DNA of 64,000 nucleotides from an uncultured Acetobacteraceae bacterium (GTDB lineage Bacteria > Pseudomonadota > Alphaproteobacteria > Acetobacterales > Acetobacteraceae). Below are positions 1 to 64,000 of this stretch, one piece after another. How positions within the stretch are numbered: position 1 is the stretch's first letter; each line of letters begins with the position of its first letter. The stretch is taken from assembly GCA_903918315.1 (NCBI GenBank), contig CAIXEA010000091.1, positions 1 through 64,000 of the forward strand, read 5' to 3'. The position numbers and the translations under genes were made by a program. The notes beneath the pieces were generated by a model that searched no databases, was not told the DNA's origin, and worked only from the letters and a program-made list of their open reading frames with translations.

Positions 1-42
1 CACAACCAGCGCCCAGTCGTCGTCCGTCATCCGTGTCAGCAT
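1..42 (-). CDS. 5' end of an unidentified gene, cut by the window edge
   Basis: An ATG at 42 on the minus strand opens a frame that reads MLTRMTDDDWALVV and then leaves the window. An AGGGAG element lies about ten bases before the ATG, and the start is only 31 bases behind the stop of the methyltransferase at 74, so this looks like the next gene of the glycan operon. Fourteen residues cannot identify a family. Two guesses are possible: a GNAT/PseH-like acetyltransferase, whose N-termini often read like this and which would suit the locus, or an IS5-type transposase, whose N-termini often carry a T-D-x-x-W pattern. Neither is established. Confidence 0.45.
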   Translation of the reverse strand, partial: MLTRMTDDDWALVV

Positions 43-73
43 GGTCGGCTCCCTGAAACCGACCTCCTATGAG

Positions 74-820
74 TCAGACAACAGAGCGCGCCGGAATCCC
101 CAAAAATGGCATATCAGGGATTCCGTCCACACGGCCTAGCATGTAGCACCCTTCAAGGTAGCCGGGGCTGATGATATCCGTCGCGAGCAGCCGATCCCAT
201 TGGAAATTGGCAAGGGCTTTGAAGAATATGCCAGAGCGGTGCAAGGTGCGCAGGCCGGCCGAGGCCGCGTCCCGCTCTAATGTGTCGAGTGAATAGGTGG
301 TGCGATGACCATGCTCCCGCTCAGCGGGCGTCACAGCGGCATTGTGCGAGATTAATCCCATCTTCACGGCGATCTGGCGGGATGGCGCATTCGCGTTCGG
401 GCAGACCAGGAAAAGCCTGCCTGTGTCACTGAGCCATTCCAGGTTAATCCGGCGGAGCAAGGCAACGGGATCGTCGAGATGCTCCAGAACATGGGTCAGC
501 ACGATATTGTCATAACGGCGCGGAAGTTGCGCGGATTCGAAGGTTGAATGGACGAAGGTCGCTCGCCCGGGCAGACTGGCACGAGCTTCATCGATGGCCG
601 CTGCAGATGCCTCCACGCACGTGACGTCATCAGAATGGGCCAGAAGGCGTTGTGTGAAATCACCTTTATAACTGCCAAGTTCGAGGGGCGAGCCGGGGAG
701 GAAAAAAGGTGTGAAGGAGCGAATCATGAATCCGTGCATGACATCGAAGTCAAAATTATAGGCGTATTTGCGGGACCCCGTGTCAGTAATCTCAGTGTCA
801 TAATCGCGTGTTATATTCAT
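74..820 (-). CDS. class I SAM-dependent methyltransferase of the glycan locus
   Basis: A 248-residue class I methyltransferase. Residues 46-53 read LELGSYKG, a SAM-binding motif I, followed by an acidic residue at the end of the next strand (CVEAS) and the post-motif segment IVLTHVLEHLDDP at about 107-119, typical of Methyltransf_11/23 proteins. The frame can be extended upstream to a TTG at 901 that overlaps the stop of the preceding GNAT gene, but the extra 27 residues are not methyltransferase-like, and the ATG at 820 is preferred; no strong ribosome site settles it. It is the last complete gene of a minus-strand glycan operon, so the natural acceptor may be a sugar or a glycan end. The acceptor is not deducible from sequence. 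Confidence 0.8.
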   Translation of the reverse strand: MNITRDYDTEITDTGSRKYAYNFDFDVMHGFMIRSFTPFFLPGSPLELGSYKGDFTQRLLAHSDDVTCVEASAAAIDEARASLPGRATFVHSTFESAQLPRRYDNIVLTHVLEHLDDPVALLRRINLEWLSDTGRLFLVCPNANAPSRQIAVKMGLISHNAAVTPAEREHGHRTTYSLDTLERDAASAGLRTLHRSGIFFKALANFQWDRLLATDIISPGYLEGCYMLGRVDGIPDMPFLGIPARSVV

Positions 821-897
821 AGCGTGTCGTGATCTTTCCAATAGCAGGCAAACTGGTCGAGGTTGGCAATCGATGCTACGCGCCGGCGCATGGTCGT

Positions 898-1389
898 TCA
901 AGGGCGGGTTGGACGGGAGGGCGGGTGGCGTCCATTAACTGTCGGAAGTTCGCGTATCATGGTGAGGTCTTGCTCCTCGCTTTGGCCAGGGCGAAAGCCG
1001 TGTTTCGCATAGAGCTGCCTTGCGATCTGGTTTAGTTTCGCCACCCGCAGGGTCACCTGGGTGAATCCAAGGCCGGTCGCGTGGCCGAGGCAGAGGTCCA
1101 TCAGGCGGAATCCGATCCGTTGGCCTTGCCGATCGGGCAGGACGCTGACGCTGGAGATGAAGACTGTCCGTGTTTCGGGGCGGTTGAAATAAGCGGCGAC
1201 CAATCCCACCAGTTCGGGGCCGGCCCATGCTTCGAACCGTGTTGCGAAGTTCGCCAGCCTTTCGGCGTAATCCCGGATTGCGACGCGTTGGCTCAAGGGT
1301 GGGACGAAGTGCGCATCACAGGCGGCCAGATGGGTCGCGATGTCGTCTGTCGCCGCGCGGTTCAGACAAAAATCGATGGCATCCATCAT
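898..1389 (-). CDS. GNAT-family N-acetyltransferase
   Basis: 163 residues with the GNAT fold signature: a beta-strand with VSVLPDRQGQRIG at 81-93, where the Q-x-x-R-I-G part forms the acetyl-CoA pyrophosphate loop, then an amphipathic helix and the YAKHGFRP motif B region at about 128-134. Its start overlaps the stop of the beta-propeller gene at 1386 by four bases (ATGA), so the two are translationally coupled. In this glycan operon the likely role is acylation of an amino sugar, possibly the product of the aminotransferase at 4043-5193, but that link is inference. The C-terminal tail is proline- and arginine-rich and may be unstructured. Confidence 0.8.
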   Translation of the reverse strand: MMDAIDFCLNRAATDDIATHLAACDAHFVPPLSQRVAIRDYAERLANFATRFEAWAGPELVGLVAAYFNRPETRTVFISSVSVLPDRQGQRIGFRLMDLCLGHATGLGFTQVTLRVAKLNQIARQLYAKHGFRPGQSEEQDLTMIRELPTVNGRHPPSRPTRP

Positions 1390-2345
1390 GGCTCCATCAC
1401 CGCCAGACCGAAGCCGTATCGGCCGAATTGGTTCCCATTATATAGTAAATAAATACGTCCCTGATTTACAAAGAGATGTGGATAACATTGCATGTCGCTG
1501 TCCCAGTCGCCTGGTGTTATCGTGAGCGGGATCATCATGTCATCGCGAGTCCAGACCTTGAGGTCGTCCGACCAAGCGTGGCCGATACGATAGCCGCGAT
1601 CGGGTTTCGTCCGAAAATCGAATGACTGCCGATAGCAGAAGGCCATGTGATGGCGGCCGTCAATTTCCACCACGGACGGCAGCGCCTGACTTTCGTCCTT
1701 TCCAATACGGTCGGGTATGATTTGCTGACCCTCGTCCTTCTGCCAGTTTATACCGTCGTCGGACAGAGCATGCCCAATCTTGTAGGTCCGGTCTGGTGGA
1801 GAATTTGCCGAGAAATTGCGCCATTCCGTACCGAAGATGTACCACATATGCAGCCGACCCAAAGCGGCTTTAACGAAACCATCTCCAACCAGGCAGGGTT
1901 CTTGAAGAGAGGCCGACAGCACCGGGCCCTCACCAACGCGCTGAAATGTCTCGCCGTGATCGTAACTTGTTGCCAGACCGATGCCGGTTTCGACAGAAAC
2001 GGAAATGCGGCGGCTCCAGCCGCAGGTATAGGCATGAATGCTATTTTCGTGTCGGAATACGTGAAATGGAAATATACCGTGTTCATCGAATGCGCCCAGG
2101 CCACCGAGCGGGATCACTTCATGAGAAGATATGCGAATCAACCGCCGAAAACACGGGTCGAAGTCGGCGAAGGCAACATGACTGAGCATTTTGCCGTTCA
2201 GCGGGTCCGCCGCGCGTGTTGAGAAATAGACGCGAACAAAATCGTCGAATACCAGTGTCTGGGGTGACTGCGCGAATGCGGTGCAGCCGTTTGGTAAGGC
2301 ATGTGCGGTTGGATCGAAAATACGTCCTAGCTTCTTCCATTTCAT
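1386..2345 (-). CDS. glycosidase-like five-bladed beta-propeller protein, copy A
   Basis: 319 residues, no signal peptide, made of repeated beta-propeller blades like those of GH43/GH32/GH130 proteins. Blade signatures G-x-A-x-S-x-D-G-x-x-W recur at about 122-133 (IGLATSYDHG), 190-201 (IGHALSDDGINW) and 254-265 (IGHAWSDDLKVW), and the protein ends with the conserved closing segment DWDSDMQCYPHLF...NGNQFGRYGFGLAV. LGGLGAFDEHG at 80-90 is shared with copy B. Relatives are found in O-antigen and capsule loci, usually as hypothetical glycosyl hydrolase-like proteins; catalytic activity has not been shown from what can be seen here. It lies 36 bases behind paralogue B and overlaps the GNAT start, so all three are probably one transcription unit. 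Confidence 0.75.
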   Translation of the reverse strand: MKWKKLGRIFDPTAHALPNGCTAFAQSPQTLVFDDFVRVYFSTRAADPLNGKMLSHVAFADFDPCFRRLIRISSHEVIPLGGLGAFDEHGIFPFHVFRHENSIHAYTCGWSRRISVSVETGIGLATSYDHGETFQRVGEGPVLSASLQEPCLVGDGFVKAALGRLHMWYIFGTEWRNFSANSPPDRTYKIGHALSDDGINWQKDEGQQIIPDRIGKDESQALPSVVEIDGRHHMAFCYRQSFDFRTKPDRGYRIGHAWSDDLKVWTRDDMMIPLTITPGDWDSDMQCYPHLFVNQGRIYLLYNGNQFGRYGFGLAVMEP

Positions 2346-2381
2346 CGTGCGGTCTCATTCATCTTTCAAGAAGTGGGCCTG

Positions 2382-3344
2382 TCATGCCAATTGCCCGTCA
2401 AGTACTGCCAAGCCGAAACCATGTCGTCCAACCTGGTTGCCGAGGTAAGCAAGATAGATCTGGCCATTCAATTCGAAGACGTGCGGGTAGCTGACCATCT
2501 CGCTGTCCCAGCCTTCGTTCGATATGTCGATGCCGCAGCGGTCGTCGTCGCGGGTCCAGTTCTCGAGGTCAGAACTGTAGGCATATCCGATGCGATAGCC
2601 GAATTCCCGTGAGCGGTAGTGGCTGCTAAAACGATAACAAAAGAACATGTGATAGCGCCCGTTGGCGTAGAAGACATCGGGGCTCGCTTGCGCTTCGTCC
2701 GGTTCGATGCGGCTTTCGATCAGGTCGCGATTGCACTTGCGCCAGTTCAGGCCGTCGTCGGAGATCGCCATCCGTATCTTGTAAATGGGTTCCGGACGGC
2801 CATCGACGCGCTTCCAGGCTCGCCCGGCGATGTAGAATAGCTGCCACTGGTCAGCGAACCGGCGGATTTTCGGACCACTCAATACGAATGGTTCATTAAG
2901 CGAATAGGGCAGGACCGGGCCGGGTCCGTTCTTGGTGAAGGTACGCCCGCCGTCATGGCTGGTTGCAACGCCGATTGCGGTGTTGAATGGCGTGGACTCG
3001 CAGCGTGTCCAGCCGGCGTAATAGGCGCGCAACCCGTCTTCGCACGGGATGACGGATACGGGATAGGTTCCGAACTCGTCGAATTCCCCCAAGCCGCCGA
3101 GCGGCAGGATCGGACCGTCGGCCAGGGCAAGCACCCGGGTTGGATCATTCCGGTCGAGATCGACGTAAGCGGAATAGGACACATATCGCCCGTTTGCATC
3201 GGCGGGTGGTCTACAGGAAAAATAAACCCTTAATCGGTCGTCCATCAGCAGGGTCGCGGGGGCCTGCGCGAATTCCTTTAGCCAGGGGCGCCCGGCAAAA
3301 TCCACCGGATCGAAAATTTTTCCAATTTTATGCCATTTGAACAT
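2382..3344 (-). CDS. glycosidase-like five-bladed beta-propeller protein, copy B
   Basis: 320 residues, clearly homologous along its whole length to the neighbour at 1386-2345. Shared landmarks are the start (KWHKIGKIFDP), LGGLGEFDEFG at 82-92, the blade motifs IGVATSHDGG (124-133), IRMAISDDGLNW (190-201) and RIGYAYSSDLENW, and the end WDSEMVSYPHVF...GNQVGRHGFGLAV. No secretion signal is present, so it acts in the cytoplasm unless exported another way. The start is three bases behind the stop of the WbqC gene. The pair must be an old duplication because identity is patchy. A sugar-nucleotide or lipid-linked glycan is a plausible ligand; hydrolase, phosphorylase or pure binding roles are all open. 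Confidence 0.75.
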   Translation of the reverse strand: MFKWHKIGKIFDPVDFAGRPWLKEFAQAPATLLMDDRLRVYFSCRPPADANGRYVSYSAYVDLDRNDPTRVLALADGPILPLGGLGEFDEFGTYPVSVIPCEDGLRAYYAGWTRCESTPFNTAIGVATSHDGGRTFTKNGPGPVLPYSLNEPFVLSGPKIRRFADQWQLFYIAGRAWKRVDGRPEPIYKIRMAISDDGLNWRKCNRDLIESRIEPDEAQASPDVFYANGRYHMFFCYRFSSHYRSREFGYRIGYAYSSDLENWTRDDDRCGIDISNEGWDSEMVSYPHVFELNGQIYLAYLGNQVGRHGFGLAVLDGQLA

Positions 3345-3347
3345 GGG

Positions 3348-4046
3348 TTACTCGTATTTCCAGCCTGATTGCAGAATTGCCCCAATTGTCTCGGATGAAT
3401 TAAACATCATAACATCAATGATAGATAGCCATGGAACGAAGGGCGCTTTGAATTGTTGGTACTCGAAGGGTATGGATCGCATGAAGCGCAATTCGACTCC
3501 TCGTTCGGCAAATGCCAATTTTGAATAGAGGTCCAGGCCGCCGATGGGATTGACGTAGACCTGGGCGTGGGTTTCGTCGCAGAGGGCCAGTATTTTGTCT
3601 TGTGCCCTGAGCGAATGATCGATTGCGAACGTCGATGAGACCCGAATCCGTGTCGTTATCGAAAGATGATTGCAGATTTTTGTGATCGAATTCACTGTGA
3701 ACTGAAAAAGATTGTGGTCGTTAAAAAGCAGAATGTCTTCGAGAAGACAGAAAATATCGCGGAAGAAAGGCGCCCTGCGGTACGCATTCTTGATCTGTGA
3801 TAGCAATTTATGTGGATCAAAGTCGGTCGCCAGACGCCGATCGGCTACGAAGAGCGAATCTGAAGCAGTCTTGAGCGGAAGTGACAGTATGACGTCCTTG
3901 CCATCGCGCAGAATTCGATTGCGGTTGATCCAACCCCGTTTGGTATATTTGATATTATCGTAGACGATAAAGAGGTCGGTGTTGGCGATCAGCTGGAAAT
4001 AGCCTATATAGGGCATAAAATAGGGCTGCATGATTGCAAGCCTCAT
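3348..4046 (-). CDS. WbqC-family protein
   Basis: 232 residues matching the WbqC-like family throughout: the N-terminus MRLAIMQPYFMPYIGYFQ is the family hallmark, followed by DNIKYTKRGWINRNRIL at about 30-46, the basic segment around DGKDVILSLPL, and VYVNPIGGLDLY in the C-terminal half. WbqC proteins occur in O-antigen and exopolysaccharide clusters and have been linked with amino-acid or acyl decoration of aminodeoxysugars; the biochemical step is not settled. The start overlaps the stop of the sugar aminotransferase by four bases, so the two are coupled, which supports a shared 4-amino-sugar substrate (inference). Confidence 0.85.
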   Translation of the reverse strand: MRLAIMQPYFMPYIGYFQLIANTDLFIVYDNIKYTKRGWINRNRILRDGKDVILSLPLKTASDSLFVADRRLATDFDPHKLLSQIKNAYRRAPFFRDIFCLLEDILLFNDHNLFQFTVNSITKICNHLSITTRIRVSSTFAIDHSLRAQDKILALCDETHAQVYVNPIGGLDLYSKLAFAERGVELRFMRSIPFEYQQFKAPFVPWLSIIDVMMFNSSETIGAILQSGWKYE

Positions 4047-5193
4047 TTGTGTCCGCCCTCTGACAGTTTGCGGATGATCGAGCAGATCTCGTCGACAATT
4101 CCGATGTCCAGATCGGGAAAGATCGGAAGGCAGAATACTTGTGCCGCGGCGGTTCGGGCAGCGAGCAGATGTTCTGGCTTTGAGGATGGTAAACCGCGAT
4201 ACATCGAAAAATCTGAAATGAGCGGATAGAAATAGCGCCGTCCGATAATTTTGTGTGATTTTAGAAGGTCGTTGAGCGAATCGCGGGATATTGGAAAACG
4301 GTCATCAACCAATATCGGGAAATAGGCGAAGTTACGGCGGGTTTCGCCTGCTGGGCTCAGGCATGTAATCCCGCGCGCTCCATGTAGACGCATGCGGTAG
4401 GCGGCGTCGATGTGCCCACGTTTTTCGATTTGCTCATCCACGTATTTGAGTGCAGCAGTCCTAGCGCCGAGTTGAACTCGCTCATTTTGCCATTGATGCC
4501 GATAGCTACGACATTGGTCTCACCGGCGTGACCAAAATTCTTGAGGTAGTCGATGCGGGTTTTGCTTTTCGCGTCCGGACAAATGATGGCGCCGCCTTCG
4601 AACGTATTGAAAACCTTCGTGGCGTGGAAGCTGAGCACCGATAGATCGCCGTGGCGCAGGATGCTACCGCCCTCGTCGCGCACCCCGAATGCATGAGCGG
4701 CATCATAGATGACCCGCAGATTATAGGTATCGGCGATCCGTCCAATGGCTTCCACGTCGCACGGGTGTCCATAGCAATGGACCGGCATGATGGCCGTTGT
4801 TTGCGGCGTGATGGCTGCTTCAATACGGGTTGGGTCGAGGTTCAGCGTGACCGGATCGATGTCGACGAAGATAGGTCTGAGGCCGTTCCAAAGAAGTGAA
4901 TGTGATGTCGCGACGAATGAGTACGGCGTGGTGATGACCTCGCCTGTGACGCGCAAGGACTGCAGCGCGGTGATCAGCGCGATCGTGCCATTGGTGAAAA
5001 GGGCGATATGCTCCACGCCAAGATAATCGCACAGGGCCTGTTCGAGTTGTTGATGGAATGGGCCACCATTGGCGAGGATGCGGCTGTTCCAGATCTCCTG
5101 GAGATAAGGCAGGAACTCTTCGAGCGGCGGCAGGAAGGGCTTGGTAACATAGGTCGTGCTATCAGCCATGGTTGCCTGCTTCGCATCTTTCAC
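4043..5193 (-). pseudogene. DegT/DnrJ/EryC1-type sugar aminotransferase with a frameshift
   Basis: A PLP-dependent sugar aminotransferase resembling VioA-type dTDP-4-keto-6-deoxyglucose transaminases. The first part (5193 down to about 4451) shows the substrate region VTKPFLPPLEEF, DAAHAFG at 164-170 with the PLP-facing Asp, and SFHATKVFNTFEGG with the Schiff-base Lys at 193. After ALGLL the frame breaks: the expected continuation (LKYVDEQIEKR, HIDAAY, NFAYFPILVDD, YFYPL) is read in another frame from 4450 to 4043. Restoring one base at the 4450/4451 junction would give a normal protein of about 383 residues. Without it the product stops at 4357 and lacks the C-terminal domain. GTG at 5193 or ATG at 5169 could be the start. 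This is either a real inactivating deletion or a sequencing error. Confidence 0.8.
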
Positions 5194-5368
5194 GCTGGAT
5201 TTGTGGCGGTTTTGTCATACAATCCTGATCTGCCGGAGACGGCCTGGCCAGCGCCATGCTGCCATGCCCCGTGAGCGGCGTATAGTGAATGGCGCTCGGT
5301 TGTTGGGGGCAGGCGGTCCAGGCCGTCCAGGCCGTTGGCTCTGGCCACCCCATCCCCCCTGGACAATT

Positions 5369-5378
5369 CCCCCCCCCC
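5369..5378. repeat. run of ten C in the aminotransferase/secD divergent spacer
   Basis: A homopolymer of ten C lies about 50 bases before the secD start inside the 234-base spacer between the divergent aminotransferase and secD. The rest of the spacer is GC-rich with short imperfect GGCCGTCCA-like repeats at about 5308-5335 and shows no gene or RNA that could be recognised. Such runs change length by slippage and are also prone to sequencing error. Confidence 0.7.
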
Positions 5379-5427
5379 ACCGCATAGGACCGAACGACGC
5401 AGACCTTAGGACTCCCGCGACACGCCC

Positions 5428-7005
5428 ATGATGTATTTCAGCCGCCTGAAGACCTACGCGATCCTCGGCGCCTGCCTGCTCGGCCTGCTGCTGTGCGTTC
5501 CCAATCTCATGCGCGCGCCGAACGGCTGGCTGCCGTGGCGGACGGTGCATCTCGGCCTGGACCTGCAGGGCGGCAGCTATCTGCTGCTGGAAGTCGATAT
5601 GAAGGCCGTCGTGAAGGAACGCCTGGACAGCATGGTGGACGGGGTCCGCCAGGCTCTCCGGCCGAGCGGCCTTTTTTACCAGACGCTGGAAGCCCAGACC
5701 GATCAAAATCGCGTGCTTCTGCGGCTGCGTGACCCGGGGAAGGTCACCGCGGCGCTCGGCCTGCTCAAGCCGCTGGTCTCGTCCGATAATCCCACCGGGG
5801 TGCCCGACGTGCAGCTCCTGGCGCAGGATGATGGCAGCATCACCTTGACGTTGTCGCCGGTCGCGCTGCACAGCCGGGCCGCAGGGGCGGTGCAGCAATC
5901 GATCGAAATCGTGCGTCGGCGCATTGATGAAACCGGTGTGGTCGATCCCCAGATTCTACAGCAGGGGGAGGGGCGAATCGTTGTCCAACTTCCCGGTATC
6001 GGCGATCCCAACCGCATCAAGCAGTTGATCGGCAAAACCGCCCATATGACCTTCCGGCTGGTTGATGAGACCGCGACCGCCTCCGCCAGCGGCCTGGCGC
6101 CGCCGGGTGTTGATTTCCTGCCGATGGCCGATCGCGGCGGGGAGAAGATCGCTGTCCGCAAGCGCATCGATGTTGATGGCGCCGATCTGACGGATGCGCG
6201 GGCCGGGACGGATTCCCAAACGGGGGAGTGGGTGGTGAATTTCACCTTCAACTCCACCGGTGCTCGCCGCTTCGGCGATATCAGCAAAGCCAATATCAAC
6301 CACCGCTTTGCCATCGTGCTTGATGACAAAGTCATCAGCGCGCCGGTCATTCGCAGTGCGATCACCGGCGGGCGCGGTCAGATCAGCGGCTCGTTCACCG
6401 CCAGTTCAGCCAATGACCTGTCGGTCCTGCTGCGCGCCGGGGCGCTGCCGGCGCCACTGACGGTGATCGAGGAACGCAGCATCGGTCCCGAACTGGGCGC
6501 TGACAGCATTCGCGCGGGCGCGATCTCGCTCGCGGCGGGGTTTATCCTCGTGATTGCCTTCATGGGGGTGTTCTACGGGCTGTTCGGCTGGTTCGCGAAT
6601 TTGGCGCTGCTGGTCAACCTGGTGCTCATGCTGGCGGTGATGTCGCTGATGGAGGCGACTTTGTCGCTGCCCGGCATGGCCGGTATCCTGCTCACGCTCG
6701 GCATGGCCGTGGACGCCAACATCCTGATCAATGAGCGCATCCGGGAGGAGCAGAAGCTCGGCAGGCCGCCGTTGCAGGCGCTGGAACATGGGTTCAGCCG
6801 CGCCTTTCATACCATTTTTGACAGCAACGCGACCGCCTTCCTGGCGCATGTGATGCTGTTTGCCTTCGGCTCCGGCCCGGTGAAGGGCTTCGCCGTCACG
6901 ATTACCCTGGGGATCGCGACCTCGATGTTCACATCGTGGATGCTCACGCGGTTGTTGGTGGCGCGCTGGTATGTCGCGCATAAGCCCAAGCTGTTGCCGG
7001 TCTGA
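5428..7005 (+). CDS. secD: protein translocase subunit SecD
   Basis: 525 residues, the usual length for a non-fused SecD. The first transmembrane helix is at about 10-25, followed by the family motif LGLDLQGGSYLLLEVD (43-57), the large periplasmic P1 region with RIDETGVVDPQILQQGEGRIVVQLPG, and five more membrane helices from about 360 to 515 including the conserved GMAVDANILINERIREE segment, whose Asp and Arg belong to the proton path. With SecF it uses the proton gradient to pull preproteins out of the SecYEG channel on the periplasmic side. secF begins eight bases after the stop. A yajC gene, which often precedes secD, is not present directly upstream. Confidence 0.97.
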   Translation: MMYFSRLKTYAILGACLLGLLLCVPNLMRAPNGWLPWRTVHLGLDLQGGSYLLLEVDMKAVVKERLDSMVDGVRQALRPSGLFYQTLEAQTDQNRVLLRLRDPGKVTAALGLLKPLVSSDNPTGVPDVQLLAQDDGSITLTLSPVALHSRAAGAVQQSIEIVRRRIDETGVVDPQILQQGEGRIVVQLPGIGDPNRIKQLIGKTAHMTFRLVDETATASASGLAPPGVDFLPMADRGGEKIAVRKRIDVDGADLTDARAGTDSQTGEWVVNFTFNSTGARRFGDISKANINHRFAIVLDDKVISAPVIRSAITGGRGQISGSFTASSANDLSVLLRAGALPAPLTVIEERSIGPELGADSIRAGAISLAAGFILVIAFMGVFYGLFGWFANLALLVNLVLMLAVMSLMEATLSLPGMAGILLTLGMAVDANILINERIREEQKLGRPPLQALEHGFSRAFHTIFDSNATAFLAHVMLFAFGSGPVKGFAVTITLGIATSMFTSWMLTRLLVARWYVAHKPKLLPV

Positions 7006-7013
7006 GGCCTGTC

Positions 7014-7973
7014 ATGTTCATCAAACCCCGTCTTCGCCTTGCGCCGGACAATACCCGCATCAACTTCATGCGGGGCCGGATCATGGGCCTCGTGGTCTCC
7101 GCCGTGTTGTCATCGGCATCGATCATCATGTTCTTTTACCCAGGCCTCAAACTGGGAATCGATTTCTCGGGCGGGATCGTGATGCAGGTCCGGACCCCCG
7201 GCCCGGCCGATTTCAGCCAGATCCGCAACGCGTTGGCGGCCGAACATATCCCCGAACAGGGCGTGCAGCGCTTCGGGGAGGAGACCGAGGTCCTGATCAG
7301 GTTGGCGGCCCAGCCCAACGAACAGGCAACGCAGCAGGCGGTGAACCGGGTGCGCGCGGCGCTGGAGGCCACGGTTCCCGGCACAAAGGTCATGCGCACC
7401 GATGCCGTGGGCGCGAGCGTCTCGGCCGAGCTGTTCCAGAACGGCCTCCTGGCCCTCGGCATCAGCCTGATCATGATCCTGGTCTACATCTGGTTCCGAT
7501 TTGAGTGGCAGTTTGCCGTCGGTGCAGTGGTCACATTGGTGCTCGACATCACCAAGGCCATTGGCTTTCTGGCCCTGACGCGGATCGAATTCGATCTGGT
7601 GATGGTCGCGGCGATCCTGACCGTGCTGGGCTATTCCACCAACGACAAGGTGGTGGTCTATGATCGCGTTCGGGAAAATCTACGTAAATACAAGACCATG
7701 CCGCTACGCGAGCTGATCGAGCTGTCGATCAATGAGACCCTGAACCGCACCCTCGGCACCTCGATGACGGTGTTCCTGGCAAGCGTGCCGCTGGCGATTT
7801 TCGGCGGCGCGTCGATTGCGGGTTTCGCGCAGGTGATGTTGTTCGGTATCGTCGTCGGCACGTCGTCGTCGATCTTCATCGCCGCGCCCATTCTGCTGTT
7901 CCTGGGTGAGAGCCGTTTGCGCCGGGATACCGCCGCCCCTGTCGTGAAGGCGGCCGCGGCAACCGATCCTTGA
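7014..7973 (+). CDS. secF: protein translocase subunit SecF
   Basis: 319 residues, partner of SecD. The sequence opens with a basic cytoplasmic end, a membrane helix at about 23-43 and the SecF hallmark LGIDFSGGIVMQVR (47-60). Five further helices follow a periplasmic loop; VLGYSTNDKVVVYDRVRENLR is the SecF form of the conserved cytoplasmic/TM4-5 motif, and SINETLNRTLGTS precedes helix 5. It forms a complex with SecD that drives late steps of Sec export. Its TGA stop overlaps a TTG that may start the next gene. Confidence 0.97.
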   Translation: MFIKPRLRLAPDNTRINFMRGRIMGLVVSAVLSSASIIMFFYPGLKLGIDFSGGIVMQVRTPGPADFSQIRNALAAEHIPEQGVQRFGEETEVLIRLAAQPNEQATQQAVNRVRAALEATVPGTKVMRTDAVGASVSAELFQNGLLALGISLIMILVYIWFRFEWQFAVGAVVTLVLDITKAIGFLALTRIEFDLVMVAAILTVLGYSTNDKVVVYDRVRENLRKYKTMPLRELIELSINETLNRTLGTSMTVFLASVPLAIFGGASIAGFAQVMLFGIVVGTSSSIFIAAPILLFLGESRLRRDTAAPVVKAAAATDP

Positions 7974-8962
7974 TCGGGCGGCGCGGGCTCGTCGCAGGCG
8001 CAGCCCTGCTGGCTGCGCACTGGTCCGCTGGTCGGCCCGCCGGCGCGGTGCGCGTCACACCCGGTATCCGGCATATGTCGATGCTGATCGGCGCGGCGCT
8101 GGGCACCGGCCTGGACGCCTCGGCCCGGGCCTTCGCGCCGCTCTTCGCCCATAGTCTGCTCGGCACCGAGGTCACGCCCCGCAACATCCCGGGCGATCAG
8201 GGGATGAGTGCCATCCATGCCTTGATCGCCGCGCCGCCCAATGGGTTGACGCTGGGATGGATGACCAGCCCCACCTTGTCCGCGCGCATGGTGGATCACA
8301 GCGGCGACGAGCCCCTGTTGCCGCGGTTGCGCCTGCTGGGCGCGGTCGAGCGGGAGCCGGTTGCATTCGTCTGCCCGGCCGCGGCGCCTTTGGAATCGGT
8401 CCAGGACCTGATTCAGCGTTCAAGCACCGATCAGGATGCGGTTCCGCTGGGCACGCCCCCGCCCGGAAGCCCGCCGCATCTGGCAGCGTTACGGTTGCAG
8501 GTCGTGGCGCAGACGCGGCTGAGCATTATTGCCTTTCCCTCCGCCGCCGCCGCCCGGCAGGCGGTGATCGCCGGCAATGTCGCCGCGGCGGCCCTGGCTC
8601 TGTCGGATGTTTTCGCCGCCCTTCGGGACGAAAAGCTGGTGGGTATCGGCATCGCCGCCCGCAAGCGGTCCGAGGCTTTGCCCGATGTCCCGGTGCTGCA
8701 GGAAGCGGGGGTGCCGCTGTCGGTCACCATTCGGCGCGGCCTGGTCGCGCCGGCGGGCCTGAGTGATGAGATGGCCGCGCATCTGACCGAGGCGATGCGT
8801 ACCATCGTCGCCGACCCCGAGTTCCGCGCGCTCGGCGATGCCAGCGGCTTCCTTCCGGCCTGGATGGATGGCCCGGCCTGGACGGCGCAGGTGGATAAGG
8901 AACGCGGCGATCTCGCGAAGCTATGGGCGACGGATCCCTGGCTGCCGTCGAATGGCGGATAG
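7970..8962 (+). CDS. Bug/TctC-family periplasmic binding protein
   Basis: 330 residues of the tripartite tricarboxylate transporter (TTT) binding-protein family. The N-terminus IGRRGLVAGAALLAAHWSAG looks like a twin-arginine-type signal. The mature part has ligand-loop features of Bug proteins (NIPGDQGMSAIHALIAAPPNGLTLG; LPDVPVLQEAGVPL; RRGLVAPAGL; ADPEFRALGDASGFLP). The start is taken as TTG 7970, which overlaps the secF stop, because this keeps the signal peptide; it has no strong ribosome site, so translation may be coupled to secF. No TctA or TctB membrane subunit is visible in the window, so it is an orphan receptor or uses a carrier encoded elsewhere. The ligand is unknown. Confidence 0.8.
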   Translation: MIGRRGLVAGAALLAAHWSAGRPAGAVRVTPGIRHMSMLIGAALGTGLDASARAFAPLFAHSLLGTEVTPRNIPGDQGMSAIHALIAAPPNGLTLGWMTSPTLSARMVDHSGDEPLLPRLRLLGAVEREPVAFVCPAAAPLESVQDLIQRSSTDQDAVPLGTPPPGSPPHLAALRLQVVAQTRLSIIAFPSAAAARQAVIAGNVAAAALALSDVFAALRDEKLVGIGIAARKRSEALPDVPVLQEAGVPLSVTIRRGLVAPAGLSDEMAAHLTEAMRTIVADPEFRALGDASGFLPAWMDGPAWTAQVDKERGDLAKLWATDPWLPSNGG

Positions 8963-8973
8963 GCCTTGCGGGT

Positions 8974-10113
8974 CTAAACCGGCACGTAAACCTTCCCATC
9001 GAACAGCCGCCGCGCGGTGCGGTAGAACGCACCGCTATGGGCGGTCCAATGCCCGCCCGTATCGCGCGACACATCCGCATCCACCGTCAGAATGCCCGAA
9101 GGCATGCCAATTCGGATCGAAGCGGCGGCCTGCCCGCCCAGCATCTGATGGGTCACCGTGCCCTCGATCCGGGCCGCGACCGCGGTGCAGAGCGAGGCCG
9201 TCAGGGGCAGGGCCCGGTGCGGCTGCCCATTCGACAGGAAGCGGGCGGTGAGGTCGATCTGAGACGCCAGAGTCCCCTCTCCGGACAGGGTGGGGGAGTC
9301 CATCGGTGGCGCCACGAAGCCGATGATGGGGACGCCATGGATGGTCCGGGCTTGCGCATCGTCGCGCGCGATGCCCATGGCGACCGACGCGGCCCGTCGG
9401 ATGGCTTGCAGTCTGTCCAGCAAGTCCGGGTTCGCGTCCAGCGCCTCCGGCAACTCCCGCCCGGTCAGACCCAGGTCGCGGGCGCGGACTAAGACGCAGG
9501 CATTGGCGGCATCGACCATCGAAACCTCGATCGCGCCGAGGCCGGGCACATCCAGCACGTCGGTTACATGGCCCGTCGGTAGTAGCGTGCCGGTGGTTGC
9601 GCCGCCCGGTGTCAGGAAATCGAGTTTGACCGGTGCGCCGAACCCGGCAACGCCCGGGATCGCCATCGTGCCGTCGGTTGCCGCGCGTCCATCGACCAGA
9701 GGAAAGGTGGAACGGATGATCTTCTTCGTGTTGGTGTTGAAGATCCGCACCACCGCCATTTCACCGTTCGGGCGGACCAGGCCCTCATCAACCGCGAAAG
9801 GCCCGACGGCGGAGCTCATGTTGCCGCAATTCCCGCGGTAATCGACCGCGGCCTCTTTGATCTGCACCTGGGCAAAGGTGTAGTCGATGTCCGCGTCGTC
9901 GCGTGAGGAAGGCGCCAGCACGCACACCTTCGACAGCGACGATATCCCGCCCCCCATGCCGTTGAGCTGGCGGCCATTCGGATCGGGGCTGCCCATGGCA
10001 TTGAGGAAGATCGGATCCCAGGCCGCGCGGTCGGGCAGATCCTTGGCATGGAACATGATCGCGCGGCTGGTGCCGCCACGCATGAACACGGCGGGTAGGG
10101 CAAGCAGCGGCAT
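8974..10113 (-). CDS. PrpF-family isomerase (4-oxalomesaconate tautomerase-like)
   Basis: 379 residues of the PrpF family with the diaminopimelate-epimerase-like double fold. Visible family marks are VFMRGGTSRAI (9-19), LNGMGGGISSLSK (50-62) and DYRGNCGNMSSAVG (91-104), where the Cys of NCGN corresponds to a catalytic cysteine position. Members isomerise double bonds in aconitate-like tricarboxylates (2-methylaconitate isomerase PrpF, 4-oxalomesaconate tautomerase GalD). Neither prpC/prpD nor gal genes are beside it, so the substrate is uncertain. It converges with the TctC-type gene (12-base gap), and both families relate to tricarboxylates, which may or may not be meaningful. An AGGA element precedes the ATG. 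Confidence 0.85.
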   Translation of the reverse strand: MPLLALPAVFMRGGTSRAIMFHAKDLPDRAAWDPIFLNAMGSPDPNGRQLNGMGGGISSLSKVCVLAPSSRDDADIDYTFAQVQIKEAAVDYRGNCGNMSSAVGPFAVDEGLVRPNGEMAVVRIFNTNTKKIIRSTFPLVDGRAATDGTMAIPGVAGFGAPVKLDFLTPGGATTGTLLPTGHVTDVLDVPGLGAIEVSMVDAANACVLVRARDLGLTGRELPEALDANPDLLDRLQAIRRAASVAMGIARDDAQARTIHGVPIIGFVAPPMDSPTLSGEGTLASQIDLTARFLSNGQPHRALPLTASLCTAVAARIEGTVTHQMLGGQAAASIRIGMPSGILTVDADVSRDTGGHWTAHSGAFYRTARRLFDGKVYVPV

Positions 10114-10233
10114 GGGTGCATCCTGTGGTTTCGCTGGCGTTGAGCCTGGGATCAGCCGGTTTTCCGGTCAAGCGCCGATGGTTGAAAACCCACCGTTGAC
10201 CCCGGCGCGGCCCGGGAGCAAGGATGCGCCGCC

Positions 10234-10845
10234 ATGATCCTGCTCATCGATAACTACGACAGCTTCACCTTCAACCTCTACCACTTCCTGGGCGATGTCG
10301 GCGCCCAGTGCGAGGTGTGGCGGAACGATAAGATCACGGTGGAGGCCGCCATGGCGCTTCAGCCGGAAGCCATTGTGCTTTCGCCAGGGCCCTGCACGCC
10401 CAACGAGGCAGGCATTTGCCTCGACCTGATCGCCGCTGCCGCGGGCAAAATCCCGCTTTTGGGCGTGTGTCTGGGCCATCAGTCGATCGGTCAGGCCTTT
10501 GGTGGCCATGTGATCCGTGCGCCGGAGCCGATGCACGGTAAGGTCAGTGCGATCACCCATAGCGGCACGGATATTCTGGCCGGCTTGCCGTCACCCTTCG
10601 CCGCCACGCGCTACCACAGCCTGATTGTCGAGCGCGAAACCATGCCCGACGTGCTGGTGCCGACGGCCTGGACGGATGACGGACTGGTGATGGCAATGCA
10701 CCACCGGACCCTGCCGCTCTATGGCGTGCAATTCCATCCCGAGAGCATCGCCAGTGAGCATGGTCATGAAATTCTGGCCAATTTCCTGGCCATCGCGCGT
10801 GGCACCAACACGCCCTCCACCAAAACGCCCGCCAGGGCGGCCTGA
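10234..10845 (+). CDS. trpG: anthranilate synthase glutamine amidotransferase subunit
   Basis: 203-residue class I glutamine amidotransferase that supplies ammonia to anthranilate synthase component I in tryptophan synthesis. The catalytic triad is visible: Cys79 in GVCLGHQS, and His168 and Glu170 in FHPES. LSPGPCTPNEAG at 50-60 is the oxyanion/glutamine site of the TrpG/PabA family. The sequence alone cannot exclude dual use with PabB for 4-aminobenzoate, but trpD starts six bases after the stop and trpC follows, so trpG is the natural name. No trpE is adjacent. Confidence 0.93.
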   Translation: MILLIDNYDSFTFNLYHFLGDVGAQCEVWRNDKITVEAAMALQPEAIVLSPGPCTPNEAGICLDLIAAAAGKIPLLGVCLGHQSIGQAFGGHVIRAPEPMHGKVSAITHSGTDILAGLPSPFAATRYHSLIVERETMPDVLVPTAWTDDGLVMAMHHRTLPLYGVQFHPESIASEHGHEILANFLAIARGTNTPSTKTPARAA

Positions 10846-10851
10846 GATCCG

Positions 10852-11865
10852 ATGTCCAATACACTGAAACCCATCCTGGCCCGCCTCGCGGCCGGGGAGC
10901 ATCTGGCCGACACCGATGCTGAATCCGCCTTCGACATCATCATGTCCGGCGACGCCACCCCCGCCCAGATCGGCGCCCTGCTGATGGCAATGAGGGTGCG
11001 CGGCGAAACCGTTGCTGAGATCACCGGCGCGGTGCGCGCCATGCGCGCGCGTATGACCGCCATCGAGGCGCCCGAGGGCGCGATCGATGTCTGCGGCACG
11101 GGCGGCGATGGGGCCGGGACATTGAATGTGTCCTCCGCCGCGACCTTCGTCGTCGCGGCTTGCGGGGTGCCGGTCGCCAAGCATGGGAACCGCGCTTTGT
11201 CCTCGCGGACCGGGGGGGCGGATGTTCTCACCGCGCTCGGGGTCAATGTGGATGCACCGATGGATCGGCTAAGCGCGATCCTGCGCGCCGCGGGATGCGT
11301 GTTCCTGTTCGCGCCGCGCCACCATCCGTCCATGCGCCATGCCGCCGGCCCACGGGTGGAACTCGGAACGCGCACGATCTTCAATTTGCTGGGGCCGCTG
11401 GCCAATCCGGCCCGGGTGCGCCGGCAACTGACCGGCGTGTTCGCCCCGCAATGGACTCGTCCGATGGCCGAAACCCTGCAGGCGCTGGGTCATGAGGCGG
11501 CCTGGATCGTACATGGCATGGGCCTCGATGAGCTGACGGTTGCCGGGGACAATCACGTCTCGGCGCTGGGCAACGGCATCATCCACGACTTCGTGATCAC
11601 GCCCGAAGATGCCGGCCTGACGCGCGCGCCGATCGAGGCTATTAAGGGTGGTGATGCGGATCATAACGCCGCCGCGCTGGTGGCGATGCTGCAAGGCGCA
11701 CCCGGCGCTTACCGCGATACGGTGCTGTTCAACACCGCCGCCGCGCTCATCGTCGCTGGCCGGGCTCATAATCTGCGCGACGGCGTGGCGCAGGCCGCTG
11801 GGGCTATCGCCTCGGGCGCGGCCATGAACGCGCTTGAGACACTGCGGCGCGCGACCGCGCCCTGA
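10852..11865 (+). CDS. trpD: anthranilate phosphoribosyltransferase
   Basis: 337 residues. It transfers phosphoribose from PRPP to anthranilate, step two of the tryptophan branch. [15 protein letters not shown] at 81-95 is the glycine-rich PRPP site, [21 protein letters not shown] at 110-130 lines the anthranilate tunnel, and [16 protein letters not shown] and HGMGLDELT are conserved family segments. It sits in the tight run trpG-trpD-trpC, with a zero-base junction to the next reading frame. Confidence 0.96.
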
Positions 11866-11883
11866 ATGACAGGAGAGGGTCGA

Positions 11884-12684
11884 ATGACCGAAGAATCCGA
11901 CGTTCTCGCGCGGATCTGCGCTGACACGCGGGAGGAGGTCGCCCGCCGCAAGGCGATGCGCGATCTCCCGTCCCTGCGGGGGGAGATCGCCGCCGCCAAT
12001 GACAAACCACGCGGCTTTGGCCGGGCGTTGAAGGCCGCCGCCGCGGCGGGCCGGTTTGGGCTCATCGCGGAAATCAAGAAGGCCTCACCGTCCGGCGGGC
12101 TCATCCGGCCGGATTTCGACCCGCCCTCGCTGGCCCGCGCTTACAAGGCCGGCGGCGCCACTTGCCTGTCGGTTCTGACCGACGGGGCCTGGTTCCAGGG
12201 CACCACGGCGCATTTGATGACCGCCCGCGCGGCGGTCGATCTGCCGGTGTTGCGCAAAGATTTCATGCTCGATCCCTGGCAGATCTTCGAAAGCCGGGCG
12301 ATGGGCGCGGATTGCATTCTGCTGATCATGGCGGCGCTGTCGGATGCGCAGGCGCGGGAGTTGGAAGCCGTGGCACGCGGTCTCGATCTGGATGTATTGG
12401 TCGAAGTCCATGACGAAGCCGAACTGCACCGGGCCCTTGGCCTGGAAACCCGTCTGATCGGCATCAACAACCGTAACCTGAAGACGCTGAAGACCGATCT
12501 CGCGACCACCGAGCGGCTGTCGGAACTGGTGCCGCCGGATCGCTTCCTGGTCGCGGAAAGCGGCATCCGCGACACCGCTGACCTGCGCCGCCTGGCCGCC
12601 GTCGGCGCCGGGGCCTATCTGGTGGGGGAGAGTCTGATGCGCCAGGACGACGTGACGGCGGCGACGAAAGCGCTGCTGGGATGA
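11884..12684 (+). CDS. trpC: indole-3-glycerol phosphate synthase
   Basis: 266-residue TIM barrel converting CdRP to indole-3-glycerol phosphate. [12 protein letters not shown] at 63-74 carries the catalytic Glu and Lys, [12 protein letters not shown] the second lysine region, [14 protein letters not shown] the Asn-Arg phosphate loop, and VAESGI the barrel end. An in-frame ATG exists at 11866 immediately after the trpD stop, but an AGGAGAGGG ribosome site sits between that codon and the ATG at 11884, so 11884 is the better start. The stop overlaps the moaC start (ATGA). Confidence 0.95.
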
Positions 12685-13157
12685 GTGGCTTCACCCATTT
12701 CGATGCCACCGGCAACGCGGTCATGGTCGATGTGTCGGCCAAGCCGGCGACGCATCGCACCGCCACCGCCCGGGCGCGTGTGGTGATGCAGCCGGAAACC
12801 CTGGCGATGATCGTATCTGGCAGCGCCAAAAAGGGCGACGTGCTGGGCGTGGCGCGTCTGGCGGGTATCATGGCGGCGAAGCGGACGGCGGATCTGATTC
12901 CGCTCTGTCACCCGTTGCCCATAACGGCGGTGACGGTCGATCTGAACCCGGATACGGCCGGGAACGCGGTGGAGATCGAGGCCACCGTGCGCACCACCGG
13001 CCAGACGGGCGTGGAGATGGAGGCGCTGACCGCGGCCTCGGTTTGCGCACTGACGGTCTATGACATGTGCAAGGCGGTCGATCGCGGGATGCGGATCGAG
13101 GCATTGCGGGTCGTGCACAAGGACGGCGGGAAGTCGGGCGTGTTTACGCAGGGGTGA
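12681..13157 (+). CDS. moaC: cyclic pyranopterin monophosphate synthase MoaC
   Basis: 158 residues, the normal MoaC length. It rearranges 3',8-cyclo-GTP into cPMP in molybdenum cofactor synthesis. Signature parts are [20 protein letters not shown] (Lys51 and Lys67 match the active-site lysines), PLCHPLPI at 74-81 with the conserved Cys-His, and [23 protein letters not shown], plus [10 protein letters not shown] near the end. It is coupled to trpC by a four-base overlap and is followed by moeA about 100 bases on, a conserved trp-mo-lexA order in alphaproteobacteria (recalled knowledge). Confidence 0.96.
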
Positions 13158-13169
13158 CGGCGTTTGCGC

Positions 13170-13199
13170 CCACCCCGACTTGCGCCACCCCGACTTGCG
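13170..13199. repeat. two tandem copies of a 15-bp unit in the moaC-moeA spacer
   Basis: The unit CCACCCCGACTTGCG occurs twice back to back in the 101-base gap between moaC and moeA. It lies outside both coding regions when moeA starts at ATG 13259. No function is evident; it could alter the spacing of the moeA leader. Confidence 0.85.
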
Positions 13200-13258
13200 A
13201 TGCCCCCGATCCCCGGACAGAGTGCGGCGCATCAGCCCAGCGTCAGGACTCCCGGATC

Positions 13259-14464
13259 ATGATCAGCGTCGAAGAAGCCCGCACCCGCATCCTTGCCGGG
13301 TTGCGCCCCACCCCGGCGGAGACGGTGGCGCTCGCCAATGCCTGGAACCGGGTCACCGCTTCCCCTGTCATCGCCCGCCTGACACAGCCGCCCGCGGATG
13401 TTTCGGCCATGGACGGCTACGCGCTCCGCGCCGCGGACGGCACCCTCGGCGCCACGCTCACCCAGATCGGCGCCGCCCCGGCGGGGCACCCGTTCCCAGG
13501 GACCGTCGGGCCCGGCCAGATCGTGCGCCTGTTTACTGGCAGCGTGGTGCCCGCGGGTGCGGATGCCATCCTGTTGCAGGAGGACGCGACCAAGGACGGC
13601 GACTCCATCACGGTGAATGAGGCGGTGGTGCCCGGCCGCCATATTCGCCGGGCTGGGCAGGACTTCAGCAGAGGTGACACCGTGATCCCGCCCGGCCGGA
13701 AGATGACCGCGCGCGACGTGGGCCTGGCTGCCGCGGCCAACCATCCCTGGATGACCGTACATCGCAAGCCGCGCGTCGGGATCCTCGCCACGGGGGATGA
13801 GATCGCGCTGCCCGGAGAACCCATTCCAGCCGGTGGCATCGTCAGTTCCAACTCCCACGCTTTGGCCGCGTTGGTGCGTGCCGCGGGCGGGGAGCCCATC
13901 GTGATGCCGATCGCGGCGGATACGCAGGAAGCGGTCGCGGCGGTGGCGGATTCGGTGAGCGGGCTGGATTTGCTGGTCACGACCGGCGGCGCATCCGTGG
14001 GTGACCACGATCTGGTGATCTCCGGCCTGCGGACGCGCGGCCTGCTGGTGGATTTCTGGCAGATCGCCATGCGGCCCGGTAAACCCCTGCTATTTGGCCA
14101 ATTGGGGCCAGTGCCGGTGCTGGGTCTGCCGGGGAATCCGGTTTCGGCGCTGGTGTGCTCGATCCTGTTTCTGTTGCCGGCTTTGTCGCGCCTGTCCGGC
14201 CTGCCGGCGGCCCCGCCGCCGACGACACAGGCTTTTCTGGGCGTGCCGGTGCGGGAGAATGACAAGCGGGCGGATCATCTGCGTTCGACGATCGACGTCG
14301 ATGCGGATGGGCGGCTGATCGTGACGCCGTTCCCGGTGCAGGACTCCGCGATGCTGCTGCGTCTGGCGCGGGCGGATGCGCTGGTTCTGCGTGCGCCCTT
14401 CGCGCCGCCGCTGCCCGCGGGGGCGGAGGTGACGGTGATTCGCCTCGATTCGCTCGGCCTGTGA
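13259..14464 (+). CDS. moeA: molybdopterin molybdenumtransferase MoeA
   Basis: 401 residues. MoeA inserts molybdate into adenylylated molybdopterin. Domain marks in order: SAMDGYALR at about 49-57, the FTGSVVPAGADAILLQED strand region, GILATGDEIALPGEPI opening the MogA-like domain, the nucleotide/pterin loop TTGGASVGDHD, MRPGKPLLFG, GLPGNPVSALV, and a C-terminal beta-barrel ending near 400. The frame continues upstream to 13067 but those 64 residues overlap moaC and are not MoeA-like, so ATG 13259 is chosen. Confidence 0.95.
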   Translation: MISVEEARTRILAGLRPTPAETVALANAWNRVTASPVIARLTQPPADVSAMDGYALRAADGTLGATLTQIGAAPAGHPFPGTVGPGQIVRLFTGSVVPAGADAILLQEDATKDGDSITVNEAVVPGRHIRRAGQDFSRGDTVIPPGRKMTARDVGLAAAANHPWMTVHRKPRVGILATGDEIALPGEPIPAGGIVSSNSHALAALVRAAGGEPIVMPIAADTQEAVAAVADSVSGLDLLVTTGGASVGDHDLVISGLRTRGLLVDFWQIAMRPGKPLLFGQLGPVPVLGLPGNPVSALVCSILFLLPALSRLSGLPAAPPPTTQAFLGVPVRENDKRADHLRSTIDVDADGRLIVTPFPVQDSAMLLRLARADALVLRAPFAPPLPAGAEVTVIRLDSLGL

Positions 14465-14495
14465 GGCGGTTAACAACGTTTTCCACAGGTGACGC

Positions 14496-14547
14496 TTGAC
14501 GGCCGAAAGGGAACCAATATAGAACATCGGGAGTTGCCGGTTTGTTC
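14496..14547 (+). promoter_or_regulatory. lexA promoter with candidate LexA box
   Basis: TTGACG at 14496-14501 and TATAGA at 14518-14523 with 16 bases between them form a good sigma-70 promoter in the 110-base gap before lexA. Just downstream, GTTG-N7-GTTC at 14533-14547 differs by one base from GTTC-N7-GTTC, the direct-repeat LexA operator known from alphaproteobacteria. A GAAC at 14522-14525, seven bases before that GTTG, adds a third half-site overlapping the -10. The position over the transcription start suits autorepression. Confidence 0.7.
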
Positions 14548-14574
14548 CGAACCGCCCATTGGGAAAACCCCGCC

Positions 14575-15279
14575 ATGCTCACCCGCAAGCAGTATGAATT
14601 GCTGGTCTATGTTGACAAACACCTCAAAGAGACCGGCTTCTCCCCCAGCTTCGAAGAAATGAAGGAAGCGCTGTCGCTGAAGTCAAAGTCGGGCATTCAT
14701 CGACTGATTTCGGCGTTGGAAGAACGGGGTTACCTGGGGCGGCGGCACAATCGGGCACGGGCGCTGGAAGTGTTGCGGTTGCCGGACAACATGGAATCGC
14801 GCGCCGCCGCCCCAGTGCCGACGTCCTTTGCGCCCAATGTGATCCAGGGCGGGTTTTCCAGCCGCTTGCCGGGCGTGCGGGCAGCCAACGAATCCGCCGC
14901 CGTTCAGCTACCGCTCTATGGCCGCATCGCCGCGGGATTGCCGATCGAGGCATTGCGCGATAGTGGAACGATGGTGGATGTGCCGATGGCGCTGCTTGGC
15001 GGTGGCGAACATTATGCGCTGGAAGTCGCGGGCGACTCGATGATCGAGGCGGGCATTCTTGACGGCGATACGATCCTGATCCGAAAGGGTGAAATCGCTG
15101 AGACCGGACAGATCGTCGTTGCCTTGGTGGATGAAAACGAAGTCACCCTGAAACGGTTACGGCGTCGTGGCAATTCCATCGCGCTAGAACCATGCAATGC
15201 GCGTTTGAAAGCCCAGATCTACTCGGCCGATCGGGTGAAGGTGCAAGGCAAACTGGTTGGGTTGCTGCGCCGGTATTGA
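14575..15279 (+). CDS. lexA: SOS repressor LexA
   Basis: 234 residues. An N-terminal winged helix (1-65, [20 protein letters not shown] then [16 protein letters not shown]) is followed by a long linker and the S24 autopeptidase. The scissile Ala120-Gly121 (RIAAGLP), nucleophile Ser155 in AGDSMIEAG and general-base Lys193 (EVTLKRL) are all present, so it should be RecA-cleavable. The linker is longer than in E. coli LexA, as is common in alphaproteobacteria. ATG 14575 gives the classical MLTRKQ start; an in-frame TTG at 14542 lies inside the candidate operator and is unlikely. Confidence 0.96.
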
Positions 15280-15304
15280 TCGGCATGAGACTCGTCTTGC
15301 GTGC

Positions 15305-15341
15305 GGGGCGTTCGCCGGGATCCGTGAGGTCCCGGCGCCCC
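15305..15341. terminator. hairpin between convergent lexA and comEC
   Basis: In the 71-base gap between the lexA and comEC stops, GCCGGGA (15314-15320) pairs with TCCCGGC (15330-15336) across a nine-base loop, and GGGGC (15305-15309) can extend the stem against GCCCC (15337-15341) after a four-base bulge. There is no T-run on either side, so it may be a weak bidirectional terminator or processing site. Confidence 0.45.
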
Positions 15342-15350
15342 CTCGTCTGA

Positions 15351-17540
15351 TCACTTTGGATCGTCAACGAGTGGGCTCGAATTCACCGTCATGCCCTCAT
15401 CCAGGGTTGCCCGCGGCAAAATAGGGGATGTTTTGGCCCGGGGGGGCGGCGGCCCGGGTACCCAGGGCCGGCTGCCCCGCGCGGACCGATCGGTCAGGAT
15501 GTCCGCGCCCGCATCGGTCAGCCAGATCGCCACGGCGCCCTCCCTCCAGACGGTGAAGCGGTCCACCACCCGCGGCCAGGGGCGTGGACAGAGGCCGCGG
15601 GCGGGTTCGGCGGATACCACGACGTCAATACCCTGGCATTCCGCTGGCTTCGCGGGCCCGGTCACCAACAAGGCCGCGCGATGCAAGCCTCCGGGATTCA
15701 GCCGGCAGGCGTCGGCCTCGCAGGACACGGCATCGGCGGATGGCCCGGGGGGAAAGGGCAGAACCGGCACGTTGCCCCAGTATTGCACCCAGGCGTCGCG
15801 CACGAACCGCGATCCCCCCTGATTTTGCTGCAGGTAAATGGCTGATTGGGCCCGAAATCCGATCAGCCGTGCGTCGGCGGAAACCAGGATGTCGGGCGGG
15901 CGCACCAGCGCCGGCGATGCCAGCCCTAGCCCGATCAGCACAATCCCCCCCAGCCGAACCCGGCTGCGCCAGAGGCCCAGCCATGCCAGCCCGAGCGACA
16001 CGGTCATGAGACCCCAGGCCGGACTATGCGGCACGTCGAACGTGGCATAAGGCCAGGCGGAGACAGTTTGACCGACCCAGATCACCGCCTGGGCCCCCCA
16101 ACCCATGGGGATCAGCGCCAGCCAATCCAGCCCGAACGGCATCAGCAGAAGCGCGATCAGGCCTGCCGGCATGACCCAGACAGCCGTAAGCGGCACCGCG
16201 ACCATGTTCGCGACCACGAACCAGGTTTGGATATGCCCAAAGTGATAGGCGCCGTAGGGAGCGGAGGCGGTCCCCGCCAGGGCGCTCGTCAGGGCCAGAG
16301 CCACGACATGCGACGCGACCCGGCGCGGCCAGCTTTTGCCGTGCAGGGACCTCAACCAGGGGCGCATGACCTCATATCCGGCGATCAGCGCCAGCACGGC
16401 GGAGAAACTCATCTGGAATGAAACCCCGGGAACCTCCCAAGGTTCCGCCAGCATCAGCCCCACACCGGCGAGGCCCAGGGCCCGCAGCGACACCACCCGG
16501 CGGCCCGTCACGATCCCGATCGTGACCAGACAGGCCATCAGGAAACTGCGAACGATCGGGACATGCATGCCCGTCAGCAGCATGTAACCGCCGCCGGCCA
16601 GCAAAGCGGTGCAGGCGGCGATGGCCTTCGTCGGCCAGAACAGACTGGCGCGCGTGGAGCAGGCGAGGATCAGGCGGGCCAGACCCATCGTGTAGCCCAT
16701 CACGATCCCGATATGCAGGCCAGCGACCGCCAACAGATGGGCGAGGCCGGAATCGCGGAATGCCGCGTGCTCCGCGGCCGGGATGCTGCTCTGGCCGCCG
16801 GTCATCAGGGTGACGCAAATGGTGCCGGCGGCACCGGGGATGGCGTCGGTGATGTGGCGGGCCACGGTTTCCCGCAGGCGTTGCAAGGCCGCAGCCGGGG
16901 CACTGGGGACGGCCTGTGCCAGGCTTTCGATCGGCCCGATCGCGTATCCAGACGCGCCGAGCCCGGTGAAAAATGCGTCGCGCTGCAGATCCCATGCCCC
17001 CGGATAGGCGGGCGCCGCCGGCGGGCGGATCAGCGCGCGCACGCGCAGCCTGTCCCCGGTCGCGGCGGGGAGCGTGTCGCCCTTTCGCAGCCGGACCCGG
17101 ATGGCCCGCTGCCGGGGGGAGGGCGCATCATCGAGCCATGCCGGTTCGAAAGTGATCCGGCGGCCTTCGGGCAGCACCTCCACGCTCCGCACGATGCCGG
17201 TGATGATCGTGGCGCGTGTCGGCAGGTCGCTTTCCATCGGCGCGGCCCGGATTGTCGCGAATTGACCCGCGGTGAATCCCAGGGCGGCGAACAAAGCGGG
17301 CGCCCATAGCACCCGTGCCGCCGGCAGCCCGAGCCACCCGACCGTTGTAACGCTCGCGAATGTGAGCCCCAGCCAAAGCGGGGGTTCGGCGCGCAGCGCG
17401 AAATACCCCAGCACACCGCAGCCCATGAAGACTGGCAGCCAGAGCGGGAAACGCTCACTGTCCTGATCGAGAAACCGCGCCCAGGATGCGGCGATCACAC
17501 CGGGCGGCGCGGCGTCGATGGTAGAACGCCAGGGCGGCAA
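15351..17540 (-). CDS. comEC: ComEC/Rec2-family DNA uptake membrane protein
   Basis: Up to 729 residues. The N-terminal part holds two or three hydrophobic helices and a DUF4131 OB-like segment (TGIVRSVEVLPEGRRITF, VRLRKGDTLPAATGDRLRV). The competence domain follows with the motif HLLAVAGLHIGIVMG and many membrane helices (LTGMHVPIVRSFLMA, FQMSFSAVLALIAGYE). ComEC forms the inner-membrane channel for single-stranded DNA. The C-terminal 200 residues keep part of the expected beta-lactamase-like region but show no HxHxDH metal motif. The start is unsure: TTG 17540 and GTG 17498 both lack good ribosome sites and both overlap the 3' end of the PEP-CTERM gene. Confidence 0.88.
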   Translation of the reverse strand: MPPWRSTIDAAPPGVIAASWARFLDQDSERFPLWLPVFMGCGVLGYFALRAEPPLWLGLTFASVTTVGWLGLPAARVLWAPALFAALGFTAGQFATIRAAPMESDLPTRATIITGIVRSVEVLPEGRRITFEPAWLDDAPSPRQRAIRVRLRKGDTLPAATGDRLRVRALIRPPAAPAYPGAWDLQRDAFFTGLGASGYAIGPIESLAQAVPSAPAAALQRLRETVARHITDAIPGAAGTICVTLMTGGQSSIPAAEHAAFRDSGLAHLLAVAGLHIGIVMGYTMGLARLILACSTRASLFWPTKAIAACTALLAGGGYMLLTGMHVPIVRSFLMACLVTIGIVTGRRVVSLRALGLAGVGLMLAEPWEVPGVSFQMSFSAVLALIAGYEVMRPWLRSLHGKSWPRRVASHVVALALTSALAGTASAPYGAYHFGHIQTWFVVANMVAVPLTAVWVMPAGLIALLLMPFGLDWLALIPMGWGAQAVIWVGQTVSAWPYATFDVPHSPAWGLMTVSLGLAWLGLWRSRVRLGGIVLIGLGLASPALVRPPDILVSADARLIGFRAQSAIYLQQNQGGSRFVRDAWVQYWGNVPVLPFPPGPSADAVSCEADACRLNPGGLHRAALLVTGPAKPAECQGIDVVVSAEPARGLCPRPWPRVVDRFTVWREGAVAIWLTDAGADILTDRSARGSRPWVPGPPPPRAKTSPILPRATLDEGMTVNSSPLVDDPK

Positions 17541-18147
17541 GGCCGAACAGCCCGGCCGTGGAGGGCTCAGCGACCTGGCCTTGAAAGATGAAGTGCCCGT
17601 TGGCCTGGGTCAGGGCGAAGGCCGGGCCAGTGTCGAAGCCCCAGGGGTCCCCCCCTTGCAGCACAAAGCTGTCGCTGGTCAGGCCAAACCCATCGGTCCT
17701 TGAGACCCCGGAGTGGATATCGCCGTCATTGACCGAGAGTAGAACGGGGACACCGTCGAAGGTTCCATCCATCGTGATGCCGATGCCGGGACGGAGCCAG
17801 TAGGCCGGGCCATTGAAGCCCCCGACCGCGGCGGAATTATCGGGCATGGCGATGGAGACGCTGTCGCCCGGGGACAGCACCAATCCGCTCGCGGAGAATG
17901 ACAGGTCACCGGCGAAGGCGGACACCGCGGATGTCGCGATCGTGCCAATGAAGGTCGCGGCGCCGCTATTTTGAATATTCACGTATCCGGTACCAGGTTC
18001 GGTAAAAGCCTGATCGATTCTATTTCCAAACGGATCGGCTGTCGCGAACGCCGTCGTAATCGTAATGGCATAACCCATGGGCTCGGCCGTCGCCGATTGG
18101 CTGGCCAGTGGCAGGAGGATAGTGGCGATGAGAAGGAGCGTGCGCAT
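17455..18147 (-). CDS. PEP-CTERM sorting-domain protein
   Basis: 230 residues with a signal peptide (MRTLLLIATILLPLASQSATA) and a beta-rich central region of unknown function (FGNRIDQAFTEPGTGYVNIQNSG; LVLSPGDSVSIAMPDNSA). The C-terminus reads VAEPSTAGLFGLAALAFYHRRR, the Pro-Glu-Pro-like motif, hydrophobic helix and basic cluster of PEP-CTERM proteins, which are cut and sorted by exosortase. Here Ala-Glu-Pro replaces Pro-Glu-Pro. An unusual extra 17 residues follow the basic cluster and overlap the start of comEC. No exosortase is in the window. The last part of the gene may have lost its original stop. Confidence 0.75.
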   Translation of the reverse strand: MRTLLLIATILLPLASQSATAEPMGYAITITTAFATADPFGNRIDQAFTEPGTGYVNIQNSGAATFIGTIATSAVSAFAGDLSFSASGLVLSPGDSVSIAMPDNSAAVGGFNGPAYWLRPGIGITMDGTFDGVPVLLSVNDGDIHSGVSRTDGFGLTSDSFVLQGGDPWGFDTGPAFALTQANGHFIFQGQVAEPSTAGLFGLAALAFYHRRRAARCDRRILGAVSRSGQ

Positions 18148-18218
18148 GCCCTGGGATGTACCAGGGTAAAGTTAATAAACCCTTAACGCGGGGACATTAT
18201 TTTTTAAGAGGGACAGAG

Positions 18219-18253
18219 CCCATCGTCCTCGGCGCCAAGCCGGGGACGATGGG
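18219..18253 (-). terminator. long hairpin behind the ABC importer operon
   Basis: CCCATCGTCC (18219-18228) pairs perfectly with GGACGATGGG (18244-18253), and the stem continues inward through CGGC/GCCG after one G-T pair, about 15 pairs with a five-base loop. It lies 20 bases after the ugpC-like stop. On the minus strand no U-run follows, only CTCTGTCCCTCT, so termination or 3'-end protection without a classical U-tract is the likely role. Confidence 0.65.
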
Positions 18254-18272
18254 AGTGCGCTGTTGCCGCCGA

Positions 18273-19376
18273 TCAGACGACCTTGCCGCTGTCCTTTTCC
18301 ATGATGTGCATCTGGTTCATGTCGGCCGTGAGGGCGAGCATCTCCTCCGGCGCGGCATGGGTCGCGGGGTCGATTCGGGCGCAGACCGGAGCGCCGTCGA
18401 CGAAGAAGTGGACCATCGTCTCCATGCCCATCGGTTCGACAACATCGACCAGCAGTTCGACCGGCTCGAATCCGGCTTTGCCGACTTCCCGGCGTTCCAC
18501 CAGATGCTCGGGGCGAATGCCGAAGACCATCTCCTTGTTCTTGAACGGGGCATAGCGCGCGGTGCGGGCGGCTGGGATGGGGATGCTCAGGGCGGAGCCG
18601 ACGCGGACGAGCAAGCCGCCGCCGCCAGCTTCCTCGATCCGGCAGGGCAGGAAGTTCATGGCCGGGGAGCCGATGAAGCCTGCGACGAAGCGGCTGGTGG
18701 GGTTGTGGTAGAGTTCCTGCGGGGTGCCGACCTGCTCGATGATGCCATGGTTCATGACGACGACGCGGTCCGCCAGGGTCATGGCTTCGATCTGGTCATG
18801 GGTCACGTAGACGGTGGTCGTCTTGACCGTCTGGTGTACCTTCTTGATCTCGGTGCGCATCTGCACGCGCAGCTTGGCGTCCAGGTTCGACAGCGGCTCA
18901 TCGAACAGGAACACCTTGGGGTTGCGCACGATGGCCCGGCCCATGGCGACGCGCTGGCGCTGACCGCCGGACAGAGCGCGCGGCTTACGCTCCAACAACA
19001 TGCCGATATCGAGGATGCGGGCGGCCTCATCGACCCGGCGCTTGATCTCGTCCTTGGGGAATTTCCGCAGCTTGAGACCGAAGGCCATGTTGTCGAACAC
19101 GCTCATGTGCGGATAGAGCGCGTAGTTTTGGAACACCATCGCGATGTCGCGATCGCGCGGGGGGACGTCGTTGACGACATCGCCACCGATCCAGATCTCC
19201 CCGCCGGTGATTTCTTCGAGTCCGGCGATCATGCGCAGCGTGGTGGATTTGCCGCAGCCGGACGGCCCGACCAGCACGACGAATTCATGATCTGCGATTT
19301 CCAGGTCGATGCCTTTCACCGCTTGCACGCCACCATCGTATTCCTTGACGACCTTACGGACGGACACTTCAGCCAT
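18273..19376 (-). CDS. sugar-type ABC importer ATPase (UgpC/MalK family)
   Basis: 367 residues. Walker [10 protein letters not shown] at 37-45, Q-loop VFQNYALYP at 81-89, signature LSGGQRQ at 135-141, Walker B VFLFDE at 155-160, switch histidine in VTHDQIEAM. The C-terminal 130 residues form the OB/TOBE regulatory domain typical of MalK, UgpC and MsmK ATPases ([22 protein letters not shown]). It energises the two permeases encoded just upstream. It is the last gene of the operon, 39 bases after the MalG-like stop, with GAGGGAAACG as ribosome site region. UgpC-like proteins often serve several sugar importers, so it does not reveal the substrate. Confidence 0.92.
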
Positions 19377-19415
19377 GGTGTTTCGTTTCCCTCGGTTCGA
19401 ATTGTTGCGGCTGGA

Positions 19416-20285
19416 TCAGCCTTTGGTGGCGCCCGCGGTCAGACCCGCGACATAGTAGTCCATCAGAAATGCGTAGATCACGATCGGCGGCAGCGATGCC
19501 AACAGGCAGGCCGCCATGATCTTACCCCACTGGAACACGTCGCCGCGGATGAGGTCGGAGATGATGCCGACCGTCAGAACCATCTGGTTGGACGTATACA
19601 GGTACGCCAGCGGATAGAGGAACGCACCCCATGCGACAGTGAAGGCGAAGATGGTCGCCGCGATGATGCCGGGCATCGCCACGGGGATGAAGATCTTCGT
19701 CAGGATCTGCAGATAATTGGCGCCGTCGATCAACGCGGCCTCATCCAGTTCCTTGGGGATCGAGCTGAAATAGCCGATCATGATCCAGGTGCAGAATGGG
19801 ACCGCGAGGGTGGGATAGAGCAGGATCAGACACCAGACGCTGTTGATCAGCCCCAGCGATCCGACGATCTGGAACAGCGGGATGAACAGCAGCGACGGCG
19901 GCACGAGGTAGGTGAGGAACACCCCGGTGGAGAGCACACCGCTGCCCCAGAAGCCCATGCGCGACAGGCTGAACGCAGCCAGCACCGAGATCACCATGCT
20001 GACCACCACCGTCACGGCGGTGATCATCACCGAATTCAGGTAGTAGGTCTGAAAGTTGGAATAGGTGATCAGGTACCAGAAATTCTCCAGCGAGGGATGC
20101 TTCACCATCCAGGGGCTGCCGTCCTGCGCCGAAATTTCAGCGGAGGACTTCAGGCTGGTGATGATCGTGTAGAACGGTGGCACCAGGAAGATGATCACGA
20201 AGACCGCGAGGGCGGCGTAGCTGCCCCAGAGGGCCCACATACGCTGGCGATGGAGGCTGTTTGTGCCGTGCGTGGTCGCGCTCAT
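19416..20285 (-). CDS. carbohydrate ABC importer permease, MalG-like
   Basis: 289 residues with six predicted membrane helices, the first at about 17-37 (SYAALAVFVIIFLVPPFYTII). The EAA loop that docks to the ATPase reads EAALIDGANYLQILTKIFIPVAMPGI at about 178-203, the form seen in CUT1-family MalG/UgpE permeases. It overlaps the upstream permease stop by four bases, so the two permeases are translationally coupled and presumably made in equal amounts. The transported sugar is unknown. Confidence 0.92.
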   Translation of the reverse strand: MSATTHGTNSLHRQRMWALWGSYAALAVFVIIFLVPPFYTIITSLKSSAEISAQDGSPWMVKHPSLENFWYLITYSNFQTYYLNSVMITAVTVVVSMVISVLAAFSLSRMGFWGSGVLSTGVFLTYLVPPSLLFIPLFQIVGSLGLINSVWCLILLYPTLAVPFCTWIMIGYFSSIPKELDEAALIDGANYLQILTKIFIPVAMPGIIAATIFAFTVAWGAFLYPLAYLYTSNQMVLTVGIISDLIRGDVFQWGKIMAACLLASLPPIVIYAFLMDYYVAGLTAGATKG

Positions 20286-21229
20286 GTCGCGATCTCCTTG
20301 GTGCGCTGGGTCACGCCGCGCAGCACGAAGAATGCCGCGAAGGCCAGGATGGGGAACATGAACAGGCTGTCGGCGGCGCCCAGCGGGATATCGCCGGACT
20401 GGATGCCCACCTGGAAGGCGTAGGTGGCGAACACATGGGTCATGTCCTGCGGCCCGCCGCCGGTCAGAATGCGAACGATATCGAAGTCGGCGAAGGTCAC
20501 GATCAGGCTGAACAGCACGGTGATGGAGATGATGTTGCGCATCATGGGCAGCGTCACGAAGAACAGCTTCTGTACCGCGTTGGCGCCATCGATGGCGGCG
20601 GCCTCATACAGCTGCTCCGGCACGGATTTCAGCGCGGCGAGATACATGATCATGAAGAACGGCGTGCCGAACCAGACATTGACGGTGATGGTGCAGATAC
20701 GCGCGATCCAGCCAACGCCGAGCCAGGGGACGTTTTCCAGTCCGAACTGGTTCAGGATCCAGTTGAACGCGGAATAAGACGGGTCGAACATCCACCACCA
20801 GGTCAAAGTGGACAGAGCCAGGGGAATCACCCAGGGTACCAGCAACAGGCCGCGCCAGATCTTCTGGTTGCCGCCGGGAATATTGTGCATGAGATGGGCG
20901 AGGATGAAGCCCAGGATCGCCTTGAGCACCACGGCGGTGACGGCGAACAGACAGCTTTGGAAGATCACCAATTGGAAGGTGTGGCGCTTGAGCAGGAATG
21001 CGAAGTTTCCGAAGCCGACGAAGGTCGTCATCTTCTTGTTCAGCATGCTCAGGTAGATCGCGTAGAAGGCCGGATAGATCACGAATCCGGCGATCAGCGC
21101 GATCAGCGGCAGGCACAACAGGAACGCGACCGTCGATCTCCGTTGCAGAAAGCGCTGCATCATGCCCATCGGCACCCTACCGGCGCCAGGCGACGTCATG
21201 GTCGCCGCGATGCCTGAACCATCTGCCAT
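20282..21229 (-). CDS. carbohydrate ABC importer permease, MalF-like
   Basis: 315 residues of the CUT1 MalF/UgpA type: six membrane helices starting with AFLLCLPLIALIAGFVIYPAFY, and an EAA loop YEAAAIDGANAVQKLFFVTLPMMRN in the C-terminal third. The frame could start as far out as 21355, but ATG 21229 is chosen because GGGAGGT lies at the right distance before it and because the hairpin at 21326-21361 would otherwise be coding. Partner of the MalG-like permease that overlaps its end. Confidence 0.92.
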   Translation of the reverse strand: MADGSGIAATMTSPGAGRVPMGMMQRFLQRRSTVAFLLCLPLIALIAGFVIYPAFYAIYLSMLNKKMTTFVGFGNFAFLLKRHTFQLVIFQSCLFAVTAVVLKAILGFILAHLMHNIPGGNQKIWRGLLLVPWVIPLALSTLTWWWMFDPSYSAFNWILNQFGLENVPWLGVGWIARICTITVNVWFGTPFFMIMYLAALKSVPEQLYEAAAIDGANAVQKLFFVTLPMMRNIISITVLFSLIVTFADFDIVRILTGGGPQDMTHVFATYAFQVGIQSGDIPLGAADSLFMFPILAFAAFFVLRGVTQRTKEIAT

Positions 21230-21325
21230 CGATACCTCCCTCTCCCGGACAAAGCCGGCGACGAGCCCGTGTCGCGGCTCTGTGTGTCCGGTTTCACCGG
21301 ATTGATTTATGAAGCCCCCGGCCGA

Positions 21326-21361
21326 ATCGGGTTGGCGCGGGCTTGCCCACGCCAACCCGAT
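21326..21361 (-). promoter_or_regulatory. strong intercistronic hairpin between binding protein and permease genes
   Basis: ATCGGGTTGGCG (21326-21337) is perfectly complementary to CGCCAACCCGAT (21350-21361), a 12-bp stem that can be extended by GGG/CCC inside the loop. It begins nine bases after the binding-protein stop and ends about 100 bases before the permease start. In sugar importer operons such hairpins protect the upstream message and keep the binding protein in excess over the membrane subunits; that role is inferred. Confidence 0.7.
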
Positions 21362-21369
21362 CGGAGGAA

Positions 21370-22719
21370 TTACCGCGTGAAGCCGTCGAGCTCGTCCTGC
21401 GTCCAGGCGATCACCTGCGGGATCGTCTGACCGTCGCGCAGGCGCGCCAGCATCTGGTTATGGATGCCGCGGTTGTAGATCTGCACGGCGACTTCCGGCG
21501 GCGCTTCGGACGCGGTCAGCGACGGGATTTGACCGGCGGCGGCGCGGATCGGGTAGTTGTAGACGGTGCCGACGGGCGGGCCGACTTCTTCCCAGATCTT
21601 GAAGTCCGTCAGTTTGGCATAAGGCGGCAGGTCGTAGCCGGAGCTGGCGATGTCGCGCTCTTCGATCAGCGGGCGCTGCATCAGATGTTCCAGCAGTTCC
21701 TTCGCAGCGGTCTTGTTCTTGCTGAAGTTATAGGTGCTCCAGAAGAAGGTCTGCGTCGGGACGTAGCGGCCCTTGGGGCCTTTGGGCGCCGGGAAGGTCC
21801 AGCAATCGGACGCGACCGCGATGTTGTCACGCTTGGCCACGGCCCAGGCGGAGGGCGGGTTGAAGATCAGCGCCGATTTACCGGAAATCAAAGCGCGGTT
21901 ATTCGAAGCATCGTCGAAGCTGACGGCATCGGCCGGATAGAATTTCAGCAGCTTCTTCATGTATTCGAGGCAGGCCATCGTGCCGTCGGACTTCAGCAGC
22001 GACTTGCCGTTCGCATCGACCAGGCCGGCGCCGAAGGACGCGAAAATCGCCCCATGCAGGTCGGTCGCGTCGGAGTTCGTCTGCCCGCCGCCGAGACCCA
22101 GCGAGAAGGTCAGGTTATCCTTCTGCGCGGCTTCGGCGTATTTCAGGAAATTTTCCCAGGTCCAGGCGTCCTGCAGGGCGTTGGTCTCGTCCTTAATCGG
22201 ATACATCGCCTGCAGGTCGAGACCCTGCTTCTTGAACCATTCGATGCGCGCGCAAGCCGGCTTGGTCTGGGTGCCGCTGCTGGAAGGAACGCCGATCCAG
22301 TGGCCCTTGGACTTGCCGAGATAGGCGGCGGTGGCGGTGGGGGAGCCGTGCTGGGTGGTCAGCTTCCCGACCAGATCATCCACGGGTTCCAGATGTTCGG
22401 CGTAGTTCACCGCGTCCCAGTTCACCAGGGTCATGATGTCATGACCGGCCTTGGCCTGCGTTTCCGCGGCCGGGGTCAGCGCCAGCTTGCCACCGGAACT
22501 GGTGATGAAGTCGGCCGTCACCTCGACCTTGTTCTTCTCCGCCCAGGCGTTGACATGCTTCTGCATCACGTCGTTGCAGCCGGGCACCCAATGGTCCCAG
22601 AACCCGATGCTCAGCTTGCCAGCAGCGCCAGCCGTACGAATATGGACCAGTGGCAACGCGGCGCTGGCGGCGGCGAGCTTGAGAGCGGAGCGGCGGGTTG
22701 TCTTAAGGTTGTTTTTCAC
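21370..22719 (-). CDS. extracellular sugar-binding protein of the ABC importer
   Basis: 449 residues of solute-binding protein family 1. The N-terminus has a twin-arginine-like signal (TTRRSALKLAAASAALPL). Mature-protein features fit family 1: SIGFWDHWVPGCNDVMQ, AGHDIMTLVNWDAV, FKKQGLDLQAMYPIKDETN, and ALISGKSALIFNPPSAW. The start is GTG at 22719, preceded by GGGAAGG at seven bases. It is the first gene of the operon SBP-permease-permease-ATPase. No regulator or catabolic gene is attached on the downstream side, so the ligand cannot be named; the Gfo/Idh/MocA oxidoreductase 150 bases upstream on the same strand hints at a sugar or polyol. Confidence 0.9.
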   Translation of the reverse strand: MKNNLKTTRRSALKLAAASAALPLVHIRTAGAAGKLSIGFWDHWVPGCNDVMQKHVNAWAEKNKVEVTADFITSSGGKLALTPAAETQAKAGHDIMTLVNWDAVNYAEHLEPVDDLVGKLTTQHGSPTATAAYLGKSKGHWIGVPSSSGTQTKPACARIEWFKKQGLDLQAMYPIKDETNALQDAWTWENFLKYAEAAQKDNLTFSLGLGGGQTNSDATDLHGAIFASFGAGLVDANGKSLLKSDGTMACLEYMKKLLKFYPADAVSFDDASNNRALISGKSALIFNPPSAWAVAKRDNIAVASDCWTFPAPKGPKGRYVPTQTFFWSTYNFSKNKTAAKELLEHLMQRPLIEERDIASSGYDLPPYAKLTDFKIWEEVGPPVGTVYNYPIRAAAGQIPSLTASEAPPEVAVQIYNRGIHNQMLARLRDGQTIPQVIAWTQDELDGFTR

Positions 22720-22753
22720 GATGTACCTTCCCTGTGACCAAGCCGATGGAGCG

Positions 22754-22787
22754 TCAGGGTTGAAGTCCCTGATTCACTCGGCTGAAT
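22754..22787 (-). promoter_or_regulatory. two inverted repeats before the ABC importer operon
   Basis: The spacer between the oxidoreductase stop and the binding-protein start holds TCAGGG-N7-CCCTGA (22754-22772) abutting ATTCA-N6-TGAAT (22772-22787), 35 to 68 bases before the GTG. The first could be a leader hairpin or an operator half, the second is operator-like. No matching regulator gene is nearby. Confidence 0.35.
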
Positions 22788-22869
22788 ACCCATACTCTTA
22801 GGGAAGTCGCGGACCGCTCGCAACAACAGGATCGCGCTATTTGAGGGGGCCGATCCGGCGGGGACCGAA

Positions 22870-23892
22870 TTATCGCGCGATACCCCCCGCGAACGCTCCT
22901 GGGCTGTCACCTGGGATGATCAATCCAGAGGCTGTCAGCTTCGCCTTGGCATCGGCCATGGCCGTACCGACCGCGAGCGCCGCCGCCAGCGCCCGGCGTC
23001 CGGCCGGCGCACCCACCATCACCGGCGCGCCGTCCAACACCGAGGCCACGAAGGCCAGGTGTTCGGCGGCCAGCGAATCGTGATCATCCCAGTTGATCTC
23101 TTGCGTCGCGAAACCCGTGAGGCCTGGCACGGGCTGGCCCGGGCCATGGCCCACGACCGTGAGTTTGCGGGCCGCGAAATCAACACCAAGGTAAGTATGC
23201 TGCGCGAAAATCCGCATACGGCGTTCGGTGCGGGGGGAAATGCGGCTGGCGGTGATCGTGGCGACAGCGCCGTTCGTGAACCGAATGCGGGCGTTCGCGA
23301 TGTCCTCATGCTCACTGGCGACAGCGGCGCCTACGGCATCGACGCTTTCAATCCCGCTATCGACCAAGGCCAGAATCAGGTCCAGATCGTGGATCATCAG
23401 GTCGAGGATGACTGAAACATCGGTCCCGCGCGGCTTGAAGGGGGCGATGCGGGTTGCCTCGATATACAACGGCGGTCCGGTGCGGGCCGCGACGGCCTGA
23501 TAGGCGGCCGAGTAGCGTTCAAGGTGCCCGACCTGCAGCACAAGCCCGCCTTCCACCGCCAGGGCCGCCAGCTCATCCGCCTGTTCCAGTGTCGCCGCGA
23601 TCGGTTTTTCCACCAGGACATGCTTGCCGGCCCGCAGCGCGGCGGCCGCGATCGCGTGATGGGTGTCGGCCGGGGTGGCGACGATCAGCGCATCGCACTG
23701 CGCCAGCAGGTCCTCGAACGGCATATGGGTCGTGCCGGCTTCCCAGGCGATCGTCTGGGCGCGCTCTTCATCGCGGTCATGGATGCCGACGAGGACCGCG
23801 CGTTCGGCGGCAGCGACCTTGAGGGCATGGTAACGGCCGAAATGGCCGGCACCGGCAATGCCGATGCGCAAAGGTGAGGGGGGGCGGGACAT
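22870..23892 (-). CDS. Gfo/Idh/MocA-family NAD(P)-dependent oxidoreductase
   Basis: 340 residues. The Rossmann loop reads GIAGAGHFGRYHA (11-23), the family motif EKPIA is at 95-99 with the catalytic-region Lys96, and the middle has HDLDLILALV, which places the conserved Asp-His region. The C-terminal domain is the usual open beta-sheet (GAVATITASRIS). Members oxidise or reduce hydroxyls on sugars, inositols or UDP-sugars. The gene lies between a CgeB-like glycosyltransferase and the sugar importer, so either sugar-nucleotide modification or catabolism of an imported sugar is possible. Confidence 0.85.
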   Translation of the reverse strand: MSRPPSPLRIGIAGAGHFGRYHALKVAAAERAVLVGIHDRDEERAQTIAWEAGTTHMPFEDLLAQCDALIVATPADTHHAIAAAALRAGKHVLVEKPIAATLEQADELAALAVEGGLVLQVGHLERYSAAYQAVAARTGPPLYIEATRIAPFKPRGTDVSVILDLMIHDLDLILALVDSGIESVDAVGAAVASEHEDIANARIRFTNGAVATITASRISPRTERRMRIFAQHTYLGVDFAARKLTVVGHGPGQPVPGLTGFATQEINWDDHDSLAAEHLAFVASVLDGAPVMVGAPAGRRALAAALAVGTAMADAKAKLTASGLIIPGDSPGAFAGGIAR

Positions 23893-23990
23893 TGTTGGAC
23901 TCGGCTATTGTGGGCCGATCCTACCCCGAACCAGCCCTGGTTGGCAGCCCCCGCACGGATGCCCGGCGTCAGGCCGGCTTGATGGTCCGC

Positions 23991-24962
23991 TTATCCGCCA
24001 CCGACAAGGCGGCGCATCGCTTCGATGCGGTGCGTGTAGGTGTGGTGGGCCAGGACCCGCCTCTGGCCGGCCAGGCCGATCGCGGTTGCGCGGGCTGGAT
24101 GGGTGCGTAGCTCGGCTTGCAGCGCGTTCAGTTCAGCCGCGTCCCGGTAAACCAGGATCTCGGTGCCGGGATCGAAGCAGCTTTCGATATCTCCCTGTGC
24201 ATCCGCGACCACCGGGGTCGCGGCGATATAGGGGGCGAAATGGCGCTGGTTCAGGCCGTTGATGACATTATGTTCGTGCCGGATGTTCAGCACGCCGCGA
24301 TGGGTGCGGTAGAGCGCGGCGAGTTCCTTGCCGCCGATGCGCCGCGGATCGCGGATGTGGTGGCTCAAACCGGGGGCGTCGCGCCAATCCGGGCCAAACA
24401 GCGCGATCGGATCGGTGATTTCCGCCAGCAAGGCTCGCCGATGGGCCGTGGCGGAGGCGACGAAGGCCAGATGGTCATTCCGGGCCTCCGCGGGGGCCGA
24501 CAAGCCGCCGCGCGTGGCCGCCAAAGGCAGGAACACGGCGGGGGAGGCGAAGCCAAACCGCGTGTGCTGTTCAACCATCCCGGTATCGGTATAGGCAACG
24601 ACATCGAACAGGGATGCCGTCGCCGCCATTTCGGATTTGAACAGATCACCGATCCAGGCAAACATCGGCGGGCGGTTGGGCAAGGCGGCGAGGCGGGTGA
24701 AGATCGCGGGCGGCAGCCAGTGATAGGGGCCGAAGGCAACCAGCAGATCGGGCTTGAAGGACCGGATGCGCCGCTCCATCAGGGTCGCCAACGGCACACC
24801 CAGGCGGGGGGAGAGCAGCCAGGGATCCAGCGTCTTGGTCAGCTTCGACGCGCGATAGGGAAAGACGGAAACCTCATGCCCGGCCAGACGCAGGTCTTCG
24901 GCCGGATCTTCCACCAGCCGCGCGACATTGTTCGTCTTGCCGAACAGGAGGACCCGCATCAC
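23991..24962 (-). CDS. CgeB-like glycosyltransferase
   Basis: 323 residues resembling the CgeB/YkvP group with a GT-B fold. N-terminal half: MRVLLFGKTNNVARLVED, KPDLLVAFGPYHWLPP, PMFAWIGDLF. The C-terminal nucleotide-binding half has the group pattern LYRTHRGVLNIRHEHN, FAPYIAATPVVADAQG and CFDPGTEILVYRDAAEL, like the region where Glyco_trans_1_2 proteins bind the sugar nucleotide. It overlaps the end of the MsbA-like gene (GTGATG start at 24962/24959), so exporter and glycosyltransferase are translationally coupled and may act on one glycolipid. Donor and acceptor are unknown. Confidence 0.75.
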   Translation of the reverse strand: MMRVLLFGKTNNVARLVEDPAEDLRLAGHEVSVFPYRASKLTKTLDPWLLSPRLGVPLATLMERRIRSFKPDLLVAFGPYHWLPPAIFTRLAALPNRPPMFAWIGDLFKSEMAATASLFDVVAYTDTGMVEQHTRFGFASPAVFLPLAATRGGLSAPAEARNDHLAFVASATAHRRALLAEITDPIALFGPDWRDAPGLSHHIRDPRRIGGKELAALYRTHRGVLNIRHEHNVINGLNQRHFAPYIAATPVVADAQGDIESCFDPGTEILVYRDAAELNALQAELRTHPARATAIGLAGQRRVLAHHTYTHRIEAMRRLVGGG

Positions 24963-26704
24963 CCCGCACCCAAAGTCTGGGTGCGAACCAGACGGGCGTA
25001 TAACCCGTCCTGTTCCATCAGCGCGGCGTGGGACCCGACCTCGACCGCCTTGCCGGCGGCCATGGCCACGACGACATCGGCGTCACGCACGGTCGAAAGG
25101 CGATGCGCGATGACGATGGTGGTGCGCCCGGCCCGCAGGCGCGTCAGCGCGTCCTGCACCGCGGCCTCGCTTTCCGCATCGAGCGCGCTGGTGGCCTCGT
25201 CCAATAGCAGCACGCGGGGATCGCGCAGCAGCGCGCGGGCCAGGGCAACGCGCTGGCGTTGCCCGCCGGATAGGCGCTGCCCGCCGGGGCCGACGATGGT
25301 GTCGTAGCCCTTGGGGAGGGCGGCGATGAACCCGGCCGCATGCGCCGCCTCCGCCGCCGCCGCGATCGCGGCGATGTCCGCACCGGGGTGCCCCATGGCG
25401 ATATTGGCGGCCACGGTGTCGTCGAACAGCAGCGCGTCCTGGCCGACATAGGCAATGCTGTCGCGCAGACTGGCCAGCGTCACGCCGCGCACATCTATGC
25501 CATCGATGCGCACCACTCCGGTTGTCGCGTCGTGCAGCCGGGGGATCAGCGCCAAGGCGGTCGATTTGCCGCCGCCGGAGGGGCCGACCAGGGCGATCGT
25601 TTGTCCCGGCAGGGCTTCAAAACTCAGGCCAGCGAGGCCGGTGCGTCCATCCGGATAGACGAAGCCCACGTCATCGAAGACCACATGTCCTTTGCCCGCC
25701 GGCAAAGGCCGGGCGCCGGGATTGTCGAGAATGCGTGGTTCCTCATCCACCACCTGGAACACGCGAACCAGGCCCGCCAGGCCTTCCTGCAAGGCGGTGT
25801 TCAGCGATCCCAACGCGCGCAGGGGGCGCGCCGCCAGCAACAGGGCCCCGACGAAGGCGCTGAAATCGCCCAGCGTGTGGTCGGACACGGTGGCGCGCCA
25901 GGCCTCGAACGCGATCACCCCCGCCACCGCCACCCCGCCCAGGACCTCCAGTACCGGTTCCACCCGCGATCGGCTGCGGGTGATTCCGAGCAGGGTGCGG
26001 TACAAGGATTGGAAGGCGGCGTTGGCGCGGCGGGTTTCCGTGCCCTCCAGCCGGTAGGCGCGGACGGTGCGGGCCTGGGCGAAGCTTTCGTTCAGCAGCG
26101 CCGCCGTTTCACCCATGCGCTCCTGCATGCCGCCAGAGGCGCGACGCACCCGCTTGCCGATGCGCTGAATGGGCACGGCGGCGATGGGGTAGAGGACGGC
26201 GGACAGCAGCGACAGCAGCCAGTCCATGTAGATCATCGAGCCCACCAGCCCGATCACCGTCACGATATCGGCGACGCCGCTGACCGCGCGCGACAGGGCG
26301 CCGCCGATGGCGGTCGCATCGGTGGTGAAGCGGGTCGCGAGCTGGGCCGGGGCCTCGCGTTCGACCCGCGCCAGGTCGGTGCGGGTGAGGTGGGCGAACA
26401 TCCGCTCCTGCAGGTCGCGGATCACCAGCAGCACGAGCTGCTGCGACTGCACGTTCTGGAAATATTGCGTTAGCGCCTTCAGTGACGTGACCAGCACCAC
26501 CAGCGCCGGAATCTGCCAGGCGATGGCGGGATCCTGCTTGGTGAACAGGATGCCGGCGTATTGCAGCACCAGCGGATACAGGGCCGTCGCCGCCGCCATC
26601 GCGGCACTCAGGGTCAGCACCACCGCGAGGCGGGCTTTGTAGTGGGAGACCTGCTCCCGCCAGAGGCGGATGAGCAGAGGACGGGTTGCATTGGCGTCGA
26701 TCAT
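24959..26704 (-). CDS. MsbA-like ABC exporter (fused membrane and ATPase domains)
   Basis: 581 residues: a six-helix ABC membrane domain (1-310) and an ATPase domain with Walker A GPSGGGKST at 374-382, Q-loop AYVGQDALLF, signature LSGGQRQ at 478-484, Walker B VLLLDEATS at 498-506 and switch IAHRLST. Homodimers of this type flip lipid A precursors or glycolipids. MsbA is the best family match, but heterologous lipid or peptide exporters share the layout. Location: 68 bases after an rRNA methyltransferase, overlapping a glycosyltransferase, which supports a lipid-linked glycan as cargo. Confidence 0.85.
   Translation of the reverse strand: MIDANATRPLLIRLWREQVSHYKARLAVVLTLSAAMAAATALYPLVLQYAGILFTKQDPAIAWQIPALVVLVTSLKALTQYFQNVQSQQLVLLVIRDLQERMFAHLTRTDLARVEREAPAQLATRFTTDATAIGGALSRAVSGVADIVTVIGLVGSMIYMDWLLSLLSAVLYPIAAVPIQRIGKRVRRASGGMQERMGETAALLNESFAQARTVRAYRLEGTETRRANAAFQSLYRTLLGITRSRSRVEPVLEVLGGVAVAGVIAFEAWRATVSDHTLGDFSAFVGALLLAARPLRALGSLNTALQEGLAGLVRVFQVVDEEPRILDNPGARPLPAGKGHVVFDDVGFVYPDGRTGLAGLSFEALPGQTIALVGPSGGGKSTALALIPRLHDATTGVVRIDGIDVRGVTLASLRDSIAYVGQDALLFDDTVAANIAMGHPGADIAAIAAAAEAAHAAGFIAALPKGYDTIVGPGGQRLSGGQRQRVALARALLRDPRVLLLDEATSALDAESEAAVQDALTRLRAGRTTIVIAHRLSTVRDADVVVAMAAGKAVEVGSHAALMEQDGLYARLVRTQTLGAG
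24965..24985 (-). promoter_or_regulatory. perfect hairpin at the msbA-like/glycosyltransferase junction
   Basis: CGCACCCA (24965-24972) and TGGGTGCG (24978-24985) form an eight-pair stem with a five-base loop in the last codons of the exporter gene, three bases before the glycosyltransferase start. The only purine-rich sequence that could serve as ribosome site for the next gene lies in this stem, so ribosomes finishing the exporter would open it. Confidence 0.5.
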
Positions 26705-26772
26705 GATAGCCCCGTCATGTGGGGGCTTGAACGCAGGCGCAAGGGGCTATTTGCGCACAGAGGGCGCGCGCG

Positions 26773-27963
26773 TCATGCGAGATGCAGCAACATCGCCTTG
26801 AGATAGGCTGTCTCCGGCAGATGCGGGTGCACGGGGTGGTCCGCGCCGGCCCCGCCGCTCCATAGAATGCGGCCATCCCGGCGGGCGCGGTGCAGCCCGG
26901 CCGCGATGGACGCGGCCCAGGCGTCCGCCGCCGCGTGGTGGCTGCAGGACGCGGTGAACAGAAAACCGCCCGGCGCCACCAGCATCGCCGCCAGCCGCGC
27001 CATCCGTCCATAGGCGCGCAGGCCGGTTTCCGCGTCCTTGCGGGATTTGGCGAAGGCCGGCGGGTCGCAGATCACGATGTCGAACCGTTGCTCCGTGCCC
27101 GCCAGCTGCCCCAACGCGTCGAAGGCATCGTCGCGCCGCAGCTCGATCATCCCGGCAAAGCCGTTTGCCAGAGCGGTGTCGCGGGCCTGCGCCAAAGCCG
27201 GGGCGGAGGAATCGACCAGCGTCACGGCCTCCGCCCCAGCCGCGGCGCAGCGCAGGCCGAAGGCGCCGACATGGGAGCACACGTCCAGCACCCGCGCGCC
27301 TTGCGCCAGCGCCGCCACCCGGTCGCGATTGGCGCGCTGGTCGTAGAACCAGCCGGTCTTTTGGCCGCCTGAGGTATCGACGGTGAAGCGCACGCCGCCT
27401 TCCTCCACCACCGCGATCGCGTCCTCAGCTGTGCCGGACAGGATGCGCACGTCGTCCTTCAACCCCTCCTGCGCGCGGGCGGGTGAGTCATTGCGGGCCA
27501 CGATCGCCCGCAGTGGCAGCAGCGCGCGCAGGGCCGTGGTGATCATCGGCAGCAGGCGATCTATGCCGGCGGTATTGGCCTGGATCACCGCGACATCGCC
27601 GTAGCGATCGATGATCAGACCGGGGAGGCCGTCAGCCTCCGCATGCACCAGGCGGTGATACGGCGTGTCGCAGATTCTCGCGCGCAGCGCCGCGGCGGCT
27701 TCCAGCTTGCGGAACACCCAGGCCTGATCGATGGATACCGCTGGATCGCGATCCAGCAGGCGGGCTGCGATCAGGCTGTGTGGATTGAACATGAAGGTGC
27801 CGAAGCGGGAGCCGTCGTCCATCTCCAGCCGGACGAGGCCGCCTTTGTCCATCTGCCGGTAGTCCGGCTTCATCACGATCTCGTTGCTGAACACCCAGGG
27901 GGAGCCGGCGCGCAGCCGTTTCCCCTGTCCTGGCGCTAGCTTCAACGCGGGGCGTTGGGTCAA
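26773..27963 (-). CDS. RlmI-like 23S rRNA methyltransferase with PUA domain
   Basis: 396 residues. The N-terminal PUA domain (LKLAPGQGKRLRAGSPWVFS at 7-26) binds RNA, then the RlmI/YwbD-type segment QKTGWFYDQRANRD (201-214) leads into the SAM-binding motif VLDVCSHVGAFG (225-236) and the catalytic-site motif ICDPPAFAKS (298-307). E. coli RlmI makes m5C1962 in 23S rRNA; the same specificity is likely but not provable here. The start overlaps the stop of the acetolactate-synthase-like gene by four bases. Confidence 0.88.
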   Translation of the reverse strand: MTQRPALKLAPGQGKRLRAGSPWVFSNEIVMKPDYRQMDKGGLVRLEMDDGSRFGTFMFNPHSLIAARLLDRDPAVSIDQAWVFRKLEAAAALRARICDTPYHRLVHAEADGLPGLIIDRYGDVAVIQANTAGIDRLLPMITTALRALLPLRAIVARNDSPARAQEGLKDDVRILSGTAEDAIAVVEEGGVRFTVDTSGGQKTGWFYDQRANRDRVAALAQGARVLDVCSHVGAFGLRCAAAGAEAVTLVDSSAPALAQARDTALANGFAGMIELRRDDAFDALGQLAGTEQRFDIVICDPPAFAKSRKDAETGLRAYGRMARLAAMLVAPGGFLFTASCSHHAAADAWAASIAAGLHRARRDGRILWSGGAGADHPVHPHLPETAYLKAMLLHLA

Positions 27964-29672
27964 AACGGCTCCGGATAGTGGCCGGCCCAGACGCTGATCG
28001 GGGGCTTGGCGTCGGGGTCCGTCACGATGTCCAGCAGCGCCGGCTTGCCGGAAGTGAAGGCGGCGTCCAGCGCCGCGCCCACATCCTCGCCCCTGGTGAC
28101 CCGGATGCCATTGACCCCGCAGGCGCGGGCGATGGCGGCGTGATCGACCTCGGTGAAGTCCACGGCGGAGGTGTGTTCGCCGAAGATCACATCCTCCGCA
28201 TGCTTCTGGTATCCCAAAATCCCGTTGTTCAGCACCATCACCGTGATCGGCAGCTGTAGCCGGCGGAGCGTTTCCAGCTCTGCCCAGCTATGGGCGAAGC
28301 CGCCGTCGCCGCACAGGCAGACCACGCGGGACTGCGGCGCGGCATATTGGGCGCCGATGGCCATCGGCAGGCCCCAGCCAAGGCCGGCGATGCCGCGCGG
28401 GGTCAGAAAGCGCTGCCCGGCCCGGCGAGAGGCCAGTCCCCCCACGATCCAGATCGAGGAATAGGACGCATCCGCCACGGCGATATCGGTGGGGCGCAGC
28501 CGCTGATCGAGTTCGGCCATCACCCGTTCCGGGCGCACCGGGCCGCCGTCGCGGGCGCGGACATCGGCGACCAGGGCCTGCCATATTTCCACCGCGGCAC
28601 CGATTTCGGCCTCAACCGCCGGGCGGGCGGCGGCCCGGGCACTCAGGTCGCGGCGCAGCATCGCATCCTTCAGCGCAGCCAGGGTCAGGCGGGCGTCGCC
28701 CACCAGCCGGTGGGATTCATAGTTGCGTCCCACCTCCATCGGGTCAGCGTCGAGATGGATGAAGGTGGTGCCCGGGGGGAACAGCTTCCAGCTATCGGTG
28801 CCGTTCTGGTTGGTGCGGTTGCCGACAAGCAGGACCACGTCGGCGCGGTTGATCATGGGCCGCATGCCGAAGCTGCGCGCGCCCCTGCCCATCACATAGC
28901 CGATCACGCCGAGGGTCAGCGGGTGCCCCTCATCCACCGTGCCCTTGCCCATGGTGGTCGTTGCGACCGGCAGGTGCGCTTCCTGCTGCAAGGCGGCCAG
29001 TTCAGCGCAGGCGCCCGACAGGTGCACGCCGCCGCCGGCCACGATCAGCGGGGCCTTGGCGTTAGCCAGAAGGTCCGCGGCCCGTTCGATTGCCGCCGGG
29101 TCCGCCGTCATGCGGTCGAGCGGGTAGAAGCCCAGCCGCGCCTGTCGGGGGGAGGGGGGCGGTGCGTCCTCGATCAGCAGATCCGCCGGCACCAGGATCA
29201 CCGCCGGGCCAGGCCGCCCCGACCCGGCCGCGGTGAAGGCCATATCCACATAATCCTCCAGCCGATCGGCTCGGTCGATGCGGCGAACCCATTTGGCGAC
29301 GGGGGCGAACATGTTCAGGTGATCCATTTCCTGGAACGCGTTCTTATCCGTTGTCGCACGGGTGACTTCCTGCACCAGCGCGACGATGGGGATGGAGGCC
29401 TTCAGCGCCTCGGCCAGCGGGGCGACCAGCAGGGTGGCGGCCGGGCCGTTCTGGGCCGTGACGACGCCGACCTTGCCGGAGATACGGGCATAGCCGTCGG
29501 CCATGGCGCCGCCGGCATTTTCCTGGCGGTAGGCGGCCTGCGTGATGCCGACATGCGGGGCGGCGAGGTGGAAGGCGCTCGGCAGGCTTTGGCCGAAGGT
29601 CACGGTGACCCCGTGTCGGGCGAAGGCCTCCGCGAGGCGGAAGGCGACGTTGGTGTTGGTGGGCTTGGGCAT
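27960..29672 (-). CDS. thiamine diphosphate enzyme of the acetolactate synthase family
   Basis: 570 residues with the three-domain layout: PYR domain containing the catalytic Glu51 (RQENAGGAM), a central domain (PLIVAGGGVHLSGA; FIHLDADPMEVGRN), and the PP domain with the GDG...NN metal/ThDP motif (LCGDGGFAHSW ... VMVLNNGILGY). The family includes acetolactate synthase, glyoxylate carboligase, oxalyl-CoA decarboxylase and sulfoacetaldehyde acetyltransferase. No regulatory ilvH subunit is beside it, so it is probably not the main biosynthetic IlvB. It is the first gene of a minus-strand run that continues with the rRNA methyltransferase. Confidence 0.85.
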   Translation of the reverse strand: MPKPTNTNVAFRLAEAFARHGVTVTFGQSLPSAFHLAAPHVGITQAAYRQENAGGAMADGYARISGKVGVVTAQNGPAATLLVAPLAEALKASIPIVALVQEVTRATTDKNAFQEMDHLNMFAPVAKWVRRIDRADRLEDYVDMAFTAAGSGRPGPAVILVPADLLIEDAPPPSPRQARLGFYPLDRMTADPAAIERAADLLANAKAPLIVAGGGVHLSGACAELAALQQEAHLPVATTTMGKGTVDEGHPLTLGVIGYVMGRGARSFGMRPMINRADVVLLVGNRTNQNGTDSWKLFPPGTTFIHLDADPMEVGRNYESHRLVGDARLTLAALKDAMLRRDLSARAAARPAVEAEIGAAVEIWQALVADVRARDGGPVRPERVMAELDQRLRPTDIAVADASYSSIWIVGGLASRRAGQRFLTPRGIAGLGWGLPMAIGAQYAAPQSRVVCLCGDGGFAHSWAELETLRRLQLPITVMVLNNGILGYQKHAEDVIFGEHTSAVDFTEVDHAAIARACGVNGIRVTRGEDVGAALDAAFTSGKPALLDIVTDPDAKPPISVWAGHYPEPF

Positions 29673-29760
29673 GGCGGTCTCTCCTTGCGGATGAGTCTAC
29701 GCCGGTTGTGGATGGGGGGCTATTGGGCGCCAACCATAGGGCGGTCGCCTGATCCGCCGG

Positions 29761-32367
29761 TCACGCGGGAACCCCGGCCCGCCTGGCTTCCATCCATCCC
29801 TCGAACGCCTCGGTCAGGCGAGACAGCTCCGCCGGACCGACCACGCCACCCTGTCTGACATGGGGTTCCAGATCGCGGGCGACGGAGGCCAGCGAGGCCG
29901 CGCCGACGCTGTCCGCGGCCCCTTTGAGCGCATGCAGTTCCACGACCGCCTCCGATGGGGTAGCCGTAAGGGAGGGCAGACGCCGAAGGCGCTCGCGCGT
30001 TTCTTCCTCGAACATCGCGCACAGGCCGGCCAGCCGGTCGTTGCCCAGGACTTCGCGCAGCATGGCGAACGCCTCGGTATCGAGGGAGGCATGAACCGCG
30101 GCGCGGATGCCGCCGGATTCGAGAGCCGCCGCGCGCCCGGCCAGGCTATCCACCAAAGCCGTCAGAATGGCGGTACGCGAGACGGGCTTGGCAAGAAAGC
30201 GGCTCATGCCCGCGTCACGGCAGGCTTTCATATCATCCGGAAACGCATTCGCGGTCAGCGCGATGATGGGAACTCTGGCCAGCCAGCCACCCATGGTCCG
30301 CATGCGCCGTGTCGCGGTCAGACCGTCCATTTCCGGCATCCGCATGTCCATGAAGATCACGTCGTACCGATCATCCGACACGGCCCGCAAGGCCTCAAGC
30401 CCGTCGGAAGCGAGGTCGATCCGCAAATCGAAGCCCCGCAGTAACTCCATCCCGACGAATTGGTTGACCGGATTGTCTTCCACGAACAGGACGCGCACCG
30501 GGCGCCCGATCGCGTCAATGGCGGCATTCAGCGCCTGAGCGGCGTCGGTTGCGGTGGGGGCGGGCTCCGGCACCACGGTGCCCAAAGGGAGCGAGAGACG
30601 AATGCTGAATTTTGTTCCAGACCCTTCGGTGGAGGAAACGCCGATCATCCCCCCCATCTGGTCGATCAGCCGCTTGCTGATCGCCAGGCCCAGTCCGGAC
30701 CCGCCAAACCGCCGGGTGATGGACTCGTCGGCCTGCGCGAATTCGGTGAACAGCCGGGCGATACGATCGGGGGCGATCCCGATGCCGCTGTCTTCGACCT
30801 GCCATTCGAGCGTGGTTGTCTGATCACCCGTCCTCACGCAGGCCAGCCGGATGTCGATGGCACCGGAGGTCGTGAATTTCACCGCATTGGACACGATGTT
30901 ACTGAGGACCTGCCGGATACGCCCGGGATCCCCCTCCGCCGCGGCGGGGACGCCGGGGTCGATGATCACGTGAAAATCGAGCCCCTTGGCAAGGGCCGGG
31001 GTGCGAAAAATATCGGCTACATCCTCCGTGATCGCGGCCGGGGAGAAGGGGCGCGCCTCAAAGGTCATCCGTCCAGCTTCGAGTTTGGAAAAATCCAGGA
31101 TGTCGTTGAGGATTCGCAGCAGGCCATTGCCTGAATCCCTGATCGTTTCAACGATCCGGCGATGCGGCGTGCTCAGGGAGCCATTGAGCAAAGCCCCGGC
31201 CAGCCCCAGAACCGCGTTCATCGGGGTCCGGATTTCATGGCTCATCATGGCCAGAAAGCGTGATTTGGCGTTGTTGGCGTCGTCAGCGGCCCGCTCTCGG
31301 GCCCGGGCCAAACTGGCCTCCGCCACGGCGCGCGCTTTTTCCAGTTCCGTTCGTTCGGTGCGCGCGCCCACCAGTGCATCCTGCTGGCGGAGCCAATGGG
31401 TCAGCATCGCGGCCGCGAGGACGATCGACAGCGCACAGCCGCCGGTGACGACCCCAACCAGCCAGACCATGTGCCACCAGTCGCGCAGCACCATTTCTTC
31501 GATCTGCGTGACGAGGACCACGAGTGGGAAGCCGGACAGGCGATGCGCGGCTTTGATTCGCATTCTCGAGTCACTGACCCCGGCTTCCCGCAGGACGCCC
31601 GATGGCGCGTCGCGCGCGGCCCGCCATCCCCCCAGATCGAAGCGCTGCCCGATCACCTGGCGATCGGGGTACCGTGCCAGCATGACCCCATCGTCGCGCC
31701 ACAAGGTGATGGCGCTGCCCGGCGCCAGGGACACCGCGCGGTACAGGTCCTGGAAGTAGCGCAGTTCGAGCGCGCCCAGCAGCACGCCCATGAAACGCCC
31801 ATCCCGTCCCTGGATCTTCCGGGCAAGGTACACCGTCCATGTTCCCGTCCCTCGATTTTGAACGGGCGCGCTGATAAAGGATGTCAGCCTGGGATCGTCC
31901 CGCAAGGCCTTGAAATAATCCCGGTCCGATACATCGATGGCGGGCGTCGGCCAGAACCGGGAGAAGTTAACAACCTTGCCGTCCGCCCCGACGATGGACA
32001 AAGCATCCAGGAACGGCAAACCGGCGAGCTTGTCGCGCAGCATCAGGTAAACGCCGCGGTCGACCATTTTTTGCCGCAGTCCGTCGGCATCGTCGATCCC
32101 CTCGGCGGTCACGGTTTCCGCCACGCTGGTCAGCAGGAGATCGACGCTTTGCAGCGTGCGCTCACACTGTTCCGATAATGTCAGGGCCACGGTGCTGATT
32201 GTCCCTTCCGCGTTGCGCAAAGCGCTTTCACGCAGGTTCAGCAGGACCGCGACATCGGCGCCAGCCAGTAACAGGACAATCACCAGCGCGCCGGCATGCA
32301 GCAGCCATAATGGCCGGCGTGCTGACTTGGTGGTCGTCTGAGCGTGATCCTGACTAATCGACATCAT
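29761..32367 (-). CDS. hybrid sensor kinase: dCache, HisKA, HATPase, REC, Hpt
   Basis: 868 residues from ATG 32367; an in-frame GTG at 32430 and ATG at 32400 would add up to 21. Order: membrane helix at 20-43, periplasmic double-Cache sensor (about 50-295, with TPAIDVSDRDYF and YLARKIQGRDG), second helix at 300-323, coiled coil, HisKA with phospho-His377 (MMSHEIRTP), HATPase (NAVKFT, DSGIGIAPD, FGGSGLGLA), a receiver with phospho-Asp at about 675 (FMDMRMPEMDG), and a C-terminal Hpt domain with His at about 813 (ELHALKGAADSVGA). It is therefore a complete phosphorelay inside one protein, and the final response regulator is not adjacent. Confidence 0.9.
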   Translation of the reverse strand: MMSISQDHAQTTTKSARRPLWLLHAGALVIVLLLAGADVAVLLNLRESALRNAEGTISTVALTLSEQCERTLQSVDLLLTSVAETVTAEGIDDADGLRQKMVDRGVYLMLRDKLAGLPFLDALSIVGADGKVVNFSRFWPTPAIDVSDRDYFKALRDDPRLTSFISAPVQNRGTGTWTVYLARKIQGRDGRFMGVLLGALELRYFQDLYRAVSLAPGSAITLWRDDGVMLARYPDRQVIGQRFDLGGWRAARDAPSGVLREAGVSDSRMRIKAAHRLSGFPLVVLVTQIEEMVLRDWWHMVWLVGVVTGGCALSIVLAAAMLTHWLRQQDALVGARTERTELEKARAVAEASLARARERAADDANNAKSRFLAMMSHEIRTPMNAVLGLAGALLNGSLSTPHRRIVETIRDSGNGLLRILNDILDFSKLEAGRMTFEARPFSPAAITEDVADIFRTPALAKGLDFHVIIDPGVPAAAEGDPGRIRQVLSNIVSNAVKFTTSGAIDIRLACVRTGDQTTTLEWQVEDSGIGIAPDRIARLFTEFAQADESITRRFGGSGLGLAISKRLIDQMGGMIGVSSTEGSGTKFSIRLSLPLGTVVPEPAPTATDAAQALNAAIDAIGRPVRVLFVEDNPVNQFVGMELLRGFDLRIDLASDGLEALRAVSDDRYDVIFMDMRMPEMDGLTATRRMRTMGGWLARVPIIALTANAFPDDMKACRDAGMSRFLAKPVSRTAILTALVDSLAGRAAALESGGIRAAVHASLDTEAFAMLREVLGNDRLAGLCAMFEEETRERLRRLPSLTATPSEAVVELHALKGAADSVGAASLASVARDLEPHVRQGGVVGPAELSRLTEAFEGWMEARRAGVPA

Positions 32368-32609
32368 CCCGAAGCTGTACCCCCGGGTCCTCGGGGGCAT
32401 GTCCTGACTGAGCGCAGCAGGGCCTATCACGGCATGGCCGCTCGTATCGCACGCAATCGTGTTCTATCGGCCGGGCAGCCTGAGCATGTCCGGCCAGACA
32501 GGATAAAACAGCTCAGGCGTAAGTGTCGCAATACAATTTGTTACAAAACTCTTAATTTTTGAGCAATCGGACTGGATGACTATTGAAGTCATCGGCTTTT
32601 GTTGAGGCC

Positions 32610-33485
32610 TCATGCGCCCCGGCCAGCGCCCGGCCGCGACAAAAATGCCCGTATCGCCTCGATTTGCGCGCCGTCCATAAGCGTCGGCGCATGCCCGGCG
32701 TGGGGGATGGTCAGCACCTCGGCCCCTGAAGCGGCCATGCGCGACAGGGTGTCCGGCATCAGGACATCACTATTGGCCCCCCGGATCGCCAGGACCGGCG
32801 CGGTGATTCGGGGCCAGAGCGGCCAAAGATCCACTGGCTGGACGGAGTGTGCCCGCAATGGCGCGACGATGGCGGGGTCATGGTGCAGGGCCCATGACCC
32901 ATCAGGGCCGGGGCGCGCCGAAACCCGCGCCAGATGCGCCCATTGCGCATCCGTGAGCGGCCCGAAGGCGGCATGAATCCGCCGCAGGTGGCACTCGATC
33001 GCGTCCAGGCTCGAAAAACGATTGACCGATTGCCTGCCGTCCGTGGCGATCATATCAGCGCGGATACGATTCAGCGCCGAGGCCGATATGAAGGGCCCCA
33101 CATCGTTCAGCACCAGCGTCCGGATTGGGTTTCCCGGCATGGCGGCGATCACCATCCCACAGACGCCGCCCAGCGAGGTGCCAACCCAGGCCACCTTGCG
33201 GTCGATCACCGTGAGCAGATGTGCCAGAGCCGTGACGTAATGCTGAGCCTGATACAGCATTGGATCAGGCAGCCAGTCGGATGCGCCACGGCCCGGCAGA
33301 TCCGGGCAAATCACCCGGAACCGGTCCGCCAAGGCCCCCGCCATGGTATCGAAATCCCGCCCGTTGCGGGTCAGACCGTGCACGCACAGCACCACCGGCG
33401 CATCCGGATCTCCCCAGGCCACATACGCCATACGCGCGAATGAAGCCCCGAGGAGATACCGGACCGCGTGGTGCGTGGGCGGCAC
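32610..33485 (-). CDS. alpha/beta hydrolase
   Basis: 291 residues of the alpha/beta-hydrolase fold. Oxyanion segment CVHGLTRNGRDF (34-45), nucleophile Ser104 in VGTSLGG, and the final histidine in IPHAGHAPTL; an Asp in LAIRGANSDVL completes the triad region. GTG 33485 gives an N-terminus without a signal peptide. It follows the CoA-transferase gene by 11 bases on the same strand, so the pair probably handles one acid or ester. Esterase, lactonase or C-C hydrolase activity cannot be separated from sequence. Confidence 0.82.
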   Translation of the reverse strand: MPPTHHAVRYLLGASFARMAYVAWGDPDAPVVLCVHGLTRNGRDFDTMAGALADRFRVICPDLPGRGASDWLPDPMLYQAQHYVTALAHLLTVIDRKVAWVGTSLGGVCGMVIAAMPGNPIRTLVLNDVGPFISASALNRIRADMIATDGRQSVNRFSSLDAIECHLRRIHAAFGPLTDAQWAHLARVSARPGPDGSWALHHDPAIVAPLRAHSVQPVDLWPLWPRITAPVLAIRGANSDVLMPDTLSRMAASGAEVLTIPHAGHAPTLMDGAQIEAIRAFLSRPGAGRGA

Positions 33486-33496
33486 AAGCCGCTCGG

Positions 33497-34702
33497 TCAG
33501 ATAACGCCTTTTGCCCGCAGTGCGGCCAAGGCCGCCGAGTCCAGGCCCAGGCGCTCACCCAGGATCGCATCCGTGTGCTGCCCCAGCAGCGGCGGCGCGA
33601 TGCGGTAATCAGCTGGGGTTTCCGACAGCTTCACCGGATTGGCGATCACCTTCACTGGCGCGCCCGACGGGGTCGGCATCTCCAGCACCATCCCGCGTGC
33701 CACCACATGCGGGTCGGCGAAGACCTGTTCCAGCGTGTTGATCGGGCCGCAACCGATCTTCAGGGCTTCGAGCTTCTCGATCCACCAGGTGGTGGGATGC
33801 TGCTTCATCACCGGCGTCAGGGTGTCGGTCACGAGCTGGCGGTTTTCGACGCGCGCGGCATTGGTGGCGAAGCGCGGGTCCTCCAGCAGGTGGGTCAGCG
33901 CGAACGCTTCGCAGAAGCGCTTGAAGGTCGGGTCGTTGCCGACGGACAGCACCATGTAGCCGTCGCCGGTCGGGAACACCTGATAGGGCACGATATTGGG
34001 ATGCTGGTTCCCCAGGCGCGGCGGATTTTCGCTGGTCGCGAGGTAGTTCATGCCCTGGTTGGCGAGCCAGGCCACGCTGGTATCGAGCATGCCGATGTCG
34101 ATCTGCTGGCCTTGCCCGGTCAGGTCGCGATGGCGTAGCGCCGCCAGGATGCCGATGCAGCCATAAAGGCCCGCGAACAGATCGGCCACCGGCACGCCCA
34201 CCTTTTGCGGCAGCCCGTCTGGCTCGCCAGTCAGGCTCATGACGCCGCCCATACCCTGGATCAGGCTGTCATAGCCGGGGCGCGGCGCATAAGGGCCGGT
34301 CTGGCCGAAGCCGGTGATGGAGCAATAGATCAGGCGGGGGAACTTCGCGTGCAGCTCTTCGTAACCCAGGCCGTACTTGGCCAGCGCGCCAACCTTGAAG
34401 TTTTCAACGAAGATGTCGCAGTCTGCGATCAGCTTCAGCGCGATATCCTGCCCTTCGGGCTGAGAGATATCGAGGGTCACGGACTGCTTGTTGCGGTTCA
34501 CCCCGGTGAAATAGGCGCTTTCCTTGGTGCCGGGCATGAAGGGCGGGGCAAATGCGCGGGTATCGTCGCCAGCGCCCGGGCGCTCGATCTTCACGATATC
34601 GGCGCCCAGGTCGCCCAGCATCTGCGCGCAGGTGGGCCCCGCGAGAACGCGGGTCAGGTCGAATACGCGCAGGCCCTTCAGGGGACCGGTGGGTTCGCTC
34701 AT
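33497..34702 (-). CDS. class III (CaiB/BaiF, formyl-CoA transferase-like) CoA-transferase
   Basis: 401 residues. The N-terminus LKGLRVFDLTRVLAGPTCAQ and DLGADIVKIERP are family hallmarks; the catalytic Asp is Asp174 in PVADLFAG, preceded by TGEPDGLPQKVGVP and followed by RHRDLTGQGQQIDI. Such enzymes move CoA between carboxylic acids (formyl/oxalate, carnitine, bile acids, succinate/itaconate). A divergent MFS carrier starts 110 bases away and an alpha/beta hydrolase follows, which suggests uptake and activation of one organic acid. The acid is not identifiable. Confidence 0.9.
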   Translation of the reverse strand: MSEPTGPLKGLRVFDLTRVLAGPTCAQMLGDLGADIVKIERPGAGDDTRAFAPPFMPGTKESAYFTGVNRNKQSVTLDISQPEGQDIALKLIADCDIFVENFKVGALAKYGLGYEELHAKFPRLIYCSITGFGQTGPYAPRPGYDSLIQGMGGVMSLTGEPDGLPQKVGVPVADLFAGLYGCIGILAALRHRDLTGQGQQIDIGMLDTSVAWLANQGMNYLATSENPPRLGNQHPNIVPYQVFPTGDGYMVLSVGNDPTFKRFCEAFALTHLLEDPRFATNAARVENRQLVTDTLTPVMKQHPTTWWIEKLEALKIGCGPINTLEQVFADPHVVARGMVLEMPTPSGAPVKVIANPVKLSETPADYRIAPPLLGQHTDAILGERLGLDSAALAALRAKGVI

Positions 34703-34812
34703 GTCTCTCTCCAGCTTGACCGCTTGTTGCTATCGGTGGTCCGGTTATAGGTCCGTGACGCCGCCCGGGAAACAGGCCAGCCGCGTCCCGTGGGAGGAAA
34801 GGGGTAACCGGC

Positions 34813-36045
34813 ATGCCGGAAAGCATCGAAAGCCGGGCCTCCTGGGTCGCGGCCGGGCTGACTTTGGCGATTTTGTCGATCTCGTACGGGGCGCCCCTGC
34901 TGATTGTGGTCGGGTTGAAGCCGATGACGGCGGCCATGAACGCAGACCGCTCCGTGCTCGCTCTGGCCGGCTCGCTGGTTTGGGTTGGCACCGGGTTCGG
35001 CGGCATCCCCATGGGCTGGCTGGCCGATCGGATCGGGATTCGCGCGATTGTGGCGATCGGCACCTGCATGATGGCCGCCGGCCTGGCGTTGTCGACGCTC
35101 GGCACGCTCTGGGCCCTGTATCTGGGGCACGGGCTGCTCATCGGCATGCTCGGCAATGGGGCGATCTATGCGCCGCTGCTCATCTACACCAGCCGCTGGT
35201 TCGACCGCCGGCGCGGTGCGGCGATCGCGCTGATTTCCTCGGGGCAATATATCGCCGGAGTCGTCTGGCCCTCGGTCTTCGAGCGAGGCATCGCCCGGTT
35301 CGGCTGGCAGGCGACCATGCTGGCCTACGCGGTGGTGGTGCTGGCGGTGATTCCGCCGCTGATGCTGTGGCTGAAAGCGTCCCCCGCGCCGATTGCATCG
35401 GGCGGCGTGACCAGCAAGACGCCCCAGGTGCTCGTGCCCCGTGTGCTGGGCCTGCATCCCAACATGGCGCAGGCGCTGATCTGCGTCGCGGCGTTTTGCT
35501 GCTGCATCCCGATGGCGGTGCCCAGCACCCATCTCGTGGCCTTCTGCAGCGATATCGGGGTCAGCCCGGCGCATGGCGCGGCGATGCTGTCGGTGCTGCT
35601 GGGCTGCGCCTTCATTTCCCGTCAGTTCTGGGGCGCGCTGGCGGATCGGATCGGGGGGCTGCGGACGGTTCTGGTGGGTTCGGTGTGCCAGGCCCTGGCC
35701 TTGTCGGCCTTCCTGTCGACGCAGGACGAGCGCGGCCTGTTCGCGATCGCCGCTGCCTTCGGCTTTGGTTTCAGCGGCATTATCCCATCGTATTCGGTCA
35801 CGATTCGGGATCTGTTCCCATCCGCGGAGGCGTCCTGGCGCATCCCCACCGTTCTGTTCACCGCGATGTCGGGGATGGCCGCCGGAAGCTGGGTCGCGGG
35901 CCTGCTCTACGATCACTTCGGCTACTACGCGCCGGCCTTCGTCAACGGGGTACTGTTCAACATCGTCAATCTGGCGCTGGTGGGCTTTCTGGTCAGCCGC
36001 TTGCCGCGCCAGGGCCGGGGTGCCGCTGTGCCGAAGGTCGCCTGA
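34813..36045 (+). CDS. MFS carrier, monocarboxylate/OFA-like
   Basis: 410 residues, 12 predicted membrane helices. The loop 2-3 motif reads GIPMGWLADRIGIR and the loop 8-9 equivalent FWGALADRIGGLR, as expected for the major facilitator superfamily; YAPLLIYTSRWFDRRRGAAIAL resembles the MCT/OFA (oxalate/formate antiporter) branch. It is divergent from the CoA-transferase, so a shared regulatory region of 110 bases lies between them. A carboxylate substrate is inferred from this context. It converges with the histidine kinase at 36046 without any gap. Confidence 0.87.
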   Translation: MPESIESRASWVAAGLTLAILSISYGAPLLIVVGLKPMTAAMNADRSVLALAGSLVWVGTGFGGIPMGWLADRIGIRAIVAIGTCMMAAGLALSTLGTLWALYLGHGLLIGMLGNGAIYAPLLIYTSRWFDRRRGAAIALISSGQYIAGVVWPSVFERGIARFGWQATMLAYAVVVLAVIPPLMLWLKASPAPIASGGVTSKTPQVLVPRVLGLHPNMAQALICVAAFCCCIPMAVPSTHLVAFCSDIGVSPAHGAAMLSVLLGCAFISRQFWGALADRIGGLRTVLVGSVCQALALSAFLSTQDERGLFAIAAAFGFGFSGIIPSYSVTIRDLFPSAEASWRIPTVLFTAMSGMAAGSWVAGLLYDHFGYYAPAFVNGVLFNIVNLALVGFLVSRLPRQGRGAAVPKVA

Positions 36046-37380
36046 TCACAGCGGCAATCGGACGGTCGCCTTGAGCCCGCCCTCAGCACGATTGGCCAAG
36101 GTCACCTGCCCGCCATGCGCGCGCAGTATGTCGCGGGCGATGGGCAGTCCCAGCCCGGTGCCGCCGGTTTCCCGGTTACGGCTGATTTCAACCCGATAGA
36201 ACGGCTCAAAAACCCGTTCCAGATCGGCTGTCGGAATGCCGGGCCCGTTATCCGTGATTTCGATCAACGCGACCTCGGCCATCGCGGATTCGAGTGTTAT
36301 GGCAGCTGAACCGCCATAATTCAGCGCGTTGACGATCAGATTGGTCAGGGCGCGTTTCATGGCCAGGGGCCGCGCGTTGATGGTCAGATGTCTAGGGCCG
36401 GTGAAACGCAGGTGTTCGGTCTGTTCTGGCCGGGCGTCGCCGATCTCTTCGATGATGGTCTTCAGCAGTTCCGCCAAATCCAGGCGGCTCATGGGTTCAG
36501 ATGTGCGGGCATCGCGGCCAAAGATCAGCGTGGCCGAGACCATGGCTTGCATTTCTTCCAGATCGGCCAGCATTTTGCCGCGGAGTTCATCGTCCTCCAT
36601 GAATTCCGCCCGCAATTTCATGCGGGTGATCGGGGTCCGCAGGTCATGCCCGATCGCGGCGAGTAAGGCGGTTCGATCATCGATGAAGCGGCGGATGCGG
36701 GCGGCCATGGTGTTGAAGGCCACCGCCGCGGTCGCGATTTCCTGCGGTCCGTCCTCCGGCAGTGGCGGGGCGTTGACATCCTGGCCCAGCCGTTCCGCCG
36801 CGGTGGCCAGGGTGCGAAGCGGGGCGGTCAGGCGACGCACCGCCCATAGCGTCAATGAGACCGCCATGACGGTCATCAGACTGAAAGCGCCCGTGAAGGT
36901 GGGTGACAGGAAGGGGCTGGGTGGGTCGGTGATGACGTCAAAATTGAGCCAGGTTCCGCCGGTCAGGCGCATGCCCAGGACGACCCGATGGAATCGGACG
37001 GCGCCATAGGCGACACCGCTGGGCTGCGCGGCCGCGGCATCCGGCGCTGGGTTTCCGACCGGGGCCCCCAGCCAGTAACGCAGACGCCCCTGGTCCATCG
37101 CGGGCAGCTCGGTGATCGGCGGGCTGGGACTGATTGTGGCGGTTATGCCCGGACTACGCGGGAGCGTGGCCAGAACGGCCGGGCGTGAGGCGGGCGGAGC
37201 GGTCGCGATCGCACGGTAAATCGCTTGTACGCGGCTGACGCGCTCACTCGTCCGATCGACCTGCTGTTGTTGGAGGTGATCCACGACGTTGATAGCGAGG
37301 CCGGCGATCTGCACGATCATCAAACCTGCCACCAACACCAAGGCGGTGCGGGTGGCCAAGCTCCGCGGCCACAAGGTCAA
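36046..37380 (-). CDS. EnvZ-type sensor histidine kinase
   Basis: 444 residues: membrane helix at about 12-32, a short periplasmic sensor of about 125 residues, second helix at about 162-182, HAMP linker (RRLTAPLRTLATAAERLGQD), HisKA with His245 (AIGHDLRTPITRM) and HATPase (NLIVNALNYGG, ITDNGPGIP, GTGLGLPIARD). It overlaps the response-regulator stop by four bases, so the two are a co-translated pair. The signal is unknown; the short proline-rich sensor domain gives no hint. Confidence 0.92.
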   Translation of the reverse strand: MTLWPRSLATRTALVLVAGLMIVQIAGLAINVVDHLQQQQVDRTSERVSRVQAIYRAIATAPPASRPAVLATLPRSPGITATISPSPPITELPAMDQGRLRYWLGAPVGNPAPDAAAAQPSGVAYGAVRFHRVVLGMRLTGGTWLNFDVITDPPSPFLSPTFTGAFSLMTVMAVSLTLWAVRRLTAPLRTLATAAERLGQDVNAPPLPEDGPQEIATAAVAFNTMAARIRRFIDDRTALLAAIGHDLRTPITRMKLRAEFMEDDELRGKMLADLEEMQAMVSATLIFGRDARTSEPMSRLDLAELLKTIIEEIGDARPEQTEHLRFTGPRHLTINARPLAMKRALTNLIVNALNYGGSAAITLESAMAEVALIEITDNGPGIPTADLERVFEPFYRVEISRNRETGGTGLGLPIARDILRAHGGQVTLANRAEGGLKATVRLPL

Positions 37381-38099
37381 AGGCGTTCGACCTGCGCCGC
37401 CAGGACATAGCCGCCGCCGCGGACGGTCTTGATCAACGACGTCGTCTGTCCGTCGTTTTCGAGCTTACGCCGCAAGCGCGAGACCGCGACGTCGATGGCG
37501 CGGTCAAACGGGCCGGCCTGGCGCCCGCGCAGGAGGTCAAGGAGCATGTCCCGGGTGAGAACCCGGTTGGCGCGATCGACCAGGGCCTGCAACAAGTCAA
37601 ATTCACCGCCGGTCAGCGGGATTTCGATCCCCTCGGGATTCAGCAGACGCCGGCGCGCGGGTTCCAGGCTCCAGCCTGCGAAACGGTAGAGTTTGACCGT
37701 GTGCTCGGTGTTCCTGGAATCGCCGGGATCATTGGCGCGGCGGAGCACGGCGCGGATGCGGGCCAGCAGTTCCCGCGGGCTGAAGGGCTTGGGGACATAG
37801 TCATCGGCCCCCATTTCGAGGCCGATGATACGATCGGTTTCCTCCCCCATCGCGGTCAGCATGATGATGGGGATTTTGGAGAGCCCGCGCATCCAGCGCG
37901 CGATGTCCAGCCCGGACTCCCCGGGCAGCAGGAGATCGAGGACGACCAGGTGATAATGTCCGTTTGCCCAGGCGCGCCGCGCTTCCCGCCCATCGCGGAC
38001 GGTGGTGACCCGCAATTGGTTTTTTTCCAGGAAGCGGGCCAGGAGGTCACGGATTTCCCGGTCATCGTCAATGATGAGGATATGTGGCGGCAGGTCCAT
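37377..38099 (-). CDS. OmpR-family response regulator
   Basis: 240 residues. Receiver domain with acidic pocket (LIIDDDREI), phospho-Asp55 in VVLDLLLPG, switch Thr/Ser region MLTAMGEETD and Lys in VPKPFSPRELLARI; winged-helix DNA-binding domain at about 140-235 (LTGGEFDLLQALVDRANRVLTRDMLLD; DVAVSRLRRKLE). ATG 38099 is preferred; starting at 38147 would add a basic 16-residue tail unusual for the family. First gene of the pair with the kinase at 36046. No target promoter is recognised in the window. Confidence 0.93.
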   Translation of the reverse strand: MDLPPHILIIDDDREIRDLLARFLEKNQLRVTTVRDGREARRAWANGHYHLVVLDLLLPGESGLDIARWMRGLSKIPIIMLTAMGEETDRIIGLEMGADDYVPKPFSPRELLARIRAVLRRANDPGDSRNTEHTVKLYRFAGWSLEPARRRLLNPEGIEIPLTGGEFDLLQALVDRANRVLTRDMLLDLLRGRQAGPFDRAIDVAVSRLRRKLENDGQTTSLIKTVRGGGYVLAAQVERL

Positions 38100-38396
38100 G
38101 CCGGCTTCATACCGGAGATTGGCCGGCCGCCGCAAAGCCTGTTGCATTTCTTTGCAATCGACGTCCGAGTGTGACGTCGAGACGGCTGCGGCCAGTGGGG
38201 ATCAACCGTTTAACGTTTGGGGGCATCCGCTCTGCGACCGATCGGCGACTCCATTGGACCGGACGAGCCGGGCCATGACAGTTGGAGCAGGGTGTGATCG
38301 GTCAAAGGTTCGGGTAGTTGGAATAAGAGTTTGCTCGATCGCGGGATTCTGACCTTCGGCGGTTTCTCCTCCGGGTATCCCGCTCTACACAAGGCC
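38100..38396. other. non-coding spacer between response regulator and AlkA
   Basis: A 297-base gap between divergent genes. It would hold the promoter of the two-component pair on the minus strand and that of the glycosylase on the plus strand. No RNA gene, repeat or conserved small reading frame was recognised. Confidence 0.5.
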
Positions 38397-39089
38397 ATGG
38401 ACATCCCGCTCCCCCCACCAGCGGCGCAGCAGGCCATCGCGCGGCTGGTTGTGCTTGACCCCGACATGGCCGGCATCCTGGATCGTGCGGGACCTTTACC
38501 CTGGCGCAGCCGCAGCCCGGGTTTCCCGGGTCTGTTGCAGGCCATTGTCGCGCAGCTCATCAGCAATCAGGCTGCCGCCGCGATCTGGGGGCGGGTGCGG
38601 GCCATTCCCGGTGCTCTGGAACCGGCCACTTTGCTCACCTTGCCGGAGGAGACGCTGCGCGCCGCCGGCCTGTCGCGGCCCAAGGTCGCGCATGCGCGGT
38701 CGCTGGCGACGGCTTTCCTCGATGGCACATTGGATGCCGCGAAACTGGCGCTGCTGGATGACGCGGCGGCGATTAAAACCATCGTGTCCGTGCGGGGCCT
38801 GGGGCCCTGGACGGCGGAGATCTACCTCCTGTTCGCGCTCGGCCGCCTGGACGTGTTTCCTGCCGGGGACGTTGCCCTGGCAGCCGCGGCCGCTGATCTG
38901 AAGCGGCTTCCCGCCAGACCGGACCCCGTCGCGCTGCGCGCTTTGGCCGGGATGTGGCAGCCCTACCGTTCCCTCGCGGCCCGGCTCCTTTGGCACCACT
39001 GGCGGTATCTGACGGGACGTCCGGCGATGGATGATATGCCGGGCATGCCGCTCTATCCGACCACCACGCCAGCCGCGAACCAAGCGTAA
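38397..39089 (+). CDS. AlkA-type DNA-3-methyladenine glycosylase II
   Basis: 230 residues of the helix-hairpin-helix glycosylase family. The HhH motif is SVRGLGPWTAEIYLLFALG at 131-149, and the catalytic Asp is Asp158 in FPAGDVAL. AIVAQLISNQAAAAIWGRV near 49-67 matches the conserved Q-rich helix of AlkA. It removes alkylated purines to leave abasic sites. It lacks the Ada-type N-terminal domain of E. coli AlkA. TTG 38331 could extend the frame, but ATG 38397 with AAGG just before it is preferred. Confidence 0.87.
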   Translation: MDIPLPPPAAQQAIARLVVLDPDMAGILDRAGPLPWRSRSPGFPGLLQAIVAQLISNQAAAAIWGRVRAIPGALEPATLLTLPEETLRAAGLSRPKVAHARSLATAFLDGTLDAAKLALLDDAAAIKTIVSVRGLGPWTAEIYLLFALGRLDVFPAGDVALAAAAADLKRLPARPDPVALRALAGMWQPYRSLAARLLWHHWRYLTGRPAMDDMPGMPLYPTTTPAANQA

Positions 39090-39095
39090 CGCCCG

Positions 39096-40241
39096 TTATC
39101 GGTCGTCGCCAGCTCCTTCAAACTCGACATCGCGATGTACGTGCACCGACAGCAGGATGCCGAAGCCCATCATCACCGTCAGCATCGCTGAACCACCATG
39201 CGACACCAGGGGCAGCGGGACGCCGCCCACCGGAATGGCGCCCATCACCATGGCGATATTGACGAACACATACATGAAGAAATTGAACGAAATGCCGAGC
39301 GCGACCAGCCGCCCATACTGATGCCGGCAGCGCAGGGCGATCAGCATCCCGCCGAGGATGATCAGGGCCAGCAGGCTCATGACCGCGAGGGCTCCGACGA
39401 GGCCGAATTCCTCACCGATCATGGTGAAGATGAAGTCGGTCTGCTTTTCGGGCAGGAAATCGAGGTGCCCTTGGGTGCCTTGCAGATAGCCCTTGCCCCA
39501 CATGCCGCCCGAGCCGAGGGCGATCTTCGATTGCAGGATATTGTAGCCGGCGCCGAGCGGGTCGTTTTCGGGATGCATGAAGGTATCGATGCGGGCGCGC
39601 TGGTAGTCGTGCAGATGCTGGTAAGCCAGATGCGCTGCGAAGGGCACCGGTAGGGCCAGCAGCACGAATTTCCACCATCGCACGCCGGCGGCAAAGAACA
39701 CCGCCGCCGCCACCAAAGCGGTGATGGTCGCCGTGCCCAGATTGGGCTCTTTCAGGATCAGTCCGACGGGGATCAGCATGGCGATGATGGGCGGAATGAG
39801 GAACAGCGGGTTGCCCATCCGTTCCCAGGACGCTTTGTGGAACCAATGCGCCAGGGCCAGAACCAGCGCGATCTTCATCAGCTCCGATGGTTGCAGCTGC
39901 AGGCCCCCGATCTCAATCCAGCGCTGCGCCCCTTTGCCGACATGGCCCATCCGCATGACGCCGATGAGCAATGCGACACCAACCGCATAAGCGAGCCAGG
40001 ACAAGCGGGCGATCAGACGGATATCGACCAGCGCGATGCCCAGCATCATCACCAGGCCGATGCAAAAGCGTAGGGCGTGGCGGCCTGCATAGGGTTCGGC
40101 CGCCCCGCCGGCGGCGCTGAACAGCGCGGTGTAACCCACCCCGGCCAAGGCGCAGAGCAGCAGCACGAACAGCCAGTTGATCCGCACGATCTTGCCGGTG
40201 AGATCGAACGATGCCTCCCGCCAGAGCCGCCGCTGCATCAT
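39096..40241 (-). CDS. rodA: rod-shape SEDS peptidoglycan polymerase RodA
   Basis: 381 residues, about ten membrane helices. Conserved SEDS features: WIEIGGLQLQPSELMKIALVLALA, FLPEKQTDFIFTMIGEEFGLVG, and GGVPLPLVSHGGSAML near the end; the Asp in EKQTDF belongs to the catalytic region. It polymerises glycan strands for side-wall growth together with PBP2. It overlaps the end of mrdA by four bases and is the last gene of mreB-mreC-mreD-mrdA-rodA. Confidence 0.95.
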   Translation of the reverse strand: MMQRRLWREASFDLTGKIVRINWLFVLLLCALAGVGYTALFSAAGGAAEPYAGRHALRFCIGLVMMLGIALVDIRLIARLSWLAYAVGVALLIGVMRMGHVGKGAQRWIEIGGLQLQPSELMKIALVLALAHWFHKASWERMGNPLFLIPPIIAMLIPVGLILKEPNLGTATITALVAAAVFFAAGVRWWKFVLLALPVPFAAHLAYQHLHDYQRARIDTFMHPENDPLGAGYNILQSKIALGSGGMWGKGYLQGTQGHLDFLPEKQTDFIFTMIGEEFGLVGALAVMSLLALIILGGMLIALRCRHQYGRLVALGISFNFFMYVFVNIAMVMGAIPVGGVPLPLVSHGGSAMLTVMMGFGILLSVHVHRDVEFEGAGDDR

Positions 40242-42103
40242 GGTCCGGCCGCCGCGAGCTTTTCCGTGGGCTGGTCCGTCCGATTGGCGGGATCGCGCCG
40301 CAGCGTCACGGTCATGATGTCACGCGCCATGGGCGCCGCGGCCGCGGCGCCGGCGTTGCCATGCTCGATGACGACCGCGAGCGCGTAGCGCGGTGCGTCA
40401 AACGGGGCAAAGGCCACGAACAAAGCGTGCGGGCGGTATTCCCACGGAAGCTTGGCGCTATCGAAGGTGCCGCTTTCTCGCATTTCCCGCGACACGCGGC
40501 GCACCTGGGCCGAGCCGGTCTTCCCTGCCATCTGCCAACGCGTATCGGGGAGCTTCGCCAAAGGTGCGGTGCCCCCTTGCTCATTCACCACCGACCACAT
40601 GCCTTCGCGCACCATGTGCAAAGCCCGATCAGGCAGATCGAGCGCGGGCCAGTCATCGGGCAAGGTGCCGGGCTGCAGTACCCCGCCCAGACTGCGGGTG
40701 AGGTGGGGTTGCACCAGCCGGCCACTGGCCAGGCGCGCCGTGTAGGTCGCGAGCTGAAGCGGGGTCACCTGAATGAAGCCCTGACCGATCCCACTGACGA
40801 TGGTGTCGCCGATATTCCAGGCGTGACCCTTGCCCATGCGCCACTCGCGGGTGGGGATCAGGCCCCGGCGTTGCCCGGGCAGGTCCAGCTCCAATTCGAC
40901 GCCGAGCCCCAGATGGTTCGACATGGCCGCGACCTTGTCGATCCCGGTGCGGTGGGCGACCTCATAGAAATAGACGTCACAGCTGTTTTTCAATCCGCCG
41001 CGGAGGTCGAGCATGCCATGCCCGCCTTTGCGCCAGCAGTGAAAGCGCGTGTCGCCGAGGTCGAGATAGCCGGGACAATCGATCCGGTCGTTGATGGTGA
41101 TGGCCTTCGATTCCAGTCCAGCCAGCGCCACCGCCATCTTGAAGGTCGAGCCGGGCGCGTAGAGGCCGGATGTCGCCTTGTTGATCAGCGGCGTCCGCCG
41201 ATCACGGGTCCACTCACCCCATTGTGCCTGTGACACGCCGGCGTTGAACACCGATGGGTCGAAACCCGGATTGGTGGCCATCGCCAGAACCTCCCCATTG
41301 TGGCAGTCCATCACCACCGCGCTGGCACTCTCATCGCCGAGGATATTCAAAACCTCCTGCTGCAGGCCGCTGTCGATCGTCAGTCCGACATCGTCGCCCT
41401 GGAGGCCTTCCTGGCGATCCAGCTCACGGATGACCCGGCCGACGGCGTTGACCTCCAGCTGCACCGCGCCTGGCCGTCCGCGCAGCGCGAGATCGTGGTA
41501 TTTTTCCATGCCGGCGCGGCCGATACGTAAACCGGGCAGTGCCAGCAAGGGATCGTCGGCGACATCGGCTTCGTTGGGCGGCGCGACATAACCGACGACA
41601 TGGGCAAGATGCTCCCCGAAGGGGTAGATGCGCGTCGTGCCGACATCGACCAGGATCCCCGGCAGGTCGGGGGCGTTGACCTCGATCGCCGCCATGTCCT
41701 GCCAGCTCAGGAACTCCCGGACCATCACCGGGATGAAGCGCCGGTACCGGTGGATTTCGCGGTCGATACGTGCGCGCTCATAATCTGTCAGCGGCACGAT
41801 GCGGGAAAAGGCATCCAGCGTCGCGCCGACATCGGTCGCCTGTTCGGAAATGAGCAGCGCTCGCCAGTTGATCCGGCTACCGCCCAGCACCACGCCGAAC
41901 CGGTCGAGCACCCGGCCCCGGGGCGGGGCGATCATGCGGGCGCTGATCCGGTTTTCATTGGCCAGCGTGGCGAAGCGGGCACCCTCTACCACCTGTACCT
42001 GATAAAGGCGGGCGGCGAGCGTGCCCAGCACCGCGGCCTGGCCACCCATCAGAAGCAAGGCTCGGCGGGTAAAGACCCCGGAACGGAAGGTTTCACGGCG
42101 CAT
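40238..42103 (-). CDS. mrdA: penicillin-binding protein 2 (elongasome transpeptidase)
   Basis: 621 residues. One N-terminal membrane helix (about 13-33), the class B PBP pedestal domain, and the transpeptidase domain with the active-site triads Ser319-T-F-Lys322 (APGSTFKMAVAL), SCD at 374-376 and KTG at 528-530. DSGLQQEV and NPGFDPSVFN are typical of PBP2. Partner of RodA in the rod complex; it crosslinks new strands during elongation and is the target of mecillinam in other bacteria. Located six bases after mreD. Confidence 0.95.
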   Translation of the reverse strand: MRRETFRSGVFTRRALLLMGGQAAVLGTLAARLYQVQVVEGARFATLANENRISARMIAPPRGRVLDRFGVVLGGSRINWRALLISEQATDVGATLDAFSRIVPLTDYERARIDREIHRYRRFIPVMVREFLSWQDMAAIEVNAPDLPGILVDVGTTRIYPFGEHLAHVVGYVAPPNEADVADDPLLALPGLRIGRAGMEKYHDLALRGRPGAVQLEVNAVGRVIRELDRQEGLQGDDVGLTIDSGLQQEVLNILGDESASAVVMDCHNGEVLAMATNPGFDPSVFNAGVSQAQWGEWTRDRRTPLINKATSGLYAPGSTFKMAVALAGLESKAITINDRIDCPGYLDLGDTRFHCWRKGGHGMLDLRGGLKNSCDVYFYEVAHRTGIDKVAAMSNHLGLGVELELDLPGQRRGLIPTREWRMGKGHAWNIGDTIVSGIGQGFIQVTPLQLATYTARLASGRLVQPHLTRSLGGVLQPGTLPDDWPALDLPDRALHMVREGMWSVVNEQGGTAPLAKLPDTRWQMAGKTGSAQVRRVSREMRESGTFDSAKLPWEYRPHALFVAFAPFDAPRYALAVVIEHGNAGAAAAAPMARDIMTVTLRRDPANRTDQPTEKLAAAGP

Positions 42104-42109
42104 GGGCTT

Positions 42110-42664
42110 CTACTCGTCGTCCACGGCGGCGATGGCGCGATGGGTCCGGGCCAGTGGGATGGCGAGCACGGGGTAGAAGGCGCCGGTCAGCAAAGCCTGA
42201 AAAACCGCCGGGCCTGGCGGAATCAGCCGCAATGTCAGCGCCGACACCAGAACCCACGACAGCGCCGCGGCTCCCATCGCGATCGGCTGGAAGGCCAGCC
42301 AGCTCATCGCGAACCCCTGCCGCGTGAGGAACCCCCGCCACCGCATCGCGATACCATGCGCGACCAGCAATGTTAAAACCCCGACCCCAAGGGGCAGGTA
42401 GCCCAGCAAATCGAACACGACGCCCATCAGGAAGACGGCTGGCGGCGGCATGGCGGCCGGGTAAAACACCGACCAGAACCACACGCTGGCCAGGGTGACC
42501 GCGGGCAACAGCACCGCCTGGCCCGGGATCCCGAAGGGGGCCTGGGTCAGCAACATGAGCAAGATGGTGCAGACCGAGGGTCCCGCTCCGCGCGCCGCCA
42601 GATCCAGCCGCCGCCCCAGGGTCTGACGTGGGCGGATGCCCGGGAAGCGATAGGGGCGCGCCAT
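42110..42664 (-). CDS. mreD: rod shape-determining membrane protein MreD
   Basis: 184 residues, strongly hydrophobic, with five or six membrane helices (SVCTILLMLLTQAPFGIPG; FLMGVVFDLLGYLPLGVGVL). MreD sequences are poorly conserved; the call rests on the fit to size and topology and on the place between mreC and mrdA. The start is ATG 42664, which overlaps the mreC stop by one base (TGATG); a TTG directly before it is in frame. Confidence 0.88.
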   Translation of the reverse strand: MARPYRFPGIRPRQTLGRRLDLAARGAGPSVCTILLMLLTQAPFGIPGQAVLLPAVTLASVWFWSVFYPAAMPPPAVFLMGVVFDLLGYLPLGVGVLTLLVAHGIAMRWRGFLTRQGFAMSWLAFQPIAMGAAALSWVLVSALTLRLIPPGPAVFQALLTGAFYPVLAIPLARTHRAIAAVDDE

Positions 42665-43524
42665 CAATGATGCCCCGTCGTGAGCTTGGCCGGCGCCTCC
42701 GGCGGCGCCACGCCACCCAGGCCATAATCGAAGATGCGCACGATTTCGAGCCGTTGCAGGAGTGCGAAGGGCTCCACCTCTGGCACCCCGCTGCCGCTGT
42801 GACGAACGGTGCCGATGGGTAGGTTGGCGGGGAATGCGTTGGCTTCGGCGCTGGTGACGATGCGTTCCCCTTCCTGCGGCAACACGCCCTCGGGCCAGTA
42901 GAGCAGGCGGGGGCGGGGACCATTGGTGCCCACCAGGATCGCCCGGGCCCGGGATGTTTCCATGATCACGGGGATGCGGCTGTTGAGATCGGTGATCAGC
43001 AGCACGCGCGCGGTGCGGGCGCCGACTTCGGTCACGCGGCCAATGAGGCCGCGTTCATCGAGGGCGATTTCACCCTTGTGGACACTGTGATTGGGGCCGA
43101 CCGCGAGGAGGGCGGCGCGGGCGTAAACACCCCCCGCATCGGCCACGACACGGGCGGTGACAAAGCTGGCGTTGGGGTCGGGGATCCAGTTCAGGCTGGC
43201 CTTCAGGCGGGCATTTTCGGCATCCAGTGCGAGCGCGATCGCCTGCCAACGGCGGAGGTACTCGTTTTCCTCCCGCAGGCGCGCATTCTCGGCTCGCATG
43301 CCCCAAAGGGCATCGACCTCATTGACCGCGGCATTGATCGCGCCGAGGGGACCGGCCAGCACCGCATAAATCGGTGCCAGCCCATCATTCAGCGCCATCC
43401 GCGCCCGCTCCGCCAGGAGGGTATCGGCCTTGCCCAGCAGCATCAGGCCGAAGGACGCGACAACGAGAACCGGCAGGGTGAGTTTCGACAGCGCCTGACG
43501 TGCGGGGATGGACAGCCGAATCAA
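42664..43524 (-). CDS. mreC: cell shape-determining protein MreC
   Basis: 286 residues. A membrane helix near 17-33 is followed by a coiled coil (NAAVNEVDALWGMRAENARLREENEYLRRW split over about 62-95) and the beta-rich periplasmic domain (VVADAGGVYARAALLAVGPNHSVHKGEIAL; GLIGRVTEVGARTARVLLITD). MreC forms filaments that activate PBP2-RodA. It lies 48 bases behind mreB in the shape operon. Confidence 0.94.
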   Translation of the reverse strand: MIRLSIPARQALSKLTLPVLVVASFGLMLLGKADTLLAERARMALNDGLAPIYAVLAGPLGAINAAVNEVDALWGMRAENARLREENEYLRRWQAIALALDAENARLKASLNWIPDPNASFVTARVVADAGGVYARAALLAVGPNHSVHKGEIALDERGLIGRVTEVGARTARVLLITDLNSRIPVIMETSRARAILVGTNGPRPRLLYWPEGVLPQEGERIVTSAEANAFPANLPIGTVRHSGSGVPEVEPFALLQRLEIVRIFDYGLGGVAPPEAPAKLTTGHH

Positions 43525-43572
43525 CGCCTACTCCCCCAGTCATGGTTCCACCGGCAGGCCGGTGGAACGCGG

Positions 43573-44733
<1,161 letters not shown>

Positions 44734-44848
44734 TCACAAGGGGGATGCCTTGTCGCGCTTCGTGGACAGCCTGTAGTCGGGTTGCTAGAAGGCGCGTTCC
44801 CGGCGCCGCCATACCGGTAAAACGCCCCAACCCAGTGGCCCCCGCATC

Positions 44849-45781
44849 ATGAAGATTGTCGCTTGCAACTCAAACCCGCCCCTCGCCAAGGCGGTCGCGG
44901 AAACATTGGGCATTGGCCTGACCAAGGCTTCGATCCGGCGCTTCGCGGATATGGAAGTGTTTGTCGAAATTCAGGAGAATGTGCGGGGGGAGGACGTGTT
45001 CGTCCTCCAATCGACCTCCTTCCCGGCCAATGACAACCTGATGGAGCTGCTGATCACGCTGGACGCGCTGCGGCGGTCGTCGGCGCGGCGCATCACGGCG
45101 GTCATCCCCTATTTCGGCTATGCCCGCCAGGATCGCAAATCTGCCCCGCGTACGCCGATCAGTGCCAAGCTGGTGGCGAATTTGATCACCACGGCAGGGG
45201 CGAACCGGGTGCTGACCATGGACCTGCATGCGGGCCAGATTCAGGGGTTTTTCGACATTCCCGTCGATAACCTGTTCGCGGCCCCGCTTTTCAGCCGCGA
45301 CATTCAGGAGATGTATCCAGATCGCGACCTCATGATCGTTTCCCCCGATGTGGGCGGTGTGGTGCGGGCGCGCGCGATCGCGACGCGGCTGAACTGCGAT
45401 CTGGCGATCATCGACAAGCGGCGGGAACGCGCCGGGCATTCGGAGGTGATGAACGTCATCGGCGATGTGTCCGGACGCGATTGCATCCTGGTCGATGATC
45501 TCGTGGATTCCGGCGGGACCCATTGCAACGCCGCCGAAGCCTTGATCAAACGCGGTGCCCGGTCGGCGTCCGCCTATGTCACCCATGGTGTGTTGTCTGG
45601 TGGCGCGGTGGCGCGCATCGCAACCTCACCGATTGAGACGATGACGATCACGGATTCGATCATGGCGACGGAGGCGGTCGCGCAGTCCGGCAATATCCGC
45701 CAATTGCCGATCGCGTCGTTGCTGGCGGAGGCGATCAAGCGGATCGCGGAAGAAAGTTCGGTCAGCTCGCTCTTCGATTGA
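44849..45781 (+). CDS. prs: ribose-phosphate pyrophosphokinase
   Basis: 310 residues, class I PRPP synthetase. It makes PRPP from ribose 5-phosphate and ATP for nucleotide, histidine and tryptophan synthesis (PRPP also feeds TrpD in this window). Signature [19 protein letters not shown] at about 127-145, flexible loop FGYARQDRK, and the PRPP-binding loop [14 protein letters not shown] at about 210-224 are intact. It is monocistronic and converges with mntR. Confidence 0.96.
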
Positions 45782-45788
45782 TCCGCGA

Positions 45789-46280
45789 TCAGGCGCGTGC
45801 CTGGCGTTCCAAAAACGCGCCAAACGCGGCTAGCGTGGCGTCGGACACGTGATGCTCGATCCCCTCGGCATCCTGTTCGGCCGCTTCGGACGGCACGCCG
45901 ACGGCCAGCAGCAGGTCAACGACGACGCGATGGCGCAGTCGAACCCGCTCGGCCAGCCGTTCCCCGTTCTCTGTCAGAAAGACCCCGCGATAAGGCTTGG
46001 CGATGGCCAAACCTTCCCGCTTGAGGCGGCCGATCGTCTTGATCGCGGTGGGGTGAGAGACACCGAGACGGCGGGCGATATCGGTGGGGCGCGCCTCCCC
46101 GCCGGAGCGGAGCAGATCGTCGATCAATTCCACATAATCTTCCATCAGCGCGCCTGACTGCGCGGTCCGCGCCTTGCCGAACCGGCTGGCCTGAGTCGGT
46201 TCGGCCGGTAATTCGGTCCTGTGCGGCTCTGTCTGCACAACCGAGGAAGCGATGGGGGAGGCAGGCATGGAGGTGGTCAC
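45789..46280 (-). CDS. mntR: manganese-responsive regulator MntR (DtxR family)
   Basis: 163 residues. A 45-residue N-terminal extension precedes a winged helix (MEDYVELIDDLLRSGGEARPTDIARR; SHPTAIKTIGRLKREGL) and the DtxR dimerisation domain. Metal-site residues are visible: Asp and Glu in MEDYVEL, His in LRHRVV and the cluster EQDAEGIEHH. The N-terminal tail resembles that of the enterobacterial MntR. The gene is three bases after mntH, so regulator and transporter are one operon, and a candidate operator precedes mntH. It lacks the SH3-like third domain of DtxR/IdeR, consistent with Mn rather than Fe. Confidence 0.9.
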   Translation of the reverse strand: MTTSMPASPIASSVVQTEPHRTELPAEPTQASRFGKARTAQSGALMEDYVELIDDLLRSGGEARPTDIARRLGVSHPTAIKTIGRLKREGLAIAKPYRGVFLTENGERLAERVRLRHRVVVDLLLAVGVPSEAAEQDAEGIEHHVSDATLAAFGAFLERQARA

Positions 46281-46283
46281 CGG

Positions 46284-47636
46284 TCAGTCGCCGAACAGCA
46301 AACTGAGCGGCACGTCGAAACTCTGCAACAGAAGAATCAAATTCAAGGTTAGGACTACCGCGGTCGCCCCCCAGGCAAGGGCACAGGTCAGGCGGGTATT
46401 AACGAATGCGCCCATCACATCCGGGCGCCCCGTCAGATAGAGCAAGGCGATCATCGGAACAGGCAGCACCAGACTGAGAATCACCTGGCTCATGACCAGC
46501 GCCTCGGTCACGTCCGCGCCCCAAAGCGCCAGGCCCAGCGCGGGGAGCATCGTTATCACCCGGCGCGCCCAGACGGGCAGCTGCACATGCAGGAAATCCC
46601 GCATGATCGTTTGGCCTGCAATCGTGCCGACCACGGAACTGGAGATGCCGGACGCCAGTAAGGCGGCCATGAAAGCGCCGGCGGCGCCCGCACCCATCAG
46701 CGGCAGCAAGGTGCGATAGGCTGTCTCGATCTCGCCAATTTGCGGATTTCCTGCGTGGAACATGGATGCGGCCATGGTCAGCATGGCCATGTTGACCAGA
46801 CCCGCCACGCCCAAGGCGAGCATGACCTCCCGATTGGACCAACGAAGCACCAGGCGGCGGTCCGCGTTGGTTTTGACCGGGATGCGATTTGGCATCAGCG
46901 CGGAATGCAAATAGATCGCATGCGGCATGACCGTCGCGCCGACGATACCGACGGCGAGTGTGACGCTGTTCGCGCCGTCGAGCTTTGGGACCACCGCATG
47001 CCAGCCAACCGCGGCCCAGTCCGGAGGGGCGATCAGCAACTCGATCAAATAGGCCAGGCCGATGACGCTCACGAAACTGGCGATGACGATTTCAAGTGGG
47101 CGGAAGCCGCGGCTTTCCAGGTTGAGCAAGATCCATGTGATGCCGAAGGCCAAAAGCAGCGACGGCACCAGGGGCATGCCGATGAGCATGCTGAGGCCGA
47201 TCGCGGCGCCCATCAGTTCCGCCAGGTCCGTCGCGATTGCCGCTGCCTCACTTGCGACCCACATGGCCAGCACCACCGGGCGTGGGAAATGCGTACGGCA
47301 CAGTGCGGCCAGGCTTTGGCCGGTGACGATGCCGATGCGCGCGGACATCGATTGGAACAGCATCGCTATGGCGTTGGCGAGTACCACGACCCAGAGCAGA
47401 AGATAACCATGCTTGGCACCAGCCTGGATGTTGGTCGCGAAATTGCCAGGATCCATATAAGCGATCGAGGCGATCACCGCCGGTCCCGCGAAGGGCAGGA
47501 AGGCCCGAACCCCGCGGCGCCGCCCTGCCAGGGCTTCCTGCCCGGCGATGACGGCCCGGCTTGTCATGGTTGCGCGGCGTGAGGCGGTGAGGCTCATGGG
47601 CGGGTCTGGTGTTGCAGGGGGCAATATATCTGCCAT
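46284..47636 (-). CDS. mntH: Nramp-family manganese transporter MntH
   Basis: 450 residues, eleven membrane helices. The metal-site motif DPGN at 62-65 (IAYMDPGNFATN) and the TM6 motif VMPHAIYLHSAL are both present, which mark a proton-coupled Mn(II)/Fe(II) importer. Coupling to mntR supports manganese. The N-terminal 40 residues before the first helix are longer than usual, and the ATG at 47636 is only 12 bases from the operator-like palindrome, so translation may begin at a later Met (47597 or 47567). Confidence 0.92.
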   Translation of the reverse strand: MADILPPATPDPPMSLTASRRATMTSRAVIAGQEALAGRRRGVRAFLPFAGPAVIASIAYMDPGNFATNIQAGAKHGYLLLWVVVLANAIAMLFQSMSARIGIVTGQSLAALCRTHFPRPVVLAMWVASEAAAIATDLAELMGAAIGLSMLIGMPLVPSLLLAFGITWILLNLESRGFRPLEIVIASFVSVIGLAYLIELLIAPPDWAAVGWHAVVPKLDGANSVTLAVGIVGATVMPHAIYLHSALMPNRIPVKTNADRRLVLRWSNREVMLALGVAGLVNMAMLTMAASMFHAGNPQIGEIETAYRTLLPLMGAGAAGAFMAALLASGISSSVVGTIAGQTIMRDFLHVQLPVWARRVITMLPALGLALWGADVTEALVMSQVILSLVLPVPMIALLYLTGRPDVMGAFVNTRLTCALAWGATAVVLTLNLILLLQSFDVPLSLLFGD

Positions 47637-47648
47637 CGATTACATGAT

Positions 47649-47662
47649 GTAGCATAGGCTAC
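47649..47662 (-). promoter_or_regulatory. candidate MntR operator before mntH
   Basis: GTAGC-ATAG-GCTAC is a perfect inverted repeat ending 13 bases before the mntH ATG. Its core TAGCATAGGCTA differs by one base from the core TAGCAAAGGCTA of the known E. coli MntR box upstream of mntH (recalled). Together with the mntH-mntR operon this supports manganese-dependent autoregulation. Confidence 0.7.
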
Positions 47663-47758
47663 GGCTCAACACCAGAGTTCTCCGATCACGGTCTTGTCTC
47701 AGGGCGGCATACAATCCAAATCAGCGTAAGGTCCGATTGCGGCAGGAGCGCCCGAACC

Positions 47759-48157
47759 ATGCGATATGCGCCATTTTTACCACTGATCCTGGCCAGTCTG
47801 GCCACCGGGCCTGTTTGGGGGCAACCCGCGCCACGCCAGTCATTCGTTGAGACGCCGCATTCGACAGTGGTGCCGCCACTGCCCGCGCCACCACTCGATG
47901 ACGACGCATCGCCGGTGCAGTTCCTGCGCGCCGCCGAACAGGCTTTGGCGGCTGGGCGGGTCGGAGAGGCGCGTGCCGCCATGGAGATGGCGCAGACCCG
48001 TATGCTGGATCGCGAGGTGCCGCTCTGGCAGACGGATACGCCGAGCGATCAGCAGGCGGTCAGGCTGATTTCGCAGGGATTGCGAGCCCTGAATGACGGG
48101 GACCGCGCGAGCGGCCTTCGCATGATCCAGGCCGCCATTATTGAAATCAGTCGATGA
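47759..48157 (+). CDS. small secreted protein of unknown function
   Basis: 132 residues with a signal peptide (MRYAPFLPLILASLATGPVWG, cleavage near 21-22), a proline-rich segment (VVPPLPAPPLDDD) and a helical domain (VQFLRAAEQALAAGRVGEARAAMEMA; DQQAVRLISQGLRALNDGD) that looks like tetratricopeptide-like helical hairpins. No family is recognised. It is followed at once by the Tyr-Pro-rich protein gene on the same strand, so the two may be co-expressed. Confidence 0.7.
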   Translation: MRYAPFLPLILASLATGPVWGQPAPRQSFVETPHSTVVPPLPAPPLDDDASPVQFLRAAEQALAAGRVGEARAAMEMAQTRMLDREVPLWQTDTPSDQQAVRLISQGLRALNDGDRASGLRMIQAAIIEISR

Positions 48158-48198
48158 CCGCCATAATTGGGTTACATGTGGCCGTTAGGATGTTGCCC

Positions 48199-48597
48199 AT
48201 GACCGAAAACCGTTCATTCTCTATTCGCCGCCTTTTTGCCCTGACGGCGCGTCGCGCGATGGCATTGGGCATCATTGCCGTCATGACCTTAGGCGTCATG
48301 TTGGCTGCCGCCCCGGCGCAGGCGCGGGTGTTTGTCGGCGTCGGCGTGCCGCTGCCGTATTTTGGTCCCCCAGCGTATTATTACCCACCGCCGCCTGTCT
48401 ACTACGCGCCGCCGCCGCCGGTGTATTACGCGCCCCCGCCACCGGTCACCTATGCGCCGCCGGGTCCGAGTGCGACCTATGGGCAGTCGTGCAATGCCGG
48501 GTCCTATGTCTGCCCGATGGAGCGGCCCGCCCCCTCCGGCGCGTCCTGTTTTTGCCGCGGTAATTACGGTGAACGGGTCAACGGCTACACGCAGTAG
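48199..48597 (+). CDS. secreted Tyr/Pro repeat protein with a cysteine-rich tail
   Basis: 132 residues from ATG 48199, which has AGGA at a good distance; the frame is open from 48154. An N-terminal signal helix (ALGIIAVMTLGVMLAAAPAQA) is followed by an extended region with three near-perfect PPPPVYYAP units and a C-terminal segment with four cysteines (SCNAGSYVCPM ... SCFCRGNYG). It could form an extended stalk in the periplasm or outer membrane, with two disulfides in the tail. No homologue with known function is recalled. Confidence 0.65.
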   Translation: MTENRSFSIRRLFALTARRAMALGIIAVMTLGVMLAAAPAQARVFVGVGVPLPYFGPPAYYYPPPPVYYAPPPPVYYAPPPPVTYAPPGPSATYGQSCNAGSYVCPMERPAPSGASCFCRGNYGERVNGYTQ

Positions 48598-48611
48598 TGC
48601 AGCCGGTTGCG

Positions 48612-49685
48612 CTATCCCTCGACCGTAGTGCGCAGGACATCCAGCGCCACCAGCGCGCCATCCTTTTCAAAGTGCCAGAACGTCCAACCATTGCAGGATG
48701 GTGCGTTCTGGAGGGTCGCACCCACCTTGTGGATCGAGCCTCTTATGTCGCCCGATACCAGCGAGCCATCCGCGGACACCACCGCGCTGACCCGGCGCTG
48801 GCGGTCGACCAGGGTGGTGCCGGCGCTGATCAGGCCGCGCTCGACCAGGCTGCCGAAGGGAATCCGGGGCAGGTCGCGCTTGGTTGGTGTACTGATGCCC
48901 GCGCCATCACCCGGTTTGGTTTGGCGTACCCGGCCGATGGCGGCCTCCGCATAGGCAGGATGGCGCTCAATGCCAATGAAATGCCGGTGCAGCCGCTTGG
49001 CGACGCTCGCGGTGGTGCCCGTGCCCAGGAAGGGGTCCAGCACAATGTCGCCGGGCGAGGTACTCGCCAGAATCACGCGATGGAGCAGCGATTCGGGCTT
49101 CTGGGTCGGATGCAGTTTCAGCCCATGCTGGTTGCGGATCCGCTCCTGCCCGGTGCAGAGCGGCATGTACCAGTCGCTGCGCATCTGCACGTCGTCGTTG
49201 AGCGATTTCATCGCCTGGTAGTTGAACTTGTAGCGGGAGTCGCGATCGCGGGCCGCCCAGATCAGCGTCTCATGGGCGTTGGTGAAGCGCCGACCGCGGA
49301 AATTGGGCATGGGGTTGGCCTTGCGCCAGACCACATCATTCAGGATCCAGAAACCCATGTCCTGCATCATCGCGCCGATGCGGAAGATGTTGTGATAGGC
49401 ACCGATGACCCAGATGGTGCCATCTTTGCGCAGCAACCGGCGGCACTCTGTCAGCCAGGCCCGAGTGAAGGCGTCATAGGCGGCGAAATCGGTGAAGCGA
49501 TCCCACTCCTCATCCACGCCATCGACCAGGCTGTCATCCGGTCGGCGCAATTCCCCCCGAAGCTGCAAGTTATATGGCGGATCGGCGAACACGCAGTGGA
49601 CCGACGCAGGCGGCAGCATGCCCATCAATTGCACGCAGTCGCCCAGCAGGACCTGATCCAGCGGCAGTTCTCTGACAATTTCCAA
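48612..49685 (-). CDS. ccrM: cell-cycle DNA adenine methyltransferase CcrM (GANTC)
   Basis: 357 residues from TTG 49685, matching the length of Caulobacter CcrM. Beta-class order: catalytic DPPY at 35-38 (ADPPYNLQL), then target-recognition region (IWVIGSYHN-like AYHNIFRIG; NPMPNFRGRRFTNAHETLIW; MRSDWYMPLCTG), then the SAM motif DPFLGTGTT. The C-terminal CcrM domain (GSIHKVGA, APSCNGWTFWHF) needed for GANTC recognition is present. An AGGAAA element sits seven bases before TTG 49685; another TTG at 49751 would overlap rnhB. It methylates the adenine of GANTC and couples gene expression to replication in alphaproteobacteria. Confidence 0.94.
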   Translation of the reverse strand: MEIVRELPLDQVLLGDCVQLMGMLPPASVHCVFADPPYNLQLRGELRRPDDSLVDGVDEEWDRFTDFAAYDAFTRAWLTECRRLLRKDGTIWVIGAYHNIFRIGAMMQDMGFWILNDVVWRKANPMPNFRGRRFTNAHETLIWAARDRDSRYKFNYQAMKSLNDDVQMRSDWYMPLCTGQERIRNQHGLKLHPTQKPESLLHRVILASTSPGDIVLDPFLGTGTTASVAKRLHRHFIGIERHPAYAEAAIGRVRQTKPGDGAGISTPTKRDLPRIPFGSLVERGLISAGTTLVDRQRRVSAVVSADGSLVSGDIRGSIHKVGATLQNAPSCNGWTFWHFEKDGALVALDVLRTTVEG

Positions 49686-49710
49686 AGCGGTTTCCTGAGG
49701 CGATAGGGAC

Positions 49711-49826
49711 GAGTCGCGCCTAACCTGACGAAGCCGCCGAAGTCGCGTCAATCGCCATTTGACTCACGAGTCGTGATTTTTTCACGGGTCCGAAATCCGG
49801 CCTGTGATGCCGAGTCGCACCGAGTC
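49711..49826 (-). promoter_or_regulatory. cluster of five GANTC sites over the ccrM leader
   Basis: GANTC occurs at 49711-49715, 49761-49765, 49768-49772, 49812-49816 and 49822-49826, from 26 to 141 bases upstream of the preferred ccrM start, mostly inside the 3' end of rnhB. Random expectation for 116 bases is about 0.5. In Caulobacter the ccrM promoter region contains GANTC sites through which methylation limits expression, so an internal, methylation-sensitive ccrM promoter is suspected here. Confidence 0.55.
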
Positions 49827-50370
49827 GTTCCAAAGCCGCGCAATGGGCCGCCGTTGGGTAGCCGGCGTTGCCGGACCAGCCATAGCCGGGATGCCGTTGA
49901 TCCAGCCGAACCATGGCGCGATCACGGATCACCTTGGCGATGATCGAGGCGGCCGCGATCGACAGGCTCCTACCATCGCCGCCGATGACGCATTGGACCG
50001 GGCAGGGCAGGGCGGGTGGCCGGTTCCCATCGATCAACGCCAGCACCGGCAGGTTCGGCAACCGCAGCACCGCCCGGCGCATGGCCAGGAGCGATGCACC
50101 CAGAATGTTCAGGGCGGTGATCTCGCGCACCGACGCGGCACCGACACCGATCTCCACCCGATCCGACGTCAGTAGCATGGCATAGGCCGTTTCCCGCGCC
50201 TTCGCGGACAGTTTTTTGGAGTCATCCAGCAGCGCCGCCAATGTGTCCGGCACGCCCGAGGGGAACACGACAGCGGCCGCCACCACGGGGCCTGCCAGCG
50301 GGCCGCGTCCGACTTCGTCGACGCCGGCCACGCGGCCGCCGCGCTGCTGTTCCAGGAGAAAATCAGGCAT
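49720..50370 (-). CDS. rnhB: ribonuclease HII
   Basis: 216 residues. The four metal-binding acids of the family are visible: Asp18 and Glu19 in [13 protein letters not shown], an Asp in ALIDGNRPP, and an Asp in AKVIRDRAM. It cuts RNA in RNA-DNA hybrids, including single misincorporated ribonucleotides. ccrM follows 34 bases after its stop, an order conserved in many alphaproteobacteria (recalled). It is divergent from the acyl-CoA dehydrogenase-like gene, with 197 bases of promoter region between. Confidence 0.95.
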
Positions 50371-50567
50371 CGGTTCTCTCTAGCATCCGGGGCCGGCCGC
50401 GACCAGAATGGGTCATGCCGCGTCCATGTGGCCTGAAAATCCGTGATAGAACGGTGGATTATTTGGTTACTTTCAATACTATTCCTTCAGGGGCGGGTTG
50501 GATCGGTTGACGTGCGGGCGGACAGGCGCAGAATGACCACCTGGAACGTATAACCGAGGACACTGCC

Positions 50568-51752
50568 ATGGACGCTCAGGTCCAGCCGATGCTGACAGCT
50601 TCCGCCCTCGAACGGGCGCGCGCCATCCAACCCATCCTCGACGCTGCCGGCCCGGAGATGGACCGCCGCCATGAAGCCACGCCAGAGGTGGTGGAGGCCC
50701 TGTTCGATCAGGACCTGATGCGCTTGCTGCTCCCCAAGAGTCTGGGAGGGCAGGAGATCCATTTGGTCGATTTCTGCAAGACCACCGAAGCGGTCGCCTG
50801 GGCCGACGCCAGCATTGGCTGGTTCGTGAATCAGTCTAATGTTTGCGTGGCAACCTCCGCAGCCGCGATGCCCCATGACGCCGCCGCCGCCATCTTCGAT
50901 GGCCCCCGCACGGGCCTGGCCTGGGGCGCCAAATACGGCGGTAGCCGTGCTATCCGGGTGGAAGGCGGTTATCGCCTGACCGGCACTTGGAGCTATGGCA
51001 GTGGCATGCGCCACACCACCTGGATCGGTGCCCATAGCCTCGTGCAGAATCCCGATGGCACGCCGCATATCCGCTACGGCAAACAGGACGACCGGTCGTT
51101 CCTGTTTCTGAAGGAGAAGGCCAAGGTCGTTGACGATTGGGCGGTGCTCGGTCTGCGCGGCACCGGCAGTGATACCTACTCCGTCGATGACCTGTTCATT
51201 CCCGACGCGCATGCCCCAGCCCGCGACGCGCTTGAAGAGCGGCGGGAGAAGGGGCCGCTCTATGTCATTATTTCCAACCTTCTTTATGCCACCGGTTTCT
51301 GCGGTGTGACGTTGGGCCTGGCCCGGCGGATGCTGGAAACCTACACCGACCTCGCCCGCGGCAAGCACAGCCGCGCCGCGATCAATCCCATGGCCCGCAA
51401 CAACGCTGTACAGCTCGAAATCGGCACCCTGGAAGCCCGCCTGTCAGCGGCGCGGGCCTTTGTTCATGAAGCCGCCGCCGCAGCTTATGATGCCGCTGCC
51501 GCTGGCACGCTCGGTCTGGATTTGCGGATGCGGCTGCGTCTGGCAACCACGCATGCGATGCGGGAGGCCACTGAAGTATCGATTGCCTGCTATCGCGGCG
51601 CCGGCACCACCGCTATTCTGAACGGCGCCCCCTTCGAGCGCCGGTTCCGTGATGCCATGAGTGCCAGCCAGCATCTGCAAGGCATGACCGCGCACATCGA
51701 AATGGTCGGTCGCCATATCATCGGGACCGAGAACCTAGTGCAGTGGGTGTAG
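50568..51752 (+). CDS. acyl-CoA dehydrogenase-fold flavoenzyme (HsaA/group D monooxygenase-like)
   Basis: 394 residues with the N-terminal helical, middle beta and C-terminal helical domains of acyl-CoA dehydrogenases. TEAVAWADASIGWFVNQ, GGYRLTGTWSYGSGMRHTTW and DWAVLGLRGTGSDTYSVDDLFIP fit the subgroup with an Acyl-CoA_dh_2 C-terminus, which includes FMN/FAD-dependent hydroxylases such as HsaA and HpaB-like group D monooxygenases. The usual catalytic Glu of true acyl-CoA dehydrogenases is not evident. GAGGACA precedes the ATG. It converges with the MFS gene of the neighbouring cluster. A flavin reductase partner is not nearby. Confidence 0.82.
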   Translation: MDAQVQPMLTASALERARAIQPILDAAGPEMDRRHEATPEVVEALFDQDLMRLLLPKSLGGQEIHLVDFCKTTEAVAWADASIGWFVNQSNVCVATSAAAMPHDAAAAIFDGPRTGLAWGAKYGGSRAIRVEGGYRLTGTWSYGSGMRHTTWIGAHSLVQNPDGTPHIRYGKQDDRSFLFLKEKAKVVDDWAVLGLRGTGSDTYSVDDLFIPDAHAPARDALEERREKGPLYVIISNLLYATGFCGVTLGLARRMLETYTDLARGKHSRAAINPMARNNAVQLEIGTLEARLSAARAFVHEAAAAAYDAAAAGTLGLDLRMRLRLATTHAMREATEVSIACYRGAGTTAILNGAPFERRFRDAMSASQHLQGMTAHIEMVGRHIIGTENLVQWV

Positions 51753-51784
51753 CAAGCCCGGGTCGTAAGCAATGGTGAGGGGCA

Positions 51785-53092
51785 TCAACCCCCCGCCGGT
51801 TTCCGCAGCCGCCCGTGCGGGATCATGAAGACCGCGACCAACGTGCCCGCAAGCAGCAGACCCGCAGCAACGGTCAGGCCGGCATAGAGGCTTCCGGTCC
51901 GGTCCAGCACCCAGCCGACAAGAGCGGGGCCTGACAGGCCGCCGAACTGGCCCACGCAGCTGATCATCGCGATGCCCATCGCCGCGCCTCGGCCCTCCAG
52001 CCAGACCGGTGGGATGGTCCAGAAGACGGTGAAGACCGCGTAACCGCCGCCCGCGCTCAGGATCACGAGGAACGCGGTCAGCCAGAGATTGCCCACTGCC
52101 AGCGGCAGGGCCAGATAGCCCGCGACGGCAAGCAGTCCGGTTACCAGGATATGCCACTTTCGCTCCCCCAGCCGATCCGAGTTGCGGCTGACGAACAGCA
52201 CGAAGATGGCGACGATGATCCAGGCGCCGGCCAGGATATGGGCCGCCTCGGTCACCGATGTCGCCCCTGACTTTCGCAGCAATGTCGGGAACCAGATTTG
52301 GTTCGTGTTCAGGAAAGCCATGGTGAAATAGACGAACACCATCATCCAGACCTTTCCGTTGCGCAGGACCTCCATGATGCTGCCGGACGGGGTGTGGGTG
52401 TGGGACGCCCGGTCCGCGGCCATGTCGTCGACCACGAGCTGTTTTTCCGCGGGGCTCAGAAAGCTCGCATTTTCCGGCCGATCGGTGAGCATGACATAGG
52501 CCGCGAGGCCCAGCAGCACGGCGGGAATGCCGTCCACGAGGAACAGCCAGCGCCAGCCGCGCAGGCCGAGCAGGCCGTCCATCCCCTCCATCACGCTGCC
52601 GGAGATCGCGCCGCCCAGCACGCCGGACAGCGGGATACCCACCAGGAACAGGCTGGTGGCGCGGCCGCGCTGATGGTTGGGGAACCAAAAGCTCAGGTAC
52701 AACAGCACGCCGGGAAAGAACCCGGCCTCGAACGCGCCAAGCAGGAATCGCTGCACATAGAACCAGTATTCGTTCTGTGCCCAGGCCATCGACACGATCG
52801 CCAGGCCCCACAGCGTCATGATCCGGGTCAGCGTCTTCGGGGCCCCGATCCGGAGCAGCAACAGGTTGCTCGGGATTTCGAAGACGATATACCCCACGAA
52901 GAAGGCGGAGGTAATCAGGCCGAACACCGTTTCGTTCAGGTGCATTTCTGGGACGAATTGCAGTTTCGCGTAGCCGATGCTGACCCGGTCCAGATAGTTG
53001 ACGATGTAACACATCAGCAGGAACGGCATCAGCCGCCACGCTATCTTACGATAGACCGCATCATGATCGGCAGCAGTGGTTGTGAGCGGCAT
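51785..53092 (-). CDS. MFS importer of the anion:cation symporter (ACS) family
   Basis: 435 residues, 12 helices. The start KIAWRLMPFLLMCYIVNYLDRVSIGYAKL and FEIPSNLLLLRIGA are typical of the ACS family, which includes phthalate, hydroxyphenylacetate, glucarate and tartrate carriers; QRFLLGAFEAGFFPGVLLYL is the family motif of helix 4. It is the third gene of a minus-strand run with the CMD protein (36-base gap) and the duplicated ferredoxin-like protein. An aromatic or sugar acid substrate is likely by family, not proven. Confidence 0.88.
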   Translation of the reverse strand: MPLTTTAADHDAVYRKIAWRLMPFLLMCYIVNYLDRVSIGYAKLQFVPEMHLNETVFGLITSAFFVGYIVFEIPSNLLLLRIGAPKTLTRIMTLWGLAIVSMAWAQNEYWFYVQRFLLGAFEAGFFPGVLLYLSFWFPNHQRGRATSLFLVGIPLSGVLGGAISGSVMEGMDGLLGLRGWRWLFLVDGIPAVLLGLAAYVMLTDRPENASFLSPAEKQLVVDDMAADRASHTHTPSGSIMEVLRNGKVWMMVFVYFTMAFLNTNQIWFPTLLRKSGATSVTEAAHILAGAWIIVAIFVLFVSRNSDRLGERKWHILVTGLLAVAGYLALPLAVGNLWLTAFLVILSAGGGYAVFTVFWTIPPVWLEGRGAAMGIAMISCVGQFGGLSGPALVGWVLDRTGSLYAGLTVAAGLLLAGTLVAVFMIPHGRLRKPAGG

Positions 53093-53128
53093 GTGACGGT
53101 TCCGGATTGGTTTTATATTTTATTCGAG

Positions 53129-53674
53129 TTATATTTTGAGCACTTCCATGCTTGGCCCCGGATCCAGCTCGCAGGCGTTCACCGTCATCGCCAATAGGCT
53201 GTAATATCCGATGGCGCCGGTCAGCTGGATGTATTGGTCGTTCCCGAACCGTTCCAGCATGGCAGTGGCGGTGGCATCGTCCACCCGGTGCTTGCGCAGC
53301 AACTGCCGGGTGAAATCGACGATCATTAGATCCTCGGGCGGAATCCCGTCGGAGCGGTTTTCCTTGATCGCGGTGATCGTGGACTCCGGCACGTTCTGAC
53401 GGCGGGCGCTGCCGGCCTGGGCGCCCCAGACGTACATGGCTTCGTATTCCCGGGCGACGACCATGGCGGCGAGGACTCTGACCCGGAAGTCCAACGTCCC
53501 TTCAAACCGAACGAGGGTCCCGAGATGTGCGACCCGTCCGGCCATGTCGGGACAATGGAGAAAGGCGACAAACGGTCCGCCGATGGCGCCACGGCTGCCG
53601 ACGATGCTGTCAACGACATCATGATGCGCCTCGGGAACCTGGTCCTTGCGGGTGATGAGCGGGACGCGTGGCAT
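53129..53674 (-). CDS. carboxymuconolactone decarboxylase/AhpD-like protein
   Basis: 181 residues with the all-helical CMD fold (GPFVAFLHCPDMAGRVAHLG, LDFRVRVLAAMVVAREYEAMYVW, DEATATAMLERFGNDQYIQLTGAIGYY-like end). The position that carries the CxxC or the Glu-Cys-His relay in AhpD enzymes reads REYEAMYVWGAQAG without cysteine or histidine, so a thiol peroxidase role is unlikely; a lactone decarboxylase or hydratase-like role in a degradation pathway fits better. GGAGG precedes the ATG. Member of the run 54336 to 51785. Confidence 0.8.
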   Translation of the reverse strand: MPRVPLITRKDQVPEAHHDVVDSIVGSRGAIGGPFVAFLHCPDMAGRVAHLGTLVRFEGTLDFRVRVLAAMVVAREYEAMYVWGAQAGSARRQNVPESTITAIKENRSDGIPPEDLMIVDFTRQLLRKHRVDDATATAMLERFGNDQYIQLTGAIGYYSLLAMTVNACELDPGPSMEVLKI

Positions 53675-53703
53675 GGGGGCCTCCGTCGGCTTGTGGTTTG
53701 GGA

Positions 53704-54336
53704 TCAGGCGCCACGGACGTAGCGGCGGGTCAGAATGCGCAGGTGGTCACGGAAATGCGGGCGTAGTTTCGCCGACCAGGGGGTACCGGCACCGGATTTC
53801 CAGGCATCAGACACTGTCACTTCCGGCGATTCCAGGTGATAGAGCGCCAGATACCGGCGGGTTCCGTGCATGTCCTTGAAGCGGCGGGCGCTGATCGTGC
53901 CGGGGACCCGGGACAGCGCCGGGATGTGCTCGTTGTCGTACCAATCGTTGAACTCGGCCTCATGCTCGGGGTCCACATTCATTGCGTTGACCAGCAATGC
54001 GTTGCAGCCGGCCGGAGCCACCGCATCGCCGGGCAAGGTTTGGGTGCCATCGAACCGCATCAGGCGGTCGCACATCGGCCCGACCCGTTTTGACCACACG
54101 GACAGGTTTTCGTAGGCAATGGCCTTATAGGCCGGGCTTTGCAGGACATCGAGGCTATCGAGTTCATAGGTCGCGACCGCGTGTTTGGGGTTGGCGACAC
54201 TGATCCAGCGCTCGCAGGTGCCGAAGCCCGGGACGCGCTGGCGCTCGGGGATGTGTTCCAGATCGTACCAGTCGTGAAATTCGTCTTCATGGGCGTTGGT
54301 GAAATCGAATGCGACGGCCAGGATTCCCTTTGCCAT
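53704..54336 (-). CDS. tandem-duplicated dimeric alpha/beta-barrel protein
   Basis: 210 residues composed of two related halves. Residues 18-37 (DEFHDWYDLEHIPERQRVPG) and about 127-146 (AEFNDWYDNEHIPALSRVPG) are clearly repeats, each followed by a beta-strand with a paired Arg and a similar strand-helix pattern. Each half resembles EthD/DUF4286-type ferredoxin-like domains that normally dimerise, so one chain probably makes a pseudo-dimer. The conserved Asp-Trp-Tyr and His-Ile-Pro suggest a small-molecule site. GGAGGACA precedes the ATG. First gene of the minus-strand catabolic run; enzymatic role unknown. Confidence 0.75.
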   Translation of the reverse strand: MAKGILAVAFDFTNAHEDEFHDWYDLEHIPERQRVPGFGTCERWISVANPKHAVATYELDSLDVLQSPAYKAIAYENLSVWSKRVGPMCDRLMRFDGTQTLPGDAVAPAGCNALLVNAMNVDPEHEAEFNDWYDNEHIPALSRVPGTISARRFKDMHGTRRYLALYHLESPEVTVSDAWKSGAGTPWSAKLRPHFRDHLRILTRRYVRGA

Positions 54337-54518
54337 GATGTCCTCCGTTGGGTTGGTCTTGTGTCAGGCGCCACCCCAGCACGATCCGGTTCCGGCCGCC
54401 AGATGGTTGGGTTGATCCTGGATGCTTGGTGCAAATGGGCGCCGGAACGGCGCAAGACAAATGCGCCACGCGATGGCATGGTCCTACCTCTCGTTCCTTT
54501 AGCCCGAGTCCGCCGTGC

Positions 54519-54941
54519 ATGCTCCATATCACTAAATTGGCCGTGGGTGTTCGTGACATCGAGGACCTGCGTGGCTGGCAGGCCGAGCGGGCGCTGATTG
54601 ATCCGCCCTTGCGCCATCGCACCCGCAATGCGCCCCGACGGCGGGAGGAGGTGCTCGATGGTGGTTCGATTTATTGGGTGATCAATGGCACCATGCTGGT
54701 GCGTCAGCGCATCCTTGATATCATTGAAGACCGCCGCGCTGACGGGTCTGCCTGCACGGGCCTGGTTCTGGACCCGGCGCTGGTGCAGCTGGAAGGGCGC
54801 CCGACCAAGCCTTTTCAGGGATGGCGCTATCTTCGGGCTGAGGATGCGCCGGTCGATCTGGGTTCGGCCGTGCCGGCATTGGGCCTGGCCGATTTGCCGC
54901 CGGCCATGATGCGGGAACTGCGGACGCTTTGCCTGATCTGA
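54519..54941 (+). CDS. DUF1489 family protein
   Basis: 140 residues that match the alphaproteobacterial DUF1489 family: ITKLAVGVRDIEDLRGWQAER at the start, then RRREEVLDGGSIYWVINGTMLVRQRILDI, LVLDPALVQLEGRPTKPFQGWRYL and EDAPVDL. No function is assigned to the family. ATG 54519 begins the family-like sequence; the open frame upstream is not conserved. It precedes hpnE by 89 bases on the same strand, but co-occurrence with hopanoid genes may be accidental. Confidence 0.82.
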   Translation: MLHITKLAVGVRDIEDLRGWQAERALIDPPLRHRTRNAPRRREEVLDGGSIYWVINGTMLVRQRILDIIEDRRADGSACTGLVLDPALVQLEGRPTKPFQGWRYLRAEDAPVDLGSAVPALGLADLPPAMMRELRTLCLI

Positions 54942-55030
54942 CCGGATTCGGGGCCATCGTGTGAAGGTTGGCATCGCGCCGCATTTGGCCATTGCGATTG
55001 GGCGCCCACGCAGGCAAAAGCCTTTTTGCA

Positions 55031-56302
55031 ATGAGCCATGTTCATGTCATCGGCGCTGGATTGGCCGGTCTGGCCGCAGCGCTATCCCTTACCACCGCGG
55101 GCCGGACGGTCACGCTGCATGAAGCGGGTCCCGCTGCCGGCGGCCGATGCAGATCCTATCATGACCGCGAACTCGGTCTGCGGATCGACAATGGCAACCA
55201 TCTTCTATTGAGCGGCAATGCCGCTGCCTTCGGTTATATCGAGGAAATCGGCGCTCTGGATCGCATGGGCGGGCCGGAGCAGGCGCTGTTCCCGTTCGTT
55301 GATCTCAAAACCAATGAGCGCTGGACGGTGCGGCCCAATCGGGGGCGGATTCCCTGGTGGGTCTTGTCTCGATCACGCCGGGTGCCGGACACGCGCCTGT
55401 CCGACTATTTCGGTATGCGGAAAATCGCCAAGATCAAGGACGATACTGTCGTCGCCGAGAGCATGCGGCGGGGCAGGCTGTATTGGCGCCTGGTGGAGCC
55501 TTTGGCACTCGCGGCCCTCAACACCCATCCGCAGGCCGGTATTGCCCGCCTGCTGGCTTTGGTGATGCGGGAAACGCTGATGCGGGGGGCGGATTTCTGC
55601 ATTCCCTGCGTGCCCAAGGATTGCCTGTCCGATGCCTTGATCGACCCCGCGATCAAAACGCTGGAGAGCCGGGGAGCCACGATCCGCTTCAACACCCGCA
55701 TCACCGGGATTGAGACCGTGGGTGAGCGCGTCACTCTGCTGTCAACAACCACCGGGCCGGTCGCGCTGGGGCCGAAGGATGCCGTGGTCCTCGCGGTTCC
55801 GCCCTGGGTGGCGGCGGATTTGCTGCCGTTTCTGGTGGTACCGACGGAATATCAGTCGATCCTGAATGTGCATTTTTTGCATGATGCCGATCCGAAAGGG
55901 CCTCTCGGGAAGACGGGTTTCCTGGGGCTGCTGTCTGGCAAAGCGGAATGGCTGTTCGCCAAGCCGCGGCATGTATCGGTCACTATCAGTGCCGCCAATG
56001 AGCTGATCGACGAACCCGCTGCCGTGCTGGCGGCCCTGGTGTGGCCGAATGTGCGTGTCGCGCTGGGGCTGCCGGCCCGGATGGACGCGGAGATGCCGCA
56101 ATTCCGGGTGGTGAAGGAAAAGCGGGCGACCTTCGCGGCGACCGCGATGCAGGAAGTCCGCCGGCCGGGGGCGGACACACGATTGGAAAATCTCTCAATT
56201 GGCGGCGATTGGACTAACACCGGGCTGCCCGCGACGATCGAAGGGGCGATCCGCTCGGGGCGGGTCGCGGCCAATGTGATCCTCGCCGCCGCGATCGAAT
56301 AA
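55031..56302 (+). CDS. hpnE: hydroxysqualene dehydroxylase HpnE
   Basis: 423 residues of the FAD-dependent amine-oxidase superfamily. Dinucleotide motif VIGAGLAGLAAALSL (6-20) and the closing FAD motif LSIGGDWTNTGLPATIEGA are intact; DNGNHLLLSGN is typical of HpnE/phytoene-desaturase relatives. In three-gene hopanoid pathways HpnC, HpnD and HpnE turn farnesyl diphosphate into squalene, HpnE reducing hydroxysqualene. shc begins four bases after its stop. hpnC and hpnD are not adjacent here. ATG 55031 gives the normal start; extension to 54968 is not conserved. Confidence 0.92.
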   Translation: MSHVHVIGAGLAGLAAALSLTTAGRTVTLHEAGPAAGGRCRSYHDRELGLRIDNGNHLLLSGNAAAFGYIEEIGALDRMGGPEQALFPFVDLKTNERWTVRPNRGRIPWWVLSRSRRVPDTRLSDYFGMRKIAKIKDDTVVAESMRRGRLYWRLVEPLALAALNTHPQAGIARLLALVMRETLMRGADFCIPCVPKDCLSDALIDPAIKTLESRGATIRFNTRITGIETVGERVTLLSTTTGPVALGPKDAVVLAVPPWVAADLLPFLVVPTEYQSILNVHFLHDADPKGPLGKTGFLGLLSGKAEWLFAKPRHVSVTISAANELIDEPAAVLAALVWPNVRVALGLPARMDAEMPQFRVVKEKRATFAATAMQEVRRPGADTRLENLSIGGDWTNTGLPATIEGAIRSGRVAANVILAAAIE

Positions 56303-56306
56303 ATCG

Positions 56307-58244
56307 ATGCCGAACGACATTGACATGCTGTCGCCATCTGACGACGAACTGCGCCTCGCATCCGAACGGGCCCAGGCTGCCTTGGGCCGCCGGCAGCGCC
56401 CGGATGGTCATTGGGTGTTCGATCTCGAAGCTGACGCGACCATTCCGGCGGAATATGTGTTGCTGGAGCATTTCCTCGACCGCATCGATCCCGCGCTCGA
56501 GGCCAAGATCGGCGTCTATTTGCGCGCGATCCAGGGCGAGCACGGCGGCTGGCCGCTGTTCCATGACGGGGCGTTCAATATCTCCGCCAGCGTGAAGGCC
56601 TATTTCGCCCTCAAGGCCATCGGGGATGACCCGCAGGCGCCGCATATGCGCCGGGCGCGTGACGCGATCCTGGCGGCCGGCGGCGCGGAACGCTCCAACG
56701 TCTTCACCCGCGCGCAGCTTGCTTTGTTCGGGGCGGTGCCGTGGCATGCCGTGCCGGTGATGCCGCTGGAAATCATGCACCTGCCGCTGTGGTTTCCGTT
56801 CCATTTGTCCAAGGTGTCGTACTGGTCGCGGACGGTGATCGTGCCTTTGCTGGTGCTGATGGGAATGCGACCGAAGGCGCGCAATCCCCGCGCCATCCAC
56901 ATCCAGGAACTGTTTCAGACACCGCCCGATCAGGTCAGCGACTGGATCCGCGGCCCGTATAACTCCGGCTGGGGCCGCTTTTTCAAATACGTCGATAGCA
57001 TTTTGCGAGTCGTCGAACCCTGGTTTCCGCGCCGCGGCCGGGATCGCGCCATCGCCAAGGCGGTGGCCTTCGTCACGGAGCGGTTGAACGGCGACGATGG
57101 GCTGGGTGGCATCTACCCCGCGATCGCCAATAGCGTGATGATGTTCGATGTATTGGGCTATAGCCCTGAGCATCCCGACGCCGCGATCGCATGGCAGGCG
57201 ATCCGCAAATTGCTGGTCATCGACGAAGACAGCGCCTGGTGCTCGCCCTGCCTGTCGCCGATCTGGGATACAGGCTTGGCGGGACACGCCATGGCGGAAG
57301 CGGGTGCCCCGATCGCCGCGGCCTGCGACTGGCTGAAGACCCGCCAAATCACCGAACTGGCCGGCGACTGGGCGGTCCGCAGACCCAATCTGCGTCCGGG
57401 AGGTTGGGCGTTCCAGTATGAAAATGCCCATTACCCTGACGTCGACGACACCGCTGTCGTCGGCATGCTACTGCACCGCCAGGGCGATCCGGCGCATGCG
57501 GAGGCAATCGCCCGAGCACGAGAATGGATCGTCGGCATGCAATCCGCCGGGGGCGGCAAACTCGATGGCGGCTGGGGGGCTTTCGAGCCGGAGAACACCC
57601 ATCTCTGGCTCAATCACATCCCGTTCGCCGATCATGGCGCGCTGCTCGATCCCCCGACCAGCGATGTGACCGCCCGATGTGTCTCCTTCCTTGCGCAGAT
57701 CGGGATGGCGCAGGACGATCCGGCCATGATCCGCGCGATGGCGTTTCTTCGGCGCGAGCAGGAGCCGAACGGCAGCTGGTTCGGCCGTTGGGGCACTAAC
57801 TACATCTATGGCACCTGGTCGGTGCTCTGTGCTCTGAACGCCGCCGGGGTGCCGGCCGAGGACGCCTCGGTCCGCAAAGCGATTGATTGGCTCATTTCTG
57901 TCCAGCGCGACGATGGTGGCTGGGGGGAAGATGAAGAAAGCTACGCCGATGCCGCGCCAGGGCAGTATAAAGAGTCCACACCAAGCCAGACCGCCTGGGC
58001 CTTGCTCGGCTTGATGGCGGCTGGCGCGGTCGATCACCCGGCGGTGTCGCGCGGGATGGCCTATCTGGCAGCGACCCAGCGCGATGACGGGGAATGGACA
58101 GAAAAACCCTACACTGCTGTCGGTTTTCCGCGAGTCTTCTACCTGCGCTACCACGGCTACCGGCTCTATTTCCCTTTGCTGGCGCTGGCCCGTTATTGCA
58201 ATCTCCGGCGTGGCAATACCAAACAGGTTGCCTTTGGCTTCTGA
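56307..58244 (+). CDS. shc: squalene-hopene cyclase
   Basis: 645 residues, a monotopic membrane cyclase that folds squalene to hopene/diplopterol. The catalytic DxDD motif is D378-V-D-D381 (HYPDVDDTAVVG), which protonates squalene. Several QW repeats are visible (GGWGAFEP, GSWFGRWGTNYIYG, DGGWGEDEESY), as is the N-terminal DGHWVFDLEAD. Located between hpnE and hpnG; its end overlaps the start of hpnG. Confidence 0.97.
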   Translation: MPNDIDMLSPSDDELRLASERAQAALGRRQRPDGHWVFDLEADATIPAEYVLLEHFLDRIDPALEAKIGVYLRAIQGEHGGWPLFHDGAFNISASVKAYFALKAIGDDPQAPHMRRARDAILAAGGAERSNVFTRAQLALFGAVPWHAVPVMPLEIMHLPLWFPFHLSKVSYWSRTVIVPLLVLMGMRPKARNPRAIHIQELFQTPPDQVSDWIRGPYNSGWGRFFKYVDSILRVVEPWFPRRGRDRAIAKAVAFVTERLNGDDGLGGIYPAIANSVMMFDVLGYSPEHPDAAIAWQAIRKLLVIDEDSAWCSPCLSPIWDTGLAGHAMAEAGAPIAAACDWLKTRQITELAGDWAVRRPNLRPGGWAFQYENAHYPDVDDTAVVGMLLHRQGDPAHAEAIARAREWIVGMQSAGGGKLDGGWGAFEPENTHLWLNHIPFADHGALLDPPTSDVTARCVSFLAQIGMAQDDPAMIRAMAFLRREQEPNGSWFGRWGTNYIYGTWSVLCALNAAGVPAEDASVRKAIDWLISVQRDDGGWGEDEESYADAAPGQYKESTPSQTAWALLGLMAAGAVDHPAVSRGMAYLAATQRDDGEWTEKPYTAVGFPRVFYLRYHGYRLYFPLLALARYCNLRRGNTKQVAFGF

Positions 58245-58890
58245 GCGCATCGGGATCGTCGTCGGACTGGCCGCCGAAGCCCGGCTCGCCCGGCTCACCG
58301 GGTGTCTGGTCGCGATTGGCGGTGGCACACCGGATGGGGCGGCGCAGGCCAGCCGGCATCTGATCGCGCAGCACGTCACCATGCTGGTGAGCTTTGGTCT
58401 GGCCGGGGGGCTGGACCCGATGATGCGCCCGGGCGATCTGATCGTGCCTGAACACGTTCTCACCAACGGCTTCCGTCTGGCGACATCGGCTTCGGTCAAT
58501 GACTGGCTGGGGGGCACGACCGGCCATTCCCTGCTAGGATCGGACCGGATCGCCGTGACGCGAGACGACAAGCGGCGCCTGTTTCTGTCCACCGGATGCG
58601 CGGCGATCGATCTGGAGAGTGGGCCGGCGGGGATGGTCGCGGCGGAAGCGGGTGTCGCCTTTGGGGTGCTGCGGGCCATCTGCGATCCGGGGTCGCGCAC
58701 TCTGCCTCCGGCCGCATTGGCGGCGTTGGATGGGCGGGGGATTATTGGCCTCGGCCGGGTGCTGGGTTCGATTTTGCGGCATCCGCGGCAGATACCGGCT
58801 CTGCTGGCGCTCGCACGGGATGCCGCGGCCGCGCGCCAGGCCTTGATCAGCCGCGCCGTTCAGTGCGGTTCCACGGCGGGAATCAGGTAA
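58234..58890 (+). CDS. hpnG: hopanoid phosphorylase HpnG
   Basis: About 218 residues of the nucleoside phosphorylase fold: GIVVGLAAEARLA, LVSFGLAGGLDPMMRPGDLIV, IDLESGPAGMVAAEAGVAFGVLRAICDPG. HpnG removes adenine from adenosylhopane to give phosphoribosylhopane for side-chain extension. The start is uncertain; TTG 58234, inside the end of shc with AGG six bases ahead, is preferred (TTG 58228 is the alternative), and longer extensions run in a non-conserved frame. It converges on a sensor kinase, with an eight-base overlap of the 3' ends. Confidence 0.87.
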   Translation: MASERIGIVVGLAAEARLARLTGCLVAIGGGTPDGAAQASRHLIAQHVTMLVSFGLAGGLDPMMRPGDLIVPEHVLTNGFRLATSASVNDWLGGTTGHSLLGSDRIAVTRDDKRRLFLSTGCAAIDLESGPAGMVAAEAGVAFGVLRAICDPGSRTLPPAALAALDGRGIIGLGRVLGSILRHPRQIPALLALARDAAAARQALISRAVQCGSTAGIR

Positions 58891-61057
58891 AAGCCGGTTG
58901 CGGCGGTGAGCGTACAGGGGCGCGCACGACCCGGGACGCGGGGAATGTCGCGCGGGCGACGGTGCCCAGACCTGGCGTGCTGGTCAACTCAAGGCTGCCG
59001 CCGTGTAGGTCCAGAAGTTTGCGCGTGATGGCCAGGCCCAGCCCGGTTCCGCCGAAGCGTCGGCGGATGGAAGCATCGGCCTGATGGAACGGTTCGCACA
59101 AGGCAGCCAGGGCCTCTTTTTCGATGCCGATGCCGGTATCCGCGATGACGATGGCGACCCCGCCGCTCTCGGTCGCTTCGGTACGTATAATAACCTGGCC
59201 TCCGGCCGGGGTGAATTTCACCGCATTGGCCAGCAGATTGAGTAGAATTTGTTTCAGGGCTCGCCGATCGGCGCGCAGTTCGGTGGTTGACAGGTCCTCG
59301 GCCTGATCGACGGTCACGTGGCCTTCTTCGGCGCGGGTTGCAACCAAGCTGTAGCAGGATTGGACGAACCCGGCCATTTCTAGGGTCTCATCGGTCAGAT
59401 CGAAACGCCCCGCCTCGATCTTCGACATATCCAGCAGGTCGTTGATGAGGTCGAGCAGGTGACGGCCGCCATGATTGATGTCACGGGCATAGGCGGCATA
59501 GCGCTCTCCGATTTTGCCAAAGGGCTGATCGATCAGCAGTTCGGAGAAGCCAATGATCGCGTTCAGCGGCGTCCGCAGTTCGTGGCTCATATTGGCCAGG
59601 AATTCGGATTTGGCCCGGCTTGCGGCCTCGGCGCGGTCCTTGGCGTCACGCAGTTCCCGTTCGGCCAGGACTTCTTCAGTCACATCGCGGCCGGTGCCGC
59701 GATAGCCGGTGAAATGTCCGTAGGTGTCGAAGACCGGAACACCGCTGATGCTCACGTAGTGCTTGCTGCCGTCGTCGGCCAGCCGTTCATACCGCAAATC
59801 CTTGAAGGCGCGGTGGGCCTTCAGGTCTGCAATATGCGCCGACCAGAAGGAACTGGACGGGGCGGCGCCGATGAGTTCCCAGCGGGTCATCCCGATGGAG
59901 GAGGGGCTGCCGAACAAGTTGGTAGGGGAGGTCGCCGAACTCCATGTGAACCGAAAGGCCGTGTCCTGTTCCCAGAACCAGTCGGACGCCAGTTCCGCGT
60001 AGGCGCGAAGACGTCCCTCACCCTCCCGCAAGGCGAGGGCGGTCGAGTGGAGCGCGGTGTTCTGCTCCTGCTGTTCGTTGAATTGCCGGCCGATGACGCG
60101 GAACAGCAGCAGGAAGCCGATGGAGGAGATCATGGCACCCAGGGCGAGCAGCGTGGCTTGGCGCCGCCATGGTGCGAGTGCAACGGCCTCATCCAGTGCG
60201 ACATTCATGACAATTGGGTAATCACGCAGCGGATGGACCGATACGACAGAAACGGCGTTTGTGGGGCCCTCGACCGACCGATACGTACGCCCGCCTGCCG
60301 CTATCGCGGCATTCCAGGCAGTCCGGTCGGCCATGCGTTCGCCACCATCCGGTACCGGTTCAGGGTAGCGCGCAAGCAAGGTGCCGTCGCTGCGCAGCAT
60401 GGTCACATTCAGACCAGGGCCAAGGCGCAGGGCAGCGTAGAAATCTTCGAAATACCCGACATCCAGCACCGCGACGGCTACGCCGACGAATGTCCCATCG
60501 GCGGCTTCCATGCGCCGGGCCATGAAGATCGCCATCGAGCTGACCGCCCGACTGCGGCTTGGCAGGCCCACGAACATCACGTTGTAGCGGTGCGTCGCCA
60601 GATAGGAAAACCAATCCCGGTCCGCGGAGTCGATGCTGGGCGACGCGTAGGTGCGGGATGTGTTCACCAGCATACCCGTTGAATCCATTACCAGGAAGGC
60701 ATTGGCCTGCGGCAGGTTGTGCAGCAGATCGCGAAGAAAGGCGTGGGTTTCCAGGTTGGCGAAGCGTTCCCGCACGGCATCGCGTTCCGCGGTCGCGAGG
60801 GGGCGGCTGCCCGCCTGAATCCTTTGCAGCGCGCCATCCACGACCTGAACATAGCGGGCGGTTTGCTCGGCGAGCACGACCCCGAGCGCACGCGTATCGC
60901 GCTGGAACCCTGCCACGGCTGCCTGGCGAAGCTCCAGCGCCAACAGGGATGCGCCGACCAGTGCGGTGAGTACAAGTGAAGCGCAGGCGACCCACAGGAG
61001 GCGGGACGACCGAAAGAACGTGCCGTTTGAGACAATGCGGTCCAGGGGGCTGTTCAC
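58883..61057 (-). CDS. membrane sensor kinase: dCache, PAS, HisKA, HATPase
   Basis: 724 residues, GTG start. Helix at 20-43, periplasmic dCache sensor (about 50-295; SPSIDSADRDWF at 139-150, LLARYPEP at 227-234), second helix at 299-320, PAS domain 352-462 (DWFWEQDTAFRFTW; YRGTGRDVTEE), HisKA with His492 (NMSHELRTPLNAI), and HATPase (NAVKFTPAGG, ADTGIGIEKEA, FGGTGLGLA). No receiver domain and no adjacent response regulator, so it is an orphan kinase. Its sensor domain is paralogous to that of the hybrid kinase at 29761-32367. Confidence 0.9.
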   Translation of the reverse strand: MNSPLDRIVSNGTFFRSSRLLWVACASLVLTALVGASLLALELRQAAVAGFQRDTRALGVVLAEQTARYVQVVDGALQRIQAGSRPLATAERDAVRERFANLETHAFLRDLLHNLPQANAFLVMDSTGMLVNTSRTYASPSIDSADRDWFSYLATHRYNVMFVGLPSRSRAVSSMAIFMARRMEAADGTFVGVAVAVLDVGYFEDFYAALRLGPGLNVTMLRSDGTLLARYPEPVPDGGERMADRTAWNAAIAAGGRTYRSVEGPTNAVSVVSVHPLRDYPIVMNVALDEAVALAPWRRQATLLALGAMISSIGFLLLFRVIGRQFNEQQEQNTALHSTALALREGEGRLRAYAELASDWFWEQDTAFRFTWSSATSPTNLFGSPSSIGMTRWELIGAAPSSSFWSAHIADLKAHRAFKDLRYERLADDGSKHYVSISGVPVFDTYGHFTGYRGTGRDVTEEVLAERELRDAKDRAEAASRAKSEFLANMSHELRTPLNAIIGFSELLIDQPFGKIGERYAAYARDINHGGRHLLDLINDLLDMSKIEAGRFDLTDETLEMAGFVQSCYSLVATRAEEGHVTVDQAEDLSTTELRADRRALKQILLNLLANAVKFTPAGGQVIIRTEATESGGVAIVIADTGIGIEKEALAALCEPFHQADASIRRRFGGTGLGLAITRKLLDLHGGSLELTSTPGLGTVARATFPASRVVRAPVRSPPQPAFT

Positions 61058-61154
61058 AGATCCTCAATCGGTACCCGGAGCGTATGATGGCATATTACTC
61101 AATGCATGTCGCTCGTGACATAAATTAGACGCCCTGACCAAGGCGGCGCAAGGA

Positions 61155-63272
61155 TTACCGCAGGGGTCTCGGGCCGACGCGAACCGTGGAAGGGTTGCCG
61201 CGCAGGATGTCGGGGGGGACACCCTGTCTGAATTGGATATCGTAGCTGTTGGAACCACATCGCAGGCCACGCAAGGTGACCTCGGTCAGCCAATCCGGCA
61301 GGCTGGGATCAACATACAGGCAGCCATTGGGTGCATCCGGCGCGATGCTGAGCATCGCCTGCAGCAAGGCGAATGCAGAGCCCGCGGCCCAGGCCTGGGG
61401 CACATTGGCCCCGGCATAGCGCACGGGGAAGCTCCGCGGCTCCCGCGTCAGGCCGGCATAGAGTTCGGGGATCTGATGTGCCTGAAAATGGCGTGCCGCG
61501 TCGGTCACCGCGCGGGCGACCTGTGCGGCTTCCCGGGCGAAACCGTATCGCTTCATCCCAAGCGCGATGAGGCTGTTGTCATGCGGCCACACCGACCCGT
61601 TATGGTAGGAATACGGGTCGAACCGCGCATGGTCCGCCGACAGGGTCCGGATGCCCCAGCCGCTGAACATATCGGCGCGCATGAGCCGATCAACGACGCG
61701 TCGCGCCCGGTTGGCCGGCACGATGCCGGACCACAACAGGTGGCCGGGATTTGAGGCCACAGAGAACACTGGTCGCTTCGTGCCGTCCAAGGTCAGCGCG
61801 TAGAACCCGCCCGCCTCGTCCCAAAAAATGGCGTTGAACCGTTCGAACAGGCTGGCGGCCTTGGTGCGCAACGCCGCCGCCTGATCGGGCCTTGCCAGCG
61901 CATCGAAGATCTCGGCCATGCGGGTCCAGGCGTCGTACACGTAGCCCTGCAATTCACAGAGCGCCTTGGGCCCCTGAACCGGGGAGCCGTCGATCATGTT
62001 GATCGCGTCGCCGGAATCTTTCCAGGCCATGTTCTCGTATCCGGTGGCGCTTCGAGCCTGATACTCCTGAAACCCGTCGCCGTCGCGGTCCCCATCGGTG
62101 TCGATCCAGCGCAGTGCGGCTTCGGCATGCACGAGATGGCGGGTCAATAATGCGTGATCGCCCGTGGCCTTCCAGGCTTCATGGAGGGTGATCAGGTACA
62201 AGGGCGTGGCGTCGGCGGTGCCGAAATACGGCGTGTGGGGAACCAGTTTGAAATGGGCCAACTCGCCGTAGCGCAGCTCATGCATGATCTTGCCTGGTTC
62301 GGCGTCGCGCCTCGGATCATATTCTGCGGCCTGGTGCTGGCCTAGGACGGCGAGGCTGCCTTGCGCGAAACCTGGATACAGCATCATCGCCTGGAGCGAC
62401 ACGATAAGGCTGTCACGCCCGAACGGGGCGATAAACCAGGGCAGGCCAGCGGCAGGCATGGTCACCGGCCGCCCGTCCACGGTGAAGCCGAGCCGCAGCG
62501 CCGCGAGGTCATCGCTCGCCTGAGCGCAAAAAGCATCCAGGGACGGGTCGGACGCCTGGACCTGGAGCACGGACTCACGCCAAGTCTGCGTATCGTCGCC
62601 TGGGTCTATTTGGGAATCGGGTGCTGTCAGCATCTCCGATCCATCGATCAGATCGTAGAGCAGGGTGGCGTGCCACGCCTCACCCGGTTGCAGGGCGATC
62701 GGAAATGACAGGGTACTGTCGGCATAGGTCACAGCCGGGGTTTTGATCCGGATTGTCAGGCCGCGCACGAAATCGCCGTTGCGGTGCAGAGCGGTCAGGG
62801 TCTGGATGTCGGGCGACCAGGCCACGCTGTTTTCGCCTCTCACTGCCTGGCGATTGGCTTTGGCCTCAAACACGTCGGCGAAGTCGGACACAATGTGCAC
62901 CGACAAGTCGAACCGCGCGGCGGCGCGGCCGTAATTGGTCACTGTGATCCCGTCGCGCAGGCCGGCATCGATGCGCCGGTTCAGGACGAGCGCCACCGAA
63001 CGGCGCGGAATATCCGCGGTACCGGATGGGATCGCCGGATTGGTCAGGTAGAATTTTGCCATGTCGGCGCTGACAGCGCCACCGGACAGAGACTCCCACG
63101 CCAGACCGGCGGCAGTGAGCATCCAGGCGCTGATCAGCCTGGTGTCGCGGAAAAACAATCCCTGCTGGTCCGCGCCGTTGATCTGGCCGTCCGGCCCGGT
63201 CACCAGAACGGTCATCGCATGATGTAGTGCGATGCGCGATGCGCCAGCCTGGACAGTGAATGCCATGAACAC
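61155..63272 (-). CDS. amylo-alpha-1,6-glucosidase / glycogen debranching-type enzyme
   Basis: 705 residues. The N-terminal beta-sandwich (VLVTGPDGQINGADQQGLFFRDTRLIS at about 22-48) is the GDE N-terminal domain, and the C-terminal (alpha/alpha)6 barrel has PWFIAPFGRDSLIVSLQAMM, FQEYQARSATGYENMAWKDSGD and NGSVWPHDNSLIALGMKRYG, the catalytic face of the GDE/GH13-33-independent glucosidase family. It probably hydrolyses alpha-1,6 branches of glycogen or a related alpha-glucan in the cytoplasm (no signal peptide). ATG 63266 is an alternative start. No glycogen synthesis genes are in the window. Confidence 0.88.
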   Translation of the reverse strand: MFMAFTVQAGASRIALHHAMTVLVTGPDGQINGADQQGLFFRDTRLISAWMLTAAGLAWESLSGGAVSADMAKFYLTNPAIPSGTADIPRRSVALVLNRRIDAGLRDGITVTNYGRAAARFDLSVHIVSDFADVFEAKANRQAVRGENSVAWSPDIQTLTALHRNGDFVRGLTIRIKTPAVTYADSTLSFPIALQPGEAWHATLLYDLIDGSEMLTAPDSQIDPGDDTQTWRESVLQVQASDPSLDAFCAQASDDLAALRLGFTVDGRPVTMPAAGLPWFIAPFGRDSLIVSLQAMMLYPGFAQGSLAVLGQHQAAEYDPRRDAEPGKIMHELRYGELAHFKLVPHTPYFGTADATPLYLITLHEAWKATGDHALLTRHLVHAEAALRWIDTDGDRDGDGFQEYQARSATGYENMAWKDSGDAINMIDGSPVQGPKALCELQGYVYDAWTRMAEIFDALARPDQAAALRTKAASLFERFNAIFWDEAGGFYALTLDGTKRPVFSVASNPGHLLWSGIVPANRARRVVDRLMRADMFSGWGIRTLSADHARFDPYSYHNGSVWPHDNSLIALGMKRYGFAREAAQVARAVTDAARHFQAHQIPELYAGLTREPRSFPVRYAGANVPQAWAAGSAFALLQAMLSIAPDAPNGCLYVDPSLPDWLTEVTLRGLRCGSNSYDIQFRQGVPPDILRGNPSTVRVGPRPLR

Positions 63273-63354
63273 CTCGGAGCCCTATAGGTCGCTTTTACCG
63301 CATGCACGGGGGGCGAGGTAACAACGGATCGCGGCTCGGTGTGAGGCTGGTTCA

Positions 63355-63367
63355 GTCAATCATTGAC
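63355..63367. promoter_or_regulatory. palindrome in the divergent GDE/XRE promoter region
   Basis: GTCAAT-C-ATTGAC is a perfect inverted repeat with six-base arms, placed 98 bases before the XRE regulator start and 83 bases before the glucosidase start. A regulator dimer site is plausible, perhaps for the XRE protein itself. The rest of the 192-base spacer shows no gene. Confidence 0.4.
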
Positions 63368-63464
63368 ATTGCACCTGCGAAGGCGACGCGGTAATCGGCG
63401 GATAGCCGCGCGATGCGGCCGCCGAAGGCAATCGTTTCCGCATGTTGTTGTAAAGGACGTAAAA

Positions 63465-64000
63465 ATGGCTCGCGCTATGATCGGCCGCACCGTCCGGCGC
63501 CTGCGCAATGAGCGAGCCTTGTCCCAGCAGGCGCTCGCCACCCGCCTCGGCATCTCGGCCAGCTATCTCAATCTGATCGAGCACGATCAACGCGCTGTCA
63601 CCGCCTCGCTGCTGATCAAACTGGCAGAGACCCTGCGCGTTGACCTGCGCGAACTGTCCGGCAGCCAGGAGCGGCAGTTGGAAAGCGGATTGCGGGAGGC
63701 CTTCGCTGACCCGCTGTTGAGCGGGGACGCCGTGCCGGAGGAGGAGATCGGTACCCTGGCCGGCGGAAGTCCCCACGCCGCACGCGCGGTCCTGGCGCTA
63801 TACCGGGCCTGGCGGGTGGCGCGGGAGGACGCGGGCGGAATCGCCTTGCCATCCGGCCGCCGGGTCATGCTGCCGCACGAGGAAGCGCGCGACCTGTTCG
63901 ATGACCGGGGCAACTACTTCGGCATCCTGGAAGAGGCCGCCGAACGGATCGCGGAGACGATGGGGGCCAGCGCACCGGCCGAAACCAACCACGCGATCGC
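63465..64000 (+). CDS. XRE-family regulator of the short-chain acyl-responsive (ScfR/PrpR) type, 3' end missing
   Basis: 178 residues are visible and the frame runs out of the window. The helix-turn-helix is TVRRLRNERALSQQALATRLG...SYLNLIEHDQRAVTASLLIKLA at about 8-55, followed by the linker and the region expected to precede an IrrE/ImmA-like peptidase-fold domain (SPHAARAVLALYRAWRVA; YFGILEEAAERIAETMG). This arrangement fits the large XRE regulators that sense acyl-CoA esters in propionate and related metabolism (RamB, PrpR, MccR). AAAGGACG precedes the ATG at 63465. Targets are not visible. Confidence 0.8.
   Translation, partial: MARAMIGRTVRRLRNERALSQQALATRLGISASYLNLIEHDQRAVTASLLIKLAETLRVDLRELSGSQERQLESGLREAFADPLLSGDAVPEEEIGTLAGGSPHAARAVLALYRAWRVAREDAGGIALPSGRRVMLPHEEARDLFDDRGNYFGILEEAAERIAETMGASAPAETNHAI

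Follow-up and report, generated by a model that had tools for sequence, protein, structure and literature searches.

A conserved gene set pairing WbqC with tandem propellers, probably for an unusually decorated amino sugar, survives as a decaying copy in an Acetobacteraceae genome

What might an operon make that places two paralogous β-propellers between a WbqC family protein and a GNAT/methyltransferase pair? The question is raised by the first 5,193 bases of the window, i.e. the 64,000-nucleotide stretch of an uncultured Acetobacteraceae genome analyzed here (Table 1). The gene set probably serves to make an amino sugar with unusual decorations, destined for a surface glycan. The genes, their sizes, the four-base overlaps and the gaps of 3-36 bases claimed in an earlier sequence-only reading are borne out by the window coordinates and by profile scores. 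The aminotransferase overlaps the WbqC gene by 4 bases, which is followed after 3 bases by the first propeller (PropA) and, after a further 36, by the second (PropB); the latter overlaps the GNAT gene by 4 bases. A 4-base overlap between the GNAT and methyltransferase genes exists only if the methyltransferase starts at a TTG at 901—in our judgement the in-frame ATG at 820 is to be preferred. The longer methyltransferase ORF (74-901) scores 62.9 bits against Methyltransf_23 (cut-off 27), and the best NCBIfam match of the GNAT is RimI, under the cut-off of that family (rimI, 36.3 versus 86.4). The two ORFs of the aminotransferase match PF01041 at profile positions 5-232 and 238-359 with 240.6 and 51.1 bits, respectively, each above the cut-off of 19.8. 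Scored as two unjoined ORFs (228.6 and 50.1 bits), they do not reach the cut-off of 650 for the DesI-type 4-aminotransferases (TIGR04427).

Table 1. Features at the start of the window
Feature	Position	Strand	Remarks
DegT/DnrJ/EryC1/StrS sugar aminotransferase	5193..4043	-	two ORFs, 4357-5193 and 4043-4441 (frameshift)
WbqC family protein, 232 aa, frame intact	3348..4046	-	PF08889, 223.6 bits versus cut-off 21.3
Propeller A (PropA), 320 aa, frame intact	2382..3344	-	structure model and fold matches
Propeller B (PropB), 319 aa, frame intact	1386..2345	-	separate clade, support 99
GNAT N-acetyltransferase, 163 aa	898..1389	-	Acetyltransf_1, 57.7 bits versus cut-off 20.7
Class I SAM methyltransferase, cut short at the 3' end by insertion sequence	74..820	-	Methyltransf_23
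End of multicopy insertion sequence	1..138		coincides with contig end

With the aminotransferase, WbqC, PropA, PropB, GNAT and methyltransferase, the window has one instance of a conserved set. The same order is seen in two Rhizobium plasmids, one Tateyamaria plasmid and most of the 80 highest-ranking among 369 genome relatives. Each of these 80 loci has WbqC, two propellers and the GNAT; the aminotransferase is present in 71 and the methyltransferase in 77. This uniformity is inflated by taking only the top-ranking loci and by choosing them through PropA, and many of them are metagenome bins, making the host names unsure. With a greedy gene caller, 68 of the 80 loci yielded a propeller and 28 the complete uninterrupted order; in most of the others, the caller had missed genes that overlap. 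Real departures from the order are found, for example, in L116, L140, L147, L155 and L173, where the methyltransferase or GNAT gene has moved, and in L100, L124 and L145 the aminotransferase lies downstream instead. The recurrence of the set in distant taxa is more than chance would produce, and chance or artefact was rejected as an explanation on this ground.

The copy in the window is decaying. Its aminotransferase, a single CDS in the three plasmid relatives, is frameshifted, and its methyltransferase has lost its 3' end to an insertion sequence, which occupies the window from position 1, the first base of the contig (C91), to about 138. Bases 1-73 match 28 places in the same genome, the window copy included (14 whole, the rest partial). 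In nineteen of these 28 matches, the start falls on base 1 or 2 of a contig, and across the seven copies compared the repeat extends to window position 138-140. Relatives of the methyltransferase end in about 20 other residues that are absent here (PDLCSSIFLMCE in most of the 13 listed of 72).

A fairer count than that from the 80 selected loci comes from an even draw of 397 genomes of the phylum. It gave 41 propeller hits, of which 27 remained when 14 weak partial matches were left out, and 26 when the locus under study was also set aside. WbqC occurs in 19 of the 27 genomes with full propellers versus 51 of the 370 others (Fisher p 4e-10). The neighborhood survey proposed by the sequence-only reading as a potential refutation did not refute it: WbqC is found in the fetched regions of 17 of the 26 loci, 14 times at no more than 3 kb, and a DegT aminotransferase in those of 23, of which 19 have it inside that distance; both are present in all eight loci with tandem propellers. 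The co-occurrence of propellers and WbqC thus stands for 17 of the 26 loci but fails for the other nine, where the partner is mostly a hexapeptide (LbH) acetyltransferase (8/9). Hence, the propellers do not depend on WbqC. The idea of an amino-deoxysugar modification operon to which both paralogous propellers belong is supported. WbqC also keeps company with amine-forming genes where propellers are lacking: a DegT gene is present in 17 of 20 such WbqC regions, which were picked down the list by one of us from 19 of the 51 such genomes. Among titles and opening lines of abstracts in the open-licence literature, we found no account of a pairing of propellers with WbqC.

WbqC itself has long been a name in search of a function, with no paper on the latter detected by title or opening lines of the abstract in the open-licence literature. 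Its structure model (pLDDT 96.6) is nearest in fold to BshC, with a Z-score of 14.5 over 224 of 232 residues at 3.4 Å and the next-ranked match at 8.2. Foldseek alone gives no significant score for the pair (E 0.02, probability 0.63), a profile comparison with BshC (PF10079; hhalign) built on only three BshC rows yields a probability of 0.8%, and in Pfam at E-values up to 1 the protein matches WbqC alone. The link is therefore one of structure, and may be a feature of the HUP class at large. We propose, based on the modeled fold, that WbqC is an amide ligase of the HUP class.

This proposal has a precedent in thiol cofactor biosynthesis. In the bacillithiol (BshB-BshC-NmbA) and mycothiol (MshB-MshC-MshD) pathways, a free sugar amine receives an amino acid from a HUP-fold ligase and an N-methyl or N-acetyl cap follows: BshC is taken to add the cysteine to the amino sugar of bacillithiol, and MshD caps mycothiol with an acetyl group, paralleling the proposed GNAT step. 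As far as the accessible parts of the respective papers go, NmbA places a methyl group on the nitrogen of the cysteine in bacillithiol (PMC12719100), a counterpart to the methyl addition proposed here, and the mycothiol cysteine ligase is a paralog of the Cys-tRNA synthetase (PMC2922099). The parallel lies in the order of steps and in the BshC fold on which WbqC models; the products of these pathways, however, are small thiol cofactors rather than surface glycans, and we detected no sequence similarity between WbqC and BshC. A PIG-L de-N-acetylase was found in five of 98 scanned neighbors of propeller-less WbqC genes, one of the five being a phage gene. These 98 comprise three phage genes and 95 of the 109 neighbors from 15 of the 20 regions, the gene caller having lost WbqC in the other five. 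In two Vibrio phages the PIG-L gene is directly followed by WbqC, and no propeller was found when sought in these clusters.

The amide-ligase reading, which is only structural, competes with one in which WbqC would be a conventional N-acyltransferase dependent on CoA or ACP, its product being a modified sugar of the viosamine/anthrose type as in the viosamine island of Pseudomonas syringae pv. tabaci. That island (vioA, vioM, vioT, vioS, vioB, vioR and acp), in the accessible part of its description, likewise joins an aminotransferase, an N-acyltransferase and a methyltransferase, generating a methylated N-acylated viosamine that ends the flagellin glycan (PMC3927599). It differs in having genes for ACP and a 3-oxoacyl-ACP synthase as well as a transferase of 1173 residues; its seven-gene list has no propeller, and the term WbqC is absent from that part of the text. 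Genes for ACP or 3-oxoacyl-ACP synthase are found neither in the six-gene set of the window, beside which the contig ends, nor in the three annotated plasmid copies. Further, no acyltransferase is among the 50 matches listed for the WbqC model, and the set already includes a GNAT. We consider an acyltransferase role possible but unlikely. Flagellin was also tried as a general acceptor and rejected: a regular expression for a flagellin-like motif matched in three of 229 loci (L112, L150 and L219).

The two propellers share 45% identity, and PropB forms a clade of its own in the tree; at position 157 all 78 PropB rows have an aspartate and all 69 PropA rows a glycine. They are old, separate paralogs. 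PropA (pLDDT 96.8, pTM 0.93) models as a five-bladed propeller of the GH130/GH43-like kind, closest to BT_0996 (5mt2; Z 29.6) and to GH130 phosphorylases (9gph and 9fj8; Z 28.9), with 278 residues of the latter aligned at 2.6-2.7 Å and 16% identity. The glycosidase-like label in the sequence-only reading is not supported as a GH43 identity. Neither propeller passes any Pfam or NCBIfam cut-off: for GH43 (PF04616, cut-off 32.2) PropA reaches 13.8 bits and PropB is not listed, for GH130 (PF04041, cut-off 26) they reach 18.6 and 13.6 bits, and hhalign against GH130 rows gives no useful match (probability 4.3%). That they are secreted, polysaccharide-degrading GH43-like enzymes lying in the operon by chance might be suggested by their remote similarity to GH130, GH32 and GH43, and by public records that call some relatives glycosylase or exo-alpha-sialidase. 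We rejected this identity as very improbable, given these scores and the lack of a signal peptide discernible by eye in either protein; their adjacency to the other genes is, moreover, kept across phyla and on viral contigs. Domain-fused propellers were also looked for, and none was found with seven profiles, none of them for the window methyltransferase.

The aspartate of the GH130 EDPR motif, which we take to be catalytic, aligns in one sequence register of this repeat protein with position 221, occupied by serine, leucine or glycine in PropA, PropB and phage rows. As regards the acidic triad of GH43, looked for in blades 1-3, the pre-proline residues of blades 1, 2, 4 and 5 (28, 94, 221 and 286) are non-acidic in the sequence alignment of these rows, which has other conserved acids. 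R45, D89, W112, E151, W177, R238 and D280 are near-constant across the three forms. One possibility is that the propellers are non-catalytic, binding the modified sugar or docking the acyltransferase as sensors or scaffolds; consistent with this, no canonical catalytic set is apparent by sequence, and an LbH or GNAT acyltransferase lies near the propellers in 23 of the 26 evenly drawn loci. However, one alignment (A2) of nine PropA, PropB and phage rows has 70 positions, many of them polar, without any variation, which we take as more typical of an enzyme, and a purely binding role seems unlikely.

What kind of enzyme, then, might they be? The family GINT1_N (PF24793) matches over 70 profile columns (probability 92.9%, 33% identity), but has an invariant A-D-P in 17 rows where the window-type propellers have A-[SLG]-P, again placing an aspartate opposite position 221. 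Its proteins are also longer, with amino-terminal parts lacking an assignment in seven of ten scanned. A presumed link of GINT1_N to formyltransferases in bacteria was dropped, as none of the ten had a formyltransferase domain; one had a GT28-type domain. Compared to GH130 phosphorylases and hydrolases, and to GT108, the propellers are of similar size with five blades; unlike GH130, they are found in biosynthetic operons. GT108, in the accessible parts of two papers, comprises five-bladed propellers like GH130 that act as glycosyltransferases and phosphorylases (PMC8476585, PMC8950772), indicating, by a likeness drawn from description, that this type of fold can be a glycosyltransferase.

On the other hand, a separate GT2 is seen in 16 of 29 scanned downstream genes (those passing filters among the 80 loci; a separate neighbor scan took in 73 of 140 drawn at random from 587, after most minus-strand ORFs had been set aside as probably spurious), so that the propellers need not be the transferases. 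They could instead be editing enzymes, namely cytosolic hydrolases or phosphorylases that clear nucleotide or lipid carriers of sugars whose modification is wrong or incomplete, with the neighboring GT2 performing the transfer. The fold, nearest to hydrolases and phosphorylases, would fit such a role, as would D89, E151, E217 and D280, which vary little or not at all among the PropA, PropB and phage rows. Tandem loci keep two differing copies together, though, and the canonical GH130 acid is missing from its aligned place; we therefore regard editing as possible but unlikely.

The module is not confined to cellular genomes. Viral contigs carry a single PropA-type propeller with WbqC and a GNAT-methyltransferase. 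Of 35 viral loci of the PropA type, 29 have the GNAT and the methyltransferase within a single ORF; Pfam finds both domains in the three examined. The viral loci number 71 in all, are not dereplicated, and follow the IMG/VR labels as given. Two phage propellers had no PHROG match, two queries of a cultured-phage collection returned no propeller, and a search of viral structure models had only remote propellers among the matches listed.

Taken together, the best explanation, to which we assign slightly less than even odds (about 0.45), is a horizontally acquired mobile cassette, now decaying in the window, for the synthesis and attachment of a heavily decorated amino-deoxysugar. The data establish the order of the genes, its conservation, their association, the folds of the models and the decay of the window copy; for the activities, the sugar and its acceptor we infer the following route. 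The DegT enzyme would aminate a nucleotide-bound 4-keto-6-deoxyhexose to a 4-amino sugar, and the HUP-fold WbqC would activate an amino acid or similar carboxylate and form an amide between it and the new amine. The GNAT could then acetylate the free amine of the amino acid, and the methyltransferase add a methyl group. PropA and PropB, probably cytosolic, would have the completed sugar as their substrate, and are most likely transferases or phosphorylase-like enzymes from an uncharacterized family with the GH130/GH43/GH32 fold, and a downstream GT2 or other transferase would help place it on the surface glycan. In a bolder and rather improbable form, WbqC would be the glycan counterpart of BshC and MshC joining amino acids to sugar amines, the paired propellers a new family of nucleotide-sugar-dependent transferases on a GH130-type fold, and the whole a module, exchanged by bacteria and phages, through which surface glycans or virions acquire a methylated, peptide-like sugar cap.

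For the polysaccharide clusters in which WbqC is a long-standing presence, the BshC-like fold makes it a testable amide ligase, an activity that could explain the amino-acid-decorated sugars of O-antigens. Carriage of the module by phages bears on how these alter host or virion surfaces. The propellers emerge as a widespread family tied to one biosynthetic step and, with an old pair kept in tandem form, may hold a new carbohydrate activity.

The six-gene set described by the sequence-only reading lies on the minus strand at the window start with the gene sizes, overlaps and gaps reported there, and its DegT aminotransferase, WbqC, GNAT and methyltransferase all score above the Pfam cut-offs. 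The two propellers, PropA and PropB, have no Pfam match above cut-off, only weak ones to the GH130, GH32, GH43, GINT1_N and BNR models; the NCBIfam beta-1,2-mannobiose phosphorylase model likewise matches them weakly (40.8 and 28.6 bits, cut-off 450). The nearest NCBIfam match of the GNAT is RimI, below that model's cut-off. While this observation was right, its general interpretation, a glycan operon with glycosidase-like propellers that suggests an aminodeoxysugar cap, is right only in part.

Coordinates of the cassette and of related features in the window and in fetched loci
Feature	Source	Positions	Strand
Six-gene cassette	window	74-5193	minus
Insertion sequence end	window	1 to about 138	
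Ten-G run	window	5369-5378	minus
GT2 counterpart	own genome, contig C127 (L305)	4662-5295	
Short DegT-like protein	viral locus L013	6668-7306	
Short DegT-like protein	viral locus L005	13132-13788	
PIG-L/WbqC row	Vibrio phage VH2_2019 (L263)	4324-9588	
PIG-L/WbqC row	Vibrio phage V-YDF132 (L264)	3324-8237	
GINT1_N propeller fusion	one genome (L232)	235-2337	

The window copy appears to have been acquired and to be decaying, since its aminotransferase gene is broken, an insertion sequence has cut into its methyltransferase gene, its G+C content is low (53-57% in the first 4 kb against 61-70% in every 2-kb step past 6 kb) and a propeller, sought in 32 genomes of the same genus, is present in none. 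The aminotransferase, a single CDS in three plasmid relatives, is split over two reading frames, which cover neighbouring stretches of the DegT profile (5-232 and 238-359). A ten-G run occurs between this gene and secD, in the stretch linking the cassette to secD-secF. The final methyltransferase residues, kept in relatives, are replaced by the end of a multicopy insertion sequence, which runs as far as 138-140 in each of seven compared copies and is a probable cause of some of the breaks in the assembly. The first 73 window bases match 28 places in the own genome (this one counted), 14 of them in full. Of the 28 matches, whole or partial, 19 start at base 1 or 2 of a contig. In several relatives a 306-residue GT2 follows the methyltransferase (seven rows, 78-85% identical to one of them), and its own-genome counterpart, on another contig, consists of two overlapping ORFs whose amino-terminal end is lost at the contig end. 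The single frameshifts may be assembly errors but the insertion is not, and the window copy is probably dead.

The order aminotransferase-WbqC-PropA-PropB-GNAT-methyltransferase-GT2 recurs on two Rhizobium plasmids, and a Tateyamaria plasmid carries the same six genes followed by GT61. Among the best 80 of 369 relatives on genome contigs, some with early contig ends and some with moved genes, WbqC, two propellers and GNAT are found in all 80, the aminotransferase in 71, the methyltransferase in 77 and close matches to the 306-residue GT2 (over 500 bits) in 14. By record title their hosts are mainly Alpha-, Beta- and Gammaproteobacteria, with Bacteroidota, Acidobacteria and others, and many are metagenome bins. 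In a fairer sample of 397 genomes drawn evenly from the phylum, 41 have a match and 27 a full-length propeller (nine tandem, including the own genome, and 18 single); WbqC is present in 19 of these 27 versus 51 of the 370 others (Fisher p = 4e-10). In the 26 of these loci that remain once the own locus is set aside, the fetched region contains WbqC 17 times, an acyltransferase of the LbH or GNAT type 23 times and a DegT aminotransferase 23 times, the counts within 3 kb being 14, 23 and 19; all eight tandem loci have WbqC and DegT, and six have GNAT. From these counts, WbqC is a steady partner of the tandem form, and an acyltransferase the steadiest partner of the propeller family as a whole. 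Bernardetia has another form, aminotransferase-WbqC-methyltransferase-acetyltransferase-propeller, whose acetyltransferase is a hexapeptide (LbH) protein.

Two scans of viral contigs recovered 10 and 71 propeller loci. The 71 include no two-propeller locus; an acyltransferase is found in all, WbqC in 66 (58 within 3 kb) and DegT or a short DegT in 68. This short protein, of about 210 residues, matches the amino-terminal part of the family only, and its own profile has matches in 53 of the 71. GNAT and methyltransferase matches fall on a single ORF in 29 of 35 PropA-type viral loci, and Pfam sees both domains in the three examined. The cassette adjoins a terminase and a weak portal match in one viral locus (L006) and baseplate and tail-fibre genes in another (L005), and the 90 ORFs of five further loci include matches to PhoH, dUTPase, clamp-loader and thymidylate synthase, singly or in pairs, and several to glycosyltransferases. 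Two queries of cultured phage records returned no propeller.

With the confident WbqC model Foldseek gave no significant match, BshC being the most probable among the matches listed (0.63). VIA-align matched the model to BshC with Z 14.5 over 224 of 232 residues, versus Z 8.2 and below for class I tRNA synthetases and nucleotidyltransferases, all of these being HUP-class proteins. BshC is taken to add cysteine to a sugar amine in bacillithiol. A sequence relation between WbqC and BshC was sought and not found. The gene setting of WbqC agrees with a BshC-like reading: DegT occurs in 17 of 20 picked WbqC regions lacking propellers, PIG-L de-N-acetylases make up 5 of 98 scanned WbqC neighbours (one being the phage gene), and a gene with a PIG-L-like motif adjoins WbqC in two loci (L272 and L273). 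Vibrio phages VH2_2019 and V-YDF132 each carry a PIG-L gene that leads directly into a WbqC gene, an order like that of BshB-BshC. Next in the row come genes for an unnamed protein of 283 residues, a methyltransferase-like protein (in VH2_2019 its Pfam match is below cut-off), another WbqC that is more remote, and a glycosyltransferase. This row is a separate sugar- or DNA-modification set, and its neighbours in VH2_2019 include genes with the annotations RecA, RuvC and Noc.

A quick-method tree of 59 propeller rows sets PropA and PropB apart with support of 97 and 99. The PropB clade holds Proteobacteria, Bacteroidota and Acidobacteriota, and the PropA clade Proteobacteria, one Bacteroidota row and phage copies; as both span more than one phylum, and PropA also phage copies, the duplication is, on this tree, old. 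Across 207 sequences in four groups, R45, W112, W177, R238, D280 and Y286 are near-constant, at 88% or more in each group; N303 is Asn in all groups, yet Asp in 16 of 69 PropA rows. The A, B and phage groups are marked by Q27, R114, E217, Q219, R244 and H288, with consistent A versus B differences at 28, 44, 91, 94, 109, 115, 120, 157, 159, 221, 285 and other positions. The solved folds nearest to the very confident PropA model are BT_0996 (5mt2, Z 29.6), a GH137 enzyme, and the GH130 phosphorylases (Z 28.9), with GH43, GH32-like and GH117 rows closely behind GH130. In sequence alignments the Asp of the GH130 EDPR and GINT1_N ADP motifs falls at position 221, where A, B and phage rows have no acidic residue; the propellers may have a catalytic layout other than that of GH130. 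One genome encodes a GINT1_N propeller fused to a carboxy-terminal domain of GT28 type. No signal peptide is visible in the propellers, which, like their biosynthetic setting, points to a cytosolic role. The same fold serves as a glycosyltransferase in GT108. We consider transfer or phosphorylase-like action slightly more likely than editing or binding.

In the proposed pathway the aminotransferase would act first, WbqC would perform a ligation, GNAT and methyltransferase would add caps, the propellers would work on the capped product and a variable transferase would act last. RimI- and RimJ-kind enzymes acetylate amino-terminal residues, so such GNATs would suit an amino acid attached to the sugar; the GNAT in four viral loci is of another kind, labelled RimJ-like (Acetyltransf_3 in one of them). 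Among 29 downstream genes scanned, 16 match GT2 and four polysaccharide flippase families, and among scanned neighbours there are GT2, GT4 and polysaccharide genes, along with three that have GT41 domains; hence in many cases a polysaccharide is the probable acceptor, and the acceptor varies. The locus is more interesting than the sequence-only reading stated, on account of its breadth, the phage forms and the fold of WbqC, and given the decay of the window copy its function is to be read from the intact relatives.
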